From Methylobacterium sp. Leaf104 (GTDB lineage: Bacteria; Pseudomonadota; Alphaproteobacteria; Rhizobiales; Beijerinckiaceae): a stretch of 64,000 bases of DNA. Numbering within the stretch: position 1 is the first letter of the stretch; the number at the start of each line of letters is the position of its first letter. The position numbers and the translations under genes were made by a program. The notes below the pieces were generated by a model that was not told the origin of the DNA, did no database searches, and was given only the letters and a program-made list of their open reading frames with translations. Positions 1 to 64,000 of the stretch are shown piece after piece. The stretch covers positions 126,388 through 190,387 of the forward strand of contig NZ_LMMZ01000012.1 in assembly GCF_001422885.1 (NCBI RefSeq), given 5' to 3'.

Positions 1-1
1 C

Positions 2-928
2 CCCGCCGACGAGATCGAGAACGACGTCGACCGCTTCCGCTTCTCGCTGATGGTCACCTTCGGCCTGCTCGGCCTGTCGCTCGCCCTCACGACCCTCTTG
101 CAGATCCGCTTCGGCCTGGCGCCGCTCGCCAAGCTGCGGAACGCGCTGGGCGCCATCCGGCGCGGCGAATCGGACCGCATCACCGGCGAGTACCCGCGCG
201 ACATCGCTCCCCTGGCGGGCGAGGTGAACCTGCTCATCGAGACCAACCGGGAGATCCTGGAGCGGGCGCGCACCCAGGTCGGCAACCTCGCCCACGCCCT
301 GAAGACGCCCCTCTCGATCATCGTCAACGAGGTCGGCGCCGCCGACGCGCCCGAGGAGCTCGCCGCCAAGATCCGCGAGCAGGCCGCCGTGATGCGCGAC
401 CAGGTGAACTACCACCTCGACCGCGCCCGGGCGGCGGCGCTGGCCGGCACCCTCGGCACCTCCACGGAGGTCGAGCCGGCCCTGGCCGGCCTCGTGCGCA
501 CCTTCGGCAAGATCTACCGCGACAAGGACATCGCCTACGAGGTCCACGTGCCGGCCGGCCTGCGGTTCCGGGGCGAGCGCCAGGACTTCGAGGAGATGAT
601 CGGCAACCTCGTCGACAACGCCTCGAAATGGGCCCACGGCCGGGTGGCGATCCGGGCCGAGGCGGTGGGCAAGAACGATTATCCCCACCTTCTCGTGGCC
701 ATCGAGGACGACGGGCCGGGGCTCGCCCCGGAGGACCGGGCGGAGGTGCTCGGGCGCGGCCGTCGCCTCGACGAGACCAAGCCGGGCTCGGGGCTCGGCC
801 TCTCGATCGTGGCCGATCTCGCAGCCCTCTATCGCGGGCGCTTCCGCCTGGAGGAGGCGACGCTGGGGGGCCTGCGGGCGGTGATCGAGGTGCCGGGGGA
901 CGCGCCGGCCGGCGTCGCCCCGCACTGA
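2..928 (+). CDS. sensor histidine kinase, C-terminal part (PhoQ/FeuQ-like)
   Basis: The gene is cut by the left window edge; the reading frame is open from base 2, giving 308 residues. A membrane segment and HAMP-like stretch come first, then the phospho-acceptor box (NLAHALKTPLS, His at about fragment residue 98), an N-box (NLVDNASKW), a G1 box (EDDGPGLAP) and a G2 box (GSGLGLSIV). The H-box form with Leu-Lys-Thr-Pro is typical of PhoQ-type kinases. In rhizobia a FeuPQ pair lies near the cytochrome c maturation genes, so this is probably a FeuQ-like envelope or metal-stress sensor; that assignment is inference. The response regulator is expected just outside the window. Confidence 0.85.
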   Translation, partial: PADEIENDVDRFRFSLMVTFGLLGLSLALTTLLQIRFGLAPLAKLRNALGAIRRGESDRITGEYPRDIAPLAGEVNLLIETNREILERARTQVGNLAHALKTPLSIIVNEVGAADAPEELAAKIREQAAVMRDQVNYHLDRARAAALAGTLGTSTEVEPALAGLVRTFGKIYRDKDIAYEVHVPAGLRFRGERQDFEEMIGNLVDNASKWAHGRVAIRAEAVGKNDYPHLLVAIEDDGPGLAPEDRAEVLGRGRRLDETKPGSGLGLSIVADLAALYRGRFRLEEATLGGLRAVIEVPGDAPAGVAPH

Positions 929-1135
929 ATCGCGCCCCGTGGCGGCCGGAGGCCCGACCCGGCGGCGCCGGGCACGCGGGCGGGCTCGTGGGGACCCGGT
1001 TTCCCCGCCCGCCCTCATGCTCTAGGGTCGCGCCCTCCCCCGGAAGTGCTGCGCGTGACACCGTGTCGCCCAAGGCCTGCATCGTGCCGGCGGGGACCCG
1101 CGTCTACATGCAAGCGGGGCAGCGTCTGGGGCGTG

Positions 1136-2674
1136 ATGACGGCACTTTGGTTCATATTGGCGGTCATGACCGGCGCGGCGGTGTTCGCCCTGCTCTGGCC
1201 GATGTCGCGCCGGGCCAATCCCGCCGCCGCGCCGGAGGCCGGCGGCCTCGCCACCGAGACCGGCTTCTACGAGGACCAGCTGCGCGAGATCGAGCGCGAC
1301 GAGGCCCGGGGCCTGATCGCGGCGCCGGAGGCGGAGGCCGCGCGCACCGAGGCGGCCCGTCGCCTGCTGCGCGCCAACCGCGCCGGCGTCCCCGCCGCCC
1401 AGGACATCGCCGAGCCGGCCCTACGCCAGCGCCGGGCGGCCTCGGCCTTCGCCCTCTCGACCATTCCCCTCGTCGCCCTCATCGCCTACGGCCTCTACGG
1501 CTCGCCGCACATGCCGGCGCAGGGCCAGGCCGAGCGGGCGGCGGCCCAGAGCGGCGATCAGGATCTGCTCAAGGCGATCGGGCAGATCGAGGCGCGGCTC
1601 GCCGCCGACCCCACCGACGGGCGCGGCTGGTCGGTGCTCGCCCCCGTCTACATGCGGATGGGCCGCTTCGACGACGCCGCCCACGCCTACGAGGCGGCCA
1701 CCCGCCTCCTGGGCGAGACGCCGCAGCGCCTGTCCGACTGGGGCGAGGCCCTGGTGGCGGCGGCCAACGGCGCGGTCACGCCCCAGGCCAAGGGCATCTT
1801 CCAGCGTGCGGTCGACCTCGACGGGCAGGTTGCCAAGCCACAATTCTACCTCGCGCGGGCGGCCGAGCTCGACGGCGACGTTCCCCAGGCGGTCCGGCGC
1901 CTGCGGGCCATGGCCGACGCCGCCCCCGCCGATGCGCCCTGGCTCCCCCTCGTCCGCGAGAACCTCGCGCGCCTGACGGGCGAGACCGCGCCCGGACCGT
2001 CGAAGGCGCCCGAGGCCGGCGCCGCGGCCGCCCTCCAGGCGCTGCCGCCGGCGAGCCGCGACGGGGCCATCCGGGCCATGGTCGACAGCCTCGACAAGCG
2101 TCTCGCCGATCGCGGCGGCAGCCTGGAGGATTGGCTGCGCCTCGTGCGCTCCTACGGCGTTCTGCAGGATCGCGATAAGGCGAAGGACGCCCTGGAGCGG
2201 GCGCGCAAGGCCCTGGGCGACGATCCCGAAGCCAAGACCCGCCTCGACGCGATCGCCGCCGAGGCGGGCCTGGCGGCGGCGCCCGCCACCCCGGCCCTCG
2301 CTCCGGCCGCGCCCGCCGCGTCGGTCCCGCCGGCGGCCGGAGCGGCCTCGGACGACGCGGACCGGGCGGGCACCGAGGCGGCCGTCGCCGCCGTGAAGGC
2401 GATGCCGGCGGCCGAGCGCGACGCCGCGATCCGCGGCATGGTGGCGGGACTGGACCGACGGCTGGCGGCCAAGGGCGGCAGCGTCGACGACTGGCTGCGC
2501 CTCATCCGCTCCTACAGCGTGCTCGGCGAGCGCGACCGCGCGCTCCAGGCCCTGGACCGGGCCCGCATGGCCCTGAGCCCCGACGCGGCGGCCATCGAGC
2601 GGCTCGGCGAATTGTCGCGCGAGCTGAGCCTCCAGCCCGGCGCGAAGCCGGGCGCAGCAGCGGCGAAGCCCTGA
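1136..2674 (+). CDS. ccmI: cytochrome c-type biogenesis protein CcmI with duplicated C-terminal module
   Basis: CcmI (CycH) presents apocytochrome c to the heme ligation complex in the periplasm. The 512-aa protein begins with a membrane segment (about residues 2-22), has a cytoplasmic loop and a second membrane segment near residues 100-120 ([15 protein letters not shown]), then a periplasmic TPR-like region. I chose ATG 1136 because the first membrane helix starts there; an upstream in-frame start at 1046 would add a basic, non-conserved extension. The C-terminus is unusual: two homologous modules of about 82-85 residues, each with an E/D-DWLRL-(V/I)-RSY core, are separated by an Ala/Pro linker. 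The protein is longer than a typical CcmI (about 370-420 aa). It is first in a ccmIEFH operon. Confidence 0.9.
2029..2632 (+). repeat. tandem duplication of an 82-85 aa module inside ccmI
   Basis: Copy 1 spans about 2029-2272 and copy 2 about 2378-2632, with an Ala/Pro-rich linker between. Both copies run through an AIR-MV-LD-RLA-GGS core, then DWLRL, RSY and an Asp-Arg-Asp stretch leading into a helical tail. Divergence at many positions shows the duplication is old and under selection rather than a recent copy. Confidence 0.85.
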
Positions 2675-2855
2675 TCCGCGGCGCGAAGCCGCCACCCCTG
2701 ACAATCGGTCCCGGCCCCGGGCCTTGACCCGGATGGCGCCCCGGCCGACACCGGAGGACGCGACATTCCCTGCCGGGAATCTCGCTTTGCCGGAGATCTC
2801 GGCGCGGGATGCGCGCCGCCCCACCGTCCGTGCCACCAACCGGGACCCTGCCCAC

Positions 2856-3395
2856 GTGACCCGCAAGAGCCGCCGCCTGATCCTGATCGCCGCCTGCGGC
2901 GCCGTGCTGGCGCTGGCGCTCGGCCTGATCCTGTCGGCCATGAGCGGGTCGATCGTGTTCTTCCGCTCGCCCACCGAGGTCGCCGCGCAGACCGTGGCGC
3001 CCGGCACGCGCTTCCGCCTCGGCGGTCTTGTGAAGGACGGCTCGCTCCAGCGCGGCCCGGACCAGACCGTCGACTTCGCGGTGACCGACACCAACGCCAC
3101 CATCGCGGTCCAGTATCGCGGCCTGCTGCCCGACCTGTTCCGCGAGGGCCAGGGCGTGGTCGCCGAGGGCACCCTGCTGCCGGGCGGCATCTTCCGCGCC
3201 GACACCGTCCTGGCCAAGCACGACGAATCCTACATGCCGCGCGAGGTCGCCGACGCCCTCAAGGCGCAGGGGCGCTGGCAGGAGGGCAAGGGCATGGTCG
3301 ACAAGCCCGCCGCGGCCGCCTCCGAGACGAAGACGGCCCCGGAGACCAGGACGGCCGCCGAGGACAAGACCCTCGGCCAGCGCAGCGAGCGATGA
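2856..3395 (+). CDS. ccmE: cytochrome c maturation heme chaperone CcmE
   Basis: CcmE (CycJ) binds heme covalently in the periplasm and passes it to the CcmF/CcmH ligase. The 179-aa product has a basic N-terminus, one membrane anchor (about residues 8-30), an OB-fold domain and the heme-binding histidine at residue 122 in [13 protein letters not shown] 2856 gives the usual start (MTRKSRRL); the open frame extends to 2724, but that extension of 44 residues is not family-like. The Lys/Thr/Glu-rich tail after about residue 145 is variable in the family. It lies 181 bp after ccmI and 58 bp before ccmF. Confidence 0.93.
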
Positions 3396-3453
3396 TGCCA
3401 CGCATCCGTCGGCCGGTTCCCCGCCGGCACAGCCCCCGGAAGGACACCCCGCC

Positions 3454-5454
3454 TTGCTGATCGAGGTCGGCCATTTCGCGCTCGCCCTGGCGCTCGCCCT
3501 GTCCCTGGTCCAGGCGGTGATGCCGGTCTGGGCCGCCCGCTCGGGCGACCAGGCCCTGCGGGCCGTGGCGACGCCGGCGGCGCTGGGCGCCTTCGCCTGC
3601 ATCCTGTTCTCGTTCGGCGCGCTGACCTACGCCCACGTCACGTCGGATTTCTCGGTCCTCAACGTGATCGAGAACTCCCACACCGCCAAGCCCTTCCTCT
3701 ACAAGATCTCCGGCGTCTGGGGGAACCACGAGGGCTCGATGCTGCTCTGGGTCCTCATCCTGGCCCTGTTCGGGGCGCTGGTGGCGGTGGCGCGCGAATC
3801 CGTGCCGCCGACCCTGCGGGCGAACACCCTGGCGGTGCAGGGGCTGATCACCTTCGTGTTCGTGCTGTTCATCATCACGACCTCGAATCCGTTCACCCGG
3901 GTCAGCCCGGCGCCGACGGAGGGCAACGACCTCAATCCGCTGCTGCAGGATTTCGGCCTCGCGGTGCATCCGCCGCTCCTCTACGTCGGCTATGTCGGCT
4001 TCTCGATCACCTTCGCCTTCGCCATCGCGGCGCTGATCGACGGGCGGATCGACGCGGTCTGGGCCCGGGCCGTGCGCCCCTGGACCCTGATCGCCTGGAG
4101 CTTCCTGACCCTCGGCATCGCGATGGGCTCGTACTGGGCCTATTACGAGCTGGGCTGGGGCGGCTGGTGGTTCTGGGACCCCGTCGAGAACGCCTCGCTG
4201 ATGCCCTGGCTCGCCGGCACCGCCCTCCTCCACTCCACTGTGGTGATGGAGAAGCGCGACGCCCTGAAGGTCTGGACGGTGCTGCTGGCCATCCTCACCT
4301 TCTCGCTGTCGCTGCTCGGCACCTTCATCGTCCGCTCGGGCGTGCTGACCTCGGTCCACACCTTCGCCACCGACCCGACCCGCGGCGTGTTCATCCTGGC
4401 GATCCTGATCCTGTTCATCGGCGGCTCGTTCACCCTGTTCGCCTGGCGGGCGCCGATGCTGCGCCAGGGCGGCATCTTCGCGCCGATCTCGCGCGAGGGC
4501 GCGCTGGTGATGAACAACCTGTTCCTGGCCGCCGGCTGCGCCACGGTCTTCGTGGGCACGCTCTACCCGCTGCTGCTGGAGATGCTGACCGCCGAGAAGA
4601 TCTCGGTCGGGCCGCCCTTCTTCAACTACACCTTCGTGCCGCTAGCGATCCCGCTCCTCCTGATCGTGCCCTTCGGCCAGACCCTGGCCTGGAAGCGCGG
4701 CGACGTGCACGCGGCGACGCAGCGCCTGTTCGCGGCCCTGGCCGCCGCGCTGGTGGTGGGCCTCGCCGTGATGGCCCTGACCTGGGGCGGCCCGATGATG
4801 GCGCCCGTCGGCATCGGCCTCGGCGCCTACCTCATCATCGGCTCGGTGATGGAGATCGTGTCCCGCGCCCGCGGCTACGGCGGCAGCCGCGCCCGGGGCG
4901 CCGCGATCTGGCGCCGCGCGGCCGGCCTGCCGCGCTCGGCCTGGGGCACCGCGATGGCCCATGCGGGCGTCGGCGTCGTCGTGCTCGGCATCGCGGCCCA
5001 GGGCTGGGCGACGGAAGGGCTGAAGACCCTCAAGCCCGGCGAATCCCTGGCCTCCGGACCCTACGCGGCCACCCTCGACCGGGTCGGCCCGCGCAGCGGC
5101 GAGAACTACGCCGAGACCACCGCCTTCCTGACCATCCGCAATGCCGGCGGCGACTTCGTCGGTACGGTGGAGACCGGCAAGCGGTTCTATCCGAGCCGCA
5201 AGATGACGGTGACCGAATCCGGCCTGCTGACCATCGGCGCGAGCCAGGTCTATGCCAGCCTCGGCGAGGTCCTGCCGGAGGGCGCCATCGGCCTGCGGCT
5301 CTACTACAAGCCCCTCGTGCTGCTGATCTGGCTCGGCGCCGTGGTGATGGCGCTCGGCGGCGCGATCTCCCTGACCGACCGGCGCATGCGCGTCGGCGCC
5401 CCGGCCCGGGCGCGGGCCAAGTCCGTCCCGCCCGGCATGGCCCCCGCCGAATGA
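3454..5454 (+). CDS. ccmF: heme lyase subunit CcmF
   Basis: CcmF (CycK) is the large integral membrane subunit of the cytochrome c heme lyase. The 666-aa protein is almost entirely transmembrane helices and carries the WWD heme-handling motif (GWGGWWFWDPVEN, about residues 235-247) with flanking histidines. The start is TTG at 3454, preceded by a good ribosome site GGAAGGA at about 3438-3444. Length and motif match the family. Its stop overlaps the ccmH start by 4 bp (ATGA), so the two are translationally coupled. Confidence 0.95.
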   Translation: MLIEVGHFALALALALSLVQAVMPVWAARSGDQALRAVATPAALGAFACILFSFGALTYAHVTSDFSVLNVIENSHTAKPFLYKISGVWGNHEGSMLLWVLILALFGALVAVARESVPPTLRANTLAVQGLITFVFVLFIITTSNPFTRVSPAPTEGNDLNPLLQDFGLAVHPPLLYVGYVGFSITFAFAIAALIDGRIDAVWARAVRPWTLIAWSFLTLGIAMGSYWAYYELGWGGWWFWDPVENASLMPWLAGTALLHSTVVMEKRDALKVWTVLLAILTFSLSLLGTFIVRSGVLTSVHTFATDPTRGVFILAILILFIGGSFTLFAWRAPMLRQGGIFAPISREGALVMNNLFLAAGCATVFVGTLYPLLLEMLTAEKISVGPPFFNYTFVPLAIPLLLIVPFGQTLAWKRGDVHAATQRLFAALAAALVVGLAVMALTWGGPMMAPVGIGLGAYLIIGSVMEIVSRARGYGGSRARGAAIWRRAAGLPRSAWGTAMAHAGVGVVVLGIAAQGWATEGLKTLKPGESLASGPYAATLDRVGPRSGENYAETTAFLTIRNAGGDFVGTVETGKRFYPSRKMTVTESGLLTIGASQVYASLGEVLPEGAIGLRLYYKPLVLLIWLGAVVMALGGAISLTDRRMRVGAPARARAKSVPPGMAPAE

Positions 5455-5924
5455 GCCGGGCCGCGCTCTCGCGCCTCGTCCTGGCTCTCGGGCTGGCGCT
5501 GGTCCCCGCCGGCGGCGCCCGGGCGGTCCAGCCGAACGAGGTGCTGAAGGACCCGGCCCTGGAGGCGCGGGCGCGGGACATCTCGTCGGGCCTGCGCTGC
5601 CTCGTCTGCCAGAACCAGTCGATCGACGATTCCGACGCGCCCCTCGCCCGGGACCTGCGCCTGATCGTGCGCGAGCGGCTCACCGCCGGGGACGACGACC
5701 AGCAGGTCCAGGCCTACGTGGTCGGGCGCTACGGCGAGTACGTGCTCCTGCGCCCCGTCTTCGCCCTGCACACCCTGCTCCTGTGGCTGACGCCGGTGGC
5801 GGTGGTCGGCCTGGGCCTGTTCGGGCTCTGGCGCCTGTCCCGTCGCCGCTCCGGCGACACCGCCGCCGCGGGCCTCAGCGCCGAGGAGCGCGCCGAGATC
5901 GCCGCCCTGACCCGGCGCGACTGA
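5451..5924 (+). CDS. ccmH: cytochrome c-type biogenesis protein CcmH
   Basis: CcmH (CycL) is the membrane-anchored thiol-disulfide component that keeps apocytochrome CXXCH cysteines reduced before heme attachment. The 157-aa product has a cleavable signal peptide (cut near residue 25, after GARA), the redox pair in LRCLVCQNQS (Cys50, Cys53), and one C-terminal membrane helix (LLLWLTPVAVVGLGLFGLW). It starts inside the ccmF stop codon. In related rhizobia degP follows; here the next gene is a DUF1007 protein. Confidence 0.94.
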   Translation: MSRAALSRLVLALGLALVPAGGARAVQPNEVLKDPALEARARDISSGLRCLVCQNQSIDDSDAPLARDLRLIVRERLTAGDDDQQVQAYVVGRYGEYVLLRPVFALHTLLLWLTPVAVVGLGLFGLWRLSRRRSGDTAAAGLSAEERAEIAALTRRD

Positions 5925-6110
5925 GCCGGCCGCCGGAGGCCCCGCTCGCCCTCGCGACCCGCGGACAGGCACGGCGACCGGGGCGCCATCGGCCGGGCGC
6001 CGACGCCTCGTTTTCGCCCCAGTGAGGCAGGAGACCGTTTCGAGGCGACGGACCACGCGGCCGGCGCGGCTTTACGAAGTCTTTACCCTGACTCGCGAGC
6101 GTCCCGTGCC

Positions 6111-6788
6111 ATGCCGACCGCCTCGCTCTCCCGCCTCGCCGCCCTTGCCGGAGCCGCCCTCTTGGCCCTTGCCGCGCCTCCGGCGCAGGCGCATCCCCAC
6201 GTCTGGGTGACGACCAAGGCCGAGATCGCCTACGGCGAAGGCGGCCGCGTCACCGGCGTCCGCCATGCCTGGACCTTCGACGCCTCGTATTCCGCCTTCG
6301 TCACGCAGGGGCTCGACGCGAACAAGGACGGCAAGCTGACGCCGGACGAGCTCTCGGGCCTCGCCACCGAGAACACCGCCAACCTCGCCGAGTTCGGCTA
6401 CTTCACGAAGATGAAGGTCGGCGGCAAGGAGCAGGCCTTCGCCAACCCCGTCGAGCCCCGCATGGCGATGGAGGGCGACAAGCTCACCCTGAGCTTCCTC
6501 CTGCCGCTGAAGACGCCGGTCGTCCAGGGCCGGGGCGTGACCGCCCTCGAGGTCTACGACCCGACCTTCTTCGTCGCCTTCAGCCTCGCCGAGGGCGCGG
6601 AGGCCGCCCGCCTCGCGGGGGCGCCGGCGGGCTGCGCCGCCACCCTCACCCGTCCCAAGACCGAGACCCCGGACGCCAGGACCGCGGACGCCAAGCCCGG
6701 CATGTCGGAGGCGTTCTTCGAGGCGCTGACCTCGGCCTCGAACTACGGCGTCCAGTTCGCCAACCGGATCATCGTCGCGTGTCCGTAG
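6111..6788 (+). CDS. DUF1007 family exported protein
   Basis: This 225-aa protein has an N-terminal signal peptide ending near AQA (about residue 26), followed by HPHVWV, the histidine-rich start typical of DUF1007. An EF-hand-like loop, DANKDGKLTPDE, lies near residues 69-80. DUF1007 genes commonly sit next to NicO-type nickel/cobalt transporters, as here, and the two reading frames overlap by 10 bp. A periplasmic metal-handling partner for the transporter is the likely role, but this is inferred from context; the family has no firm biochemical assignment known to me. Confidence 0.85.
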   Translation: MPTASLSRLAALAGAALLALAAPPAQAHPHVWVTTKAEIAYGEGGRVTGVRHAWTFDASYSAFVTQGLDANKDGKLTPDELSGLATENTANLAEFGYFTKMKVGGKEQAFANPVEPRMAMEGDKLTLSFLLPLKTPVVQGRGVTALEVYDPTFFVAFSLAEGAEAARLAGAPAGCAATLTRPKTETPDARTADAKPGMSEAFFEALTSASNYGVQFANRIIVACP

Positions 6789-7783
6789 GCAGCGCCCTCG
6801 ACGCCGTCCGGCCGGACGGGCGGTCGCGCCTCGCTCGGCAGGTCCTCCTCGCCCTGGCGGCCGTCGCCCTCGCGAGCCTGATCGTCGCCGGGCTCGCCTG
6901 GCTGGTGAGCCCGGGCGCCGCCGCGCCGCCGCCGCGCTCGCCGTTCGGCATCGGGTTCCGCGAGGCCGCCCCCGCCGCCACCGGCGTCGGGGGCTGGATC
7001 CTCGCCCTGCAGGCGAGCTTTTCCCGCAGCCTCCAGGGCGCGGTGCAATCCCTGAAGGCGGGGGGCGCCTGGGGGCCGATGATGCTCCTCGGTTTCGCCT
7101 ACGGGGTGTTCCACGCCGCCGGACCGGGCCACGGCAAGGCGGTGATTGCGGGCTACATCGTCGCCGGCGAGCGGGCCCTGACCCGCGGCTTCAGCCTCAG
7201 CTTCGCCGCCGCGCTGCTCCAGGCGCTGGTGGCCATCGCCCTCGTGGGCATCGGAACCCTGGTGCTCGGCGCCACCGCCGCGGGCATGACCCGCGCCGGC
7301 ACGGTGATCGAGACCGTGAGCTTCGCCCTCGTGGCGCTCCTCGGCCTCGCCGTGACTTGGCGCAAGGCCGGGCGGCTGGCGGGCGGCGATCCCGCCTGCG
7401 CCCCCGGCTGCGGCCATGTCCACCTGACCGATGCGGCGGCCATCGCCCGCCTCGATTCCTGGCGCGAGCGGGGCGGCGTGGTGCTCGCGGCCGGCACCCG
7501 CCCCTGCGCCGGGGCGGTGCTGATCCTCGTCTTCTCCGCCTCGCAGGGCCTGCTGGCCGCCGGCATCGCCGCGACCCTCGCCATGGCCCTCGGCACCGCC
7601 CTGACCACCGGGACGCTGGCCAGCCTCGCGGTCTTCGCCAAGGCCTTCGCGCTGCGGCTCGCGGGCGGGCGCGGACGGGCCGGGGCGCTCACCATCGGCG
7701 GCCTCGAACTCCTGGCCGGCGCCTTCGTGCTGGTGCTCGGCCTCGCCATGCTGGCGGGGCTCGCGGCCGATCTCGGCGGCTGA
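6779..7783 (+). CDS. NicO/RcnA-family nickel/cobalt transporter
   Basis: The 334-aa membrane protein has six or more hydrophobic segments and the family signature HAAGPGHGKAVIAGY near residue 110. A second Cys/His cluster (CAPGCGHVHL) lies in the loop before the last helices. Members export or import Ni2+/Co2+ across the inner membrane; the pairing with DUF1007 resembles many alphaproteobacterial loci where direction is not settled. GTG 6779 starts 10 bp before the stop of the DUF1007 gene, indicating translational coupling. Confidence 0.85.
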   Translation: MSVGSALDAVRPDGRSRLARQVLLALAAVALASLIVAGLAWLVSPGAAAPPPRSPFGIGFREAAPAATGVGGWILALQASFSRSLQGAVQSLKAGGAWGPMMLLGFAYGVFHAAGPGHGKAVIAGYIVAGERALTRGFSLSFAAALLQALVAIALVGIGTLVLGATAAGMTRAGTVIETVSFALVALLGLAVTWRKAGRLAGGDPACAPGCGHVHLTDAAAIARLDSWRERGGVVLAAGTRPCAGAVLILVFSASQGLLAAGIAATLAMALGTALTTGTLASLAVFAKAFALRLAGGRGRAGALTIGGLELLAGAFVLVLGLAMLAGLAADLGG

Positions 7784-7903
7784 CGGGCAGCGGCGAATCT
7801 CCGGCGGGCTGCCGTCCCGCGCATCCGCCCGCCGAAGGCCCTCCCTCGCCAAGGTCGTGCGGGCGTGGCACTCTCAGCGTCCGAGGGACGGGGGAGCGCG
7901 GGC

Positions 7904-8701
7904 ATGACGGCGGGCTTCGAGCAGATCCTGAACTGGCGGCTCCTGGCCGGCTCGCACGATTTTCCCGGCCCGGACGGCGGCACCTGCATCAACGAGGCGG
8001 CCATCGTGGCCGCCGGCCTGCCCTACCGGGCGATCCGCGCCTCGGCCGATTGCCCGCCCTGCTTCTCGCCGCCGCTCACCGCCTACGCCCTCGGCCTGAA
8101 CGACGCGATGCCCGACGCCGAGCGCCCGCGCCTGATGACCTTCGTGCTGCGCCTGTCCGGCTCCGCCGACGCGCCGGCCGTGGAGGCCGAGCGCATCGCC
8201 TTCCTGGCTCTCGCGAGCGTGCGGCGCCTCCTGCCGCCCCTCCTCGACCGAGCCGGCCTGCCCGCCCTCGCCGCCGCCTGCGACGGGGCCGCCGATGTGG
8301 AGGGCGCCCTGGCGGCGGCACGGGCGGCGGCCTGGCAGGGCGGGGCGCGGGCGCAGGAGGCCTCCCAGCGCGGGGGCTGGGCGCAGGGCGCTCGTGCCTC
8401 CGCGGTCGCCCGGGCCGCCACCGCCGCCGTGAAGGCCTTCGCGGATGCGCGCTGCGCGGCCGAGGTCGCGGAGGGCGTCGCGCCCTTCGTGCCGGAGGCC
8501 TGGGCCTGTGCCGTGGCGATCCTCGACGAGGCCCTGGGGATCGGGCGCCGGGCGGCTCCCCTCGAGATCGCGCTGGTGCAGCGCCGCCTGGACGCCGCGC
8601 GGGCCGAGCCGGCCGAGACGCTCGGTCAGACCGGAGCGGGCGCCGCGGCCGGGTCGAAGGTCACGGTCTGGCAGTTGTCGAGCCAGACTCCCGTCAGGTG
8701 A
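7904..8701 (+). CDS. conserved hypothetical protein
   Basis: This is a 265-aa soluble protein of unknown function. ATG 7904 is preceded by a purine-rich site (GGGGGAG, about 7889-7895), which favours it over the upstream 7865 start. The N-terminal third is distinctive: NWRLLAGSHDFPGPDGG, then CINEAAIVAAG, then a CPPC pair. The pattern resembles a hypothetical protein I associate with Rhizobiales, but I can name no function. The C-terminal half is Ala-rich and helical. Its last 76 bp overlap the 3' end of the convergent phosphatase gene. Confidence 0.7.
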   Translation: MTAGFEQILNWRLLAGSHDFPGPDGGTCINEAAIVAAGLPYRAIRASADCPPCFSPPLTAYALGLNDAMPDAERPRLMTFVLRLSGSADAPAVEAERIAFLALASVRRLLPPLLDRAGLPALAAACDGAADVEGALAAARAAAWQGGARAQEASQRGGWAQGARASAVARAATAAVKAFADARCAAEVAEGVAPFVPEAWACAVAILDEALGIGRRAAPLEIALVQRRLDAARAEPAETLGQTGAGAAAGSKVTVWQLSSQTPVR

Positions 8702-9210
8702 TAGAAGAAGGTGCCGTGGCCGACGACCGCGATGCTGCGTTCGGGCCGGGCCGCGAGCCAGTCGCGAAAGCCGAGGACGCGGGCATCGAACAGGCGGCGC
8801 GGCTCGATATGGACGCCGCGGGCATCGGGCTCGCCCTCGGCGTGCCACCAGATCTCCGGCAGGTGGTCGACGGCGACGTCCGGAAACTCGGCCGCCAGCA
8901 CCGAGGCGGCCCGGCCGACGTCGCAGCTGCTCTCCTGGCACTCCCGGTGCAGGACCTCGACGAGGATGCGCGGACGGCTCGGATGGTCGCCGAAGATGCC
9001 CTTGGTGGTCTGGATCGCCCGGGTCAGGGGCGAGGTCACCACGAGGTCGAAGGGGATGTCGTGGAGGGCGGCCCGCGCCGCCCGGACCTGCCCCTGTCCC
9101 CGCTCGGTCAAGCGGGCATCGACGTGGCCGGGATCCTGTCCGGTCAGGCGGTGGGCGGCGTTGAAGGTCGATTCGCCATGGCGGACGCAGACGATGCGGG
9201 AGGGGGCCAT
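8626..9210 (-). CDS. histidine phosphatase family protein (phosphoglycerate mutase-like)
   Basis: The 194-aa protein begins MAPSRIVCVRHGEST, containing the RHG catalytic motif with the phospho-accepting His near residue 11. A second catalytic His is in VVGHGTFFYHL near the C-terminus, and SPLTRAIQT is the usual arginine-containing helix. It is a cytoplasmic phosphatase or mutase; the substrate cannot be told from sequence. An irr-proximal terminator at 9298-9326 separates it from irr, so it probably has its own promoter. Confidence 0.87.
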   Translation of the reverse strand: MAPSRIVCVRHGESTFNAAHRLTGQDPGHVDARLTERGQGQVRAARAALHDIPFDLVVTSPLTRAIQTTKGIFGDHPSRPRILVEVLHRECQESSCDVGRAASVLAAEFPDVAVDHLPEIWWHAEGEPDARGVHIEPRRLFDARVLGFRDWLAARPERSIAVVGHGTFFYHLTGVWLDNCQTVTFDPAAAPAPV

Positions 9211-9297
9211 ACGGGTCCGGTTTCGATGGGATGTGGCGTGCAGGCGATAACCCCGTGAGCCGGGCCATCGTTGCGCCGCGCGGCAGGGCACCGCGCC

Positions 9298-9326
9298 TAA
9301 AGAAAAAGGCCCGGTTGCCCGGGCCT
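9298..9326 (-). terminator. rho-independent terminator of irr
   Basis: Read on the minus strand, an 8-bp perfect stem (AGGCCCGG / CCGGGCCT, plus-strand 9307-9314 and 9319-9326) with a 4-nt loop is followed by a T-rich run (TTTTTCTTT). It lies 34 bp beyond the irr stop codon and before the phosphatase start, fitting irr transcription termination. Confidence 0.85.
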
Positions 9327-9359
9327 CGATGACATTAGCGCGCAATGAGCGGCGGGCGG

Positions 9360-9869
9360 TCAGGCCTTGCGAGCGACCGGGCCGCGGCGGCGCAGGCGGA
9401 CGATCACCTCGACGCCGGCGATCTCCATCCCCTCGGGCGCGTCGGGCAGGGAATCCACGGTGATCCCGCAATCGGGCATGTCCATCACCTGGCCCTCGTC
9501 CTCGAGGAAGAAGTGGTGATGCTCGCTCGGGTTGGTGTCGAAGTAGGCCTTCGAGCCGTCGAGGGCGAGCTGGCGCAGCAGGCCGGCCTCGGTGAACTGG
9601 TGCAGGGTGTTGTAGACCGTGGCCAGCGACACCGGAACCTTGGCGCGCATCGCCTCGTCGTAGAGCATTTCCGCCGTGAGGTGGCGATCGCCGCGGCCGA
9701 ACAGCAGCCAGCCCAGGGACAGGCGCTGGCGGGTCGGACGCAGGCCGGCCCGGCGCAGACGGTCGCGCAGATCCGACAGCGGGCAACCGCGACGGCCGGC
9801 GGTCGCGTCGCCGCCGGGAACGGTGGCCCGGGCGTTCAGCATGGCCTGCAGGGGCAGAAGGTTGGACAT
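9360..9869 (-). CDS. irr: iron response regulator Irr (Fur family)
   Basis: Irr controls iron and heme genes in Rhizobiales and is degraded or inactivated on binding heme. With the start at 9869 ([10 protein letters not shown]) the 169-aa protein places the heme regulatory motif Cys-Pro at residues 29-30 and the His triplet (SEHHHFF) at residues 117-119, the same numbering as in Bradyrhizobium Irr; this supports that start over the upstream ATG at 9884. The winged-helix DNA-binding region ([22 protein letters not shown]) is complete. It is divergent from fabA. Confidence 0.93.
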
Positions 9870-10210
9870 CGGGCGTACAAACATCCCACGCGGAAACTGG
9901 AAACTCAGTCTCCATCTATACGGAACCCGTCGCCGCATCGCAACCCGAGCCGCAAGCGGAGCCGCTGAGCCGCGCGGGGGCCGTCTCCCATCCGGGCTGC
10001 GGCCTCGTCCGGCCGGGTGGCGGCCGCGGATTGGGACGCCCGGAGCGGGCACGCAGCTTTGAGGCGCACAGGCCCTGTGTTAACGAAGCGCCGATTTCAC
10101 GCCGCGTCGTCGGCCGGATCGGCCCGTGCCGGTCCAGCGCGGAGATGGCGGCGCGAGGCCGAGGGGCCTTCTCCGCCCCGGACCCATCCTTGAGGACCGA
10201 TCCGCTCATC
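9870..10210. promoter_or_regulatory. irr / fabA divergent intergenic region
   Basis: This 341-bp stretch holds no convincing gene and must contain the promoters of irr (minus) and fabA-fabB (plus). The clearest element is an inverted repeat at 10067-10079. I did not find a convincing iron control element (ICE) half-site pair. Confidence 0.6.
10067..10079. promoter_or_regulatory. inverted repeat upstream of fabA, possible operator
   Basis: CACAGG-C-CCTGTG is a perfect 6+1+6 inverted repeat about 130 bp upstream of the fabA start. A TTGAGG hexamer overlaps its left side at 10059-10064. Role as an operator is inferred from symmetry and position only. Confidence 0.35.
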
Positions 10211-10792
10211 ATGTCTTCCGCTTCCGATCCGAACGCTCCGTCGGGCACCGCCCCGGCGACCGCCGTGCCCCAGCGGGCCTCGCACTATTCCTACGAGGAA
10301 CTGCTCGCCTGTGGCCGCGGCGAGCTGTTCGGTGCCGGGAACGCGCAGCTGCCGCTGCCGCCGATGCTGATGTTCGACCGCATCGTCTCGATCGGATCCG
10401 AGGGCGGCGCCCACGGCAAGGGCCACGTGCGCGCCGAGTTCGACATCCGCCCGGACCTCTGGTTCTTCGGCTGCCACTTCAAGAACGACCCGGTGATGCC
10501 CGGCTGCCTCGGCCTCGACGCCCTTTGGCAGCTCGTCGGCTTCCACCTCGGCTGGCTCGGGGCTCCCGGCCGCGGCCGGGCGCTGGGCGTCGGCGAGGTC
10601 AAGTTCTCCGACCAGGTCCTGCCCACGGTGACCAAGGTCGTCTACGGCATCGACATCAAGCGCGTGCGCCTCGGCAAGCTGGTGCTCGGCATCGCCGACG
10701 GCTGGCTGGAGGCCGACGGCACCCGGATCTACGAGGCCAAGGACCTGCGCGTCGCGCTGTTCCAGGCGCAGGCCGACGCCGCCGGCGGCTGA
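10211..10792 (+). CDS. fabA: bifunctional 3-hydroxydecanoyl-ACP dehydratase/isomerase FabA
   Basis: FabA makes trans-2-decenoyl-ACP and isomerises it to cis-3, the branch point for unsaturated fatty acids. The 193-aa protein carries the active-site His89 in [10 protein letters not shown] and Asp103 in GLDALWQ, with the 14-residue spacing seen in E. coli (His70/Asp84). ATG 10211 gives a short Ala/Pro-rich extension before the conserved [13 protein letters not shown]. fabB follows 126 bp later in the same direction, the usual partner. Confidence 0.96.
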
Positions 10793-10918
10793 GGCCGGCC
10801 CGGTCGAGTCGGCCGGCGCAGTTGAGATCGGGACGTCCGCGTCCTACCTGAAACCACGCGCAGGTGCCGTCTCAAGAACAAGCACCGCGAAGAGCAAGCC
10901 CCGGCGGCGGAGAGCATC

Positions 10919-12151
10919 GTGTCCATGCGGCGTGTCGTGATCACCGGGATGGGCATCGTCTCATCCATCGGCAACAACACCGAGGAAGTCCTCGCCTCGC
11001 TGCGCGAGGCCAAGTCCGGCATCGGGCGTTCGGCCTCCTACGCGGAGCACGGCTTCCGGAGCCAGGTCGAGGGCCGTCCCACCCTCGACCCCGAGGGCGT
11101 CGTCGACCGGCGCGCCATGCGCTTCCACGGCGGCGGCACCGCCTGGAACCACGTCGCCATGGACCAGGCGATCCGGAACGCCGGGCTGGAGGCGGGCGAC
11201 GTCTCCAACGACCGCACCGGCATCATCATGGGGTCGGGCGGTCCGTCCACGAAGGTCATCGTCGAATCCGCCGCCATCGCGGTCGACAAGGGTCCCAAGC
11301 GGGTCGGCCCCTTCGCCGTGCCGAAGGCGATGTCCTCCACCGCCTCGGCGACCCTGGCGACCTGGTTCAAGATCAAGGGCGTGAACTACTCGATCTCCTC
11401 GGCCTGCGCGACGTCGAACCACTGCATCGGCAATGCCGCCGAGGTCATCCAGGGCGGGCGCCAGGACATCATCTTCGCGGGCGGCTGCGAGGATCTCGAC
11501 TGGACCCTCTCGGTGCTGTTCGACGCGATGGGCGCCATGTCGTCGAAGTACAACGACACTCCGGCCCGGGCCTCCCGGGCCTACGACGCCAACCGCGACG
11601 GCTTCGTCATCGCGGGCGGTGCCGGCGTGCTCGTGCTGGAGGAATACGAGCACGCCAAGGCCCGCGGCGCCACGATCTACGGCGAGATCGCCGGCTACGG
11701 CGCCACCTCGGACGGGCACGACATGGTCGCGCCCTCCGGCGAGGGTGCGGTGCGCTGCATGCGCCAGGCGATTGAGGGCCTCAGGGGCGCCAAGATCGAC
11801 TACATCAACCCGCACGCCACCTCGACGCCGGTCGGCGACGACAAGGAGATCGAGGCGATCCGCGAGGTCTTCGGGCGCGGCGATGCCTGCCCGCCGATCG
11901 CCGCCACCAAGTCGCTCACCGGCCATTCCCTCGGGGCGACCGGCGTGCAGGAGGCGATCTACGCGCTCCTGATGATGAACAACGACTTCATCTGCGAGAG
12001 CGCGCATATCGACGAGATCGACCCGGCCTTCGCCGACATGCCGATCCTGCGCCAGCGCCGCGACGGGGCGAAGCTCGGCCACGTCCTCTCGAATTCCTTC
12101 GGCTTCGGCGGCACCAACGCGACGCTGGTCCTCAAGCACGTCGACGCCTGA
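10919..12151 (+). CDS. fabB: 3-oxoacyl-ACP synthase I FabB
   Basis: KAS I elongates cis-3-decenoyl-ACP and so works with FabA. The 410-aa protein has the complete triad: Cys163 ([10 protein letters not shown]), His299 (NPHATSTP) and His336 (TGHSLGATG), with Lys331, matching E. coli FabB closely. GTG 10919 lies 6 bp after a GGAG site; an in-frame ATG at 10925 is a possible alternative. It is co-directional with fabA and probably co-transcribed. Confidence 0.96.
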
Positions 12152-12170
12152 CGGCGCCGATCATGCTTCG

Positions 12171-12199
12171 GCGTTAAGGGATCGACCTTTGCATTAAGG
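12171..12199 (+). promoter_or_regulatory. spaced direct repeat before the small membrane peptide gene
   Basis: GCGTTAAGG (12171-12179) and GCATTAAGG (12191-12199) repeat with a 20-bp period, about two helical turns, 57 bp upstream of the small ORF at 12256. The spacing is what a dimeric activator would need; no regulator is identified. Confidence 0.3.
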
Positions 12200-12255
12200 A
12201 ACTGGAGAGGCCTTCCGCGGTTCATCGTTTCTATGGATTGCTGGAAGGCATCGCC

Positions 12256-12372
12256 ATGTTGTGGTTCACCCTCGGAACGGTCGGCGGCCTCGCCATTGCC
12301 GGAACCACGGCCGTGTACATCAAGCAGGTCATGATCGACCGCGCCAACTGCGACACGGACGGCTACTTCTAG
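12256..12372 (+). CDS. 38-aa single-pass membrane peptide
   Basis: A short ORF between fabB and fabI encodes 38 residues beginning MLWFTLGTVGGLAIAG and ending in NCDTDGYF. A GGAAGG ribosome site at 12243-12248 lies 7 bp before the ATG. Residues 2-22 form one hydrophobic helix, followed by a short polar tail with a single Cys. It has its own upstream spacing from fabB (104 bp) and a terminator right after it, so it looks like an independent small gene. I do not recognise the family. Confidence 0.6.
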   Translation: MLWFTLGTVGGLAIAGTTAVYIKQVMIDRANCDTDGYF

Positions 12373-12407
12373 CCGACGGATCCGGCCGCCTCCCTCGGAA
12401 TTCCTGC

Positions 12408-12453
12408 AAGGCCCCGTCCCGGCCCATGGCCCGGACGGGGCCTTCGCGTTTCG
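12408..12453 (+). terminator. rho-independent terminator after the small membrane peptide gene
   Basis: A 12-bp perfect stem (AAGGCCCCGTCC at 12408-12419 with GGACGGGGCCTT at 12433-12444) with an additional GGCC/GGCC inner pairing is followed by a short T-containing tail (CGCGTTT). It would end transcripts from fabB and the small ORF before fabI. Confidence 0.75.
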
Positions 12454-12570
12454 CACAGGGCCTCTCCCAAGGGACCTGCCCGGATTGGACAGAGTCACGA
12501 GCCCCGCGCTAAGCCTCAGGCCAACGATGACGGGTCCGAGGGGCCCAGGGTCCGCGACCGGGAGAAGTGC

Positions 12571-13404
12571 ATGACGGGTTTGATGGCGGGAAAGCGCGGC
12601 CTCATCATGGGGGTCGCCAACGACCACTCGATCGCCTGGGGCATCGCCAAGGTCCTGCACCGCCACGGAGCCGAACTGGCCTTCACCTACCAGGGCGACG
12701 CGCTCGGGCGCCGGGTGACGCCGCTGGCGGCCTCCGTCGGCTCGGACATCGTCCTGCCCTGCGATGTCGAGGACATCGCCAGCGTCGACGCGCTGTTCAC
12801 GGCCCTGGACACCCGCTTCCCCGAGGGCCTCGACTTCGTCGTCCACGCCATCGGGTTCTCCGACAAGGGACAGCTCAAGGGCCGCTACGTGGACGTGACC
12901 ACCCGCGAGAATTTTTCGCGGACGATGACGATCTCCTGCTTCTCCTTCACCGAGATCGCCCAGCGCGCGGCCAGGCGGATGCCGCGCGGCGGCTCGCTCC
13001 TGACGCTGACCTATGGCGGCTCCACCCGGATCATGCCGAACTACAACGTCATGGGTGTCGCCAAGGCCGCCCTCGAGGCCTCCGTGCGCTACCTCGCCGG
13101 GGATCTCGGGCCGGACGGCATCCGGGTCAACGCCCTCTCGGCGGGTCCGATGCGGACCCTGGCCGGCGCCGGCATCGCCGACGCCCGCCTGATGTTCAAC
13201 CACCAGAAGGCGCATGCCCCCCTGCGCCGCACGGTGACCCAGGAGGAGGTCGGCGGCTCGGCGATGTACCTGCTCTCGGACCTCTCGGGCGGCGTCACCG
13301 GCGAGATCCACTTCGTCGATTCCGGCTACAACATCATCTCGATGCCCCGTCCCGACGTGCTGCAGGCCCAGGACGAGGCGGGCGTCATCGGCGACGCGGT
13401 CTGA
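12571..13404 (+). CDS. fabI: enoyl-ACP reductase FabI
   Basis: FabI reduces trans-2-enoyl-ACP with NADH in each elongation cycle. The 277-aa SDR-type protein has the atypical cofactor motif of FabI (GVANDHSIAWGIA), Tyr148 (LTYGGS), Tyr158 and Lys165 (YNVMGVAK), and the substrate loop region after NALSAGPMRTLA. It follows fabA-fabB but beyond a terminator, so it is probably a separate transcript. Confidence 0.95.
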   Translation: MTGLMAGKRGLIMGVANDHSIAWGIAKVLHRHGAELAFTYQGDALGRRVTPLAASVGSDIVLPCDVEDIASVDALFTALDTRFPEGLDFVVHAIGFSDKGQLKGRYVDVTTRENFSRTMTISCFSFTEIAQRAARRMPRGGSLLTLTYGGSTRIMPNYNVMGVAKAALEASVRYLAGDLGPDGIRVNALSAGPMRTLAGAGIADARLMFNHQKAHAPLRRTVTQEEVGGSAMYLLSDLSGGVTGEIHFVDSGYNIISMPRPDVLQAQDEAGVIGDAV

Positions 13405-13414
13405 GGCGAGAAGC

Positions 13415-13984
13415 TCAGTCCTCGAACAGGTCGGGCCGGCGGGCGCGCAGGGCGAGGACCAGGGTCAGGGTCTTGAGGTCGGTGAATTCGCAGCGATCGG
13501 CCATCCGGGCGAGGTCGGCCAGCGGCAGCTCGACGACCCGGATGTTCTCGTGCTCGCCGTCCGCGCCCCCGCCGCCCTCGACCCGGTCGGCCGCGGCGTA
13601 GGCGGCCAGGAACAGGTGGATCCGCTCCGTCGAGATGCCCCCGCAGGAATAGGTGGCGCCGACGAAGTCGAGGTCGCCCAGGCGCAGGCCCGCCTCCTCC
13701 AGCACCTCCCGCCGGGCATTCTCCTCGGGCGTGCCGTCGTCGATCAGGCCGGCCGGGGCCTCGAGCTGGCTCTGCTCGCCGGCGACGTAGAGCGCCGGCA
13801 CGCGCAGCTCGCGCACCAGGGTCGCGACCCGGCGGGCGGGATCGTAGGGCAGCACCCCGACCGAATTGCCGTGGTCCTCGATCTCGCGCTCGGCCTCGCT
13901 GCCGTCGGCGAGGCGGACGCGAGCCAGGGAGAAGCGGCTCCAGCCCTCGTGGAGGGTCCGCAGGCTGAGGATCTCGGCTTTCAT
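13415..13984 (-). CDS. NUDIX hydrolase (ADP-ribose / nucleotide-sugar pyrophosphatase type)
   Basis: The 189-aa protein has the full Nudix box at residues 79-100: Gly79, Glu87, then REVLEEAGL. Upstream residues (QSQLEAPAG) and a downstream ERI-HLFLA stretch fit the NudF/NudK group that hydrolyses ADP-ribose or GDP-mannose. The exact substrate is not determined. It converges on fabI with a 10-bp gap. Confidence 0.87.
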   Translation of the reverse strand: MKAEILSLRTLHEGWSRFSLARVRLADGSEAEREIEDHGNSVGVLPYDPARRVATLVRELRVPALYVAGEQSQLEAPAGLIDDGTPEENARREVLEEAGLRLGDLDFVGATYSCGGISTERIHLFLAAYAAADRVEGGGGADGEHENIRVVELPLADLARMADRCEFTDLKTLTLVLALRARRPDLFED

Positions 13985-14060
13985 CGCGGCACGGTCCTTC
14001 TCGCGCGAGGGCGCGTTTCCAATCGCCCGGAGGCGCGTTCCGGTCGTGGGCGCCCCGCCC

Positions 14061-14240
14061 TCAGGGGCCGCCCGCCAGGGCGCCCTCGATCACCATGATG
14101 AGCTCGTCGAGGTTGACCCGGCCGTCGAGCGTCAGGAAGCCCGGTTCGCCGGCCTCGACGCTCAGGCCCTGCTCGCTCACCTCGGCCTGGCGCTCGAGTT
14201 CGGCGATGATCGCCCGCGCGATGGTGGTCTGGATATCCAT
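14061..14240 (-). CDS. 59-aa hypothetical protein
   Basis: This small acidic protein starts at ATG 14240 behind a strong GGAGG ribosome site. It begins MDIQTTIARAIIAELERQ, an amphipathic helix, and ends in NLDELIMVIEGALAGG. No known family is recognised. It is the last gene of a minus-strand series with the sigma-1.1-like membrane protein (23 bp upstream) and the BrkB protein, and was only visible as the tail of a longer frame. Confidence 0.7.
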   Translation of the reverse strand: MDIQTTIARAIIAELERQAEVSEQGLSVEAGEPGFLTLDGRVNLDELIMVIEGALAGGP

Positions 14241-14263
14241 GTCGGCCTCCCGCGTGCCGGGTG

Positions 14264-14812
14264 TCAGTGTCCGAGGGCGATCAGGGCGGCTCCCATCAGC
14301 ACCAGCACGATCAGGCCCGCCACCAGCACCGCCGACCTGACCCGCCGGCTCTCGGCCGGAGACGCCGCTCCGGCCGCGTCCCCGTCGGCGGTGACGGTCG
14401 CCTCCGCCCCTCGGGCGGGAGGCGGGACCGGGCGCGGCGCCACCGAGGCGGCGTCGTGGGAGGGCAGTCCGGGCGCCGGGGCGATGGGCACCGGCGCTAT
14501 CCCATCGGGATGCGCCCGCCCGGGCAGCAGGTCCTCCAGCTCCACCGCGATGCCGGCGGCGTCGAGGTCCAGCACCACCTGGGCGATCGCCTCGGCGCTC
14601 ATGCTCTGGATCGGCAGGGCCGCCTGCAGGTCGGCCGGGGAGAGCTCGCCCTTCTGCCGCCCCAGGGCGATCAGCCGGGCGAGGTCCTGCCGGGCGAGGA
14701 CCGGGGCGGCACTCACCACGGGCGCGGCGCCGGCGCGGCGCCGCCGGGCCGGGAGGGTCGTGCGTGTTGTGATCCGGCCATTCGCCACTCCCGACGTTTC
14801 GCCGTCGGGCAA
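14264..14812 (-). CDS. membrane-anchored protein with a sigma-70 region 1.1-like domain
   Basis: The 182-aa protein has a basic N-terminus (RTTLPARRRRAG), then residues 41-97 that follow the sigma-70 region 1.1 pattern: DLARLIALGRQKGELSPADL, a Leu-Pro in ALPIQS, then helices ending in AAGIAVELED. A Pro/Ala-rich linker (about 98-158) leads to one C-terminal membrane helix (AVLVAGLIVLVLMGAALIAL) with almost nothing after it, so the domain would face the cytoplasm as a tail-anchored protein. Region 1.1 normally sits at the N-terminus of housekeeping sigma factors and mimics DNA in the RNA polymerase channel. Here no other sigma region is present. Function is unknown. Confidence 0.75.
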   Translation of the reverse strand: MPDGETSGVANGRITTRTTLPARRRRAGAAPVVSAAPVLARQDLARLIALGRQKGELSPADLQAALPIQSMSAEAIAQVVLDLDAAGIAVELEDLLPGRAHPDGIAPVPIAPAPGLPSHDAASVAPRPVPPPARGAEATVTADGDAAGAASPAESRRVRSAVLVAGLIVLVLMGAALIALGH

Positions 14813-14857
14813 CCCGCCCGGCCTCGGCGCTGTTCCCGGGCGCCGGCGTGCCGCAGC

Positions 14858-15901
14858 TCACTCCTGGCTCGGCCCCACGCTGTCGGCGGCGAAGGCCTGG
14901 CGGACCCCCAGGGGCTTCGGCCGACCCTCGGTGCTGTCGCAGCCGGTCTGGCGCTCCATCTCCGAATTGATCTCGGCGCCCACGAGGACGATGACGATGG
15001 ACAGCCACATCCAGGTCATGAACCCGATGCCGGCCCCCAGCGACCCGTAGATGCGGTTGTAGCTGTCGAAGCTCGCCACGTACCAGGAGAACACCCCCGA
15101 GGCGGTGACCCAGAGCAGGGCCGCGAGGCTGCTGCCCCAGGTCACCCAGCGCCACTTCGCCCGGTTCCGGCTGGGGCCGTAGCGGTAGATCAGCGACAGG
15201 CTGAGGGTGACGACGCCGAGGAGAGCCGGCCAGCGCACGATCTGCAGGATGGTGTCGGTGGCGGTGATGAAGCCGAGGCGGTCGAGGATCGCCGGCAGCA
15301 GCACCACCGCGCTGGTGGAGACGAGGAAGAACACCACGCTGGTGATCGTGAACAGGAAGGTGGTGGCGTAGAAGCGGATCAGGGTGCGCTTCTCCCGCTC
15401 CTTGTAGATCACGTTGAGGGCGTCGAAGAGCGCGCTCACCCCGGAATTGGCGCTCCAGAGGGCGATCAGCAGGCTGATGCCCGACGTGGTGCTCAAGGAG
15501 CCGGTGCTGCGCTGCGCGATCCGCACCAGTTGGTCCGAGAACAGCTCGAGGGCGCCCGGCGGCAGGATGTCCGCCAGCAGGCTGACGTGCTGGCTGATGA
15601 CGTGGGGGTCCGAGAACAGCCCGTAGATCGACACCACCGCGACGAGGCCGGGGAAGACCGCCAGCAGGGCGAAGAAGGCGACGCCGCCCGCCGTGGTCAG
15701 CACCCGGTCCTGCGGCATGGCCCAGAACACCCGCCAGAGGATATCCCGCCAGCCGGCCTTGGGGATCTCGACGGGGTCGGTCGCGCCCCGGCCGCGGCCG
15801 GGCTCGTGCGCGCGCTGGCGCGCCTCCGCCAATTCCTCCGGATTCAGGGCGCGGGTGCTGACCGAGCGCCAGTCCTGACCCTCTTCCTCTTCTCGCACCA
15901 T
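14858..15901 (-). CDS. YihY/BrkB family inner-membrane protein
   Basis: The 347-aa protein matches the YihY/virulence factor BrkB family: TTAGGVAFFALLAVFP near residues 70-85, several further membrane helices, the SRNRAKWRWVTWGS loop and GSLGAGIGFMTWMWLS near the end. The old ribonuclease BN name for this family is not supported; the role is unknown and may be in envelope transport. It is first in the minus-strand group, 45 bp before the sigma-1.1-like gene. Confidence 0.87.
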   Translation of the reverse strand: MVREEEEGQDWRSVSTRALNPEELAEARQRAHEPGRGRGATDPVEIPKAGWRDILWRVFWAMPQDRVLTTAGGVAFFALLAVFPGLVAVVSIYGLFSDPHVISQHVSLLADILPPGALELFSDQLVRIAQRSTGSLSTTSGISLLIALWSANSGVSALFDALNVIYKEREKRTLIRFYATTFLFTITSVVFFLVSTSAVVLLPAILDRLGFITATDTILQIVRWPALLGVVTLSLSLIYRYGPSRNRAKWRWVTWGSSLAALLWVTASGVFSWYVASFDSYNRIYGSLGAGIGFMTWMWLSIVIVLVGAEINSEMERQTGCDSTEGRPKPLGVRQAFAADSVGPSQE

Positions 15902-15964
15902 GCCGAGACCCCGCCGGACCGCTCGTCGCCGGAACGCCGCCGCGAGGGGTTCGCCCTCCCGGGA

Positions 15965-16972
15965 TCACACTCTGCCTGAAGTCTCGTTATAGGTCGTCAC
16001 CGATGCCGGGACAGGTGTAGGACGATCGAGCCCGGCCATGGGGCAGGTCGCGGCCTGCCGGGCCAGCTCCGTGCGGACGTGCTCGCGGAACAGGCGCACC
16101 CGCGCGGGAAGTTCGCGGCCCGCGAGGGTGACGGCGCGCAGGGTCCCGCCCCGGCTCGCCCAGTCGGGAAGGACGCGCACGAGATCGCCCCGGACCAGGG
16201 ACCGCGCCGCGACGAGGCTCGGGATATGGCCGATGCCGGCCCCGGCCAGGGTCAGGCGCAGCACCGTGGCGAAATCCGTGGCCCGCACGGCCGGGCGCAG
16301 GGTGATCCCGGCCTCCCGTCCCTCGGCGTCCGAGACGAGGATCTGGGTGGCGCCGAGGCGCTCGCGGGCGAGCACCACGTCGTGTGCCGACAGCGCGGCG
16401 ATGTCGACCGGGCCCGGGCGCTGCGCCAGATAGGCCGGGGCCGCGTAGAGGCCGATCGTCAGGTCGGCCAGGATCGGAGCGGTGTAGCCGCTGTCGGGAT
16501 GGTCGCCGCCGCCGAGGCGGAGCGCGAGGTCGACCCGATTGGCGGCGAGATCGAGGCGGCTGTCGGTGATGAGGAGTTCGAGGGTGATCTGCGGGTGCCT
16601 GGCCCGGAAGCTCGCCACGAGGTCCGGCAGCACCTCGACGCCGAAATCGATCGAGGCCGTCACGCGCAGGTGTCCCCGCGGCAGGGTGCGGGCGCCCCGC
16701 GCCGTCTGCAGGGCCTCGTCGAGCAGGGCGAGGCTCTCCAGGGCCCGGGCGTGGAAGGCGAGCCCCTCGGCGGTGGGCGAGACCGCCCGCGGCGTGCGCG
16801 CCAGCAAGGTCACCTTCAGCACCGTCTCCAGGCGGGCGACGCGCCGGCTGACGCTGCCCTTGGTCTCGCGCAGGAAGGCGCCGGCCTGGGTCATGCTGCC
16901 GAGGTCGACCACCGCGCAGAAGGCGCGGACATCGTCGAGGTTTCCGGCGAAGGTTTCCAGATGCGCAACCAT
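15965..16972 (-). CDS. LysR-family transcriptional regulator
   Basis: The 335-aa protein has an N-terminal helix-turn-helix (residues about 13-70; AFCAVVDLGSMTQAG and GSVSRRVARLE) and a C-terminal LysR substrate-binding domain starting near TASIDFGVEVLP. It is divergent from the YceI-b561-YceI operon with a palindrome between them, so it likely controls that operon; the effector is unknown. Confidence 0.9.
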   Translation of the reverse strand: MVAHLETFAGNLDDVRAFCAVVDLGSMTQAGAFLRETKGSVSRRVARLETVLKVTLLARTPRAVSPTAEGLAFHARALESLALLDEALQTARGARTLPRGHLRVTASIDFGVEVLPDLVASFRARHPQITLELLITDSRLDLAANRVDLALRLGGGDHPDSGYTAPILADLTIGLYAAPAYLAQRPGPVDIAALSAHDVVLARERLGATQILVSDAEGREAGITLRPAVRATDFATVLRLTLAGAGIGHIPSLVAARSLVRGDLVRVLPDWASRGGTLRAVTLAGRELPARVRLFREHVRTELARQAATCPMAGLDRPTPVPASVTTYNETSGRV

Positions 16973-16983
16973 GTGTCCCCGAT

Positions 16984-16993
16984 TAGCGCGCTA
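16984..16993. promoter_or_regulatory. palindrome between the LysR gene and the YceI operon
   Basis: TAGCGCGCTA is a perfect 10-bp palindrome 11 bp from the regulator start and about 90 bp from the yceI start. Placement in a 113-bp divergent region fits a LysR binding site; this is inference. Confidence 0.4.
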
Positions 16994-17085
16994 TCGCACC
17001 GCCGGGAAGGCGCCTATCTGCGCTGCACCGAACCGGCGCCCAGGGTGTCACCGTCCCCGGCGCCCTCATCCTCGGAGTGAAGCCC

Positions 17086-17697
17086 GTGATCCGTCTCTCC
17101 TCGTCTCTCGTCGCCCTGACCCTCGCGCTCGCCGCGCCCGCCCTCGCCCAGACCCCGCCGACCCGCGACCCGGCCCAGATCCAGGCCGGGACCTACGCGG
17201 TCGATCCGGGCCACACCCAGGTCGGCTGGACGGTCTCGCATATGGGCTTCTCGAACTACTCGGGCGGCTTCTCGGACGTGTCCGGCACCCTGGAGCTGCA
17301 GCCGAAGACCCCCGCCGCCTCGAAGCTGTCCATCAAGATCCCGGTGGCGTCCGTGACGACGACCAGCGAGAAGCTGACCGGCGAGCTCAAGGGCGACCAG
17401 TGGCTCGACGCGGGCAAGTTTCCCGAGATGACCTTCGTCTCCACGAAGGTCGCCCCCGAGGGCAAGGACAAGGCGAAGGTCACCGGCGACCTGACCCTGC
17501 ACGGCGTGACGAAGCCGGTGACGCTGAACGTCACCCTGGTGGGCGCCGGCGTGAACCCGCTGAACAAGAAGGTCACCGTGGGCTTCGAGGCCACCGGCAC
17601 GATCAAGCGCTCGGAGTTCGGCGTGAAGACCTACGTGCCGCTGATCGGCGACGACCTGCACCTCACCATCGCGGGCGCCTTCGAGCGCAAGGAGTAG
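17086..17697 (+). CDS. YceI family periplasmic protein (first copy)
   Basis: The exported lipocalin-like protein has a signal peptide ending near ALAQ, then YAVDPGHTQVGWTVSHMGFS, the characteristic YceI start. The family binds isoprenoid-type lipids such as polyprenyl chains. GTG 17086 sits 8 bp after GGAG (17074-17077), whereas GTG 17077 overlaps that site, so I prefer 17086 (203 aa). It begins a three-gene operon with cytochrome b561 and a second YceI. Confidence 0.9.
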   Translation: MIRLSSSLVALTLALAAPALAQTPPTRDPAQIQAGTYAVDPGHTQVGWTVSHMGFSNYSGGFSDVSGTLELQPKTPAASKLSIKIPVASVTTTSEKLTGELKGDQWLDAGKFPEMTFVSTKVAPEGKDKAKVTGDLTLHGVTKPVTLNVTLVGAGVNPLNKKVTVGFEATGTIKRSEFGVKTYVPLIGDDLHLTIAGAFERKE

Positions 17698-17731
17698 GGC
17701 GCGCCGTCCACCCGGCCGAAGGAAGAGCGTC

Positions 17732-18334
17732 ATGATCGGGACCGCCCGCGCCGTGCCCCCGCCGCGCTACACCCGCATCGCCATCGCGCTGCACTGGCTC
17801 AGCGCGCTGGCGGTACTGGGGCTGATCGCGATCGGTCTCGCCATGACCCACGCGGATCTGGCGCCGATGCGCCGGTTCCAGCTCTACCAGTGGCACAAGT
17901 CGGTCGGCATCACGGTGCTAGCCCTGACGCTGCTGCGCCTCGGCTGGCGGCTGGCCCACCGGCCGCCGGCCCTGCCCGCGACGCTGCCGGCCCGGGAGCG
18001 GGCCGGCGCGCACGCGGCCCACGCCCTGCTGTACGGGCTGCTCCTCGGCCTGCCGCTCGCCGGCTGGGCCGTGGTCTCGGCCTCGCCCTTCAACCTGCCG
18101 ACCGTGCTCTACGGAATCCTGCCCTGGCCGCACTTGCCGGTGCTGCCGGAACTGACGAACAAGGCCGCCGTGGAGGCGCTGCTGAAGCAGGTCCATGCCT
18201 GGGGGGCCTGGTTCCTCGTCGGCCTTCTGTTGCTCCATGTCGGCGCCGCCCTGCGCCATCACCTCGTGCTGCGCGACGACACGCTCCGGCGGATGCTGCC
18301 CCGCGCCCCGCTCAAGTCCGGAGCCCAGCCATGA
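17732..18334 (+). CDS. cytochrome b561 family protein
   Basis: The 200-aa integral membrane protein has four helices and heme-ligand histidines in IALHWLSAL, YQWHKSVG, HAAHALLYG and LLLLHVGAALRHH. Family members carry electrons between quinone and periplasmic acceptors. Its position between two YceI genes, with a 4-bp overlap to the second, matches the widespread YceI-b561 association. Confidence 0.92.
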   Translation: MIGTARAVPPPRYTRIAIALHWLSALAVLGLIAIGLAMTHADLAPMRRFQLYQWHKSVGITVLALTLLRLGWRLAHRPPALPATLPARERAGAHAAHALLYGLLLGLPLAGWAVVSASPFNLPTVLYGILPWPHLPVLPELTNKAAVEALLKQVHAWGAWFLVGLLLLHVGAALRHHLVLRDDTLRRMLPRAPLKSGAQP

Positions 18335-18912
18335 CCGTCGTTCGTCTCGCCGTCGCGACCGCCCTCGCGGTCGCACCCCTGGCCCTTCCCGCCCGCGCCG
18401 AGGCCGCGGCCTGGACGGTCGATGCGGCCAGGAGCCGGATCGGGTTCTCGGGCGTCCAGGTCGGCGCGCCCTTCCAGGGCCGGTTCAAGCGATTCTCCGC
18501 GCAGATCGACTTCGACCCCGCCGCCCCGGAGACCGGGCACGCCGTGGTCGACATCGACCTGGCGAGCGCCGAGACCGGCGACGCCCAGCGCGACGCCTCG
18601 CTGCCCCAGGCGGAGTGGTTCGACGTCAAGGCCATGCCGCAGGCCCGGTTCGAGGCGACCCGGTTCGTCGCCAGGGGCGGGGACGCCTACGAGGCCGTCG
18701 GCAGCCTGACGATCCGCGGCATCCGCCGCGACGCGGTCCTGCCCTTCCGCCTGACGCGCGAGCGAGCCACGGCCCGCGCGGTGGGCCATCTCGACCTCGT
18801 GCGCACGCAGTTCGGCGTCGGCCAGGGACCCTGGGCCTCGGGCCAATGGGTCGCCCTGGAGGTCGGCGTCGACATCGACCTGACGGCGACGCAGGCGGCG
18901 TCCAAGCCCTGA
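18331..18912 (+). CDS. YceI family periplasmic protein (second copy)
   Basis: The 193-aa product starts inside the cytochrome b561 stop codon (ATGA). It has a signal peptide ending near ARAEA, then AWTVDAARSRIGFSGVQ, the YceI pattern. It is well diverged from the first copy, so the pair likely has different ligands or partners. Confidence 0.9.
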   Translation: MTVVRLAVATALAVAPLALPARAEAAAWTVDAARSRIGFSGVQVGAPFQGRFKRFSAQIDFDPAAPETGHAVVDIDLASAETGDAQRDASLPQAEWFDVKAMPQARFEATRFVARGGDAYEAVGSLTIRGIRRDAVLPFRLTRERATARAVGHLDLVRTQFGVGQGPWASGQWVALEVGVDIDLTATQAASKP

Positions 18913-19266
18913 AGACCGGGAGGCCGGACGTTCCCGGCGCCAAGCGTCCCGGAAGGATCAGGTCTCCGTCCCCGGAGCACGAAGATCTGCGCCAGAGCAC
19001 GAAGACCTAGCCGCGCTCGATCCTTTCGAGATCCCGCGCGTTCCACGCTGTGCTCCCTCCTCCGCTCCCCGGATGCGCCGCCCGAATCGCGAAATCTTGT
19101 TTCCGGCGCGTAAAAGCCGTGGGCAGCCCGCATCGGGCGGGAGCCGTTGCCGCGGCGATGCGGTTATCCCTCGATTCCGGTCCCTCCGACGGCCTCGGCC
19201 CCGGGCGCGCCCGGCACGGCGGCGTCCACTTGGGCGCCGGCCGCAAGAATCGAGAGGGAGAGATCC
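18913..19266. other. intergenic region with a short direct repeat
   Basis: This 354-bp stretch has no convincing gene. It contains the 11-bp direct repeat GAGCACGAAGA at 18975-18985 and 18995-19005 (20-bp period), upstream of the PrpD-family gene. Nothing else stands out. Confidence 0.5.
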
Positions 19267-20733
19267 ATGCCCGTGCCCACGATCGACCGCCGTGTCCTGC
19301 TCGGGTCCGCGAGCCTCGCCCTCGTGGGGGCCGGCAGCCTCGCGCCTCCCGCGCTGGCGGCAGCCGAGATCAGGCCGGACCCGAAGCCGGTGCCGCCGGA
19401 GGTCACCCGGATCCTCGCCCGCTACGTCGTCGGCGCGCGCTACGCGGATCTGCCCGAAGCGGTCCGCCGCGAGGGCACGCGCACCCTGCTGAACTGGGTC
19501 GGCGTCGCCATCGGCGGATCGCATCACGCGACTCTGGACGTCGCGGTCTCGGCCCTGAAGCCGTTCTCCGGTCCGCCCCAGGCCGGGCTGTTCGGGCGCC
19601 CCGAGCGCTTCGACATCATGAACGCCGCCTTCCTCAACGGCGTCGCCAGCCACATCTTCGACTACGACGACACCCACCTGAAGACCGTGATCCACCCGGC
19701 CGGCCCGGTCGCCTCGGCGATCCTCGCCTATGCCGAGATGAACCCGGTCTCGGGGGCGGATTTCCTCAACGCCCTGGTGCTGGGCGTCGAGACGGAATGC
19801 CGGATCGGCAACGCGGTCTACCCGAACCATTACGATGTGGGCTGGCACATCACCGGCACCGCCGGGGTGTTCGGCGCGGCGGCCGCGACGGGCAAGCTGA
19901 TGGGCCTGAGTGAGCAGCAGATGGTCTGGGCGCTCGGGCTCGCCGCCTCGCAGCCGGTGGGCCTGCGCGAGTCCTTCGGCTCCATGAACAAGAGCTTCAA
20001 TCCGGGCCGGGCCGCCTCGAACGGCCTGTTCGCCGCGATCCTCGCCGCGAAGAACTACACGAGCTCGGACGGGATGATCGAGGCGAAGCGCGGCTGGGCC
20101 AACACCATCTCGACGAAGCAGGATTACCGCGAGATCACGGAAGGCCTCGGCACCCGCTACGAGGCGGCGCTCAACACCTACAAGCCCTTCGCCTGCGGCA
20201 TCGTCATGCACCCGGCCATCGACGCGGCGGTGCAGCTGCGCAACGAGAACCACCTCACCGCCGACGCGATCGAGCGGGTCGACATGAAGGTCCACCCCCT
20301 GGTTCTCGAGTTGACCGGCAAGACCGCGCCGCGCACCGGCCTCGAGGGCAAGTTCAGCATCACCCACGCCGTCGCGGTGGCGCTGGTGGAGGGAGCCGGC
20401 GGCGAGAAGCAGTTCAGCGACCGGGCGGTGACCGACCCCGTCATCGTGGCCCTGCGCGCCCGGGTGAAGCCGGTGGTCGACCCCGCGATCCGGCCCGAGC
20501 AGGTCGAGCTCACGGTGGTGCTGAAGGACGGCCGCAGCCTGCCCCGGCGCATCGAGCACGCCATCGGCAGCGTCGAGCGACCGATGTCGGACGCCGCGCT
20601 GGAGACCAAGTTCACCGACCTCGCGGACGGCATCCTGCCCGACGACCAGGTCCGGCGGGTCATGGACCTGTGCTGGCGCATTGCCGAGCTGCCCGATGCC
20701 GGCGACGTGGCCCGGGCCGGCGTCCAGGCCTGA
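19267..20733 (+). CDS. MmgE/PrpD family protein with Tat-type signal
   Basis: The family comprises 2-methylcitrate dehydratase and related lyases or isomerases. The 488-aa protein shows the family core: ILARYVVGARYADLPEAV, then FDYDDTH, HPAGPVASA, and KPFACGIVMHPAID. ATG 19267 follows a GAGAGGGAGAG ribosome site. Unusually for this family the N-terminus is a twin-arginine-type signal (DRRVLLGSASLALVGAG) ending near ALAA, so it is predicted to be exported. The substrate is unknown; it precedes an MFS transporter by 144 bp. Confidence 0.85.
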   Translation: MPVPTIDRRVLLGSASLALVGAGSLAPPALAAAEIRPDPKPVPPEVTRILARYVVGARYADLPEAVRREGTRTLLNWVGVAIGGSHHATLDVAVSALKPFSGPPQAGLFGRPERFDIMNAAFLNGVASHIFDYDDTHLKTVIHPAGPVASAILAYAEMNPVSGADFLNALVLGVETECRIGNAVYPNHYDVGWHITGTAGVFGAAAATGKLMGLSEQQMVWALGLAASQPVGLRESFGSMNKSFNPGRAASNGLFAAILAAKNYTSSDGMIEAKRGWANTISTKQDYREITEGLGTRYEAALNTYKPFACGIVMHPAIDAAVQLRNENHLTADAIERVDMKVHPLVLELTGKTAPRTGLEGKFSITHAVAVALVEGAGGEKQFSDRAVTDPVIVALRARVKPVVDPAIRPEQVELTVVLKDGRSLPRRIEHAIGSVERPMSDAALETKFTDLADGILPDDQVRRVMDLCWRIAELPDAGDVARAGVQA

Positions 20734-20877
20734 CGCACCGGAACCGGGATCGACGCGCCGCTCCCGTCCGCGTATGGCGAAGCCCATCCCCGGGCTCTGC
20801 CCTGCGCGACGTCCCTCCGCCCGCCGCCATCAAGGATCACGGACCTGAAGGCCGAGTTCTCGACCACGCGCCTGATC

Positions 20878-22023
20878 GTGATCCTGGCCTTCGCCGGCTT
20901 CGCCAGCACCTTCGCGGGCCGTTCCATCGAGCCGCTGGTCGGCGTGCTGGCCCGCGACCTGCGCAGCGATCCCCACACGGTGGCGCTACTGTCCACCGCC
21001 TTCGCCCTGCCCTACGCGCTGATCCAGCCGATCCTCGGCCCGATCGGCGACGCGCTCGGCAAGGAGCGGATCATCGCGATCTGCCTCGCCATCCTCACCC
21101 TGGCCCTGGCGGCTTGCGCGCTCACCACCAGCCTCGACACCCTGTTCGTCCTGCGGATGGTCGCCGGGGGCAGCGCCGGCGGCGTCGTGCCCCTGGCGCT
21201 GGCGCTGATGGGCGACCGCATCCCGATCGAGCGCCGGCAGGTCGCCATCGGCCGCTTCCTCGTGGCGGTGATCCTCGGCCAGCTCTCCGGTTCGACCTTC
21301 GCGGGCCTGATCGAGGGAGCGATCGGCTGGGCCGGGGTCTTCGCCATCACCTCGGCGGTGGCGGCCCTGGGCTGCGGCGCGGCCCTCTTCGGGTTCGACC
21401 GCAGCGCCGCGGCACCGGCCCGGCGGCCGGACTTCCGCACGGCGGTGGCGCGCTACCGCACGATCGTGGGCAATCCGCGCGCCCGCATCCTGTTCGGGGC
21501 CGTGTTCGTCGAGGCGATCGCGGTGTTCGGGATCTTTCCCCACCTCGCGCCGCTGATCGAGGCGCGGGGCGAGGGCGGCGCCCGCGAGGCCGGCCTGGCG
21601 CTGGCCGGCTTCGCCGCCGGGGGGCTGCTCTACTCGTTCTCGGTCGGCCTGCTCCTGCGCTTCCTCGGCCTGTCGCGCATGCTGATCGGCGGCGGCCTCA
21701 TCTGCGCCGGCGCCCTCGTCACCATCGGTCTGGCCGGAACCTGGCAGCTCGACTGCGCCGCCCTGGTGGCCATGGGGCTCGGCTTTTACATGCTTCACAA
21801 CACCTTCCAGGTGCAGGTGACCGAGGTGGCGCCGACCGCCCGGGCCTCGGCCGTGGCGCTGCACGCCTTCTCGTTCTTCTGCGGGCAGGCGCTCGGCGTG
21901 GCGATCCTCGGCGGGGCGCTGCAGGGCCTCGGCCAGCTCACCGCCCTCAGCCTCTGCGCCGCCGTCATCGCCGGCCTCGGCTTCGTGACCGCCCGGCGCC
22001 TGGCGACGACGCCGTCGCGGTGA
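20878..22023 (+). CDS. MFS transporter
   Basis: A 12-helix major facilitator superfamily protein with the loop 2-3 motif region GPIGDALGKERI and internal two-fold symmetry. GTG 20878 is a conventional start (381 aa), but a CTG at 20845 lies 8 bp after AAGGA and would give a more typical short cytoplasmic N-terminus (KAEFSTTRLIVIL). Substrate unknown; context suggests it serves the neighbouring exported PrpD-type enzyme. Confidence 0.85.
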   Translation: MILAFAGFASTFAGRSIEPLVGVLARDLRSDPHTVALLSTAFALPYALIQPILGPIGDALGKERIIAICLAILTLALAACALTTSLDTLFVLRMVAGGSAGGVVPLALALMGDRIPIERRQVAIGRFLVAVILGQLSGSTFAGLIEGAIGWAGVFAITSAVAALGCGAALFGFDRSAAAPARRPDFRTAVARYRTIVGNPRARILFGAVFVEAIAVFGIFPHLAPLIEARGEGGAREAGLALAGFAAGGLLYSFSVGLLLRFLGLSRMLIGGGLICAGALVTIGLAGTWQLDCAALVAMGLGFYMLHNTFQVQVTEVAPTARASAVALHAFSFFCGQALGVAILGGALQGLGQLTALSLCAAVIAGLGFVTARRLATTPSR

Positions 22024-22046
22024 CGCCCGAATCCCAGGAACCACGG

Positions 22047-22700
22047 ATGTCCCTGACGATCTCGGTGTTCTCGGACGTGATCTGCCCCTGGTGCTTCCTC
22101 GGCAAGCACCGGCTGGAGCGGGCTCTCGACGCCCTCGACCTGCGGTCGAGCACCACCCTCGAATGGCTGCCCTTCGAGCTGAACCCGGACATGCCGGCCG
22201 AGGGCCTTCCCCGTGCCACCTACCGGGCGCGCAAGTTCGGCCCGGAGCGGAGCGCGGCCCTCGACGCGCAGATGACCGAGCTCGGGCGGGCGGAGGGCCT
22301 GACCTTCGCGTTCGAGCGTCTGCAGGTCACCCCCAACACCCGCGACGCCCACCGGCTGATCGCGGCGGCGCAGGACCGGGGCCGCGGAGACGCCGCGGTG
22401 GACGGGCTGTTCCGAGCCTATTTCCAGGCCGGCGAAGATGTCGGCGATCCGGCGGTGCTCCGGCGCCTCGCGGACGCGGCCGGACTCGACGGCGCCGCCT
22501 GGGCGCAGGCGCGCACGGATGGCGGGCTCGACGCCCGGATCACGGCCCTGGAGGCTCAGGCCGCACAGATGCAGATCGGTGGCGTGCCGTTCTTCATCGT
22601 CGACCGCCGCTGGGCGGTGTCGGGCGCCCAGGACACCGAGGCCTGGATCGCCGCGCTCCGCGCCCGGAGGGACGAGGCCTCGGGCATGCCAGCCGCTTGA
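22047..22700 (+). CDS. DsbA family oxidoreductase (FrnE-like)
   Basis: The 217-aa cytoplasmic thioredoxin-fold protein has the active site CPWC at residues 13-16 (SDVICPWCFLGKHRLE) and the cis-Pro loop GGVPFFIV. No signal peptide is present, consistent with the FrnE/polyketide-type branch rather than periplasmic DsbA. A CAGGAA site precedes ATG 22047, 23 bp after the MFS gene. Confidence 0.9.
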   Translation: MSLTISVFSDVICPWCFLGKHRLERALDALDLRSSTTLEWLPFELNPDMPAEGLPRATYRARKFGPERSAALDAQMTELGRAEGLTFAFERLQVTPNTRDAHRLIAAAQDRGRGDAAVDGLFRAYFQAGEDVGDPAVLRRLADAAGLDGAAWAQARTDGGLDARITALEAQAAQMQIGGVPFFIVDRRWAVSGAQDTEAWIAALRARRDEASGMPAA

Positions 22701-22760
22701 CGGCCGCCCGGAAGGATCCAGTTCTCCGGTGCGGACGACCGCCGACGGGGAGGCTTGTGG

Positions 22761-23765
22761 ATGACCGAGGCGACGCGACGGGGCCTCCTGGGCTCGACCT
22801 TGGCCTCGACCCTGGCGGCGGCCGCCCTGGCGGGCTCCGGCCCATCGGCAGCCGCGGCGGGCGCGGCGCCGGTCGAGCCGCAGGCGCCCGGTTTCTACCG
22901 CTACCGGGTCGGCGACGTCCGCGTCACGGCGGTGACGGACGGAGCCAACACCATGCCGCTCCCGGAGCGCTTCGTGCTCAACGCCGATCGCGCGGACGTA
23001 TCGGCGGCGCTCACGGCCGATTTTCGCGACGGGGCGACCCTCACCGTGCCCTTCACCCCCCTGGTGATCGAGACGGCCGGCCGGCGCGTCGTCATCGACA
23101 CCGGCAACGGCGAGGCCGCCTTCCTGGCGAGTGGAGGCGCCGTGGGGCAGTTCCACACCAACCTGAAGGCGGCGGGCTTCGACCGGGCCGCCATCGACGC
23201 CGTGGTGATCTCCCATTTCCACGGCGACCACGTGAACGGCCTGCTGACGCCGGAGGGCAAGCCCGCATTCCCGAACGCCGAGATCCTCGTGCCGGAGCCC
23301 GAATGGGCCTATTGGATGGATGACGGCGCCATGAGCCGGGCGCCGGCGGGCCGGATGCAGGACGGGTTCCGCAACGTCCGGCGGGTCTTCGACGGCCTCG
23401 GCCGCAAGGTGACGCCCTATGCCTGGGAGCGGGAGGTCGTTCCCGGCCTCACGGCGCAGGGCACGCCCGGGCATACGCCCGGTCACACCGCGTTCCTGCT
23501 CGCCTCGGGGCGCGACAGCCTGTTCGTGCAGTCCGACGTCACCAACGTGCCGGTCCTGTTCGCGCGCCATCCGGGCTGGCACGTGATGTACGACCAGGAC
23601 CCGGCCATGGCCGAGGCCACCCGGCGCCGGGTCTACGACCGGATCGCGACCGACCGCACCCTGCTCCAGGGCTTCCACTACCCCTTCCCGGCCGCCGCCC
23701 ACCTGGAGAGGACCGCCGACGGCTACCGCGAGGTGCTCGTGCCCTGGAGCCCGGTCCTGCGCTGA
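22761..23765 (+). CDS. MBL-fold metallohydrolase, exported
   Basis: The 334-aa protein carries the metallo-beta-lactamase motif SHFHGDHVNG and downstream GTPGHTPGHT. A twin-arginine-like N-terminus (TRRGLLGSTLAST) suggests Tat export before folding, sensible for a metalloenzyme. ATG 22761 is 7 bp after GGGGAGG, better than the in-frame TTG 22755. The substrate is not determined; lactones, thioesters or sulfur compounds are all possible. Confidence 0.87.
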   Translation: MTEATRRGLLGSTLASTLAAAALAGSGPSAAAAGAAPVEPQAPGFYRYRVGDVRVTAVTDGANTMPLPERFVLNADRADVSAALTADFRDGATLTVPFTPLVIETAGRRVVIDTGNGEAAFLASGGAVGQFHTNLKAAGFDRAAIDAVVISHFHGDHVNGLLTPEGKPAFPNAEILVPEPEWAYWMDDGAMSRAPAGRMQDGFRNVRRVFDGLGRKVTPYAWEREVVPGLTAQGTPGHTPGHTAFLLASGRDSLFVQSDVTNVPVLFARHPGWHVMYDQDPAMAEATRRRVYDRIATDRTLLQGFHYPFPAAAHLERTADGYREVLVPWSPVLR

Positions 23766-24095
23766 GGCCGGTGCCGCGCTCGTGCGGCTCGGGGGAGCGG
23801 GACATCCGGCTCACGAGCGCTACCGGGGTGACCTCAGGATCGTGTCGCGGTCCGTCGCGCAGGCTCACGACCCGGTAACACCGGCGCACCGCTCACAGCG
23901 AAATCTGGTCGAGGCGCTTGATCGGCCGGGATTTTCCCGACATGGCTCAGCGCATCAAATCCAAGAACAGTTGATAGCGGCCGCCGGGCCGGGAGGGGTC
24001 CGGCCACGCTGACGCGAAACCCGCGTCACGGCCCGGCCTTGCCTCCCTCGGCGGCGCCTGCCCGTGGCAAGCTCATGCGAAGGGAAGCCGACCGG
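23766..24095. other. intergenic region before the polysaccharide genes
   Basis: About 330 bp with no supported gene, RNA or clear hairpin. The base composition drops slightly around 23920-23990, which may mark the promoter of the glycosyltransferase. Confidence 0.4.
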
Positions 24096-25217
24096 ATGGA
24101 TGAACCTGGACGACGGGAGACACGGGACGGGCCGCAGCCCCTGCGGGTCGTCATCGTGACGCCGCTCGGCCGCGGCGGGCGCGGCGGGATCGACCGGTTG
24201 ATGGACGAGCTGCGGGTGTCGCTGCGTCTGCCCCGATTCGCCGAGGCGGAGGTGACCTTCCTGACGAGCCGGGGCCAGGGCTCCCAGGCCGCGGCGCCGC
24301 TCCACATCGCCCGCCTGCTCGCCGCGCTCCTGCGGCGGCGGCTGACAGGCCGCGTCGATGTCGTCCACATCAACCTGTCCCAGACCGGAAGCACCTATCG
24401 CAAGCTCGTCATCGGCGCGTTCTGCCGGCTGCTGCGCCTTCCCTACGTCCTCCACCTGCACGGATCGCGCTACCGCCAGTTCTGGGACGGCGCTCCGAAG
24501 CCGGTGAGCCGGGCCATCGCCCGGATGTTCGCCGGCAGCGCGCGGATCCTGGTCCTGGGCAGCGTCTGGCGGGACTATGTCGGCGGGAAGGTGCCCGAGG
24601 CGTGCGAGCGCATCCTCGTCCTGCCGAACGCGAGCCGCGACCCCGGCCGCCGGGAGCGCGTGGCGGGACGGCCGCTGCACATCCTGTTCGCCGGGCGCCT
24701 GGGCGAGCGGAAGGGCATCGTCGAGCTCGTCGCGGCCCTCGGCCTCCTGAAGGACCGCCCCTGGCGGGCCACCCTCGCGGGCGACGGCGACGTCGAGAAG
24801 ACGCGGCAGGCGGTGGCGGCGCTCGGCCTGACCGACCGGGTCTCGATCCCCGGTTGGATCTCGGGCGAGGCCTTCGAGGCGCTCCTGGGCGAGGCCGACA
24901 TCCTCACCCTGCCCTCCTACGACGAGAACCTGCCGCTGTCGGTGATCGAAGCCTTCGCCCGCGAGACCCCGGTGGTCTGCACGCCGGTCGGAGCGGTCCC
25001 GGACATCGTGGAGGACGGAAAGACCGGCCTCCTGGTGCAGCCGGGCGACGCGGCCGGTCTCGCCACTGCCCTGGGCCGCCTCCTCGACGCGCCGGACCTG
25101 CGCCAGTCCCTGGCGACCCACGCCCGCGCCCTGTTCGAGGAGCGGCTGGAATTCGTCGATTACACCGGCCGGCTCATCGCCGCCTGGAAGACGGCGGCCG
25201 CACACGGCCGGCGCTGA
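24096..25217 (+). CDS. glycosyltransferase family 4 protein
   Basis: A 373-aa GT-B-fold enzyme: N-terminal LGRGGRGGIDRLMDEL, a central HLHGSRYRQF, and the nucleotide-sugar domain FAGRLGERKGIVEL then SYDENLPLSVIEAFARE with the E-x7-E motif. It adds a sugar to a lipid-linked or growing glycan on the cytoplasmic side. ATG 24096 is 8 bp after AAGGGAAG; upstream ATG 24075 lacks a comparable site. It is followed by the heparinase-like gene, marking the start of the exopolysaccharide region. Confidence 0.88.
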   Translation: MDEPGRRETRDGPQPLRVVIVTPLGRGGRGGIDRLMDELRVSLRLPRFAEAEVTFLTSRGQGSQAAAPLHIARLLAALLRRRLTGRVDVVHINLSQTGSTYRKLVIGAFCRLLRLPYVLHLHGSRYRQFWDGAPKPVSRAIARMFAGSARILVLGSVWRDYVGGKVPEACERILVLPNASRDPGRRERVAGRPLHILFAGRLGERKGIVELVAALGLLKDRPWRATLAGDGDVEKTRQAVAALGLTDRVSIPGWISGEAFEALLGEADILTLPSYDENLPLSVIEAFARETPVVCTPVGAVPDIVEDGKTGLLVQPGDAAGLATALGRLLDAPDLRQSLATHARALFEERLEFVDYTGRLIAAWKTAAAHGRR

Positions 25218-25307
25218 CGCCCGCCCTCCCGCTCCGCCGCCGGCCCCGTTCGGCGCCGACCCCGACACGCCTCCCCACCGGAGGCCGCCTCAAGAGGGAC
25301 CCGAGCC

Positions 25308-27266
25308 ATGTCGCTCAAATGGTACATCGGCCGCCTCGCCGCGATGAGCCCCGCCGAGATCGCCCACCGCGTCGGCGAAGTCGCCAAGAAGTCGCTCTCG
25401 CGCCGTCGCAGCTATGACTGGACGTCGTTCCCGGTCACGGCAGGCCCCGCTCCGGTCATCCCGGGCTTGCGGGATGCGTTTCTCGAGAATTCCAGTCCGG
25501 ACCTGACGGAGGCGGTGCGCGCCGCAAGCCGCGCGCTCCTCGCCGGACGCTTCAGCGCGCTCGGCGTCGCCTGGCCGGAGCGGTCGTCGTCGCAGCTCTT
25601 CCCGGCGGAGGTCTGGCGGCTCGATCCGGTGACGGGCGGCGTCTGGCCGGGTGCGGAGCGCTTCTGCTTCGACATCCCCTACCGGCACGAGCGGACCCTG
25701 GGCGACATCAAGTACGTCTGGGAGTTCAACCGGCTGCAGCACCTCCAGCCCCTCGCCGCCCTGGTGGCGCTGGAGGGCGACCGCGCCGCCCTGGCGGCCA
25801 TCGAGGCGGCCGTCGCGAGCTGGCACGCGGCCAATCCGCCGTTCCGGGGCCTGGGCTGGAACTCGGGCATCGAGCTCGCCCTGCGGGCCGTCTCGCTGCT
25901 GATCGTCGCCAGCCTCTGCGGCGATGCCCTGTCGCCCGCGACCGCCGAGCGGATCCGCGTGATGCTGGCGGCCCATCTCCACTGGCTGCGGCGCTATCCC
26001 TCACGGTTCAGTTCGGCCAACAACCACCTCGTCGCCGAGGCGATGGCGGAATTCCTGATCGCCCTGGCGATGCCGGAGCTCGGCGAAGCGCGCAGGGCCG
26101 AGAGCGAGGCCCGCGCGACGCTGGAGCGGGAGGCCGCCAGCCAGATCCTCGACGACGGCGTTCCCGCCGAGCAGTCGCCGACCTACGGGGCCTTCACCGC
26201 CGAGATGCTGATGCTCGCCAGCGCCGCGGGGCGGGCGGCGGGACGCCCGCTCGGCGCCATCGTCGAGACGCGACTCGCCGCGTTCGCGCGGTTCGTCGGC
26301 ACCCTCGCGACGCCCGGCGGCGCCGTGCCAGCCATCGGCGACGACGACGAGGGCCGCGTGCTGACCCTGACCCATCCGCCGGAGACCGCCTATCCCGCCT
26401 CGGTCGCCGCCGCCATCGCGGGCCATCTCCGGCAGGCCCCCTTCGGTCCCGTCGCCCCGGATCCGGAACTGCGGGACGCGGTCTTCGCGGCACCGCGGGC
26501 CGGCACCATCCGGCCCCTGGGACTCGAGACCTTTCCGACGGGCGGGCTCACCGTGGTGCGGGAGGCCCGCTGCGGGCGCGACCTGACCCTCGTGATCGAC
26601 CACGGCCCGCTCGGTTACCTGACGATCGCCGCCCACGGACACGCGGACGCCAATTCCATCATGCTGACCCTCGACGGCGAACCCGTCATCGTGGACCCCG
26701 GGACCTACCTCTACCATTCGGGCGGACCGTGGCGGGACTGGTTCCGCGGCACGGCGGCACACAGCACGCTGACCCTGGCCGGCCTCGACCAGAGCACCAT
26801 TTCCGGCCCCTTCAACTGGTCGCACAAAGCCAAGGCCCGGGTGGAGCATGTGCAATCCGGGGACAACTGGTCGGTCACGGCGAGCCACGACGGCTATCGC
26901 CGCCGCCTCGGCACGGACCATGTCCGCACCGTCGCGGCGACGCCCACGGGCCTGAAGGTCGTCGACCGCCTCGATCCGGCACCGGCGGAGCCGCTGGCCG
27001 CCGACTTGGTGTTCCAGTTCGCCCCGGGAATCGATCTGATTCTGGCGGACGGGGCGTGGCGGGCGAGCCGGAACGGCCTGCCGCTCGTCGCCCTGACCTT
27101 CGAAAGCCACGGCACGGTCACGGCATCCACAGGGGAATCGAACGTGTCGGGAGGCTGGGTCTCGCCCGCGTTCGGGCTCAAGGTTCCGGCGACGCGCCTG
27201 ACTTGGCGCGGCAGCATGGGTCCGCGCGGCATCGCCACCGGCATCACGATCGAACCGCGCCGCTGA
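25308..27266 (+). CDS. heparinase II/III family protein
   Basis: The 652-aa protein has an N-terminal alpha-barrel domain (NRLQHLQPLAALV; FSSANNHLVAEAMAEF) and the C-terminal heparinase II/III beta-sandwich with HGHADANSIML, then VDPGTYLYH and HSTLTLAG. Family members are polysaccharide lyases acting on uronic-acid glycans, and such genes recur in capsule and exopolysaccharide loci. No signal peptide is seen, so it may work in the cytoplasm or be exported by another route. Confidence 0.87.
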   Translation: MSLKWYIGRLAAMSPAEIAHRVGEVAKKSLSRRRSYDWTSFPVTAGPAPVIPGLRDAFLENSSPDLTEAVRAASRALLAGRFSALGVAWPERSSSQLFPAEVWRLDPVTGGVWPGAERFCFDIPYRHERTLGDIKYVWEFNRLQHLQPLAALVALEGDRAALAAIEAAVASWHAANPPFRGLGWNSGIELALRAVSLLIVASLCGDALSPATAERIRVMLAAHLHWLRRYPSRFSSANNHLVAEAMAEFLIALAMPELGEARRAESEARATLEREAASQILDDGVPAEQSPTYGAFTAEMLMLASAAGRAAGRPLGAIVETRLAAFARFVGTLATPGGAVPAIGDDDEGRVLTLTHPPETAYPASVAAAIAGHLRQAPFGPVAPDPELRDAVFAAPRAGTIRPLGLETFPTGGLTVVREARCGRDLTLVIDHGPLGYLTIAAHGHADANSIMLTLDGEPVIVDPGTYLYHSGGPWRDWFRGTAAHSTLTLAGLDQSTISGPFNWSHKAKARVEHVQSGDNWSVTASHDGYRRRLGTDHVRTVAATPTGLKVVDRLDPAPAEPLAADLVFQFAPGIDLILADGAWRASRNGLPLVALTFESHGTVTASTGESNVSGGWVSPAFGLKVPATRLTWRGSMGPRGIATGITIEPRR

Positions 27267-27404
27267 GGCGCGCCGTCGAACCCTGTCCAAGAGGTCGCCG
27301 ACATCGTCGCACCGATGAGCAATCATCCGGTGCGACGTCGACGACTACGCCCAATGAACCGTGGACCAGTAACGGACGGACGATTGTTCACCATAAGTCT
27401 TTTC

Positions 27405-27419
27405 TGCTCTTTAAGAGCA
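27405..27419. promoter_or_regulatory. inverted repeat between convergent genes
   Basis: TGCTCTT-T-AAGAGCA is a perfect 7+1+7 inverted repeat between the heparinase gene and the convergent small secreted protein gene. It lacks a T-tract on either strand, so it is not a standard terminator. Confidence 0.35.
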
Positions 27420-27502
27420 AATGCCTATGATGACCTTCTCAACGAACGACCCGAAGGACGCCGAGGGTCGTGCGGTATCCCACCAGCACCGACCGTTCCT
27501 GC

Positions 27503-27802
27503 TTAATCCCAGGAATACAGTTGCCGGTAGGGCTTGGCTCGCAGCAACGGCGCCGTCGCGACCTGGTTCAGGACCGCGACATCGTCCGGATACAGGGGAA
27601 CCTCGACATGCGGGGTACAGCGCAGGAGCAGGACGATGCCGTCCTTGCACGGCGGAACCGCGATGGCGCCGGCACGGACGGGCAACCGCGGCGCGTACCC
27701 GCGGGGGTAATCCGCCCGCAGGTCCGAAGCCCGCGCCTGATGGATCGGAAGCCCGACCGAGCACGCCATGAGGGTTGCGAAAAGCAGACAGATCCTGTTC
27801 AT
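27503..27802 (-). CDS. small secreted hypothetical protein
   Basis: This 99-aa protein has a clear signal peptide (MNRICLLFATLMACSVG, cleavage near ARA) and a good ribosome site (AGGAAG) before its ATG. The mature part is about 75 residues with two cysteines (CKDGIVLLLRC) that could pair. I do not recognise a family. It is divergent from the Wza-like gene across a 262-bp AT-richer region, so the two may be co-regulated. Confidence 0.7.
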   Translation of the reverse strand: MNRICLLFATLMACSVGLPIHQARASDLRADYPRGYAPRLPVRAGAIAVPPCKDGIVLLLRCTPHVEVPLYPDDVAVLNQVATAPLLRAKPYRQLYSWD

Positions 27803-28064
27803 GCCAACTTCCTAAGCGCGGGATACCACGAAGACAAATCAAAAAATCACTCTGTCGACAGATTCATTGTACCCGCGAGTCGCGATTTCCCTGTTGCGGC
27901 AAGGTAACGGTCGTCGACAAATGAAACCGTGGGGCGGATACCTGTAATCCCAGCCTAGCTCCGTCAAGCCTAGATTGATAAGCCGCATTGGGGCTCTTCT
28001 GATTTTAGGCCACATTTTGTAGAATGAGATGCGGCGCTCCATGTTGCATTCAGGAGACTCGTGA
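27803..28064. promoter_or_regulatory. AT-richer divergent promoter region
   Basis: The 262-bp region between the small secreted protein gene and the Wza-like gene is visibly AT-richer than its surroundings. It holds a 12-bp perfect palindrome at 27851-27862 and a related GTCGTCGACAA at 27910-27920. Promoters for both genes must lie here. Confidence 0.5.
27851..27862. promoter_or_regulatory. 12-bp palindrome, candidate operator
   Basis: TCTGTCGACAGA is a perfect palindrome in the divergent region before the exopolysaccharide export gene. The core GTCGAC recurs at 27912-27917. Regulator unknown. Confidence 0.4.
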
Positions 28065-29249
28065 ATGAGGTCGGTAGTTCTAATCCTTCTGATGGGCCTC
28101 GGCGTCGGAGCCTGCCAGCCCGTCGCGAAGGACGGCCCCACGAAGAGCAGCTTCATCGACAGCGCCGACGTGATCGTCCAGGAGACCGCCCCGACCATCA
28201 GCTATGCGCTGGTCGATCTCAGCGCACAGGCGATCCAGGCGTCGAACCGGTTCACGCTCTCCAAGAATCCCGCTTTCTCCCGAGGCTTCATGGATCGCGG
28301 GTCGTCGCGGACCGGACTCATCGGCTACGGCGACATCCTGGCGATCACGATCTTCGAGGCCGCGTCGGGCGGCCTGTTCATCCCGAGCGAAGCCGGGTCC
28401 CGCGCCGGCAACTTCGTCCAGGTTCCGAATCAGCAGGTGGACGCGGCCGGCAACATCGTCGTCCCCTATGCCGGGACCATCAAGGTCAGCGGCCGCACCG
28501 CGCAGGACGTCTCCAGCGAGATCGTCCAGAAGCTCCGCAACCGCGCCATCGAACCGCAGGTGGTCGTCTCCATCGCCGAGCGCCGCGGCAACGACATCAG
28601 CGTGATCGGCGAGGTGAACCTGCCCGCGCGCATCCCGCTCGATCCCGGCGGCCTCAAGGTGCTGGGGGCGATCGCGCGCGCCGGTGGTCCGCGCAATCCG
28701 GCCCACGAGACCATCGTGACGATCCAGCGCGGGGGCGCCACCGGACAATCGTCGCTGAGCACGATCGTGCGGGACGCCTCCCAGAACGTCGCGGTCCGGC
28801 CCGGCGACGTCATCTACGTCTCGCGGGAGCAGAAGGTCTTCATGGTGCTCGGCTCGACGCCCTCGCCCGGTGCGATCGGCGGCACGAACAACCGGCGCTT
28901 CACCTTCGACAACGACAACGTGACCCTCGCCGAGGCCATCTCCAAGAGCGGCGGTCTCGACGGTCTGCGTGCCGATGCCGGCGCGATCTTCCTGCTCCGC
29001 TACGAATCCCGCGAGGCCCTTCAGGCGATGGGCGTCGACACCTCCAGTTACCAGGGAGACCTGATCCCGACGATCCACCGGGCGAACTGGACCAAGGCCG
29101 CCGGCGTCTTCCTCACCAACGACCTGTACATCCGGAACAAGGACATCATCTACGTCGCCGAGCACCCGACTTCGGACTTCGCCAAGCTCAGCGCGGTGTT
29201 CCGGAGCGTCTCGGTGCCCGCCTCGGATGCGGCGCTGATCGGACGCTGA
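28065..29249 (+). CDS. polysaccharide export lipoprotein (Wza-like)
   Basis: The 394-aa protein has a lipoprotein signal with lipobox Cys17 (LGVGACQ), a Poly_export domain (GYGDILAITIFEA; VPYAGTIKVSGRT) and SLBB-like repeats (ISVIGEVNLPARIPL; KVFMVLGSTPSPGAI). Such outer-membrane proteins form the exit channel for capsular or exopolysaccharide. No Wzc-type kinase, flippase or polymerase is in the window. Confidence 0.9.
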   Translation: MRSVVLILLMGLGVGACQPVAKDGPTKSSFIDSADVIVQETAPTISYALVDLSAQAIQASNRFTLSKNPAFSRGFMDRGSSRTGLIGYGDILAITIFEAASGGLFIPSEAGSRAGNFVQVPNQQVDAAGNIVVPYAGTIKVSGRTAQDVSSEIVQKLRNRAIEPQVVVSIAERRGNDISVIGEVNLPARIPLDPGGLKVLGAIARAGGPRNPAHETIVTIQRGGATGQSSLSTIVRDASQNVAVRPGDVIYVSREQKVFMVLGSTPSPGAIGGTNNRRFTFDNDNVTLAEAISKSGGLDGLRADAGAIFLLRYESREALQAMGVDTSSYQGDLIPTIHRANWTKAAGVFLTNDLYIRNKDIIYVAEHPTSDFAKLSAVFRSVSVPASDAALIGR

Positions 29250-29261
29250 TCCGATCGCGGC

Positions 29262-29287
29262 GCCGCCCGCCCCGCGGGGCGGGCGGC
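29262..29287. terminator. perfect 26-bp palindrome after the export gene, terminator-like
   Basis: Arms GCCGCCCGCCCC (29262-29273) and GGGGCGGGCGGC (29276-29287) pair perfectly around a central GC, 13 bp after the Wza-like stop codon. There is no T-tract, so intrinsic termination is uncertain; RNA protection is another possibility. Confidence 0.45.
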
Positions 29288-29480
29288 CTCGGGCCACGGG
29301 CGGGCGTCGGCGAGACGCCCGGCGGCGCCCGGAACCGGTCCGGTTTCACGCAAGGGATCGGGCGGGTTCGATCGCGCCGAGCAACACGATGTCGTGAAGG
29401 TCCCCCGCAGGGCCGAGGCGCGCCGGCCGCGCATCCACCGCCGCGCGCCATCGTGCCGGCGGCACGCTTCTCGAAGCGCT

Positions 29481-29516
29481 CGCCGAAGTCTTCGCCGAAG
29501 TCTTCGCCAAAGTGTC
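29481..29516. repeat. 12-bp tandem repeat
   Basis: CGCCGAAGTCTT occurs twice in perfect tandem (29481-29504), followed by a degenerate third unit CGCCAAAGTGTC. It sits in otherwise empty intergenic DNA. Confidence 0.6.
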
Positions 29517-30057
29517 CGATCCAGCAGCCCGTCGGGCAGCGCCGGCAAGATCCCCGGATGTCGAGGACCGGGCGCATGCCTGCGGCGCTCGTCCGTCCCC
29601 GGCCGCCGTGCTCCCCCGGTGGATGCGGGCGCGGCCCGCGCTCCGGTGCAGGGCGCCGCAGCTCGACCCGATGGGTCCTGCGCTTCGTCGATCCCCGCGC
29701 GGGCGCCGACGGAATCGGACGCCTGCCCGTATGAACGCCCAGGACAGCATTCCTGGATGCCCTCCAGACCCGATCCCCCTTCGCCCTCACCGGTTCGGAC
29801 GTCCCGTAGGGTTCCGAGATACCGTCCGCGACGACTACGCGCGACGCAGGGGCCGATGGGCAAATCGGCTTCACTATAGTAGAGGCTTGGCCGGCCGCCC
29901 GTCAGCTGGGAGATGGTGACGTCATGTAGCCATGTCGCCGACGGCTGGTTTGCATGCGTTAGCGAGTCAAAAAGAGGTCGTCCCTTACGATCTGGAACAG
30001 TGCGGTCGACATCATCCATCGCCAGTAATGTAGATCGCGGGTCTCAAGCGGCGCATC

Positions 30058-31272
30058 ATGTTTGACGAGCATCCGAATATCCGGACAGCGGCCCCGAATA
30101 GAGGCGCCACAGATCGAGGTCAGGCGGGAAGGATCGTTTTCTTTCTGCCCACACTGACGCTCGGCGGCGCCGAACGTCATACCCTTCAACTGCGAAATCT
30201 GATGCGGATCCGTGGTTTTTCTACCACGCTCATCGTTCATGGCCGGGCCTGGTCGCAGGAAATGGCCGAGGCGAAGGGCGCGGAAGACCCGATCTACTGC
30301 AACCTGCGCGGCATGTCGGATCCCATGGGCTGGCTCAAGCTCTGGTTCACCCTCAAGAAGCTCCGGCCGGACGTCATCGTCGGGGTGAACCAGACGCCGC
30401 TGATCGTCGCCGTCGTCCTTCGGCTCCTCGGGGCAACGCGGGCCCGCGTCATCAGCGTCTTCCACACGACGTACCTCCTCGAGAAGGAGATGCGGCGGTT
30501 CTTCCTGTTCAAGTGGACCCTGCGTCTCGCCGATTCCATCGTCTTCGTGAGCGCGACGCAGAAGCGGGTCTGGCAGGAGCGCGGATTGAGCGCCCGGCGG
30601 ATGGAGGTCATCCCGAACGGGGTCGACCTGGCGGGCTTTCAGCCCGACCCGGCCGCCCGCGCCCGCGTCCGGGCCGAGGTGGGATTTCGGAACGACGAAC
30701 TGGTCCTCGCCCTCGTCGCGGCCTTCCGCCCCGAGAAAAATCACGAGCAGCTGCTGCACGCGGCCCGCAGTCTGCTGGATCGTGGTCAGCCGGTGCGGCT
30801 CCTGTTCGTCGGCGACGGACCCACACGTCCGGCGATCGAGGCGCTCGCGGCGACGCTGGGGCTTCGATCGATCGTCACCTTCACGGGCTCGCAATCCGAT
30901 GTGAGGCCGTGGATCGCGGCGTCCGACATCGGGGTTCTGTGCTCCCACGCCGAGACGTTTCCCCTGAGTGCGCTGGAATTCATCGCCATGGGCGTCCCGA
31001 TGATCATGCCGGCCATCGGCGGAACATCCGAGATCGTCGCGGACGGGGTCAACGGCCTCCTGTTCGAGCCCGGCTCGAACGAGAGCCTGACGCGGGCGGT
31101 TCTGACCCTGGCGGATCCGGAGCGGCGCGCGCGCTTCGCGGAAGCCGCCACGCATTCGGCCACGCGGTTTTCCGTGGAGTCTATGGCGGATGCCTACAGA
31201 CATTTGTTAGAGAGACTCATGAATCGCAGCGATTCGGCCCTCAGCGCCTCCGAGGCATCCCAAGCCCTATGA
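30058..31272 (+). CDS. glycosyltransferase family 4 protein (paralog 1 of 3)
   Basis: A 404-aa GT4 enzyme with N-terminal LTLGGAERHTLQL, central NGVDLAGFQP, FRPEKNHEQLL, and the donor-site stretch FPLSALEFIAMGVPMIM with the E-x7-E pattern, then VNGLLFEPG. It shares these blocks with the genes at 32282 and 34157, pointing to gene duplication. Stop and next start overlap at 31269-31272. The sugar donor and acceptor are unknown. Confidence 0.9.
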   Translation: MFDEHPNIRTAAPNRGATDRGQAGRIVFFLPTLTLGGAERHTLQLRNLMRIRGFSTTLIVHGRAWSQEMAEAKGAEDPIYCNLRGMSDPMGWLKLWFTLKKLRPDVIVGVNQTPLIVAVVLRLLGATRARVISVFHTTYLLEKEMRRFFLFKWTLRLADSIVFVSATQKRVWQERGLSARRMEVIPNGVDLAGFQPDPAARARVRAEVGFRNDELVLALVAAFRPEKNHEQLLHAARSLLDRGQPVRLLFVGDGPTRPAIEALAATLGLRSIVTFTGSQSDVRPWIAASDIGVLCSHAETFPLSALEFIAMGVPMIMPAIGGTSEIVADGVNGLLFEPGSNESLTRAVLTLADPERRARFAEAATHSATRFSVESMADAYRHLLERLMNRSDSALSASEASQAL

Positions 31273-31289
31273 GGCCAAGCCCTATGAGG
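31260..31289 (+). repeat. 15-bp tandem duplication at a stop/start junction
   Basis: CCAAGCCCTATGAGG occurs twice without mismatch (31260-31274 and 31275-31289). Each copy carries an ATGA, so the duplication created two in-frame candidate starts (31269 and 31284) for the deacetylase gene. Confidence 0.85.
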
Positions 31290-32249
31290 TCGGAGACCAG
31301 ATCCGCCGCGCTGCGCCCGTCCTTCCTGCTGTCCATCGATACCGAGGGCGACGATGTCTGGTCGAGGCCCAACCCGGTGCAGACCCGCAATGCCGAGACG
31401 CTCCCGCGTTTCCAGCACCTATGCGAGCGCCATGACCTGCGTCCGACCTACCTGACCAACTGGGAGATGGCGAACTGCCCGGCCTTCCAGGAACTCGGCC
31501 GCGACGTCCTCCGCCGAAACGTCGCCGAGATCGGCATGCACCTCCACGGATGGGATTCGCCGCCCATCGCCCCGCTCTCCTCCGACGATGCGACCCATCA
31601 GCCCTACCTCTTCGAGTACCCGGAGGCGGTGCGCAGGCAGAAGATCGAGGTCATGACCCGATGCCTGGAGGATACCTTCCAGATCCCGATCCTGAGCCAC
31701 CGCGCGGGTCGCTTCGGCTTCGATGCCGTCTCCGCCCGGGCGCTGGAGGCGCTGGGCTACCTGGTCGACTGCTCGGTGACCCCGAACGTCTCCTGGGCTG
31801 CGCATCCCGGCTCGCCGACCGGCCGGGGCGGGGCCGACTTCTCGGCGTTTCCCGAGCACGCCTATCGGATCGACCTCGAGCGGATCGACAGGCCGGGGGA
31901 ATCGCGGCTCCTGGAAATTCCGATGACCATCATCCGTCGTCGCCGTCCGCTTCCGGCGCGGCTGGCAAGGAAAATGCTCGGGAAGTCCGTGGACCGGGTG
32001 TTCTGGCTGCGCCCGAACGGCCGCAACCTGAAGGATCTGCTCGAAGTTCTGGACATCGCGGAATCGGAGGGGCGTGACTACGTACAATTCACGCTCCACT
32101 CCTCGGAGTTCATGCCGAACGGCAGCCCGACCTTTCGTACGAACGAAAGTATCGAGAAGCTCTACGACGACATGCAGGTTCTGTTCGAAGCGGCACGAGG
32201 ACGTTTTACAGGGCGAACGCTGTGTGAACATCAATCCGTGTTCCACTGA
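31269..32249 (+). CDS. polysaccharide deacetylase-like protein
   Basis: The 326-aa protein has the NodB-type start LSIDTEGDDVW with the metal-binding Asp pair, HLHGWDSPP with the His residues, and SHRAGRFGFD. It lacks a signal peptide, so it may act on cytoplasmic lipid-linked glycans or not be a classical exported deacetylase. ATG 31269 overlaps the preceding glycosyltransferase stop; ATG 31284, made by a tandem duplication, would only remove five residues. Confidence 0.82.
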   Translation: MRPSPMRSETRSAALRPSFLLSIDTEGDDVWSRPNPVQTRNAETLPRFQHLCERHDLRPTYLTNWEMANCPAFQELGRDVLRRNVAEIGMHLHGWDSPPIAPLSSDDATHQPYLFEYPEAVRRQKIEVMTRCLEDTFQIPILSHRAGRFGFDAVSARALEALGYLVDCSVTPNVSWAAHPGSPTGRGGADFSAFPEHAYRIDLERIDRPGESRLLEIPMTIIRRRRPLPARLARKMLGKSVDRVFWLRPNGRNLKDLLEVLDIAESEGRDYVQFTLHSSEFMPNGSPTFRTNESIEKLYDDMQVLFEAARGRFTGRTLCEHQSVFH

Positions 32250-32281
32250 GTGACGATACGACAACGGAGCATGCAGTCGAT

Positions 32282-33457
32282 ATGATAGAATCGCGATCGC
32301 GTGCCGATCAGGGACCCGTCGTCTTCTTCCTTCCAGGCCTCGATGTCGGCGGCGCGGAACGTCATACGATCGATCTGAGAGCCCGCCTGCGCCGCCGGGG
32401 CTGGGACACGCAGGTCGTGGTCTACGGCCCGCGCCGCTCGGAGGCGATCCTCCGCATGGAGGGCGCCGAGGACGTGCTGCAGCTCAACATCACCGGGATG
32501 TCCCGCCTCCGGGGCTGGGTGACCGCCTGGCGGGCCCTGCGGAATCTCCGGCCCGGCCTCATCGTCGCCGTCAACCAAGCGCCCCTGATCGTCGCCGTTC
32601 TCCTTCGGATGTTCGGGGCGTCCCGGGCACCCGTCATGGGCATCTTCCACACCACCGTGCTGAGGAAGTCCGAGGAACGAACCTTCTTCCTGTACCAGGC
32701 CGCCATCCGCCTCGCCGACGTCCTCGTCTACGTCAGCGCGAACCAGCGGGCCTACTGGACGAAGCGGCATCTCCGGTGCCGGAAGACGGCGGTGATCATC
32801 AACGGCGTCGATCACGCCCGCTTCAGCGAGGACGAGAACGCAGGTCCGGAGACGCGCCGACGATTCGGCCTCGCCGCGACCGACTACGTCATCGGCAACG
32901 TCGCGGCCCTCAGGCCCGAGAAGAACCACTGCCAGCTGGTCGAGGCGGTCGCCGTCCTGCGCCGGAACGGCATTCCGGCCCGCGCCCTGCTCGTGGGCGG
33001 CGGCCCGGCCCGCGCCGAGATCGTCGCCAAGGCCCGCGAGCACGGGATCGAGGAGCACATCGTCCTCGCCGGCGAGCAGGCCGACGTCCGGCCCCTGATC
33101 GCCGCCTGCGACGTGGGCGTGCTGTGCAGCAACGCGGTCGAGACCCTTTCCCTGTCGGCCCTCGAGTTCCTGGCCAGCGGCGTGCCGATGATCATGTCGG
33201 AGATCGGCGGCGCGTCGGAACTCGTCCGCGACGGCGTCAACGGCTACCTCTTCCCCAGCGGCGACACCGATATGCTGGTGAACCGCCTGGTCGCCGCCGC
33301 CGACCCGACGACCCGGGCCGGCCTCGCCGCGCAGGCCCGGCCGTCGGTCAGGGGCCTCTCGGTGGAGGGCATGGTCGACCAATACGCGCAGCTCTTCGGC
33401 GCCCTGCTCCGCGCTCCCCCAGCCCCGATCCGGACCCTGGCCCTGGACGATCGGTGA
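32282..33457 (+). CDS. glycosyltransferase family 4 protein (paralog 2 of 3)
   Basis: A 391-aa GT4 enzyme with LDVGGAERHTIDLRARL, GIFHTTVLRKSE, LRPEKNHCQLVEA and SLSALEFLASGVPMIM. It resembles the 34157 gene most closely (both have NQAPLI/T, IFHTTV and GGASE-V-DGVNGYLF). It lies 32 bp after the deacetylase gene, probably in the same transcript. Confidence 0.9.
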   Translation: MIESRSRADQGPVVFFLPGLDVGGAERHTIDLRARLRRRGWDTQVVVYGPRRSEAILRMEGAEDVLQLNITGMSRLRGWVTAWRALRNLRPGLIVAVNQAPLIVAVLLRMFGASRAPVMGIFHTTVLRKSEERTFFLYQAAIRLADVLVYVSANQRAYWTKRHLRCRKTAVIINGVDHARFSEDENAGPETRRRFGLAATDYVIGNVAALRPEKNHCQLVEAVAVLRRNGIPARALLVGGGPARAEIVAKAREHGIEEHIVLAGEQADVRPLIAACDVGVLCSNAVETLSLSALEFLASGVPMIMSEIGGASELVRDGVNGYLFPSGDTDMLVNRLVAAADPTTRAGLAAQARPSVRGLSVEGMVDQYAQLFGALLRAPPAPIRTLALDDR

Positions 33458-33522
33458 CGGCCGGGCCGTCCCCCGTCGGACGCCACGGGGCGGACGGATG
33501 CCCGCCCTCCCGCGAACGCCCC

Positions 33523-33996
33523 TCAGGGCGCGACCACCCCCTCGCCGGGATTGTGGCGATAGGCATCCACATCGGCAATATTTCGCTTGGCGACGGCCGG
33601 AATGCCCGCGATCAGCGAATTGGGCGGCATGTCCTCGATCACGACGGCATTGGCCGCCACCACCGATCCGGCGCCGATGGTGATGGGGCCGATGATCTTG
33701 GCGCCCGCATGGACGATGACGTCCCGCTCCAGATGCGGGGCCCCCGGCAGCGGGGTCCGGCCGCCGAGCACGACGTGGACGCCGATCTCGCAACCATCCT
33801 CGATCACGGACGCGCCGTTGATCACGACGCCGATGCCGCTGTGATGGAACATCACGCCCGTCCCGATCGAGGCCCGCCCCGGGATGGAGGCGGCGAACCC
33901 GACACGGACGATGCCGTCGACGATGCGGGAGAGGGGACGAAGGCCAGCGAGGTGAAAGCGCCGGGAAAGCCGCTGGAGGGCAGCCACAGCCTGCAT
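33523..33996 (-). CDS. left-handed beta-helix acetyltransferase (serine acetyltransferase-like)
   Basis: The 157-aa protein contains the hexapeptide-repeat beta-helix of the CysE branch: FHHSGIGVVING with the catalytic His, GVHVVLGGRTP, and AGSVVAANAVVIEDMP. It lacks the N-terminal helical domain of true CysE (about 270 aa), as is usual for polysaccharide O-acetyltransferases. Its place among glycosyltransferases suggests it acetylates the exopolysaccharide. It is divergent from the third GT4 gene. Confidence 0.85.
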   Translation of the reverse strand: MQAVAALQRLSRRFHLAGLRPLSRIVDGIVRVGFAASIPGRASIGTGVMFHHSGIGVVINGASVIEDGCEIGVHVVLGGRTPLPGAPHLERDVIVHAGAKIIGPITIGAGSVVAANAVVIEDMPPNSLIAGIPAVAKRNIADVDAYRHNPGEGVVAP

Positions 33997-34156
33997 GCAT
34001 GCACTCCGTCTATTCGATGAACGCGACGTCGTTATACGGCTGGTTCCAGATCAGGGAAATGGTTTTTGTGATTGGAATAATATCGCCAGTGGATGTCGTC
34101 CTTCCACCAATCTATAAACAAATGCATAGTCAGATGAGACAGATCGAGCGACCAGC

Positions 34157-35269
34157 GTGAAGCCTAAACTGACATTTTTCGTCCCAGGTCTCGCAATGGG
34201 TGGAGCGGAGCGACATACGCTCGACCTTCGCGCACGCTTCATGGAAAAAGGCTATCCGACCTCCGTCGTCGTGTTCGGTCGCGGCCAGTCTGCGCAGACC
34301 GTCGCCCTGCCGGGCGCCCAGGGAGCCCGGATGCTGGGCTGCCGCGGCCTCGCCGATATCGGCTCCTGGCTCCGGGTCGGGAAAGCGCTGCGGCAGGAGA
34401 ACGCCGACGTTCTCTTCGTCATCAACCAAGCCCCGACCATCATGACCCTGCCGTTTCGCTGGAGTCTGCGCGGCAAGGTGGTCGGCATCTTCCACACGAC
34501 GGTGCCGCGCCCGGGCGAGGGTCCCCGCACGGCGCTGTTCCGGATCGCGGCCCGGTTCCTCGACCGCCTCGTCTACGTCAGCGTCAACCAGCGAGACTAC
34601 TGGCGCGCGCGCGGGCTCGCGTCAGCCCGGGACGAGGCGATCGTCAACGGGATCGACCTGGATCACTTCGCGCCCCGCCCGGCGGACCGTGCGGCCACCC
34701 GCTCCGCCTGGGGCGTCCAGCCCGACGACTTCGTCATGGGTCTGGTCGCGACGATGCGGCCCGAGAAGAACCACGCGCAGCTGATCGACGCCCTCGTGGC
34801 GCTCCGGCAACGGGGCGCTCCCGCCAAGGTCGTCTTCGTCGGCAACGGTCCCGATCGGGAGCGGCTGACGCGGGGGGTCGAGGCGGCCGGGATGACGCCG
34901 CACGTCGTGTTCACGGGCGAACAGGGCGACGTCCGACCGAGCATCGCCGGCTTCGACGTCGGCGTCCTGTGCAGCACGTCGATCGAGACCCTCTCCCTGT
35001 CGGCCCTCGAGATCCTCGCCGGCGGAGTCCCGCTGGTGCTCTCCGATATCGGCGGCGCCTCCGAGATCGTGCAGGACGGCGTCAACGGATACCTCTTCGA
35101 GGTCGGTCGCACCGATCAGCTGATCGATCGGCTCGCCCGCGTGGCGCAGCCGGAGGAACGTGCGCGCCTGGCCGGGGCGACCCGCCGGACCGCGGCGGCC
35201 TTCAGCGTGGACCGCATGCTCGCCTCCTACATCGCCCTCGTGGACGACCTGGTCGCGCCCAAGCGCTGA
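34157..35269 (+). CDS. glycosyltransferase family 4 protein (paralog 3 of 3)
   Basis: A 370-aa GT4 enzyme: LAMGGAERHTLDLRARF at the N-terminus, VGIFHTTVPRPGE, MRPEKNHAQLIDAL and SLSALEILAGGVPLVL. The start is GTG 34157 with only a weak GAGCGA site, 160 bp after the divergent acetyltransferase start, in an AT-richer stretch that likely holds both promoters. Confidence 0.9.
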   Translation: MKPKLTFFVPGLAMGGAERHTLDLRARFMEKGYPTSVVVFGRGQSAQTVALPGAQGARMLGCRGLADIGSWLRVGKALRQENADVLFVINQAPTIMTLPFRWSLRGKVVGIFHTTVPRPGEGPRTALFRIAARFLDRLVYVSVNQRDYWRARGLASARDEAIVNGIDLDHFAPRPADRAATRSAWGVQPDDFVMGLVATMRPEKNHAQLIDALVALRQRGAPAKVVFVGNGPDRERLTRGVEAAGMTPHVVFTGEQGDVRPSIAGFDVGVLCSTSIETLSLSALEILAGGVPLVLSDIGGASEIVQDGVNGYLFEVGRTDQLIDRLARVAQPEERARLAGATRRTAAAFSVDRMLASYIALVDDLVAPKR

Positions 35270-35512
35270 GGGCCGGCGCCGCGGTCTCACCCCCCGCGTC
35301 GACCGGCCGGGATCGGCCGGACCGGGCTTCGGCGCGGGCCGGCCCCGGCGCGCGCCGCTGGGTAGCAGCCCCCGGAGGTTCGGCTCGTCCGGGCGAAACG
35401 CGAGACGCGAGTGCCTGCGCGCGCATCATCATCTGCCTGCATCCCGGGCTTTCGAAGCGTCCCTGCGCAAGTGCAGTGCAACATCGCCGCTCGGCTTGAC
35501 GGATCCGAACCG

Positions 35513-35527
35513 CGCATATTCTATGCG
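35513..35527. promoter_or_regulatory. candidate operator of the amidase/ABC operon
   Basis: CGCATA-TTC-TATGCG is a perfect 6+3+6 inverted repeat 45 bp upstream of the substrate-binding protein start, inside a local AT-rich patch. It overlaps a second short symmetry, CTATGCGTATAG (35521-35532). A FadR-family regulator is encoded at the end of this operon and is the obvious candidate ligand; that link is inference. Confidence 0.5.
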
Positions 35528-35572
35528 TATAGTTTGGATAGTTCGTCCGGTGCGAGAGCCAGGAGCGGTGCC

Positions 35573-36790
35573 ATGCGTGATCGTCGTGCGTTTCTGAAGT
35601 CCTCGCTGACGGCGGCCGCCCTGGGCGCTACCGGGCTCCCGCTGTCCGGGATCCTGCGCGGCGCGCGCGCGGCCGATGGCCCCCTCGTCGTCGGCGCGCC
35701 GCTGCCGATCTCCGGGGCGTTCGCCGCGAACGGCAAGTACGCCTCGCTCGGCGCCGCCTTCGCCGCGCAGGAGGCCGGCAAGGTCCTCGGCCGCAGCGTC
35801 ACGGTCGCGGACATCGACACGGAGGGCAAGCCGGCCCCGGCCGCCCGCAAGGTGCAGGAGGCGATGGCGCAGGGCACCCGGCTCTTCGCCGGCGGCATCC
35901 TCTCCTCCGAGGCGCTGGTGATGGGCAAGGAGGCGGCGAAATCCGAGGGCGTCTTCATCACCACGGCGGGCGCCGACGAGATCACCGGCTCGGACTGCAA
36001 CCGCGGCACCTTCCGCTGGACGGTGCCGACCTTCGGCGCCATCGCGCAGACGGTGCGCCCGCTCGTCGCGCAGATGCCCCAGGCCAAGCGCTGGTACACG
36101 ATCACCCCGCAATACGTGTTCGGCGAGGGCCTCCTCAGCGCCGCCAAGGCGGTCTTCCAGGAGAAGGGCATCGAGCATGTCGGCAACAGCTACCACTCGC
36201 TGGCCGAGAAGGAGTTCAGCGGCTACCTGACCAACGCGATCGCGGCCAAGCCCGACGTGCTGCTGCTCCTCAACTTCGGCTCGCAATCCTCGGATGCCCT
36301 GCGCCAGGCGGTCAGCTTCGGCCTCAAGAAGCGCATGACCATCGTGCTCGCCTGGGCCTCGGGCCTGGAGCAGTTCGAGGCCCTGGGCGCCGACCTCTGC
36401 GAGGGCGTCTACTTCGGCGCGCAGTACTGGCACGGCATCGACTCGCCCCTGAACAAGGCCCTGGTGGCCAAGGTCCGCGAGACCGCCAAGATGACGCCGA
36501 ACTACTCCTTCGCCGGCTCCTACCAGATCACCAAGCTGCTCCTCGACGCGGCCACCAAGGCCGGCAGCGCCGACGGCCCCGCCGTGATCAAGGCGCTCGA
36601 AGGGATGCGCTACGCGGGTCTCACCGGCGAGGAGGAGATCCGGGCCGCCGACCACCAGGTCATCAAGGATTACTACCTGCTCAAGGGCAAGGCGAAGTCC
36701 GCCATGAAGGACAAGGACGATTTCGCCGAGGTCATCCAGTCCGGCAAGTCGTTCCTCTCGCCCGAGGCCGCCGGCTGCAAGATGACGTGA
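35573..36790 (+). CDS. ABC transporter substrate-binding protein, branched-chain amino acid type
   Basis: The 405-aa periplasmic protein has a twin-arginine-like signal (MRDRRAFLKSSLTAAALG) ending near ARA, then LVVGAPLPISGAFAANG, the Peripla_BP_6 start. AGGAG precedes ATG 35573. It is first in an operon with two permeases, two ATPases, an amidase and an M81 metallopeptidase, so the ligand is likely an amide, ureido or small peptide compound rather than leucine. Confidence 0.9.
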   Translation: MRDRRAFLKSSLTAAALGATGLPLSGILRGARAADGPLVVGAPLPISGAFAANGKYASLGAAFAAQEAGKVLGRSVTVADIDTEGKPAPAARKVQEAMAQGTRLFAGGILSSEALVMGKEAAKSEGVFITTAGADEITGSDCNRGTFRWTVPTFGAIAQTVRPLVAQMPQAKRWYTITPQYVFGEGLLSAAKAVFQEKGIEHVGNSYHSLAEKEFSGYLTNAIAAKPDVLLLLNFGSQSSDALRQAVSFGLKKRMTIVLAWASGLEQFEALGADLCEGVYFGAQYWHGIDSPLNKALVAKVRETAKMTPNYSFAGSYQITKLLLDAATKAGSADGPAVIKALEGMRYAGLTGEEEIRAADHQVIKDYYLLKGKAKSAMKDKDDFAEVIQSGKSFLSPEAAGCKMT

Positions 36791-36804
36791 GGGCTGCCGC
36801 TGAA

Positions 36805-36830
36805 CCCTCCCCCCTCCGCGGGGGAGAGGG
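36805..36830. repeat. REP-like palindromic element
   Basis: CCCTCCCCC and GGGGGAGAGGG flank a TCCGC core between the binding-protein and permease genes, 14 bp after the stop. It can form a stable hairpin with one bulge. Elements of this kind are often scattered intergenic repeats and may limit downstream expression relative to the abundant binding protein. Confidence 0.55.
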
Positions 36831-36897
36831 AGCCACGTCTTGCGACCCGGACGAAACCTCGCGACGCGAACGACATCCTGGCTGAACGGGAGACCCC

Positions 36898-37752
36898 GTG
36901 ACCTACCTGTTCCAGATCCTGAACGGCCTCGGGCTCGGGATGCTCTACTTCCTCCTGGCGGTGGGCCTGAGCATCATCTTCGGGTTGCTGCAATTCGTGA
37001 ACTTCGCGCACGGGGCGTTCTACCTCCTCGGCGCCTACCTCGCCTACGAGGGCGTGGAGCGCGGCCTGAGCTTCTGGGTGGCGATGCCGCTCGCCGCCCT
37101 GGTCGTCGCTGGGGTGGCGGGCCTGACCGAGCGGCTGCTCCTGCGCCGGGTCTACAAGCTGCCGCACACCTTCCACATCCTCGTCACCGTCGGCCTCGCC
37201 CTGGTGGTGCAGGAACTCGTCATCATCGTCTGGGGTCCCCTCGGCGGGAACGTCGCGCCGCCGGACGCACTCAGCGGCGTGATGATCCTCGGCGACTTCG
37301 TCTATCCGGAGTACCGGCTCTTCGTGATCGGCTTCACGGCGATCCTGGCGGCAGGCCTGTGGTGGCTCCTCGACCGGACGCGGCTCGGCGCCATCGTCCG
37401 CGCGGGCTCCGAATCCCCGTCCAACATGGCCCTGCTCGGCTACGACACCCTGCGCATCAACACCGCCGTCTTCGCCCTCGGGGCCGGGCTGGCGGGCCTG
37501 GCCGGGGCGCTGGCCGCCCCCATCCGCGGCGTCGAGCCCTTCATGGGCGTCGAGGCCCTGGGCATCGCCTTCGTGGTCGTGGTGATCGGCGGGATGGGCA
37601 GCTATGCCGGGGCGCTCGCCGCCGGCCTCCTCGTCGGCATCGCGCAGAGCCTGATGGCCACCCTGTGGCCCGAAGGCGCGCGCCTCGTCATCTATCTCGG
37701 CATGGCCGGCATCATCATGGCGATGCCGCGCGGCCTGTTCGGCCGGGCCTGA
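36898..37752 (+). CDS. ABC transporter permease, LivH type
   Basis: The 284-aa inner-membrane protein has the LivH features: GLGLGMLYFLLAVGLSIIFG, QFVNFAHGAFYLLGAY and the cytoplasmic EAA-like region around AIVRAGSESPSNMALLGYD. The start is GTG 36898 after a CGGGAGA site. Eight or so membrane helices. It pairs with the LivM-type gene 13 bp downstream. Confidence 0.92.
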   Translation: MTYLFQILNGLGLGMLYFLLAVGLSIIFGLLQFVNFAHGAFYLLGAYLAYEGVERGLSFWVAMPLAALVVAGVAGLTERLLLRRVYKLPHTFHILVTVGLALVVQELVIIVWGPLGGNVAPPDALSGVMILGDFVYPEYRLFVIGFTAILAAGLWWLLDRTRLGAIVRAGSESPSNMALLGYDTLRINTAVFALGAGLAGLAGALAAPIRGVEPFMGVEALGIAFVVVVIGGMGSYAGALAAGLLVGIAQSLMATLWPEGARLVIYLGMAGIIMAMPRGLFGRA

Positions 37753-37765
37753 GGAGGAACTGGCG

Positions 37766-38821
37766 ATGATTCCCCTTCTCGACCGGCCCCTGGTGCAGTT
37801 CGGCCTCGCGGTCGCGACCGTGCTGATCCTGCCGCTCGCCATGCGCTCCGGCACGCTGGCCAGCGAGATCCTGATCTACGGGCTGGCGGTCGCCGCCTGC
37901 AACCTGCTGCTGGGCTACACCGGCCTCCTCTCCTTCGGCCAGGGCATCTTCTTCGGCCTGGGCAGCTACGTCGCCGGTCTCGGCCTCGTCCGGGCCGGCC
38001 TGCCGGCCCCCGTCATGCTGCTGCTGTCGCTGGCGCTCGGCGCCCTGGTGGCGGCCGCGGTGGGCTGGGTCTCGATCCGGCGCCAGGGCGTCTACTTCGT
38101 GATGCTGACGCTCGCCTTCTCGCAGATGTTCTACTTCCTGGCCTACACCTTCAGCGGCCTCACCGGCGGCGACAACGGCCTCCTCGACATCCCGCGCCCG
38201 CGCCTCGCCGGCACGGTCCTGTCCGATCCCTGGACCTACTACGCCTTCGTGGCCGTGCTCTTCCTCGCGCTCTTCGCCGCCCTGCAGCGGGTCGCGCTCT
38301 CGACCTTCGGGCGCACCCTGCTCGCCATCCGCGACAACGAGGGCCGGGCCGGGGCGATCGGCTATCCGGTGCGCGCCTTCAAGGTCGCGGCCTTCGCGAT
38401 CTCCGGCGCGGTCACCGCCTTCGCGGGCGCGCTCCACGCCATGCTGATCGGCGTCGCGCCGCTCTCGAACATCGACTACCACACCAGCGAGACCCTGCTG
38501 ATCATGACGATCATCGGCGGCAGCGCGAACCTGTTCGCCTCGCTCCTCGGGGCCGGCGCCTACCTGCTCGCCGCCGACGCCCTCTCGGCGATCTGGCCGC
38601 GCTGGCTCCTGCTGCTCGGGCTCCTCCTCATCGTCATCACGCTGTTCCTGCAGCGCGGCCTCTGGGGCCTGATCGAGTGCGCCGTCGCCCTCGTGACGCG
38701 GGCGCCGCCGCCCGACGACCCCGCGCCCGACCGCCCGGTGGTGGCGAACCCCGAGGTCGCCCCCGTGGCGGAGGGGGTTCCCGCGGTCGAGGCCGGCCGC
38801 GCTCCGGAGGTCGCCCGATGA
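37766..38821 (+). CDS. ABC transporter permease, LivM type
   Basis: The 351-aa permease shows LLGYTGLLSFGQGIFFGLG and the conserved AIRDNEGRAGAIGYPV loop. The C-terminal 40 residues are a Pro/Val-rich cytoplasmic tail without clear homology. Its stop overlaps the next ATPase gene by 4 bp. Confidence 0.92.
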   Translation: MIPLLDRPLVQFGLAVATVLILPLAMRSGTLASEILIYGLAVAACNLLLGYTGLLSFGQGIFFGLGSYVAGLGLVRAGLPAPVMLLLSLALGALVAAAVGWVSIRRQGVYFVMLTLAFSQMFYFLAYTFSGLTGGDNGLLDIPRPRLAGTVLSDPWTYYAFVAVLFLALFAALQRVALSTFGRTLLAIRDNEGRAGAIGYPVRAFKVAAFAISGAVTAFAGALHAMLIGVAPLSNIDYHTSETLLIMTIIGGSANLFASLLGAGAYLLAADALSAIWPRWLLLLGLLLIVITLFLQRGLWGLIECAVALVTRAPPPDDPAPDRPVVANPEVAPVAEGVPAVEAGRAPEVAR

Positions 38822-39606
38822 GCGCGCCGATCCTCGCCACCGACGCCTTGAGCGTCCGCTACGGCAGCTTCGTCGCCCTGCAGGACGTGACCCTGAGCAT
38901 CGCCGAGAACAGCGTCCACTCGATCATCGGCCCGAACGGCGCCGGCAAGACCACCCTGTTCCATGCGCTGACAGGCCGGATCGCGCCCTCGGCCGGGCGC
39001 ATCACCCTCGCCGGCCGGGACATCACCCGCACCGCCGACCATGAGCGCGTGCGCCTCGGCCTCGCCCGCTCCTTCCAGGTCACCAGCCTCTTCCCGACGC
39101 TGAGCGTTCGCGAGAACCTGCGGCTGGCCGCGCAGGGCAAGACGCCCTGGCAGGCGCTGGCCCCCTGGCGCCGGGCCGAGGCGAACCGGCCGGCGCTGGC
39201 GGTTGCCGAGGCGATGCTGGAGCGCCTCGACCTCGCCCGGGTGGCCCTGCGCGCCGCCGGCGCGCTCTCGCACGGCCAGCAGCGGCGCCTCGAAGTCGGC
39301 ATGGCCATGGCGGCGGCCCCGAAGGTCATCCTCCTCGACGAGCCGACCTCCGGCATGGGCATCGACGACATCGGCGCGATGACGGCGCTGATCCGCGATC
39401 TCGGCCGCGACCACACCGTCCTGTTCATCGAGCACAACATGGGCATCGTCATGAACATCTCGGACACCGTGACGGTGATGCGCGCCGGCCGGGTCCTGGT
39501 GGAGGGGCCGCCGGCCCGGGTCCGCGACGACCCGGAGGTGAGGCGGGCCTATCTCGGCAACATGATCACGGGCGACCTGACCCCTGCCCGGGCGCACGTC
39601 TCGTGA
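38818..39606 (+). CDS. ABC transporter ATP-binding protein, LivG type
   Basis: The 262-aa ATPase has Walker A GPNGAGKTT, a signature of the form LSHGQQRRLEV, and Walker B VILLDEPTSGM, followed by the switch His in FIEHNM. ATG 38818 is inside the LivM stop codon. The stop overlaps the LivF-type start (GTGA), giving one coupled unit. Confidence 0.94.
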   Translation: MSAPILATDALSVRYGSFVALQDVTLSIAENSVHSIIGPNGAGKTTLFHALTGRIAPSAGRITLAGRDITRTADHERVRLGLARSFQVTSLFPTLSVRENLRLAAQGKTPWQALAPWRRAEANRPALAVAEAMLERLDLARVALRAAGALSHGQQRRLEVGMAMAAAPKVILLDEPTSGMGIDDIGAMTALIRDLGRDHTVLFIEHNMGIVMNISDTVTVMRAGRVLVEGPPARVRDDPEVRRAYLGNMITGDLTPARAHVS

Positions 39607-40316
39607 GCGGCCCCGTCGCCCTCAGCCTGGACGGGGTCCAGGGCTTCTACGGCAAGAGCCACATCCTCCAGGGCGTCGACCTGGAGGTGCGCGACGGCGA
39701 GATCGTCTGCCTGCTCGGGCGCAACGGCGCCGGCAAGACCTCGACGCTCAAGGCGATCAGCGGACTCCTGCCCCCGCGCGGCGGCCGGGTGCGCTTCCGC
39801 GGCGCCGACGTGGCGGGCTGGCCCGCCCACCGCATCGCCCGGGCGGGCCTCACCCTCGTGCCGGAGGATCGCGGCATCTTCAGCCTCCTCAGCGTCGCGG
39901 AGAACTTGGCCATCGCCGTGCGCAAGGGCTCGCCCTGGGGCCTGCGGGACATCTTCACGATGTTCCCGCGCCTGGAGGAGCGCCGCCGCAACGGGGGCGC
40001 GCAGCTCTCGGGCGGCGAGCAGCAGATGCTGTCGATCGCCCGCGCCCTGCTCTCCGGACCGAAGCTCCTCATGCTCGACGAGCCGGTGGAGGGCCTCGCC
40101 CCCGTCATCGTCGAGGAGATCGTCACTCAGATCCGGGCCATCCGCGACGCCGGGGTCCCGATCCTGCTGGTGGAGCAGAACCTCGCGGTCTGCACGAGCC
40201 TTGCAGACCGCCACTACATCCTCGAACTCGGCCGCGTCGCCTACGCGGCCGGCAATGCCGACTTCGTCGCCGACGAGGCGGCGCGCGACCGCTTCCTCGG
40301 CGTGAAGGCGGCGTGA
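39603..40316 (+). CDS. ABC transporter ATP-binding protein, LivF type
   Basis: The 237-aa ATPase has Walker A GRNGAGKTS, signature LSGGEQQML and Walker B LLMLDEPVEGLAP. The start is GTG 39603 overlapping the previous stop. With the LivG-type subunit it powers import through the two permeases. Confidence 0.94.
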   Translation: MSGPVALSLDGVQGFYGKSHILQGVDLEVRDGEIVCLLGRNGAGKTSTLKAISGLLPPRGGRVRFRGADVAGWPAHRIARAGLTLVPEDRGIFSLLSVAENLAIAVRKGSPWGLRDIFTMFPRLEERRRNGGAQLSGGEQQMLSIARALLSGPKLLMLDEPVEGLAPVIVEEIVTQIRAIRDAGVPILLVEQNLAVCTSLADRHYILELGRVAYAAGNADFVADEAARDRFLGVKAA

Positions 40317-40339
40317 GCAGAACGGAATCCAGGACACAG

Positions 40340-41587
40340 ATGTCGAACCTCACCATCAACGCCAAGCGCCTCTGGGACAGCCTGACCGAGACCGCCGCCA
40401 TCGGCGCCACCCCCGACGGCGGCATCGCCCGCCTGACGCTCAGCGACGAGGACCGCCGGGTGCGCGACTGGCTGCGGAGCCAGGTCGAGGCTCTGGGCTG
40501 CACCCTCACGGTGGATGCGGTCGGCAACATGTTCGCCCTGCGCCCCGGCCGGAACCCGGAGCTGAAGCCGATCGCCCTGGGCAGCCACCTCGACACCCAG
40601 CCCACCGGCGGCAAGTTCGACGGCGTGCTCGGCGTGCTGGCCGGGCTCGAGGTGCTGCGCACCCTCGACGGGGCCGGCTACGTCACCGAGGCGCCGCTCC
40701 TGCTGGTGAACTGGACCAACGAGGAGGGCGCGCGCTTCGCCCCCGCCATGCTGGGCTCCGGCGTCTATGCGGGCATCTATGATGGCGACTGGGCCGAGGC
40801 GCGCCAGGACAGCGCCGGCACGCGCTTCGGCGCGGCCCTCGACGCGATCGGCTATCGCGGCGAGGCCCGGCCCGGGTCGGTGCCGTTCGGGGCGATGTTC
40901 GAGCTGCACATCGAGCAGGGCCCGATCCTGGAGGCGGAAGGCGCCACCATCGGCGTGGTGCAGGGCGTGCAGGGCATGCGCTGGTACGAGGTCACCCTGG
41001 AGGGTCAGTCCGCCCATACGGGCTCGACCCCGATGCCGATGCGGCGCAACGCGCTCCTCGGCGCCGCCCGCCTGGTCGAGGCGGTGGATGCCGCCGCCCA
41101 GGCGCATGCCCCCGATGCGGTCGGCACCGTCGGCCACCTCACGGTGACGCCGAACTCCAACAACGTCATCCCGGGCCGCGTCTTCCTCACCGTGGACCTG
41201 CGCCACCCGCAGGACGCGGTGCTCGACGCCATGGAGGCGGCTCTGCGCGACGCCCTCGACCGCGTCACGGCCGGCCTCTCGCTCACGGGCACGCTCCAGG
41301 TCATCGCCCGGACCGCGCCCGTCGCCTTCGATTCCGGCTGCATCGCCTCCGTCCGGCGCGCGGCCGAGAAGGGCGGCCACGCCACCCGCGACATGGTCTC
41401 GGGGGCCGGGCACGACGCCGCCCACGTGGCCGCCCTGGTGCCCACCACCATGGTGTTCGTGCCGAGCGCCGGGGGCCTCAGCCACAACCCGGCCGAATCG
41501 ACCGCCCCGTCCGAATGCGCCGCCGGCGCGCAGGTCCTGCTCGACGCGGTGCTCGACTACGATTCCCGCCACGCCCCCGCGGCCTGA
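40340..41587 (+). CDS. hydantoinase/carbamoylase family amidase
   Basis: The 415-aa M20-type enzyme has the metal and substrate motifs of N-carbamoyl-L-amino acid hydrolases and beta-ureidopropionases: GSHLDTQPTGGKFDGVLG, NWTNEEGARF, ELHIEQGPILE, SAHTGSTPM, and SGAGHDAAHVA. It hydrolyses an N-carbamoyl or related amide. ATG 40340 is 5 bp after AGGACA; GTG 40313 overlaps the LivF stop and would add nine residues. Operon context links uptake and hydrolysis of the same compound. Confidence 0.88.
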   Translation: MSNLTINAKRLWDSLTETAAIGATPDGGIARLTLSDEDRRVRDWLRSQVEALGCTLTVDAVGNMFALRPGRNPELKPIALGSHLDTQPTGGKFDGVLGVLAGLEVLRTLDGAGYVTEAPLLLVNWTNEEGARFAPAMLGSGVYAGIYDGDWAEARQDSAGTRFGAALDAIGYRGEARPGSVPFGAMFELHIEQGPILEAEGATIGVVQGVQGMRWYEVTLEGQSAHTGSTPMPMRRNALLGAARLVEAVDAAAQAHAPDAVGTVGHLTVTPNSNNVIPGRVFLTVDLRHPQDAVLDAMEAALRDALDRVTAGLSLTGTLQVIARTAPVAFDSGCIASVRRAAEKGGHATRDMVSGAGHDAAHVAALVPTTMVFVPSAGGLSHNPAESTAPSECAAGAQVLLDAVLDYDSRHAPAA

Positions 41588-41615
41588 TCCCGATCCCAGC
41601 AAGGCTTCGAAGCGC

Positions 41616-43103
41616 ATGCGTATCGTCACCGCCCGGGTGAACCACGAGACCAACACCTTCTCGCCCCTGGCGACCCCACTGGCCGCCTTCGACCCGCTCT
41701 GGGGCGAGGCGGCCCTGGCGGCCGGGCGCGACAGCACCACGGCGCTCGGCGCCTTCATCCGCTTCGGGGAGGCGCGCGGCGCCACCGTCGCGGTGCCGGT
41801 CTCGGCCCATGCCAACCCGAGCGGCCCGGTGGCGGACGCGGCCTTCGAGGCGCTCGCCGCGGCGATCCTCGACGCGATCCGCCCCGGCTGCGACGCCATC
41901 CTCCTCGACCTGCACGGGGCGATGGTGACGCAGAGCCACGACGACGGCGAGGGCGAGCTCCTGGCCCGCATCCGCGCCCTGGCGCCCGGCGTGCCGCTCG
42001 GCGTCGCCCTCGACCTCCACGGCAACGTCACCGACCGGATGGTGGCGAACTGCGACGCGATCGCCGGCTTCAAGACCTACCCGCACGTCGACATGGCCGA
42101 GACGGGGGAGCGGGTGGCCGGCATCGTCGGGCGCATGCTCGACGAGGGCCTGGCGCCGCGCCGGGCCCGGGTCCATCCGCCCATGCTCGCCCACACCCTG
42201 CGCATGGACACCCGCGTGCCCGGCCCGATGCGGGACGCCGTGAGGGCGGCCAAGGCCGTGGAGGCCCGGCCCGGCGTGCTCGCCGCGACGATCTTCGGCG
42301 GATTCTCCCTGGCCGACCTCGCCGAGGCCGGCGTCTCCGTCACGGTGACGGCGGAGACGCAGGGCGCCGCCGACGCGGCGGCCCGCGACCTCGCGGCCGG
42401 GCTCTGGGAGGCGCGCGACGACTTCGTCTACGCGGAGGCGCCGCTGGCCGCGTCCATCGCGGCGGCGCAGGCGGCGCTGGCCGGTCCGGGGGTCGGTCCC
42501 GTGCTCCTCCTCGACCACGGCGACAACTGCATGTCGGGCGGCACCTGCGACGTGATGGACGTCCTCGCCGCCGCCCTGGCGGCCGGGATGGACGGCATCC
42601 TCGCCGGCCCGATCTGCGATCCGGAGGCCGTCGCGGCCCTGCACGCGGCGGGCGTCGGCGCCCGGGTCGAACGCGGCCTCGGCAACCGCGTGGCCCTGCC
42701 GGGCTTCGAGCGCCAGGCCCCCCTCCCCGTCACCGGGACGGTGACGGCCCTGGGCGACGGCGAATACGTCATCACCGGCCCGACCTATACGGGCCAGCGC
42801 TGCCGCATGGGCCGGGCGGCGGTGCTCGACACGGGTGCGGCCCGCATCCTCGTCACGGAGGAGCCGCACGAGCCCTGGGACCTCGGCGTGTTCACGGGCT
42901 CGGGCCTCGACCCGGCCGCGGCCCGGGTGCTGATCCTGAAGTCGCGGATGTATTGCCGCCCGGTCTTCGAGCCCATCGCCCGGGCGGTGGTGGAATGCGC
43001 GAGCCGGGGCGTCACCAGCTCCGATTACGGGCTGTTCCCGTTCGCCAGGCTCGCCCGCCCGATCTTCCCGCTCGATGCCGGCGTGGCCTGGACGCCGCGA
43101 TGA
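41616..43103 (+). CDS. M81 family metallopeptidase (MlrC-like)
   Basis: The 495-aa protein has the family N-terminus MRIVTARVNHETNTFSP, the metal-binding LLDLHGAMVT, and DLHGNVTDRM, and the C-terminal MlrC domain (LLDHGDNCMSGG; GPTYTGQRCRMG). The family name comes from MlrC of microcystin degradation, which cleaves small linear peptides; most members have unknown substrates. It lies 28 bp after the amidase gene, so both enzymes probably act in one route. Confidence 0.87.
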   Translation: MRIVTARVNHETNTFSPLATPLAAFDPLWGEAALAAGRDSTTALGAFIRFGEARGATVAVPVSAHANPSGPVADAAFEALAAAILDAIRPGCDAILLDLHGAMVTQSHDDGEGELLARIRALAPGVPLGVALDLHGNVTDRMVANCDAIAGFKTYPHVDMAETGERVAGIVGRMLDEGLAPRRARVHPPMLAHTLRMDTRVPGPMRDAVRAAKAVEARPGVLAATIFGGFSLADLAEAGVSVTVTAETQGAADAAARDLAAGLWEARDDFVYAEAPLAASIAAAQAALAGPGVGPVLLLDHGDNCMSGGTCDVMDVLAAALAAGMDGILAGPICDPEAVAALHAAGVGARVERGLGNRVALPGFERQAPLPVTGTVTALGDGEYVITGPTYTGQRCRMGRAAVLDTGAARILVTEEPHEPWDLGVFTGSGLDPAAARVLILKSRMYCRPVFEPIARAVVECASRGVTSSDYGLFPFARLARPIFPLDAGVAWTPR

Positions 43104-43116
43104 GCCGGTCGGCGCG

Positions 43117-43908
43117 ATGAGCACGCGGGAAGCGGACGGCCCGCCCGCGCCGATGCGGCGGATCAAGCTGTCGGACCAGATCGCGGAGGACCTCTGCAAC
43201 CGGATCGCCCGCGAGCGGCTGGCCCCCGGCGACCGCCTGCCGAACGAGCGCGCCCTGATGCAGCATTACGGCTGCGCCAAGGGCACGATCCGCGAGGCCC
43301 TGAAGGCCCTGGAGGTCCAGGGGCTGGTGACGATGCAGTCCGGTCCCAATGGCGGCCCGGAGATCCGCCCGATCTCGGTGGACGCCGCCGCACAGCAGCT
43401 GCGCCGGTTCCTGCACTTCCAGGAGCTCGACTTCGCCCAGGTCTATGCCCTGCGCCGCAGCCTGGAGGTGACGCTCGGCGTCAGCGTGGTCGGTCGCCTC
43501 GGCGAGGCGGAGTTCCGCCGTCTGGAGGAGAACATGGCCGCCTGCGAGGCCGCCAATGCCGGCGATGGCCGGGGCCTCGGCCGCGTGGTCGAGGTCGATT
43601 TCCACGACATCCTGTGCGACGCCAGCGACAACCCGCTGCTGGCCTTCATGTGCCGGTTCCTGAACAGCCTTCTGCGCGACCTCGTGGAGTTCCGCAGCGA
43701 CAGCCTCACCGAGCACGAGGCCTTCGGCGCCCACAACCTCGCCAGCCACCGCGCCCTCGTGGCCGCCTACCGCGCCGAGGACGCCGAGGCCGTCCGCCGC
43801 GAGATGCACGACCACATGTGCTGCGCCGAGCACTTCATGCAGCGCCTCGACGCCAAGTTCCGCAAGGACCTGCTGAGCCGGCAGGGAACGAACGGCGCGG
43901 GGTCGTGA
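43117..43908 (+). CDS. FadR/GntR-family transcriptional regulator
   Basis: The 263-aa regulator has the winged helix (NERALMQHYGCAKGTIREAL) followed by a C-terminal FCD domain with potential metal-binding residues (VEVDFHDILC; NLASHRALVAAY). ATG 43117 lies 13 bp after the M81 stop. It closes the transporter/amidase operon and is its likely local repressor, released by a pathway compound. Confidence 0.9.
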   Translation: MSTREADGPPAPMRRIKLSDQIAEDLCNRIARERLAPGDRLPNERALMQHYGCAKGTIREALKALEVQGLVTMQSGPNGGPEIRPISVDAAAQQLRRFLHFQELDFAQVYALRRSLEVTLGVSVVGRLGEAEFRRLEENMAACEAANAGDGRGLGRVVEVDFHDILCDASDNPLLAFMCRFLNSLLRDLVEFRSDSLTEHEAFGAHNLASHRALVAAYRAEDAEAVRREMHDHMCCAEHFMQRLDAKFRKDLLSRQGTNGAGS

Positions 43909-43929
43909 GCGGACGCGGATACGTCCGCT
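43908..43929 (+). terminator. hairpin at the end of the amidase operon
   Basis: AGCGGACG (43908-43915) and CGTCCGCT (43922-43929) form a perfect 8-bp stem with a 6-nt loop immediately at the regulator stop codon. There is no clear T-run, so its efficiency as a terminator is uncertain. Confidence 0.45.
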
Positions 43930-44296
43930 GACGCGGAGACCTGCGGATCGGCGAGTCCGCCTGTGCCACCGAATCCGGACGACCAAGTCCGCCGGCGGCA
44001 GCGGCATCAACAGGCCTCGTCTTGAGGGTTGCTCGGCGCGCCAGCGACGACGCACATCATTCCCGGTGCGACAAAATGCCTTTTGCGCCGATGCGCTTGT
44101 ATTGCGGCGCGGACTGATCGCCGCGATTTGCAAAACGACTTGGCACGCGCGTCTTGCTGCAGGCATCAATGGCTAAGCTAAGACTGACCGGTCGTTCTCG
44201 CGCGTGCGAATATCTCACGCCGGAAATGCACGCCCCATAATCCCGGCCTCCACTCACACTCCCATGATTTTCCTTGCTTCGAGAACAGAATTCCTA

Positions 44297-44317
44297 GCGT
44301 ATTGTCTGTGAATACGC
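44297..44317. promoter_or_regulatory. inverted repeat, candidate operator
   Basis: GCGTATT and AATACGC form perfect 7-bp arms around a 7-nt spacer (GTCTGTG), about 200 bp upstream of the beta-helix start. The arrangement is typical of a dimeric regulator site. Confidence 0.5.
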
Positions 44318-44343
44318 ATATTTTCTCCTCTTTAACGCAGTAT

Positions 44344-44361
44344 AATATTTGAAATAATATT
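44344..44361. promoter_or_regulatory. AT-only repeated palindrome
   Basis: AATATT occurs at 44344-44349 and 44356-44361, separated by 6 bp. Being itself palindromic the hexamer gives both direct and inverted symmetry; it may bind a nucleoid or AT-preferring regulator such as MucR/Ros, which is speculative. Confidence 0.3.
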
Positions 44362-44423
44362 CTTGATTGCACAGATTTTACCCATATGCTGCCAATTCTG
44401 TTTGAGAACATGCGTTTCACAGC

Positions 44424-44449
44424 AAACATCTCGTCTCGACAAGATGTTT
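44424..44449. promoter_or_regulatory. stem-loop in the beta-helix leader
   Basis: AAACATCT (44424-44431) and AGATGTTT (44442-44449) are perfect 8-bp arms with a 10-nt loop, about 70 bp upstream of the start codon. It could act as an operator or as an mRNA leader hairpin. Confidence 0.5.
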
Positions 44450-44461
44450 TGCAAATTTGCA
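44450..44461. promoter_or_regulatory. 12-bp palindrome abutting the leader stem-loop
   Basis: TGCAAATTTGCA is a perfect palindrome directly adjacent to the stem-loop at 44424-44449. Together they make a compact symmetric block before the gene. Confidence 0.45.
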
Positions 44462-44519
44462 GTTTTGTGCAGAAAGCGAAAACGATCGCACGGAAGCACG
44501 CCAGCGAACGGACGTTATT

Positions 44520-46592
44520 GTGACGATTTACTACGTCGATAAGTCTTCCAAGTTTGCTTCGGACCGAAATCCCGGCACATCGGCAGCGGCCCCCCTCACC
44601 AGCCTCGAGGCGGTCAACAAGCTCAAGCTCCAGGCCGGTGACACCGTCGCCTTCAAGGCCGGCACCGCCTACACCGCCTCGGCCGCGGGCACGGGCGCCC
44701 TCAACATCACCGCCTCGGGCACCGAGAAGGCCCCGATCACCTTCACCACCTACGGCACGGGGCCGGCCGCCACGATCGCCAACAGCGCGGCGGGCTACTC
44801 GGACGCCATCAACGTGGCCAATGCCAAGTACGTCGTCATCGACGGGCTGACCATCACCGGCGCCGCGCAGGCCGGCGTCAACGTCACCAAGTCGGCCAGC
44901 CACATCACGATCCGGAACGTGGAGGCGAGCCAGGTCGGTGAGGGCGTGATGCTCAACGGCACCGACAACCTCGTCACGCGCAGCTACTTTCATGATCTGA
45001 AGATGATCAAGAACACGGCCAACGTGTACGACGACGATTACGGCGCGGTCGGCGTGATGATCGGCAACAGCAACAACGAGGTCTCGTACACCAGGATCGT
45101 CAACGCCAAGGCGCCGAGCTTCGACTACGGCCACGATGGCGGCGGCATCGAGCTGTTCGGCACGATGAACAACGTCAAGATCCACGACAACTGGATCGAG
45201 AACACCGTCGGCTTCATCGAGGCCGGCGGTTACAAGAATTCTCTGACGAACATCTCCATCACGAACAACGTCAGCCTGAACAACAACGGCTTCCTCGTCC
45301 TGCACAACGGCGGGGGCAACTTCGCCAGCACGTTCAGGAACGTGGACCTATCTCACAATACGATCGTCGAGCAGAAGAACACCGCAAAGAGCTTGGCAAG
45401 CGTTTTCCTGGATGCGGCCTACAAAGCGGGACAGCTTTCTTTTCATGACAGCATCATCTACCTGAATGCCGGCGACTCGTTCTTCAAGCAGTCCGGCGCT
45501 TATCACAGCAACAATGTCTTCTATAAACTTTCGAGCGCAACGCATCTCTACAATGATTGGGGCATGACGCTCGGGAGCGGCGAAAAATTCGCGACGCTCG
45601 CATCCGCCGGCACGTCCTCGATCGTCCAGGCCCTCGCGGCGCAGGCGAGTGGTGCCGGATCGACGCTCGTCGCCGCGACGCAAACGGGGCCGGCCTTCGC
45701 CGCATCGCACGCCGTGACGGGGACGATGCCGACATCCGCCTCGACCCAGATCGCCACGCCCGCCTCGACCCTCGAGCCCGCTCTCAAACAGGCCGCGGCA
45801 CCGGCGCCGATCCCGAGCGAACCGGCCCGAACCGAGCGTGCGCTCGTCGACGGCGACCGGGTCATGTCCACCTACGACGCCTCCGGCAAACTCGCCAGCA
45901 AGGTCGTGCAGCACGCCGACACGTCCTACGACGTCTATGTCGACGGCCTGGCCGGCAAGGCCTACGCCTCGGCTCACACCCGCTACGACGGGACCGGCAA
46001 GATCGTCCTGCAGGAGCAGTTCCGTGACGATGGCAGCCTGATGATGCGCAAGATCAGCGGGACGGACATAACCACCGAGACCTACGACGCCGGCGGCGCG
46101 GCCATCAGGACGGTGGTTCAGCACCCGGACAAGACCTCCGATGTCTACCTGGCCGGCCTCACCGGCAAGGACCATGTCGCCGAACACGCCCGCTACGCTG
46201 CCAATGGCAAGATCGGCTTCGTGGACCGGACGAAACCGGACGGTTCGCATGTCCAGACCGCCTATCAGGCCGATCAGACGCTGGTTTCCACGCCCGGCGT
46301 GAGCGACATCCTCAAGAGCGCCGGCGGCGATACGTTCGTGTTCGCGTCCGGCTTCGGACAGGACACCATCACGGGATTCCATGCGGGCGCGGGCAGCGGA
46401 CACGACATCCTGCGGCTGGACAAGGCCCAGGTCTCGAGCTTCGCGGCGCTTCAGGATCACATGACGGATGCGGGAGCCGATACCCTGCTGACGCTGGGCG
46501 CCCACGACACGATCCTGCTCAAGGGCGTGGAGAAGGCTCTGCTGACGGCCGAGAACGTCCATATCCAGGATCACGGCCTGCTTCACGCCTGA
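44520..46592 (+). CDS. secreted right-handed beta-helix protein with serralysin-type C-terminus
   Basis: With GTG 44520 the protein has 690 residues and starts MTIYYVDKSSKFASDRNPGT, a common start for extracellular parallel beta-helix proteins; there is no Sec signal. Residues about 15-350 contain beta-helix turns rich in Asn (SHITIRNVEAS; NVKIHDNWIENT; NISITNNVSLNNN). Two homologous units of about 63 residues follow (about 449-511 and 519-581), each with TYDA, VVQH, DVY and GK-(A/D) positions. The last 100 residues match the serralysin/M10 C-terminal region (DTFVFASGFGQDTITGF; LLKGVEKALLTAEN), a type I secretion signal. Likely a secreted polysaccharide-active or adhesive protein; the enzyme class is not determined. 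No type I secretion genes are adjacent. Confidence 0.82.
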   Translation: MTIYYVDKSSKFASDRNPGTSAAAPLTSLEAVNKLKLQAGDTVAFKAGTAYTASAAGTGALNITASGTEKAPITFTTYGTGPAATIANSAAGYSDAINVANAKYVVIDGLTITGAAQAGVNVTKSASHITIRNVEASQVGEGVMLNGTDNLVTRSYFHDLKMIKNTANVYDDDYGAVGVMIGNSNNEVSYTRIVNAKAPSFDYGHDGGGIELFGTMNNVKIHDNWIENTVGFIEAGGYKNSLTNISITNNVSLNNNGFLVLHNGGGNFASTFRNVDLSHNTIVEQKNTAKSLASVFLDAAYKAGQLSFHDSIIYLNAGDSFFKQSGAYHSNNVFYKLSSATHLYNDWGMTLGSGEKFATLASAGTSSIVQALAAQASGAGSTLVAATQTGPAFAASHAVTGTMPTSASTQIATPASTLEPALKQAAAPAPIPSEPARTERALVDGDRVMSTYDASGKLASKVVQHADTSYDVYVDGLAGKAYASAHTRYDGTGKIVLQEQFRDDGSLMMRKISGTDITTETYDAGGAAIRTVVQHPDKTSDVYLAGLTGKDHVAEHARYAANGKIGFVDRTKPDGSHVQTAYQADQTLVSTPGVSDILKSAGGDTFVFASGFGQDTITGFHAGAGSGHDILRLDKAQVSSFAALQDHMTDAGADTLLTLGAHDTILLKGVEKALLTAENVHIQDHGLLHA
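45864..46262 (+). repeat. two tandem about 63-aa protein repeats in the beta-helix gene
   Basis: Unit 1 (about 45864-46052) and unit 2 (about 46074-46262) each encode a TYDA/G start, a VVQH element, a YD/SDVY-L-GL-GK core, an ARY/TRY-GKI element and a DGS end. They resemble sugar-binding YD-type or linker repeats between the beta-helix and the secretion domain. Divergence indicates an old duplication. Confidence 0.75.
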
Positions 46593-46827
46593 TCCGGGGG
46601 AGACCGGCCGGCGGAGGAGCGGGCTGGCGCGGGCCGGCGGAGCGTGCCGTGCCGGACGGCTTCGTCGAGGCCGCCTCGACCGTCGCGTCCCGCATCGGCG
46701 GAGCGCCCGCGCCGACGTCGGCGGAGGGTGAAGCCAATCCCGCCATGGCATCCGGCCTCCGATCCGGTACAGCTTGCGCATCGGGCCGTCCGGCCCGGCC
46801 AGCGTATCGGACGGCGGGGAGCGACGG

Positions 46828-48096
46828 GTGAATCTGCAGGGACAGCCCCCGGAGCCGGCCATCCGCCCCGGTTCGACAGCCGGCCGGGCCGCCGAGGTGT
46901 TCCGCGTGTTCTTGAAGCTCGGCCTGACGTCCTTCGGCGGTCCGATCGCGCATCTCGGTTACTTCCGGGAGGAGCTGGTGCATCGGCGGCGCTGGATCGA
47001 CGAGGCGGGCTATGCCGACCTCGTGGCCCTGTGCCAGTTCCTGCCGGGGCCGGCCTCCAGCCAGGTCGGATTCTCCCTCGGGCTGCTGCGGGGCGGCGGG
47101 CTCCTCGGCGGACTCGCCGCCTGGACGGCCTTCACGCTGCCCTCCGCCCTGGTGCTCCTCGCCTTCGCCCTCGGGGCCGGCTCCCTGACGGGACCCTGGG
47201 CGGGGGCCGTGCTGCACGGCCTCAAGCTCGTGGCCGTGGCGGTGGTGGCCCAGGCCGTCTGGGGCATGGCCCGCGCGCTCACCCCGGACCGTCCCCGCGC
47301 CGGCATCGCCGTCGCGGCGCTGATGGGGGTGGTCTTCCTGCCCGGGGCCGTCGGTCAGGTGCTGGTGATCGCCCTCGGCGCCGCGGCCGGGCTGCTCCTG
47401 TGCCGGGCCGAGCCCATGGCGACCGGGGGCCGCCGCCTGGCGGTGCCGGTCTCGCGCCGGGCCGGCGCGGCGGCGCTCATCCTGTTCGCGGGGCTGCTCG
47501 TCGGCCCGGCTCTCCTCGTGCCGGCCCTGGGCGCACAGAGCGGCGGCGCCGGTCCGGCGGGCCAGGGGCTCGCCCTGTTCGACGCCTTCTACCGCTCGGG
47601 CGCCCTGGTGTTCGGCGGCGGCCACGTCGTGCTGCCGCTGCTGCAGGCGGAGGTGGTCGGCCCCGGCTGGATCGACCCGGCCCGGTTCCTGGCCGGCTAC
47701 GGCGCCGCCCAGGCGGTGCCGGGGCCGCTCTTCACCGTGGCGGCCTATCTCGGCGCCGCGGTCGGGCCGGTGCCGAACGGCCTGCCCGGGGCGGCCATCG
47801 CCCTGGTGGCGATCTTCCTGCCGGGCCTGCTCCTGGTCTACGGCGCCCTGCCCTACTGGGACGGCCTGCGTGCCCGGCCCCTGGCCCAGGCGGCGATGCG
47901 CGGCACCAACGCCGCCGTGGTCGGCATCCTCGGAGCCGCCCTCTACGATCCCGTCTGGGTCAGCGCGGTGGGCAATGCCCGCGACTTCGCCCTCGCGGTC
48001 CTGGCCTTCGTGCTGCTCACCGTGGGGCGGGCGCCGCCCTGGATCGTCGTCCTCGTCACCGCGGCCGGCGGGCTCGTGCTGGCCCAGCTCCGCTGA
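46828..48096 (+). CDS. chrA: chromate transporter ChrA (long-chain CHR family)
   Basis: The 422-aa membrane protein has two homologous CHR domains: VFLKLGLTSFGGPIAHLGYF with CQFLPGPASSQVGF in the first, and FYRSGALVFGGGHVVLPLL with GYGAAQAVPGPLFT in the second. ChrA exports chromate. GTG 46828 lies 6 bp after GGGGAG. The gene ends 3 bp from the convergent soxA. Confidence 0.92.
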   Translation: MNLQGQPPEPAIRPGSTAGRAAEVFRVFLKLGLTSFGGPIAHLGYFREELVHRRRWIDEAGYADLVALCQFLPGPASSQVGFSLGLLRGGGLLGGLAAWTAFTLPSALVLLAFALGAGSLTGPWAGAVLHGLKLVAVAVVAQAVWGMARALTPDRPRAGIAVAALMGVVFLPGAVGQVLVIALGAAAGLLLCRAEPMATGGRRLAVPVSRRAGAAALILFAGLLVGPALLVPALGAQSGGAGPAGQGLALFDAFYRSGALVFGGGHVVLPLLQAEVVGPGWIDPARFLAGYGAAQAVPGPLFTVAAYLGAAVGPVPNGLPGAAIALVAIFLPGLLLVYGALPYWDGLRARPLAQAAMRGTNAAVVGILGAALYDPVWVSAVGNARDFALAVLAFVLLTVGRAPPWIVVLVTAAGGLVLAQLR

Positions 48097-48099
48097 GGC

Positions 48100-48873
48100 T
48101 CACGGGCGCACCGCCGGGGTCTCGACCGGCAGGGGCGCGGCCCGGTCCATGAGGTAGCGCTCCAGGGCGACGAACTCCGCCGCGCCGTAGGCGAAGGGCT
48201 CGGCCCGCATCCCCGTCATGCAGTTGCGCAGCCGCCGCTGCACCGAGCCGACCCCCTGCCATTCGAGGCGGTAGAGCGGGTAGCCGGTCGGGTGTCCCTG
48301 CGGGATCAGGGCGGCGCCCAGGCGGAGCCCGTGATGGTCGTCGTGGCAGGCGGCGCAGGACAGGCCGAGCTGGCCCATGCGCTGCGTGAACAGCGCCCGG
48401 CCGGCCGCCCGGGCGGGGCCGAGTCGGGGATCGTCCGGGACCGTGATCGGCAGGCCCGCGGATTGGGCGGCGACGTAGGCGGTGAGCCCGAGGAGCTCGC
48501 GGCTCTCGTACGGATAGGGCTCCGCGCCCTGGTGGCGCCGGCGGCAGGCGTTGATCCGGCCCTGGAGGTCGATCGGGGCCGCGGTCTCGGCGTCCCAGGC
48601 CGGGTAGCGGGCGGCGACGCCGCGCATCGTGGCCGCCGCCTCGCCGTGGCAGCCCGCGCAGGCGGGCCGGTCCGGGGCCGGCGGCCTGCCCCAGAGGTCG
48701 GCGCCGTCCTCGAGCCAGAGCAGGGCCGGGTTCGCCATCCCGTCGCGCTGCATCGCCTGGATGTCCGGGCTCATGGTCTCGAAGCTCGAGCGCCGCTCGG
48801 CCGGCGGGATCTCGGCCGCCCGCGCCGGTCCCGCCGCCAGGGCCGCGAGCATCAGGAGCGCGGGTCGCCTCAC
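48100..48873 (-). CDS. soxA: sulfur oxidation c-type cytochrome SoxA
   Basis: SoxA with SoxX couples thiosulfate to the SoxY cysteine in the periplasm. The 257-aa protein has a signal peptide (LLMLAALAAGPARA), two CXXCH sites (CAGCHGEA; CAACHDDHHG), so it is the diheme form, and a conserved distal Cys in RRLRNCMTGMRAEPF that probably serves as the Cys ligand/active-site residue. GTG 48873 overlaps the soxZ stop by 4 bp. Heme attachment would rely on Ccm proteins such as those encoded at 1136-5924. Confidence 0.9.
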   Translation of the reverse strand: MRRPALLMLAALAAGPARAAEIPPAERRSSFETMSPDIQAMQRDGMANPALLWLEDGADLWGRPPAPDRPACAGCHGEAAATMRGVAARYPAWDAETAAPIDLQGRINACRRRHQGAEPYPYESRELLGLTAYVAAQSAGLPITVPDDPRLGPARAAGRALFTQRMGQLGLSCAACHDDHHGLRLGAALIPQGHPTGYPLYRLEWQGVGSVQRRLRNCMTGMRAEPFAYGAAEFVALERYLMDRAAPLPVETPAVRP

Positions 48874-49190
48874 GTCACCGTCAAGGTCGCGGTCTCGGTC
48901 TGCGCAAACCCGTTGTCGCCGCGCCAGGTCAGGGTGAGCGTGCCCGTCCGCGTCGCCCGCAGGGTGAAGGTCAGGTAGGGGTTGGCGGCGGTCGCGGGAA
49001 ACAGCTCGGCCCGAAACACCGTCTCGCCCTCGTAGAGGCAGGTGAACTCGGTGATGATGTCCCGCGGGCGGATGCGCCCGTCGGCCCCCGGCCGGAAGCC
49101 GGTCTCCATCGGGTGGGAGATCAGGGTCTTGATCGTGACGACCTCGCCGGCCTGGGCGGTCTTCGGCACGTTGATCAGGGTGCGGGCCAT
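48870..49190 (-). CDS. soxZ: thiosulfate oxidation carrier complex protein SoxZ
   Basis: The 106-aa protein has the SoxZ pattern: VTIKTLISHPMETGFR, IITEFTCLYEGETVF and a C-terminal Ig-like strand region (GTLTLTWRGDNGF). It forms the SoxYZ carrier on which sulfur intermediates are bound. No signal peptide is present; it is exported together with SoxY by Tat hitchhiking. It starts 6 bp after soxY. Confidence 0.93.
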   Translation of the reverse strand: MARTLINVPKTAQAGEVVTIKTLISHPMETGFRPGADGRIRPRDIITEFTCLYEGETVFRAELFPATAANPYLTFTLRATRTGTLTLTWRGDNGFAQTETATLTVT

Positions 49191-49196
49191 GGCGGC

Positions 49197-49673
49197 TCAG
49201 CCCTCCAGGCAGGCGGCGAGGGTGACGATGGCGTCGGCCGTGGTCGACCAGTAGCGCCCGTCGCTGGTCTCCGCGACGGCGGTGATGCGCTGCGTGTCGG
49301 CCAGCCGGATGCGGGTCGTGATCGCGGCGCGACCTCCACACGACCCCAGGTATGCGGTGATGACATTCGGCTGCGGATTCTTGTCGTTGAACACCGCGAT
49401 GCGGCGGACATGGTCCTCCGGGGTCATCGGGCTGTCCACCGTCACGGTGATCGTCACCGCGTTGCCGTTCTCGACCAGCGGCGGCAGGTCGAGCCGGATG
49501 CGTCCCGGGTAGATCTCGGCGTCGCCCGCGAAGCGCCGGATGGCCTCGGCCGTGCTCTCGGTGCGGATGGCGGCCCCGGCCGCCACCGGGCGCAGGGCGA
49601 GCGTCGCGGCGAGGCCCGGCCCGAGGGCGAGGAGACGGCGGCGGCTCGGGGCGTGGGGTGTCTGCGGGCTCAC
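49197..49673 (-). CDS. soxY: thiosulfate oxidation carrier protein SoxY with atypical C-terminus
   Basis: The 158-aa protein has a Tat signal (SRRRLLALGPGLAATLAL), then the SoxY fold with DSPMTPEDHVRRIAVFNDKN and ADTQRITAVAETSDG. SoxY normally ends in a flexible GGCGG arm whose Cys carries the substrate. Here the end is VTLAACLEG: the Cys is kept but the glycines around it are replaced. GTG 49673 overlaps the soxX stop by 4 bp. Confidence 0.9.
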   Translation of the reverse strand: MSPQTPHAPSRRRLLALGPGLAATLALRPVAAGAAIRTESTAEAIRRFAGDAEIYPGRIRLDLPPLVENGNAVTITVTVDSPMTPEDHVRRIAVFNDKNPQPNVITAYLGSCGGRAAITTRIRLADTQRITAVAETSDGRYWSTTADAIVTLAACLEG

Positions 49674-50152
49674 GGCGCCGGCCTCTCCGAAGGGGTGTCG
49701 CGCAGGGTCGCCAGGAAGGCGACGACGTCCTCGATCTCCTGAGGTTCCAGCACCGGCCGGCCCCGCCACGCCGCACCTATCCGCGTGGTACCCGCGAGAC
49801 TGTAATAGGAGGGCATGATGGTGTCCGGGTTCAAGACCCGGCCATCGACGAGGCGCAGGCGCAGGGCGCCGGGCGCGAACCGGTCGCCGACGCCCGTGAG
49901 ATCGGGGCCGAGATTACCAGGGAAGCGCTCCTCCGGGAACGGTCCGGCATGGCAGAGCAGGCAGAGCCCCTTCGTGCGGTCGACGACGAGGGCGCGGCCC
50001 CGCGCGGGATCGCCCGGCACCCCGGTCAGGCTCGCCGGTATGGTGTGGTCGACGATGGCGACGGACCGCAAGCGCTCCGCGCCCGGCTCGGCCTCCGCCC
50101 GCACGACGAGGATCGTGCAGCCGATCCAGACCCATCCGGCGACCCGCCTCAC
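49670..50152 (-). CDS. soxX: sulfur oxidation c-type cytochrome SoxX
   Basis: The 160-aa monoheme cytochrome has a hydrophobic N-terminal signal (GWVWIGCTILVVRAEA), the heme site CLLCHAGPFPEERF, NLGPDLTGVG and the axial Met in PDTIMPSYY. It forms the SoxAX heterodimer. GTG 50152 overlaps the preceding flavoprotein stop by 4 bp. Confidence 0.91.
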   Translation of the reverse strand: MRRVAGWVWIGCTILVVRAEAEPGAERLRSVAIVDHTIPASLTGVPGDPARGRALVVDRTKGLCLLCHAGPFPEERFPGNLGPDLTGVGDRFAPGALRLRLVDGRVLNPDTIMPSYYSLAGTTRIGAAWRGRPVLEPQEIEDVVAFLATLRDTPSERPAP

Positions 50153-51399
50153 CCGAAGACCTGCCGGGTGATCGTGCGGTACCAGTCGGCGGCATAGAGC
50201 GCTTCCTGCTCGCGCAGGGCCATCGGCGCATCGAGCGGACTGATCCCGCCGGCGCCTTCCACATCGGCGAGGACACCGCCGGCCGGGTGGTAGACGCCCG
50301 CGATCGAGATCCCGTAGCCGGGCGCCACCAGGCTGTAGCAGGTGTTGATCAGCTTCGGCGTTCCGGGCGCCCGGCCGGCCAGGAGGTCGATCACCGCATC
50401 GGCGCAGACCTTGGCCTGGACGTTGGCCGAGAAGGCGGATTTCGGCATCGCTCCGGCGATGGCCGCGTCGCCGATGACGTGGATGCCGGGCACCAGTCGG
50501 GATTCGAAGGTGACGGGGTCGATCGGGCACCAGCCGCTGCGGTCGGCGACTCCCGCAACAACAGCGATCCGGCCGGCCCGTTGGGGCGGGATGATGCAGG
50601 CCACGTCCGCCTTGTAGTCCGAGAAGTCGGTACGGACGATCATGGCGTCCGGGTCGACGGCGCTGACCTGGCCGCCCTCCGCCAGCGGCACGTATTCAAG
50701 CTGGGTCGGATAGAGCGCCTTCCAGGCCGACTGGAACAGGCGCTGCTTCGAGAAGGTGTCCTTGGCGTCGAGGAGGATCAGCTTGGCGCGCGGCTTGGTG
50801 GTCTTGAGCACATGAGCGATCAGGCTCGCCCGCTCGTAGGGGCCGGGCGGGCAGCGATAAGGATTGCCCGGCACCGCCAGTACCACGGTACCGCCGTCGG
50901 GCATCGCGGCGAGCTGCCGGGCGAGGAGCAGCGTCTGCGCGCCCGCCTTCCAGGCATGGGGCATGCGCTCGGCCGCCGCCGCGTCGTAACCGGGAATGGC
51001 GTCGAAGCGCAGGTCGATCCCCGGCGAGAGCACGAGGCGGTCATAGGCGAGCGCGGTGCCGTCAGCGAGGGTGACTTGGCGCGGCCCCGCCTCGATTCCG
51101 GTGGCGGCGGCGTGCACCACCTGGATACCCGCACGGGCGAGCCCTTCGTAGCCGAAGCGCTGCGCCGCCATGGGCTGGAGGCCGGCGATGACCTCGTTGC
51201 TGAACGGGCAGGAGACGTAGGTCGGGCTCACCTCCACGAGCGTCACGTCGAGGCCACCACGATTGAGTACGCGCGCCGCCGTGGCTCCGCCGAAGCCGCC
51301 GCCGATCACCACCACCTTCGCGGCGGCCTGGGCCAGCGCCGGCCGCGCCAAGGCGAGGGCTGCACCGGTGGCGAGGAGCGCACGGCGTGTCGTGGTCAT
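50149..51399 (-). CDS. flavocytochrome c sulfide dehydrogenase flavoprotein subunit (FccB/SoxF-like)
   Basis: The 416-aa flavoprotein has a Tat-like signal (TTTRRALLATGAALA), the FAD motif VVVIGGGFGGATAA, CPFSNEVIAG, and the two redox cysteines in YRCPPGPYERA and NTCYSLVAPG. It oxidises sulfide or polysulfide and hands electrons to a cytochrome c. The 94-aa cytochrome encoded just upstream (4-bp overlap) is the natural partner. Confidence 0.9.
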   Translation of the reverse strand: MTTTRRALLATGAALALARPALAQAAAKVVVIGGGFGGATAARVLNRGGLDVTLVEVSPTYVSCPFSNEVIAGLQPMAAQRFGYEGLARAGIQVVHAAATGIEAGPRQVTLADGTALAYDRLVLSPGIDLRFDAIPGYDAAAAERMPHAWKAGAQTLLLARQLAAMPDGGTVVLAVPGNPYRCPPGPYERASLIAHVLKTTKPRAKLILLDAKDTFSKQRLFQSAWKALYPTQLEYVPLAEGGQVSAVDPDAMIVRTDFSDYKADVACIIPPQRAGRIAVVAGVADRSGWCPIDPVTFESRLVPGIHVIGDAAIAGAMPKSAFSANVQAKVCADAVIDLLAGRAPGTPKLINTCYSLVAPGYGISIAGVYHPAGGVLADVEGAGGISPLDAPMALREQEALYAADWYRTITRQVFG

Positions 51400-51680
51400 G
51401 GCTGCCCCTGCCGTGCGAGATAGGCCGCGATGGCCCGGCTCTCTTCCTCCGAGAAGCCCTTGGCGATGCGGCTCATGACGCTCGCGGGTCGCACGCCCGA
51501 GCGGTACTCGGCCAGCGCCGCCGCGATATCGGCCTCGGGACGGCCCTCGATCGCCCCCATCGCGGCGCCCTCGGCATGGCATCCGGCACAGGAGGTTGCC
51601 CCCGGCGGCGGGCGCTCCGCCGCCGAGGCCGACCCGACCGGGCCGGCCAGCAGCCAGACTACGACGACGGCGACGCGCAT
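51396..51680 (-). CDS. small monoheme cytochrome c
   Basis: The 94-aa exported cytochrome has a signal peptide (VVVVWLLAGPVGSASA), one heme site (SCAGCHAEG) and a C-terminal helix (EEESRAIAAYLARQ). The mature protein is about 70 residues, one of the smallest class I types. It lies between the molybdenum hydroxylase and the flavoprotein, overlapping both, and could accept electrons from either. SoxE/FccA is the closest role. Confidence 0.85.
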   Translation of the reverse strand: MRVAVVVVWLLAGPVGSASAAERPPPGATSCAGCHAEGAAMGAIEGRPEADIAAALAEYRSGVRPASVMSRIAKGFSEEESRAIAAYLARQGQP

Positions 51681-53863
51681 CACGCCCGCCGCAGATCCGT
51701 GTTCTTCACGGGCATCTGGCGCACGCGCTTTCCCGTTGCCGCGAAGATGGCGTTCAGCACGGCGGGGGCCGCCACCGCGATGGTGGGCTCGCCGACGCCG
51801 CCCCAGAATCCGCCCGACGGCATCACGATGGTCTCGACCACCGGCATCTCTTCGAGGCGCATCACCGGATAGGTGTCGAAGTTCGTCTGCTCGATGCGGC
51901 CGTCCTTGACCGTGCATTCCTGGTAGAGGGCCGCCGACAGGCCGTACACGAAGGAGCCCGCGATCTGGGCATCGATCTGCTGCGGATTGAGGGCGTGGCC
52001 CGGATCGGTGGCCGCGACGATGCGGTGGACCTTGACCGCCCCGTCATCGCCGACCGAGACCTCGGCCACCGCCGCCACGTACGAGCCGAAACCCATCATC
52101 TGAGCGAGGCCGCGGTGGATGCCTTGCGGAGGCTTCGAGCCCCAGCCGGCCTTGTCCGCCACAGCCTGCAGCACCGCCCGGTGCTTGGGATGCTTGTCCA
52201 TCAGCTTCAGCCGGAAGGCCAGGGGATCCTGCCCCGCCGCATGGGCGAGTTCGTCCATGAAGCATTCCAGGTAGATGGCGTTCGGGTTCATGTTCACGCC
52301 GCGCCAGAACCCCGGCGGTACGTGCGGGTTGCGCATCGCGTGATCGACCAGGATGTTCGGGATGGCGTAGCCGATCGCCGCCTCGGCGCCGCCGGGATTG
52401 AGGCCCTGGAACACCACGGGGTCCTTGCCGTCCACCATCCGGTTCGGCGCCACCGAAACGAGGATCGACTGGCCCGAGATGCGCATGTGCAGCCCGGTGA
52501 GGTTGCCGCCCTCGTCGAGGCCGGCGCGCATCCGGCACTGGGTGATGGGGTGGTAGCGCCCGTGGGTCATGTCCTCCTCACGGGTCCAGATCAGCTTGAT
52601 CGGGGTCCCGGGCATTTCCTTCGCGATGAGGACGGCCTGGCGCAGCCAGTCGTGGGTGGCGCCGCGCCGGCCGAAGCCGCCGCCGAGCAGGAGCTTGTAG
52701 ACGTCGCACTGGTTCGCCGAGAGGCCGGCGGCCTCGGCGACGGCGGCCAGCGCCGCCTCGCCGTTCTGGGTCGGTGCCCAGGCCTCGCAGCGCTCCGGCG
52801 TCCAGCGCACCGTGGCGTTCATCGGCTCCATGGTGGCGTGATTCTGGAACGGCACGCCGTAGGTCGCCTCCACGACCCGGGTCGCTCCCTTCAGAGCGCT
52901 CGTGACGTCCCCGCCCTTGTTGCCCACATAGGCTTCCTTGGCGTCGAGCCCCTCGCGCAGGGTCGCCGCGATGGTCTCGCTCGAGACCTGGCCGTTCGGG
53001 CCCTCGTCCCAGACGATCGGCAGGGCCTCCACCGCGGTCTTGGCACGCCAGAACGTGTCGGCGATCACCGCCACGCCGGAATCACCCACCGCCACGACCC
53101 TCTTCACGCCCGGCATACCCTCGACCGCCTTGGCGTCGAAGCTCTTCACCGTACCGCCGAAGACCGGGCAGTCGCGGATCGCTGCGTTCAGGAGGCCTGG
53201 CATCGTCAGGTCGATGCCGTAGATTTGGCTACCATCCGTCTTCTCGACGGTGTCGAGACGCTTCACCGGCTTGCCGGCGATGGTCCAGTCCTTCGGATCC
53301 TTGAGGACGATGTCCTTCGGCGGCGCGACCTTTGCCGCCTCCATCGCGACCGCGCCGAAGGTGGTGGTGCGGCCGGAATCCGCATGGCTGATCACGCCCT
53401 TCTCGACGCGGCACTCGGACAGGGCGACGCCCCAGCCCTTGGCGGCGGCCTCGACCAGCATGATGCGGGCGGCCGCGCCCCCCTTGCGGACGTAGTCCTG
53501 CGATTCACGGATGCCGCGGCTGCCGCCGGTGCCGAAATCGCCCCAGACCCGGCCGCGGGCGACGTTCTGGCCCGGCGTCGGGTACTCGGTGACCACCTTC
53601 GACCAGTCGCAGCCGAGTTCCTCGGCCACGAGTTGTGCGAGGCCCGTGAGGGTCCCCTGCCCCATCTCGGAGCGGGCGATGCGGATGACCACGGTCTCGT
53701 CCGGCTTGATCACCACCCAGGCATTGACCTCGGGCGTGAGCGCAGAGGCGGCCCCTTGCGCGGCGGCTTCGGAGAAAGGCACGTGGAAGCCGAGGCTGAG
53801 GCCGGCAGCGGCCGTGCCGGCCACGAAAGCGCGGCGGGAGAGATTCGTCACGGGGGCGTTCAT
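51680..53863 (-). CDS. molybdopterin-binding aldehyde/xanthine dehydrogenase-family large subunit (IorB-like)
   Basis: The 727-aa protein has a Tat signal (NLSRRAFVAGTAAAG), the duplicated Mo-binding domains typical of isoquinoline 1-oxidoreductase beta-type subunits (ARSEMGQGTLTGLAQLV; GGGFGRRGATHDW; FQGLNPGGAEAAIG) and the catalytic Glu in WGGVGEPTIAV. It would sit in the periplasm with the 2Fe-2S subunit and pass electrons to cytochrome c. The substrate is not determined: aldehydes or N-heterocycles are common. ATG 53863 follows GAGGAGAGAG. Confidence 0.87.
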   Translation of the reverse strand: MNAPVTNLSRRAFVAGTAAAGLSLGFHVPFSEAAAQGAASALTPEVNAWVVIKPDETVVIRIARSEMGQGTLTGLAQLVAEELGCDWSKVVTEYPTPGQNVARGRVWGDFGTGGSRGIRESQDYVRKGGAAARIMLVEAAAKGWGVALSECRVEKGVISHADSGRTTTFGAVAMEAAKVAPPKDIVLKDPKDWTIAGKPVKRLDTVEKTDGSQIYGIDLTMPGLLNAAIRDCPVFGGTVKSFDAKAVEGMPGVKRVVAVGDSGVAVIADTFWRAKTAVEALPIVWDEGPNGQVSSETIAATLREGLDAKEAYVGNKGGDVTSALKGATRVVEATYGVPFQNHATMEPMNATVRWTPERCEAWAPTQNGEAALAAVAEAAGLSANQCDVYKLLLGGGFGRRGATHDWLRQAVLIAKEMPGTPIKLIWTREEDMTHGRYHPITQCRMRAGLDEGGNLTGLHMRISGQSILVSVAPNRMVDGKDPVVFQGLNPGGAEAAIGYAIPNILVDHAMRNPHVPPGFWRGVNMNPNAIYLECFMDELAHAAGQDPLAFRLKLMDKHPKHRAVLQAVADKAGWGSKPPQGIHRGLAQMMGFGSYVAAVAEVSVGDDGAVKVHRIVAATDPGHALNPQQIDAQIAGSFVYGLSAALYQECTVKDGRIEQTNFDTYPVMRLEEMPVVETIVMPSGGFWGGVGEPTIAVAAPAVLNAIFAATGKRVRQMPVKNTDLRRA

Positions 53864-53873
53864 GGCTCTCTCC

Positions 53874-54335
53874 TCAACCGGCCTGGCCGCCATCGGCGGC
53901 GAGCTTGATGCCGGCCAGGACGCGGCTGTAGGTGCCGCAGCGGCAGATATTGGTGATCTCGGAGCGGATCTGCGCCTCGCTGGGGCGCGGGTTCTGGGCC
54001 AGCAGCGCCGCCGACGCCATGATCATCCCGGATTGGCAAAAGCCGCATTGCGGCACATCGAGCTCGGCCCAGGCCTTCTGCACCGGGTGCGAGCGATCCT
54101 TCGACAGACCCTCGATCGTCACGATCTTCTGGTCCGGCGTCACGCTGGACACCGGCATCGAACAGGAGCGCACCGCCGTGCCGTCGATATGCACCGTGCA
54201 GGCGCCGCACTGGGCGATGCCGCAGCCGTACTTCGTGCCGGTCAGGCCCGCCTGCTCGCGGATGACCCAGAGGAGCGGGGTGTCAGGTTCGGCCTCGACC
54301 TCGCGGACGGTGCCGTTCAGGTTCAACCGGATCAT
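53874..54335 (-). CDS. (2Fe-2S)-binding small subunit of a molybdenum hydroxylase (IorA-like)
   Basis: The 153-aa protein has both clusters of the family: plant-type ferredoxin cysteines (KYGCGIAQCGACTVH, then SCSMPV) and the C-terminal pair (QCGFCQSGM; ICRCGTYSRV). It lacks a signal and is exported with the Tat-bearing large subunit. It is the first gene of an eight-gene minus-strand operon ending in soxA. Confidence 0.9.
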   Translation of the reverse strand: MIRLNLNGTVREVEAEPDTPLLWVIREQAGLTGTKYGCGIAQCGACTVHIDGTAVRSCSMPVSSVTPDQKIVTIEGLSKDRSHPVQKAWAELDVPQCGFCQSGMIMASAALLAQNPRPSEAQIRSEITNICRCGTYSRVLAGIKLAADGGQAG

Positions 54336-55402
54336 GCGTTTCCTGCCGTTTCGCCCAGTCGTGAGCCGTGCTCCGCCAGATCTCCGCGGGGGCGGCTCCG
54401 TCATTGGAATGGTTGTACGGTGCCGTGGTCGACCAAGTCCACAGCCATTTCTCGCGACAGGACGCTCCCGGATCGAGCCGCGGTACGGCAACGTCTCCGA
54501 ACGGCATTCACTTCATCTTTTCCGTCATCCGGTCCATCTTCATCGACGCTCGGTATCAACACGTCGGATTTGATGCGCAGATATCGATGAATCCAGGAAC
54601 ACAAGCGTCGGCGAAGACTGAATTCCGCCACGCGTCAGCGCCCTGTCATGGCCAGGCCTCAAGGGCGGTTGAATCTCGCAGCCCCGATGCCGACCTCTCG
54701 GGTGACTTCGGGAGATCCCGTACTCGCGCGCGGATCTTCCCTTCCCCGATCGAAGTGCCTCCTTCCCAAGGTCAGCGCTCCGATAGGGGCCGGGCGGCTC
54801 AGGTCTCAACAACTGCAACCGCCCGGCCCTGCCCTGTTGCCGGAAGCTGGCGCGACGGCATCCGTCGGACTCCCGTGTTGCGCTCCGGATTGGGGCCAGG
54901 CGGAATCAGACGGTCATACTCGGCCTCGGGCAGGCCGTCGCTGCTGGCGGCGAGGGCCTCCAGGGCCCCTCGCGATCCCGCGCCGTGATCCGTCCGTGCC
55001 GAGGCAGTGTCGCGTGCCCGCAGGCGGTTTGCCCGATTTGTATGATCTGGATTTGGACGAACCGAGGCAGATGGGTGCGGAGAGGGGACGCGGCATCCAT
55101 CGCAGCCATCAGGCGATCGGCGTTGATCGCCTGCATCTCCCCGGAACCGGGACAAAGGCGTAATGCAGGCGTATTCGGGCGTCGACACCCCGTAGCGCCA
55201 CCGATCCGACCGCGTTACCGACGGCGATGGCCAAAGTTGGCGCCTCCCCATCGGTCTTCATGCTACAAGGTGACGACGGTACAGCCCGATCGATCCACGG
55301 GGTTCCGATGCGCCATCCCTGCCCGCGTTGGACGGTCCGAGGTTTAACCTTGAACGGTCGAACTCGCCGTCATCAGACCCGCCCAAGAAAGGCATCTTCG
55401 CA
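54336..55402. other. gene-poor 1.07-kb region between the Sox operon and the Crp/Fnr gene
   Basis: No frame here has a convincing ribosome site, codon pattern or domain. A weak candidate is the minus-strand frame at 54799-55251, whose end (about 80 residues after GALEALAASSDGLPEAEYD) looks protein-like but has no suitable start. The promoter of the Sox/molybdoenzyme operon must lie near 54340-54450, and that of the Crp/Fnr gene near 55200-55390. Confidence 0.45.
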
Positions 55403-56146
55403 ATGAGCCTCGCCGCTGGCGCCGATCTCAGCATGCTCATTCGGAAGTTGGAGACGATCATCACGGTCTCCGACGCGGAGCGTCGGGCGATCGAAGGCCT
55501 GCCGGTGACGCGCCGACAACTCGGCGCGCACCAGGACATCGTGCGCGATGGCGACCATCCCAAGCAGTGCTGCCTCCTGCTGGATGGCTGGACCTTCCGC
55601 TACAAGCTCCTCGACGAGGGCAAGCGCCAGATCCTGTCGGTGCACATCCCGGGCGACATCCCCGACCTGCAGAGCCTCCACCTGCCGGTGATGGACCACA
55701 GCCTCAGCACCCTGACGGCCTGCACCCTGGCCTTCATTCCGCATGAGGCGCTGCTCGAACTCACCCGCACGCATCCCGGCATCACGGCCGCCCTCTGGCG
55801 CGATACCCTGGTGGATGCCGCGATCTTCCGGGAATGGATGACCAATATCGGCCGGCGCTCGACCCTCGGCCGGATCACGCACTTGTTCTGCGAAATCTAC
55901 CTGAAGCTCCATGCCGTGGGGCTGGCGCGGGACTTCACCTGTGAGATGGCCCTGACGCAGGGCGACATCGCCGACGCGATCGGCGTCTCGAACGTCCACG
56001 TCAACCGCGTCCTGCAGGAACTGCGCGGGCAGGGCCTGCTGACGCTCCAGGGTCAGCGCCTCGTCATCCACGACTGGGACGCGCTGACGAACCGCGCTGA
56101 GTTCGACCCGGCCTATCTGCATCAGAAGCGGCCCGCCGTGCCATGA
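55403..56146 (+). CDS. Crp/Fnr-family transcriptional regulator
   Basis: The 247-aa protein has a cyclic-nucleotide-binding-like sensor domain (GAHQDIVRDGDHPKQCC; SVHIPGDIPDLQSLH) and a C-terminal winged helix with ALTQGDIADAIGVSNVHVNRVLQEL. It lacks the N-terminal cysteine cluster of FNR, so it is probably not an Fe-S oxygen sensor. The 55403 start follows AAAGG by 10 bp. It might control the divergent Sox/molybdoenzyme operon, which is speculative given the 1-kb gap. Confidence 0.88.
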   Translation: MSLAAGADLSMLIRKLETIITVSDAERRAIEGLPVTRRQLGAHQDIVRDGDHPKQCCLLLDGWTFRYKLLDEGKRQILSVHIPGDIPDLQSLHLPVMDHSLSTLTACTLAFIPHEALLELTRTHPGITAALWRDTLVDAAIFREWMTNIGRRSTLGRITHLFCEIYLKLHAVGLARDFTCEMALTQGDIADAIGVSNVHVNRVLQELRGQGLLTLQGQRLVIHDWDALTNRAEFDPAYLHQKRPAVP

Positions 56147-56391
56147 CCCTGAGCCTCCAGCCCGTCCGGATCCGGACCGAGAGCAGCGACGAGGAAGGCC
56201 GGCTGGTGCTGGCCGAAGGGATCCTCGTCGCGATCCTGGTCCGGCTCTCGTCGGACCACGGCGCGGAGGCCGGATGCTGGTTCCTGGAGGTGGGTTTCGG
56301 CAGGCTGGGGTCGCCGCGGCCGGCCCCCTTCCTCGATCTGGCCGAGGCGCTGACCTGGATCGCGGCGCAGGACGTACCCTCTACCGGCTAA
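56143..56391 (+). CDS. 82-aa hypothetical protein coupled to the regulator
   Basis: The ORF starts in the Crp/Fnr stop codon (ATGA), a strong sign of translational coupling. The 82-residue product is acidic, with an RTESSDEEGRLVLAEG stretch, an internal CWFLEVGFG and a helical end (DLAEALTWIAAQD). No known family is recognised and there is no signal peptide or membrane helix. Confidence 0.65.
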   Translation: MTLSLQPVRIRTESSDEEGRLVLAEGILVAILVRLSSDHGAEAGCWFLEVGFGRLGSPRPAPFLDLAEALTWIAAQDVPSTG

Positions 56392-56511
56392 CCGGTACGC
56401 GACGGCGTCCGCGCAGCCCGGCCGAGAGCGACGAGAATGGCGCTTCCGAGGAGCGTCGCGCCCGGTGTCCGGCCAACCGGACCGGGGGGTGCGCCGGTCC
56501 GGAGCCGGGTC

Positions 56512-57357
56512 TCAGGTCAGCCGCAGGCGGTGGCCGTCCGGGTCGCGGATCTGGCGGGGGACCCCACCGGCGCCGGCGAAGACCAGGACGGTGGCGGCGA
56601 TGTCGTGGTCGCCGCAGGCCTGGCCGCCTCGGGGAAATTTCCCTGCATAGTCAAGGAGTTCGACGTGCGGCGTCGGTGCCCCCGGCGGGTGCAGGCCGGT
56701 GACGGTGACGTGCGGGTCGGGCACGCGATCGAGCCGGGCCTGTTCGGGACCGACATTGGTGGAGCGCGCCCCCATCGTGAAGCCGAGGGCTTCGTAGAAG
56801 GCGAGGCTCGCGGCGGTGTCCGCCACCGAGAGGGCCGAGTGGTCGATGCCGAGGCAGGGATCCGGCCCCGCCCGGCGCCAGGCATCGGGTATGCCATCAA
56901 GCGGAAACTCAAGGAATTCAAGGGGATGCCCCTCGGGGTCGCGGAACTTGAAGGCGCTCACCCCGCCCGAGGCCGCGGGTAGGCGCTCCGGTCCGGCCGT
57001 GGAGATCGGGCGCCAGCCCGGCGTCGCCGACAGGCGTGCGAACGCGGCCGCCATGTCCGAGACCACGATAGCGATGTGCTGGAACAGGGGGCTCCAGCCC
57101 GGCACGTCGTCGGGATAGGGCCGGCCCGGCCGGTCGAATCCGACGAGGTCGACGTGCTGTGCGCCGAGGCGGAGGGACACCACGGACTCGCCAAAAGTGG
57201 TTCGCCGGTCGACCAGGGGTCGTGTCGAGGTCACGCGGGAAAACCCGAGCGCCGCCGTGAAATACCGCGCCAGTATTTCAGGATCGGCGCTGACGAGGCG
57301 GATCCGGTCCAGGCACAGCGTTCCGGCTCCGATGTCCGGCCTCGCGCCATCCGTCAT
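56512..57357 (-). CDS. VOC family protein with two glyoxalase-like domains
   Basis: The 281-aa protein has two VOC modules: LCLDRIRLVSADPEILARYF to FKFRDPEGHPLEF, and GIDHSALSVADTAAS to RDPDGHRLRLT. Family members include glyoxalases, extradiol dioxygenases and lyases that bind a divalent metal. Its start overlaps the SMP-30 stop by 4 bp. It is the last gene of a four-gene operon. Confidence 0.87.
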   Translation of the reverse strand: MTDGARPDIGAGTLCLDRIRLVSADPEILARYFTAALGFSRVTSTRPLVDRRTTFGESVVSLRLGAQHVDLVGFDRPGRPYPDDVPGWSPLFQHIAIVVSDMAAAFARLSATPGWRPISTAGPERLPAASGGVSAFKFRDPEGHPLEFLEFPLDGIPDAWRRAGPDPCLGIDHSALSVADTAASLAFYEALGFTMGARSTNVGPEQARLDRVPDPHVTVTGLHPPGAPTPHVELLDYAGKFPRGGQACGDHDIAATVLVFAGAGGVPRQIRDPDGHRLRLT

Positions 57358-58256
57358 GGGGTCTGCGCGCCGCGCCGGTTGAGGAAGATCGCGTAGAGGG
57401 TGTGCGAGCCGCCGATGAACAGGCGGTTCTTCATCCGGCCGCCGAAGGCGAGGTTCGAGACCCGGTGCGGCACGAAGATCTTGCCCATCAGGTGGCCGGA
57501 CGGGTCGATGCAGTGGACGCCGTCGGCGGCGCTGCTCCAGACGTTGCCGTCCTCGTCGACCCGCATCCCGTCGCAATAGCCCGGCGCGACGGTGTGGAAG
57601 ACCCCGCCGCCCGAGAGGGCGAAGTCCGGCCCGACATCGAAGACGCGGATGAACTGGCGCGGGTTCGGCCGGCTCTGGTCGCCGGTCTCGGAGACGTAGA
57701 GCCTTCGCTCGTCGGGGGAGAAGGCGAGTCCGTTCGGCCCGTCGAAATCGGTGGCCATGGCGCGGATCGCGCCCGAGCCCGGATCCAGGCGGTAGAGCGC
57801 CGGCGGCTGCTCCGAGACCTGGCGGCCGCCCTCGTAGTCGTTGGCAATGCCGTAGACCGGATCGGTGAACCAGATCCCGCCGTCGGAGGCCACCACCACG
57901 TCGTTCGGGGCGTTGAGGCGGCGCCCGGCATGGTGGGTGACCAGGGTGGTGACGGCGCCGTCGTACTCGGTGCGAGACAGGCAGCGGTTCCGGTGCGAGC
58001 AGGCGATCAGCCGGCCCTGGCGGTCGCGGGTCTGGCCGTTGGCGAAGTGCGAGGGCGCCCGGTAGACCGACAGCCCCTCGGCCTCGCTCCAGCGCAGGGT
58101 GCGGTCGCGGGGCAGGTCCTGGAACAGGAGGCAATCGGCATCCCCGAACCAGACCGGCCCCTCGATCCAGCGGAAGCCGGTGGCGATCTCCTCGAGTTCG
58201 GCATTGCCGAGCAGGTACCCGGCGAAGCGCGGATCGACGATCTCGAAGCCCGCCAT
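57354..58256 (-). CDS. SMP-30/gluconolactonase family protein
   Basis: The 300-aa six-bladed propeller has WIEGPVWFGDADCLLFQD, the metal ligand Glu near residue 32, NAPNDVVVASDG and GYCDGMRVDEDGNVW. It hydrolyses sugar or other lactones in the cytoplasm. It lies 4 bp after the cupin gene in the DoxX-cupin-SMP30-VOC operon, suggesting a lactone intermediate is formed by one of the neighbouring oxidoreductases. Confidence 0.9.
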   Translation of the reverse strand: MAGFEIVDPRFAGYLLGNAELEEIATGFRWIEGPVWFGDADCLLFQDLPRDRTLRWSEAEGLSVYRAPSHFANGQTRDRQGRLIACSHRNRCLSRTEYDGAVTTLVTHHAGRRLNAPNDVVVASDGGIWFTDPVYGIANDYEGGRQVSEQPPALYRLDPGSGAIRAMATDFDGPNGLAFSPDERRLYVSETGDQSRPNPRQFIRVFDVGPDFALSGGGVFHTVAPGYCDGMRVDEDGNVWSSAADGVHCIDPSGHLMGKIFVPHRVSNLAFGGRMKNRLFIGGSHTLYAIFLNRRGAQTP

Positions 58257-58260
58257 GCCG

Positions 58261-58731
58261 CTAGCGGAACCGGCACGGGGTGGCGAGGGTCGGCGGCGAA
58301 TCGAACTGCACCACCATCAGCACGGCGGGCTCGGACCCGACGGTGCCGGAGAGGTGCCCCTGGCGCCCGTCCCGCGGCCTCGTGTTCTGGTCCTCCCCGA
58401 AGGAGATCTCGCCGGGTCCCATCTCGACGCGGGTGCCGTCCATCGATTCGACGAACCAGCGGCCCGAGAGCGGGATGATCCATTGCGGCTTCGGGTTCTC
58501 GTGCCAGGCCCCGGTCCAGCCCACCGGCTGCACCGTGACCATCACGGTGGCGCCGTCATGGGTCTGGGTCCCCTGCCATTGCGGGTCGGCCGGCGGCTGC
58601 ATCGACTTCATGTCGAAGTCGGTCAGCGCGCAGCGGGTCTGGTGGCTGACGCCCTCGGCGTCGGTCCAGAGGTGCCAGTAGGGCACGCGGGGTTTCTCGG
58701 GGGCGCCCTCGTCGCGCGTGGAATCACTCAT
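58261..58731 (-). CDS. cupin domain protein
   Basis: The 156-aa protein shows a cupin barrel: WTGAWHENPKPQWIIPLSG, SMDGTRVEMGPGEISFGED and a C-terminal VVQFDSPP strand. The His/Glu/His pattern for a metal is only partly visible, so it may be an enzyme or a binding protein. Its start overlaps the DoxX stop by 4 bp. Confidence 0.82.
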   Translation of the reverse strand: MSDSTRDEGAPEKPRVPYWHLWTDAEGVSHQTRCALTDFDMKSMQPPADPQWQGTQTHDGATVMVTVQPVGWTGAWHENPKPQWIIPLSGRWFVESMDGTRVEMGPGEISFGEDQNTRPRDGRQGHLSGTVGSEPAVLMVVQFDSPPTLATPCRFR

Positions 58732-59222
58732 GGGCTTGTCCTGGCGGGCTCGGAAACGGGGGCGGTGCGGTAGGGCTGCGACGAGGCGAGCGGATCGGCG
58801 AGGAAGAGCCGCACGGTGTCCGCCCCGGTGCCGAAGGTGATGAGCAGAAACCCGCCGGCGAGCGCGAAGTTCTTCAGGAAATCCCAGAACAGGCTCCGGC
58901 CCTTGCTGTCGCCGCCGGCCCAGAAATCGCCGGGGCGCCAGAACTGCTTCCACAGCAGCGCCGTGACGCCGCAATAGCCGGCGAGCACGAAGGCGGCGGC
59001 CCGGTCGGCGATGCCGGTGAGGATGCCCAGGGACATCACGATCTCGACGAACAGCCCGGCGAGGATGAGCGCCCGGGCGAGCCCGGCACTGGCGACCCGC
59101 TCGCGCGCCTGCCCCACGGCGCCCCGGAAGTTCAGGATCTTGTCGAGGGCGCTGAAGGGCAGGAACAGCAGCACCAGGAGGAGCCGGACCGCGAAGGCGA
59201 CGACGAGGCTGAGGGTGAGCAC
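58728..59222 (-). CDS. DoxX family membrane protein
   Basis: The 164-aa protein has four membrane helices (LVVAFAVRLLLVLLFLPFSA; LILAGLFVEIVMSLGIL; AAFVLAGYCGVTALLW; GGFLLITFGTG), the DoxX pattern. GTG 59222 follows GGAGG by about 9 bp; the frame extends to 59342, but the longer N-terminus is unlikely. DoxX-type proteins act with quinone-dependent oxidoreductases in several systems. It is first in its operon and divergent from the GMC oxidoreductase. Confidence 0.84.
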   Translation of the reverse strand: MLTLSLVVAFAVRLLLVLLFLPFSALDKILNFRGAVGQARERVASAGLARALILAGLFVEIVMSLGILTGIADRAAAFVLAGYCGVTALLWKQFWRPGDFWAGGDSKGRSLFWDFLKNFALAGGFLLITFGTGADTVRLFLADPLASSQPYRTAPVSEPARTSP

Positions 59223-59481
59223 GGAGCGGTCCTCCAAGGCGCGGTCCGAAGGGGACGCTGGCGGGCCGGTGACGGGTGATGATGTCGGCCGGCGATGACG
59301 AAGGCGCGCGAACGTGATGCCATCGGCGGTTGAACGCGGCACCCGCGCGCCGGTTCAAACGTTCGGAGCGTCGGAGGCCTCGCGGCGGCGCGCGCCGCCG
59401 CCGGGCGGCCGGCACGGCGCCGGCATCCGTGGCCCGCCCGGGCCGCGGCACGGATTCTCGATGGACCCGCGAAGGACCCCC

Positions 59482-61044
59482 ATGAGCGACGAGCAGTACG
59501 ACGTGGTCATCGTGGGCTCGGGGCCGGGCGGCGGCACCATGGCCTGGCGCCTGGCGCAGACCGGCAAGCGCGTGCTGCTGCTGGAGCGCGGCGGCTACCT
59601 GCCGCGCGAGCGCGAGAACTGGGACAGCCAGGCCGTGTTCGTGGATGCGCGCTACCAGGCGCCCGAGACCTGGTACGGCGCCGACGGGCGCACCTTCCAC
59701 CCCGGCCTGCACTACTACGTGGGCGGCAACAGCAAGGTCTACGGCTCGGTGCTGCTGCGCCTGCGCGCCCGCGACTTCGACGTGGTGCGCCACCCCGACG
59801 GCGACGCGCCCGAATGGCCGGTGAAGTACGACACCTTCGCGCCCTACTACCAGGCGGCCGAGGAACTCTACCACGTGCACGGCCTGCGCGGGGAAGACCC
59901 CACCGAGCCGCCGGCGGCCAAGCCCTACGCCTACCCGCCGGTCTCCCACGAGCCGCGCATCCAGGAGCTCTTCGACGGGCTCAAGCGCGAGGGACACCGG
60001 CCCTTCCACCTGCCGGTGGGGGTGCTGCTCGACGAGCGCGACGGAAAGGCCCTACCGCACTCGGCCTGCATCCGCTGCGACGCCTTCGACGGCTATCCCT
60101 GCCTGACCAACGGCAAGGCCGATGCGCAGGTCGTCTGCGTCGACCCGGCCCTGGCCCGGCACCCGAACCTCACCCTCTGGACCGGCGCCTACGTGGAGCG
60201 CCTCCTGACCGGCCCGAGCGGGCGCGCGATCACCGGGGTCGAGCTCGTCCGCGACGGGCAGCGCCGCACGGTGACGGGCGACATCGTCGTGGTGGCCTGC
60301 GGCGCCCTCTCCTCGGCGCTGCTGATGCTGCGCTCGGCCAACGACGCGCACCCGCAGGGTCTCGCCAACGCCTCGGGCCAGGTCGGGCGCAACTACATGC
60401 GCCACAACAACGCCACCGTGCTCGCCGTCTCGCGCACCCCGAACCCGACCAAGTTCCAGAAGACCCTCGGGCTGAACGACTTCTACTTCGGTGCGGACGA
60501 CTGGGACTTTCCGCTGGGCCACATCCAGATGGTCGGCAAGTCCGACGGTACCCAGATCCACGGCGAGGGCCTGCCGGGCTTCCTGCAATGGTTTCCCGAG
60601 AAGCCCTTCGACTGGATCGCGAAGCATTCCCTCGACTTCTGGCTGACCTCGGAGGATCTGCCCCGGCCCGAGAACCGGATCTTCTACGAGGGCGGCCGGG
60701 TCCGCCTCGACCTCACCGAGAGCAACATGGAGGGGCATGCCCGCCTGAAACGGAAGCTGCGCGACCTCTGCGGCAAGCTCGACGTGCACCCGCACCTGTT
60801 CGACCGCTCGCTCTATCTGGGCAAGGACACGCCGATCGGCGGCACGGCGCACCAGGCCGGCACCCTGCGCTTCGGCGAGGACCCGGCGACCTCGGTGCTC
60901 GACCTCGATTGCCGCGCCCACGGCATCGACAACCTCTACGTCACCGATGCGAGCTTCTTCCCCTCGATCGGGGCCGTGAACCCGACGCTGACGATCATCG
61001 CCAACGCCCTGCGGGTGGGCGACCACATCGCGGCCCGGCTGTGA
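59482..61044 (+). CDS. GMC family oxidoreductase
   Basis: The 520-aa flavoprotein has the FAD site DVVIVGSGPGGGTMAWRLA, GGNSKVYGSVLLRLR, and the GMC C-terminal block GGTAHQAGTLRFG and SIGAVNPTLTIIANA with the catalytic His/Asn region. Members oxidise alcohols or sugars. ATG 59482 is 8 bp after AAGGA and excludes an unlikely extension to 59314. Its neighbours (lactonase, cupin, DoxX) fit oxidation of a cyclic sugar or alcohol to a lactone. Confidence 0.9.
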   Translation: MSDEQYDVVIVGSGPGGGTMAWRLAQTGKRVLLLERGGYLPRERENWDSQAVFVDARYQAPETWYGADGRTFHPGLHYYVGGNSKVYGSVLLRLRARDFDVVRHPDGDAPEWPVKYDTFAPYYQAAEELYHVHGLRGEDPTEPPAAKPYAYPPVSHEPRIQELFDGLKREGHRPFHLPVGVLLDERDGKALPHSACIRCDAFDGYPCLTNGKADAQVVCVDPALARHPNLTLWTGAYVERLLTGPSGRAITGVELVRDGQRRTVTGDIVVVACGALSSALLMLRSANDAHPQGLANASGQVGRNYMRHNNATVLAVSRTPNPTKFQKTLGLNDFYFGADDWDFPLGHIQMVGKSDGTQIHGEGLPGFLQWFPEKPFDWIAKHSLDFWLTSEDLPRPENRIFYEGGRVRLDLTESNMEGHARLKRKLRDLCGKLDVHPHLFDRSLYLGKDTPIGGTAHQAGTLRFGEDPATSVLDLDCRAHGIDNLYVTDASFFPSIGAVNPTLTIIANALRVGDHIAARL

Positions 61045-62012
61045 CCAGCCTGCCCGCGCGCCTCCTCGGCCTGGCGATCCGCCTCAGCGGGCGCCGGCGC
61101 GGCCTCGCCGAGGCGGACCGCGACCCCGAGGCGGCGGTGGCCGGGCGCCCGCGCCCGGCCCGGCCGACGCCCGCCATGCGCCGGACCCTGGCGGTGACCT
61201 GGGAGATCCGCGACGGCTTCGAGGTCTACCGTCTCGCGCCGCGCACGGGCGCCCGGGCGGGCCACGTGATCTACCTGCACGGGGGCGCCTATACGAGCCC
61301 GATCACCCGCATCCACTGGCGCTTCATCGCCCGGCTGGTCGCCGCCACCGGCCTCACCGTCACGGTGCCGCTCTATCCGCTGACGCCGGAGCACGCCTGC
61401 GCCGACATCTGTGCCTTCGCGCTGGCGCTCTACCGGGCCTGCGTGGAGGCCGATCCCGCGGCGCCGATCGCCCTGATGGGCGATTCCGCCGGGGGCGGCC
61501 TCGCCCTGTCCCTGGCGATGCAGCTCCGCGACGGGGCCGGGCAGGCCGAGCTGCCCGGCCCCGCCGGCCTCGTCCTGATCTCGCCCTGGCTCGACGTCAC
61601 CACCTCCGACCCGTCCCAGGCCCGGATCGAGCCCCTGGACGTGATGCTGATGCGCCCGGGCGTGCGGACCCTCGGGCGCTGGTACGCGGGCGACCGGGAC
61701 CCCACGGACGAGCGGGTGAGCCCCCTCTTCGGCACCCTGCGGGGCCTGCCGCCGATCGAACTCTTCTGCGGCACCCACGACATCCTGGTGGCCGATGCCC
61801 GCCGCCTCGCCGCCCTGGCCCGGGCGGAGGAGGCCCCCCTCGCCTACCGCGAGGAGCCCGGCCTGATGCACGTCTACCCGCTGCTGGGCCTGCCGGAATC
61901 CCGCCGGGCCGAAGATCGGATCCGGGCGTTCCTGCAAGAACGGATGCCTGCAAGAACGGATGGCGCGGGTGGCGCGGGGGTGACGGTCCGGGGCTGCGCC
62001 GACCGGCCCTGA
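61041..62012 (+). CDS. alpha/beta hydrolase (HSL family esterase)
   Basis: The 323-aa enzyme has the oxyanion motif YLHGGAYTS, the nucleophile GDSAGGGLA, the acid in CGTHDILVAD and the His in GLMHVYPLL. It starts with GTG 61041 inside the GMC stop. Its last 26 residues arise from a 16-bp tandem duplication that shifted the reading frame; without it the protein would end ERMARVARG. The catalytic part is intact, so it is likely active. Confidence 0.88.
   Translation: MTSLPARLLGLAIRLSGRRRGLAEADRDPEAAVAGRPRPARPTPAMRRTLAVTWEIRDGFEVYRLAPRTGARAGHVIYLHGGAYTSPITRIHWRFIARLVAATGLTVTVPLYPLTPEHACADICAFALALYRACVEADPAAPIALMGDSAGGGLALSLAMQLRDGAGQAELPGPAGLVLISPWLDVTTSDPSQARIEPLDVMLMRPGVRTLGRWYAGDRDPTDERVSPLFGTLRGLPPIELFCGTHDILVADARRLAALARAEEAPLAYREEPGLMHVYPLLGLPESRRAEDRIRAFLQERMPARTDGAGGAGVTVRGCADRP
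61931..61962 (+). repeat. 16-bp tandem duplication that shifts the end of the hydrolase frame
   Basis: CCTGCAAGAACGGATG is present twice in perfect tandem (61931-61946 and 61947-61962). Because 16 is not a multiple of three, the copy moved the downstream sequence into another frame, replacing a stop at 61981-61983 and extending the protein to 62012. Confidence 0.85.
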
Positions 62013-62090
62013 GGGTCTCTCACGAAACGCCCCTCGCACCGCCGTGCTCAGGGCTGGAACCGGTCGTGGCCAGGCGCTTTGTGCAGCACC

Positions 62091-63479
62091 TCAAGACGCG
62101 TCGGCGACGAATTTGACGATGATCGGGTGATCCGTGAGCCATAGCTTCAGACGGTCGGTTTCATCCGCCGTCTCGATGGGGTCGGTCCCGAGCGTCGGGT
62201 CATAGATCCTCACCGATCTCACCTTGGATGGCATTCTGATCTCCACATCCTCTCCGCCGGACGTGCGCTCGCCCCAGACGACCAGGAAAAACGCGTTCGG
62301 CTTTCCCTGCAGGAGGAGATCATGGGTCGTACCGGACGCGTTTTCGATCCGATACCGGAACCGGCGCGGCGTCTTGATCGCTTCCTGGTCGGAGAGAATG
62401 GACGTGAAATTGTGTATGTAATGCGCGGCGAGCTTTGGACTGGAATCCGCATTGTAGACCCCCTGGTTTCCTGCCCCGCCCTCGCCATCCCTGAGCATGT
62501 ATAGGAAGGTGTATTTCCAGCCTCGCTTGTATTGGGCAAGATAGGTGTTCAGGAGCACCGTTCCCTGGACCTTTTCCCCTCCGAAGTCCGAATGCGAGTC
62601 CCAGCCCGTTTCGGTCGTGACCTTCGGAACGTGAGGCAATTCCGCGCTGCCGTAGCCGCGATAGCCGTGTCCCCACAACGTGCCGTGGTTCCCGAAGAGA
62701 CCATCCCAGCCTGCATTCATCAGCGGATCGGCGGCGTTCCAGGCCTGATTGTCGACGTATCGCTTCTGGGTCCCGGCGACGTAATTGTGGACATTCAGGT
62801 AATCGGCGAATCGCGTGCCCGCGGGAAAGACCGTCTCCGCGCCTTGCGGGATCTCCAGATACTGCAGGCCGAGATTCGGACTCTGAGCGCCGACCTCCGA
62901 AACATTGAAGACCGGATATTTCGCCAGCAGCGGGTCGCTCTTGACCGCATTGTAGAGATCCCTCTGGAAGCGCGCCACGGCCGTCCAATCCGCCGGCTTC
63001 CCGAACAGCCTTTGAAAGCCCCCGCCCGTCTCTCCCTTGTAGGTTATCGGGAAGTTGTTCGGCTCGTTCGGCCCCTCGACTGAGAGCAGCGCATCGTCGC
63101 GGGCGATGTATCGCAGGCTCTCGATCGTGACGCCCAGGTCCTTCGAGCTCGCAATGAGATTCGCTTTCACGCCGGTTTGTTTCTTCAGGTAGACGTAACC
63201 TTGCGGCTTGCCGAAATCGTCTCGAATGTTTCGCACGCCGAGATACTTCAAGGGCGCGACATAGGATTGCGCGTCGACGCCCTGCGCGTGATGGATGCAG
63301 ATTCCGAGCGAGTTCAGAAAATCATCGGCCGGAATCGCGATGATTCCCGCCTGCGCGTCGGCCGGTTCGCCTGAATTCGCGATCGGGATATTCGCGAGTA
63401 AGAGATTCAGGGCCACGATCCCGATGATCGGGCCTTGTCTTCCGATGGAGCGGAACCTCGAGACGTCACAAGCACGCAT
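62091..63479 (-). CDS. exported clan GH-A glycoside hydrolase-like protein
   Basis: The 462-aa protein has an uncleaved or cleaved N-terminal hydrophobic segment (GPIIGIVALNLLLANIPIA), then a TIM-barrel pattern: LGVRNIRDDFG, the acid/base Glu in SVEGPNEPNNF and the nucleophile Glu in VTTETGWDS, the two-glutamate layout of clan GH-A. The C-terminal part looks like a beta-sandwich (DLLLQGKPNAFFLVVWGE). Codon use is less GC-biased than in the neighbours, hinting at acquisition. The glycan target is unknown; the exopolysaccharide of the 24-35 kb region is a possibility. GGAG precedes ATG 63479. Confidence 0.8.
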   Translation of the reverse strand: MRACDVSRFRSIGRQGPIIGIVALNLLLANIPIANSGEPADAQAGIIAIPADDFLNSLGICIHHAQGVDAQSYVAPLKYLGVRNIRDDFGKPQGYVYLKKQTGVKANLIASSKDLGVTIESLRYIARDDALLSVEGPNEPNNFPITYKGETGGGFQRLFGKPADWTAVARFQRDLYNAVKSDPLLAKYPVFNVSEVGAQSPNLGLQYLEIPQGAETVFPAGTRFADYLNVHNYVAGTQKRYVDNQAWNAADPLMNAGWDGLFGNHGTLWGHGYRGYGSAELPHVPKVTTETGWDSHSDFGGEKVQGTVLLNTYLAQYKRGWKYTFLYMLRDGEGGAGNQGVYNADSSPKLAAHYIHNFTSILSDQEAIKTPRRFRYRIENASGTTHDLLLQGKPNAFFLVVWGERTSGGEDVEIRMPSKVRSVRIYDPTLGTDPIETADETDRLKLWLTDHPIIVKFVADAS

Positions 63480-63743
63480 GGTGGCTCCATTCGCGGGGAA
63501 GCGCCCGACGGGACTTCTCACCGAGTCTTCGCAGGCCCCTGGTCCCTCGGGCCGGTCCGGACGGCGGTATCGAACGCGGCGCTCGATCGCCCGGCGCTCG
63601 CTGATAAGTGTGTCACGCCGATGCCATGAGAAGGATCGGACACTCACCGGTCCTCGGAGTGCCGGAGCGGTCTCGTTGGACGGCGTGCCGGCACGGATCG
63701 CCGTGTCCGCTCGGCGCGGGCGCGGCGGGCCCGGAACGCGCCC
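63480..63743. other. promoter region of the glycoside hydrolase gene
   Basis: No gene is supported in these 264 bp. The reverse strand must carry the hydrolase promoter; no clear hairpin or repeat was seen. Confidence 0.4.
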
Positions 63744-64000
63744 CTAGGCCGCGGCGGCCCAGCCGCGGGGCGCTGCGGCCTCGATCCGGTTGCGGCCCAG
63801 GAGCTTCGCCCGGTAGAGCGCACCGTCGGCGCTCGCGAGCAGTTCGGCGAGGTCGCGGGCGTCCGGGGCGGCGAGGCCGATGCTGACCGTGGCGGGGATT
63901 CCGGGGCCGTCCGCCCGCGCGGCCGCGGCAGCGAACCGGCTCGCGATCGCGGTGCCGCGGCTCAGCGCCTGCTGGCGGTCGCATCCGGGCAGGAGCGCGG
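63744..64000 (-). CDS. GGDEF-domain protein, C-terminal fragment (probable diguanylate cyclase)
   Basis: The minus-strand frame ending in TAG at 63744 is open to the window edge and encodes the C-terminus of a GGDEF domain: ATVSIGLAAPDARDLAELL, then ADGALYRAKLLGRNRIEAA. These are the last helices of the domain; the GGDEF motif itself lies outside the window. It probably makes c-di-GMP, which often controls exopolysaccharide and adhesion. Confidence 0.85.
   Translation of the reverse strand, partial: ALLPGCDRQQALSRGTAIASRFAAAAARADGPGIPATVSIGLAAPDARDLAELLASADGALYRAKLLGRNRIEAAAPRGWAAAA

Follow-up and report, generated by a model that had tools for sequence, protein, structure and literature searches.

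Region 1.1 (PF03979) is a domain of the group 1 sigma factors RpoD and SigA, and according to a review domain 1.1 is confined to sigma factors of this group (PMC4598750). A study of the delta subunit (RpoE) describes its N-terminal domain as a sigma 1.1-like domain that binds RNA polymerase at a site other than that of region 1.1 (PMC7749165). A further paper presents Escherichia coli YqjD as a C-tail-anchored ribosome-hibernation factor (PMC10746276). The gene after E. coli yqjD (DUF883) is yqjE, which belongs to PF07332. Our search of the open-access literature turned up no account of a region 1.1 protein that is free-standing or membrane-bound, in line with what the first-pass annotation of this DNA had said. 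Such proteins are presumably labelled 'RNA polymerase sigma factor region1.1 domain-containing protein' at NCBI.

Here we describe gene T of Methylobacterium sp. Leaf104, whose extent, homology, membrane helix and conservation were established computationally. Judged by its sequence, the head of the product is a diverged, free-standing relative of region 1.1 without the rest of a sigma factor. In the window, which is the whole stretch of 64,000 nucleotides that was analysed, T and its surroundings are laid out as follows:

14264..14716, minus strand: gene T, coding for a 150-aa tail-anchored protein; GTG start, alternative GTG start at 14719
14537..14692, minus strand: region 1.1-like head, residues 9-60 of the 150-aa T (PF03979 match, AlphaFold2 models, pN/pS 0.15)
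14360..14536, minus strand: low-complexity Pro/Ala-rich linker, residues 61-119 of T (pLDDT, pN/pS, composition)
14270..14359, minus strand: C-terminal helix of T, residues 120-149 (hydropathy and AlphaFold2 model)
14717..14812, minus strand: upstream part of a longer ORF, probably untranslated (pN/pS, starts in relatives)
14858..15901, minus strand: upstream neighbour, a BrkB/YihY-family inner-membrane protein (PF03631, by Pfam/NCBIfam)
14061..14240, minus strand: 59-aa ORF just downstream of T (similar ORFs in three named relatives)
13415..13984, minus strand: downstream neighbour, a Nudix hydrolase (PF00293, YffH/AdpP type, by Pfam/NCBIfam)

With region 1.1 of RpoD/SigA, T shares the Pfam profile, a predicted three-helix fold, acidity and the landmarks Gly-x-Leu-Thr/Ser, Leu-Pro and Gly-Ile-x-Val; it differs in that no regions 2-4 were found, the acidic extension is missing, invariant residues are replaced and a membrane helix is added. 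Bacillus subtilis delta is like T in having a free-standing sigma 1.1-like N-terminal fold and a flexible second part (PMC7749165), whereas T has a terminal membrane helix where delta has an acidic tail. T was rejected as a delta subunit, no HARE-HTH (PF05066) match being present in the Pfam scan of T or in its own genome. The tail-anchored, ribosome-associated proteins YqjD, ElaB and YgaM of E. coli resemble T in combining a small N-terminal head with one C-terminal membrane helix, and a PF07332 gene stands after yqjD as it does after T in one clade. However, the heads are unrelated (DUF883 in YqjD, region 1.1 in T), and membership of T in the YqjD/DUF883 family was likewise rejected, as neither T nor its genome gave a DUF883 match.

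The gene had earlier been drawn as the complete ORF 14264-14812, which lies on the minus strand and comprises 182 codons; the frame stands, but the ORF is probably over-long, with a start near 14716. In relatives of T the closest start codon, picked by script as the nearest one (the frame of locus L045 offers no other), lies 9-19 residues ahead of the motif. The 31 codons upstream of 14716 have a pN/pS of 1.05, a weak value from three loosely aligned sequences, against 0.15 in the head domain. Because of the starts in relatives and the lack of coding constraint upstream, translation most likely begins at the GTG at 14716 or 14719, giving a protein of about 150 aa. AlphaFold2 models place the helices of its head at residues 9-22, 27-33 and 41-53. 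The linker has a Pro+Ala fraction of 0.46, block pLDDT of 46-57 over residues 61-120 and pN/pS of 0.63 (codons 61-122), and the most hydrophobic 19 residues of the protein are 130-148, with a mean Kyte-Doolittle value of 2.99.

The similarity of the head to sigma-70 region 1.1, proposed in the first-pass annotation, was confirmed by several comparisons. PF03979 (Sigma70_r1_1) matches residues 41-90 of the 182-aa ORF with an E-value of 2.2e-6 and 28 bits, above the curated cut-off of 22.5, and is the sole Pfam family above its cut-off there; T taken from the genome scores 29.3 bits. The pattern LIALGRQKGELS ... LP ... GIAV is present as claimed. A single T sequence searched against the PDB with phmmer reached no sigma factor and gave three chance-level matches. 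A T-head profile (A2) built from 14 heads of three genera matched 22 PDB sequences at E-values up to 1, of which 18 had E<0.001 (best 2.7e-5) and all 18 were RpoD at the position of region 1.1; the other four were three cytidylate kinases and one further RpoD. In a profile-profile comparison, T aligned with 14 RpoD region 1.1 sequences at a probability of 96.7, an E-value of 3.4e-10 and 22% identity. Taken as sequence evidence, these matches indicate that the T head is a true relative of region 1.1. The claim that other sigma regions are absent also holds up, since Pfam and NCBIfam gave no match to regions 2-4 above cut-off in the 182-aa ORF; NCBIfam returned a weak RpoD match (E 0.025, 13.6 bits against a cut-off of 555). 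T was rejected as a group 1 sigma factor, as regions 2-4 are absent and Glu38-Asp39, like other residues that are invariant in the 14 RpoD of the order, occurs in 0 of 33 T sequences.

The predicted structure of T had a mean pLDDT of 68.2, with head blocks at 81-88 (residues 11-60) and the linker at 46-57, and the head modelled alone reached a pLDDT of 80.4 and a pTM of 0.63. For both models the same entries took Foldseek ranks 1-4, namely 5mww, which is the B. subtilis sigma 1.1 domain, and the primary sigma chains 9a58 and 4llg (twice), the aligned part of which was not printed by Foldseek; for the head, TM-scores by query were 0.56-0.64. A likeness of the model to region 1.1 shows in the identity of the four best PDB matches but not in their E-values, which were weak (0.29 to 2.4, none <0.001), and several alignments had an rmsd of 7-8 Å. 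Hence, the predicted fold agrees with sigma 1.1, and the homology is carried by sequence, because the Foldseek E-values are weak and some rmsd values are high.

A joint alignment of 14 RpoD, 33 T and 9 soluble-paralogue heads locates the divergence of T. Gly16, Leu27, Pro28 and Gly48 are common to 14/14 RpoD and 33/33 T, whereas Val5, Lys6, Asn24, Glu38 and Asp39, invariant in the 14 RpoD, are found in none of the 33 T: Lys6 is replaced by Asp in 30, Asn24 by Arg or Gln in 29, Val5 by Leu, Glu38 by Ala or Val, and Asp39 by Leu, Gln or Met. Tyr17 of RpoD is retained in 1 of 33 T, and Glu56 of the acidic extension is present in 13/14 RpoD versus 0/33 T. The soluble paralogue retains Glu38 and Tyr20 (9/9 each), and T does not. 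The head is acidic in every T (net -3 to -7 over 48 columns), with a mean charge of -5.2 versus -2.6 for the RpoD core; over all 63 columns RpoD with its acidic extension averages -9.6 versus -6.4 for T, the comparison being made with 14 RpoD rows. A tree of these heads placed RpoD and the soluble paralogues together on a long branch inside T (0.992); it was set aside as a guide to the direction of descent, because the 63 columns show none, and nothing was drawn from it. Since residues invariant in RpoD are replaced in every T examined, the mode of binding may have changed, and it is unlikely that T binds exactly as RpoD region 1.1 does.

Selection acts differently on the parts of T. In three clades (4, 6 and 5 T sequences, the window clade first), pN/pS was 0.15 (codons 10-60), 0.23 and 0.28 for the head, 0.63, 0.75 and 0.67 for the linker, and 0.80, 0.54 and 0.42 for the membrane part. 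The head is the part kept by purifying selection; the membrane part of the window-clade T is under little constraint at individual residues yet stays hydrophobic. Across 14 heads from three genera, mean column identity is 58%. The single C-terminal hydrophobic helix noted earlier was recovered by hydropathy, and apart from the last ~40 residues none of the 33 family members showed another hydrophobic segment. Basic residues beside the helix are more numerous on its N side in 29/33 and equal on both sides in 4/33, and for this reason we infer that the head is cytoplasmic, which fits an N-in tail anchor. As anatomy, a region 1.1-derived head on a tail anchor is strongly supported, the topology following from this charge pattern.

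T is conserved in Methylobacterium and present in two further genera. A full-length profile (A1) matched with at least 100 bits in 67 of 111 genus genomes, a number counted by eye from the profile matches, and matches of any kind at E<=0.001, including soluble paralogues and RpoD, occurred in 85 of 111; like all distribution counts here these are lower bounds, as some candidates per genome (10 to 36) were scored and the samples need not have included the other genera, g48 and g26. Among the 67, one T (G244) is truncated by a contig edge and covers profile positions 1-92, and in two the match contains a stop, which in G300 is the gene's own stop (the other is G289). Also among them, the T of genome G019 (locus L099) is apparently split, its head and membrane part giving two separate matches, as after a frameshift. 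T relatives in Methylobacterium sp. Leaf125, Leaf117 and Leaf465 share 76, 64 and 73% identity with it. Among 199 family genomes, strong matches were found in four of the same genus, five of g48 and one of g26. Of 397 order genomes, three from the same genus scored about 100 bits with the T-head profile among the matches listed, and the remaining listed matches, at most 41 bits, were mostly RpoD-size frames, with a few short frames, some of which were the soluble paralogue. In 385 genomes of the class and 398 of the phylum, the matches listed at E<=1e-9 were the window T, one same-genus T and otherwise RpoD-sized frames (650-761 aa). A single-sequence scan of genome contigs gave 332 pattern matches with three confirmed, all Methylobacterium; tblastn of T against plasmids gave no match, and none of 600 pattern matches of the head profile in viral contigs was confirmed.

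A third PF03979 match in the genome scores 36 bits (G000:C37:33220-33381). It belongs to a soluble paralogue of 101 aa (L036:2018-2323, minus strand) with a region 1.1-like C-terminal domain and no obvious membrane helix. Eleven such proteins were read, and nine heads, all of the same genus, were aligned with a mean column identity of 83%. The soluble paralogue is very conserved in the genus, and as far as searched no description of it was found.

The surroundings of T were surveyed for the best 30 of the 67 genus loci, which is not a fair sample. A PF07332-like gene lies downstream on the same strand in 17 of these best 30 (PF07332 being confirmed for five sequences from four genomes and the others assigned by tblastn similarity), GCS2 and P450 genes lie beside T in 9, and BrkB, Nudix and the 59-aa ORF in 4, the window included. 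At the five g48 loci, genes for a DUF882 peptidase and an L,D-transpeptidase lie close by, and at the g26 locus none of the tested neighbours is present. Gene order was rejected as a pointer to the partner of T, as it differs from clade to clade, and the Pfam-scanned neighbours include no RNA polymerase or sigma gene. The 59-aa ORF has a GGGAGG stretch shortly ahead of its ATG, shares 92, 75 and 60% identity with its counterparts in three close relatives and gave one sub-threshold BON-like match. Beyond BrkB lies a 335-aa ORF (15965-16972, minus strand), presumably a LysR-type regulator. A conserved protein of 98 aa encoded next to T in g48 (L088:3512-3808, plus strand) has a sub-threshold Alba-like match (E 0.005, 17 bits versus 25). 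In the window clade no PF07332 gene stands beside T, and the two copies of the genome lie elsewhere; one of these YqjE-family genes (L146, G000:C37:93683-94024) is followed, with a 4-base overlap, by a small ORF that we take to resemble the DUF3618 family.

We tentatively favour a reading in which T is a tail-anchored inner-membrane protein that carries its cytoplasmic head on a flexible spacer. The head would be an adaptor for some component of the transcription machinery, with RNA polymerase, bound through a modified region 1.1-like face, as the most likely one, and T would hold or store this partner at the membrane in the way proposed for YqjD and ribosomes; both the partner and the effect we infer. 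A stronger form, in which T would be to transcription what YqjD is to translation, a tail-anchored hibernation factor whose copy of sigma region 1.1 tethers idle RNA polymerase to the inner membrane, seems unlikely to us, and the parallel between yqjD-yqjE and T-PF07332 is only suggestive, because the window clade has no PF07332 gene beside T.

From the sequences, a partner in the transcription machinery is only slightly more likely than a different mode of binding or an unrelated partner. The region 1.1 fold may have been reused, which was the second option of the first-pass annotation, the head being an adaptor for a non-transcription partner such as an envelope or metabolic protein, and this possibility comes close behind the one that we favour. 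The loss of RpoD-invariant residues while four others were kept in 33/33 would suit such reuse, as would the 23% identity of the window head to RpoD of its own genome over 48 columns and neighbours that include BrkB, Nudix, the DUF882 peptidase, L,D-transpeptidase, GCS2 and P450. However, those neighbours vary between clades and so name no partner, T profiles at E<0.001 in the PDB reach RpoD only, and the class and phylum matches listed at E<=1e-9 are T or RpoD-size frames only. Membrane anti-sigma factors exist, and T might be one, its head copying the autoinhibitory contact that region 1.1 makes in free sigma and sequestering RpoD. The review states that region 1.1 keeps free sigma compact with its DNA-binding parts hidden (PMC4598750), but the residues invariant in RpoD are lost in T, and we consider this role improbable. 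A chance resemblance or spurious ORF, which the GC-rich low-complexity linker, the phmmer search without a sigma factor and the 3 of 332 confirmed contig matches might suggest, is very improbable and already contradicted by purifying selection on the head in three clades, by the matches of at least 100 bits in 67/111 genus genomes and by the profile matches to RpoD region 1.1.

A conserved family that carries domain 1.1 at the membrane without a sigma factor would show that this domain has an independent life. Such a family would also make it possible to test directly whether bacterial RNA polymerase, like ribosomes, is parked at the membrane.
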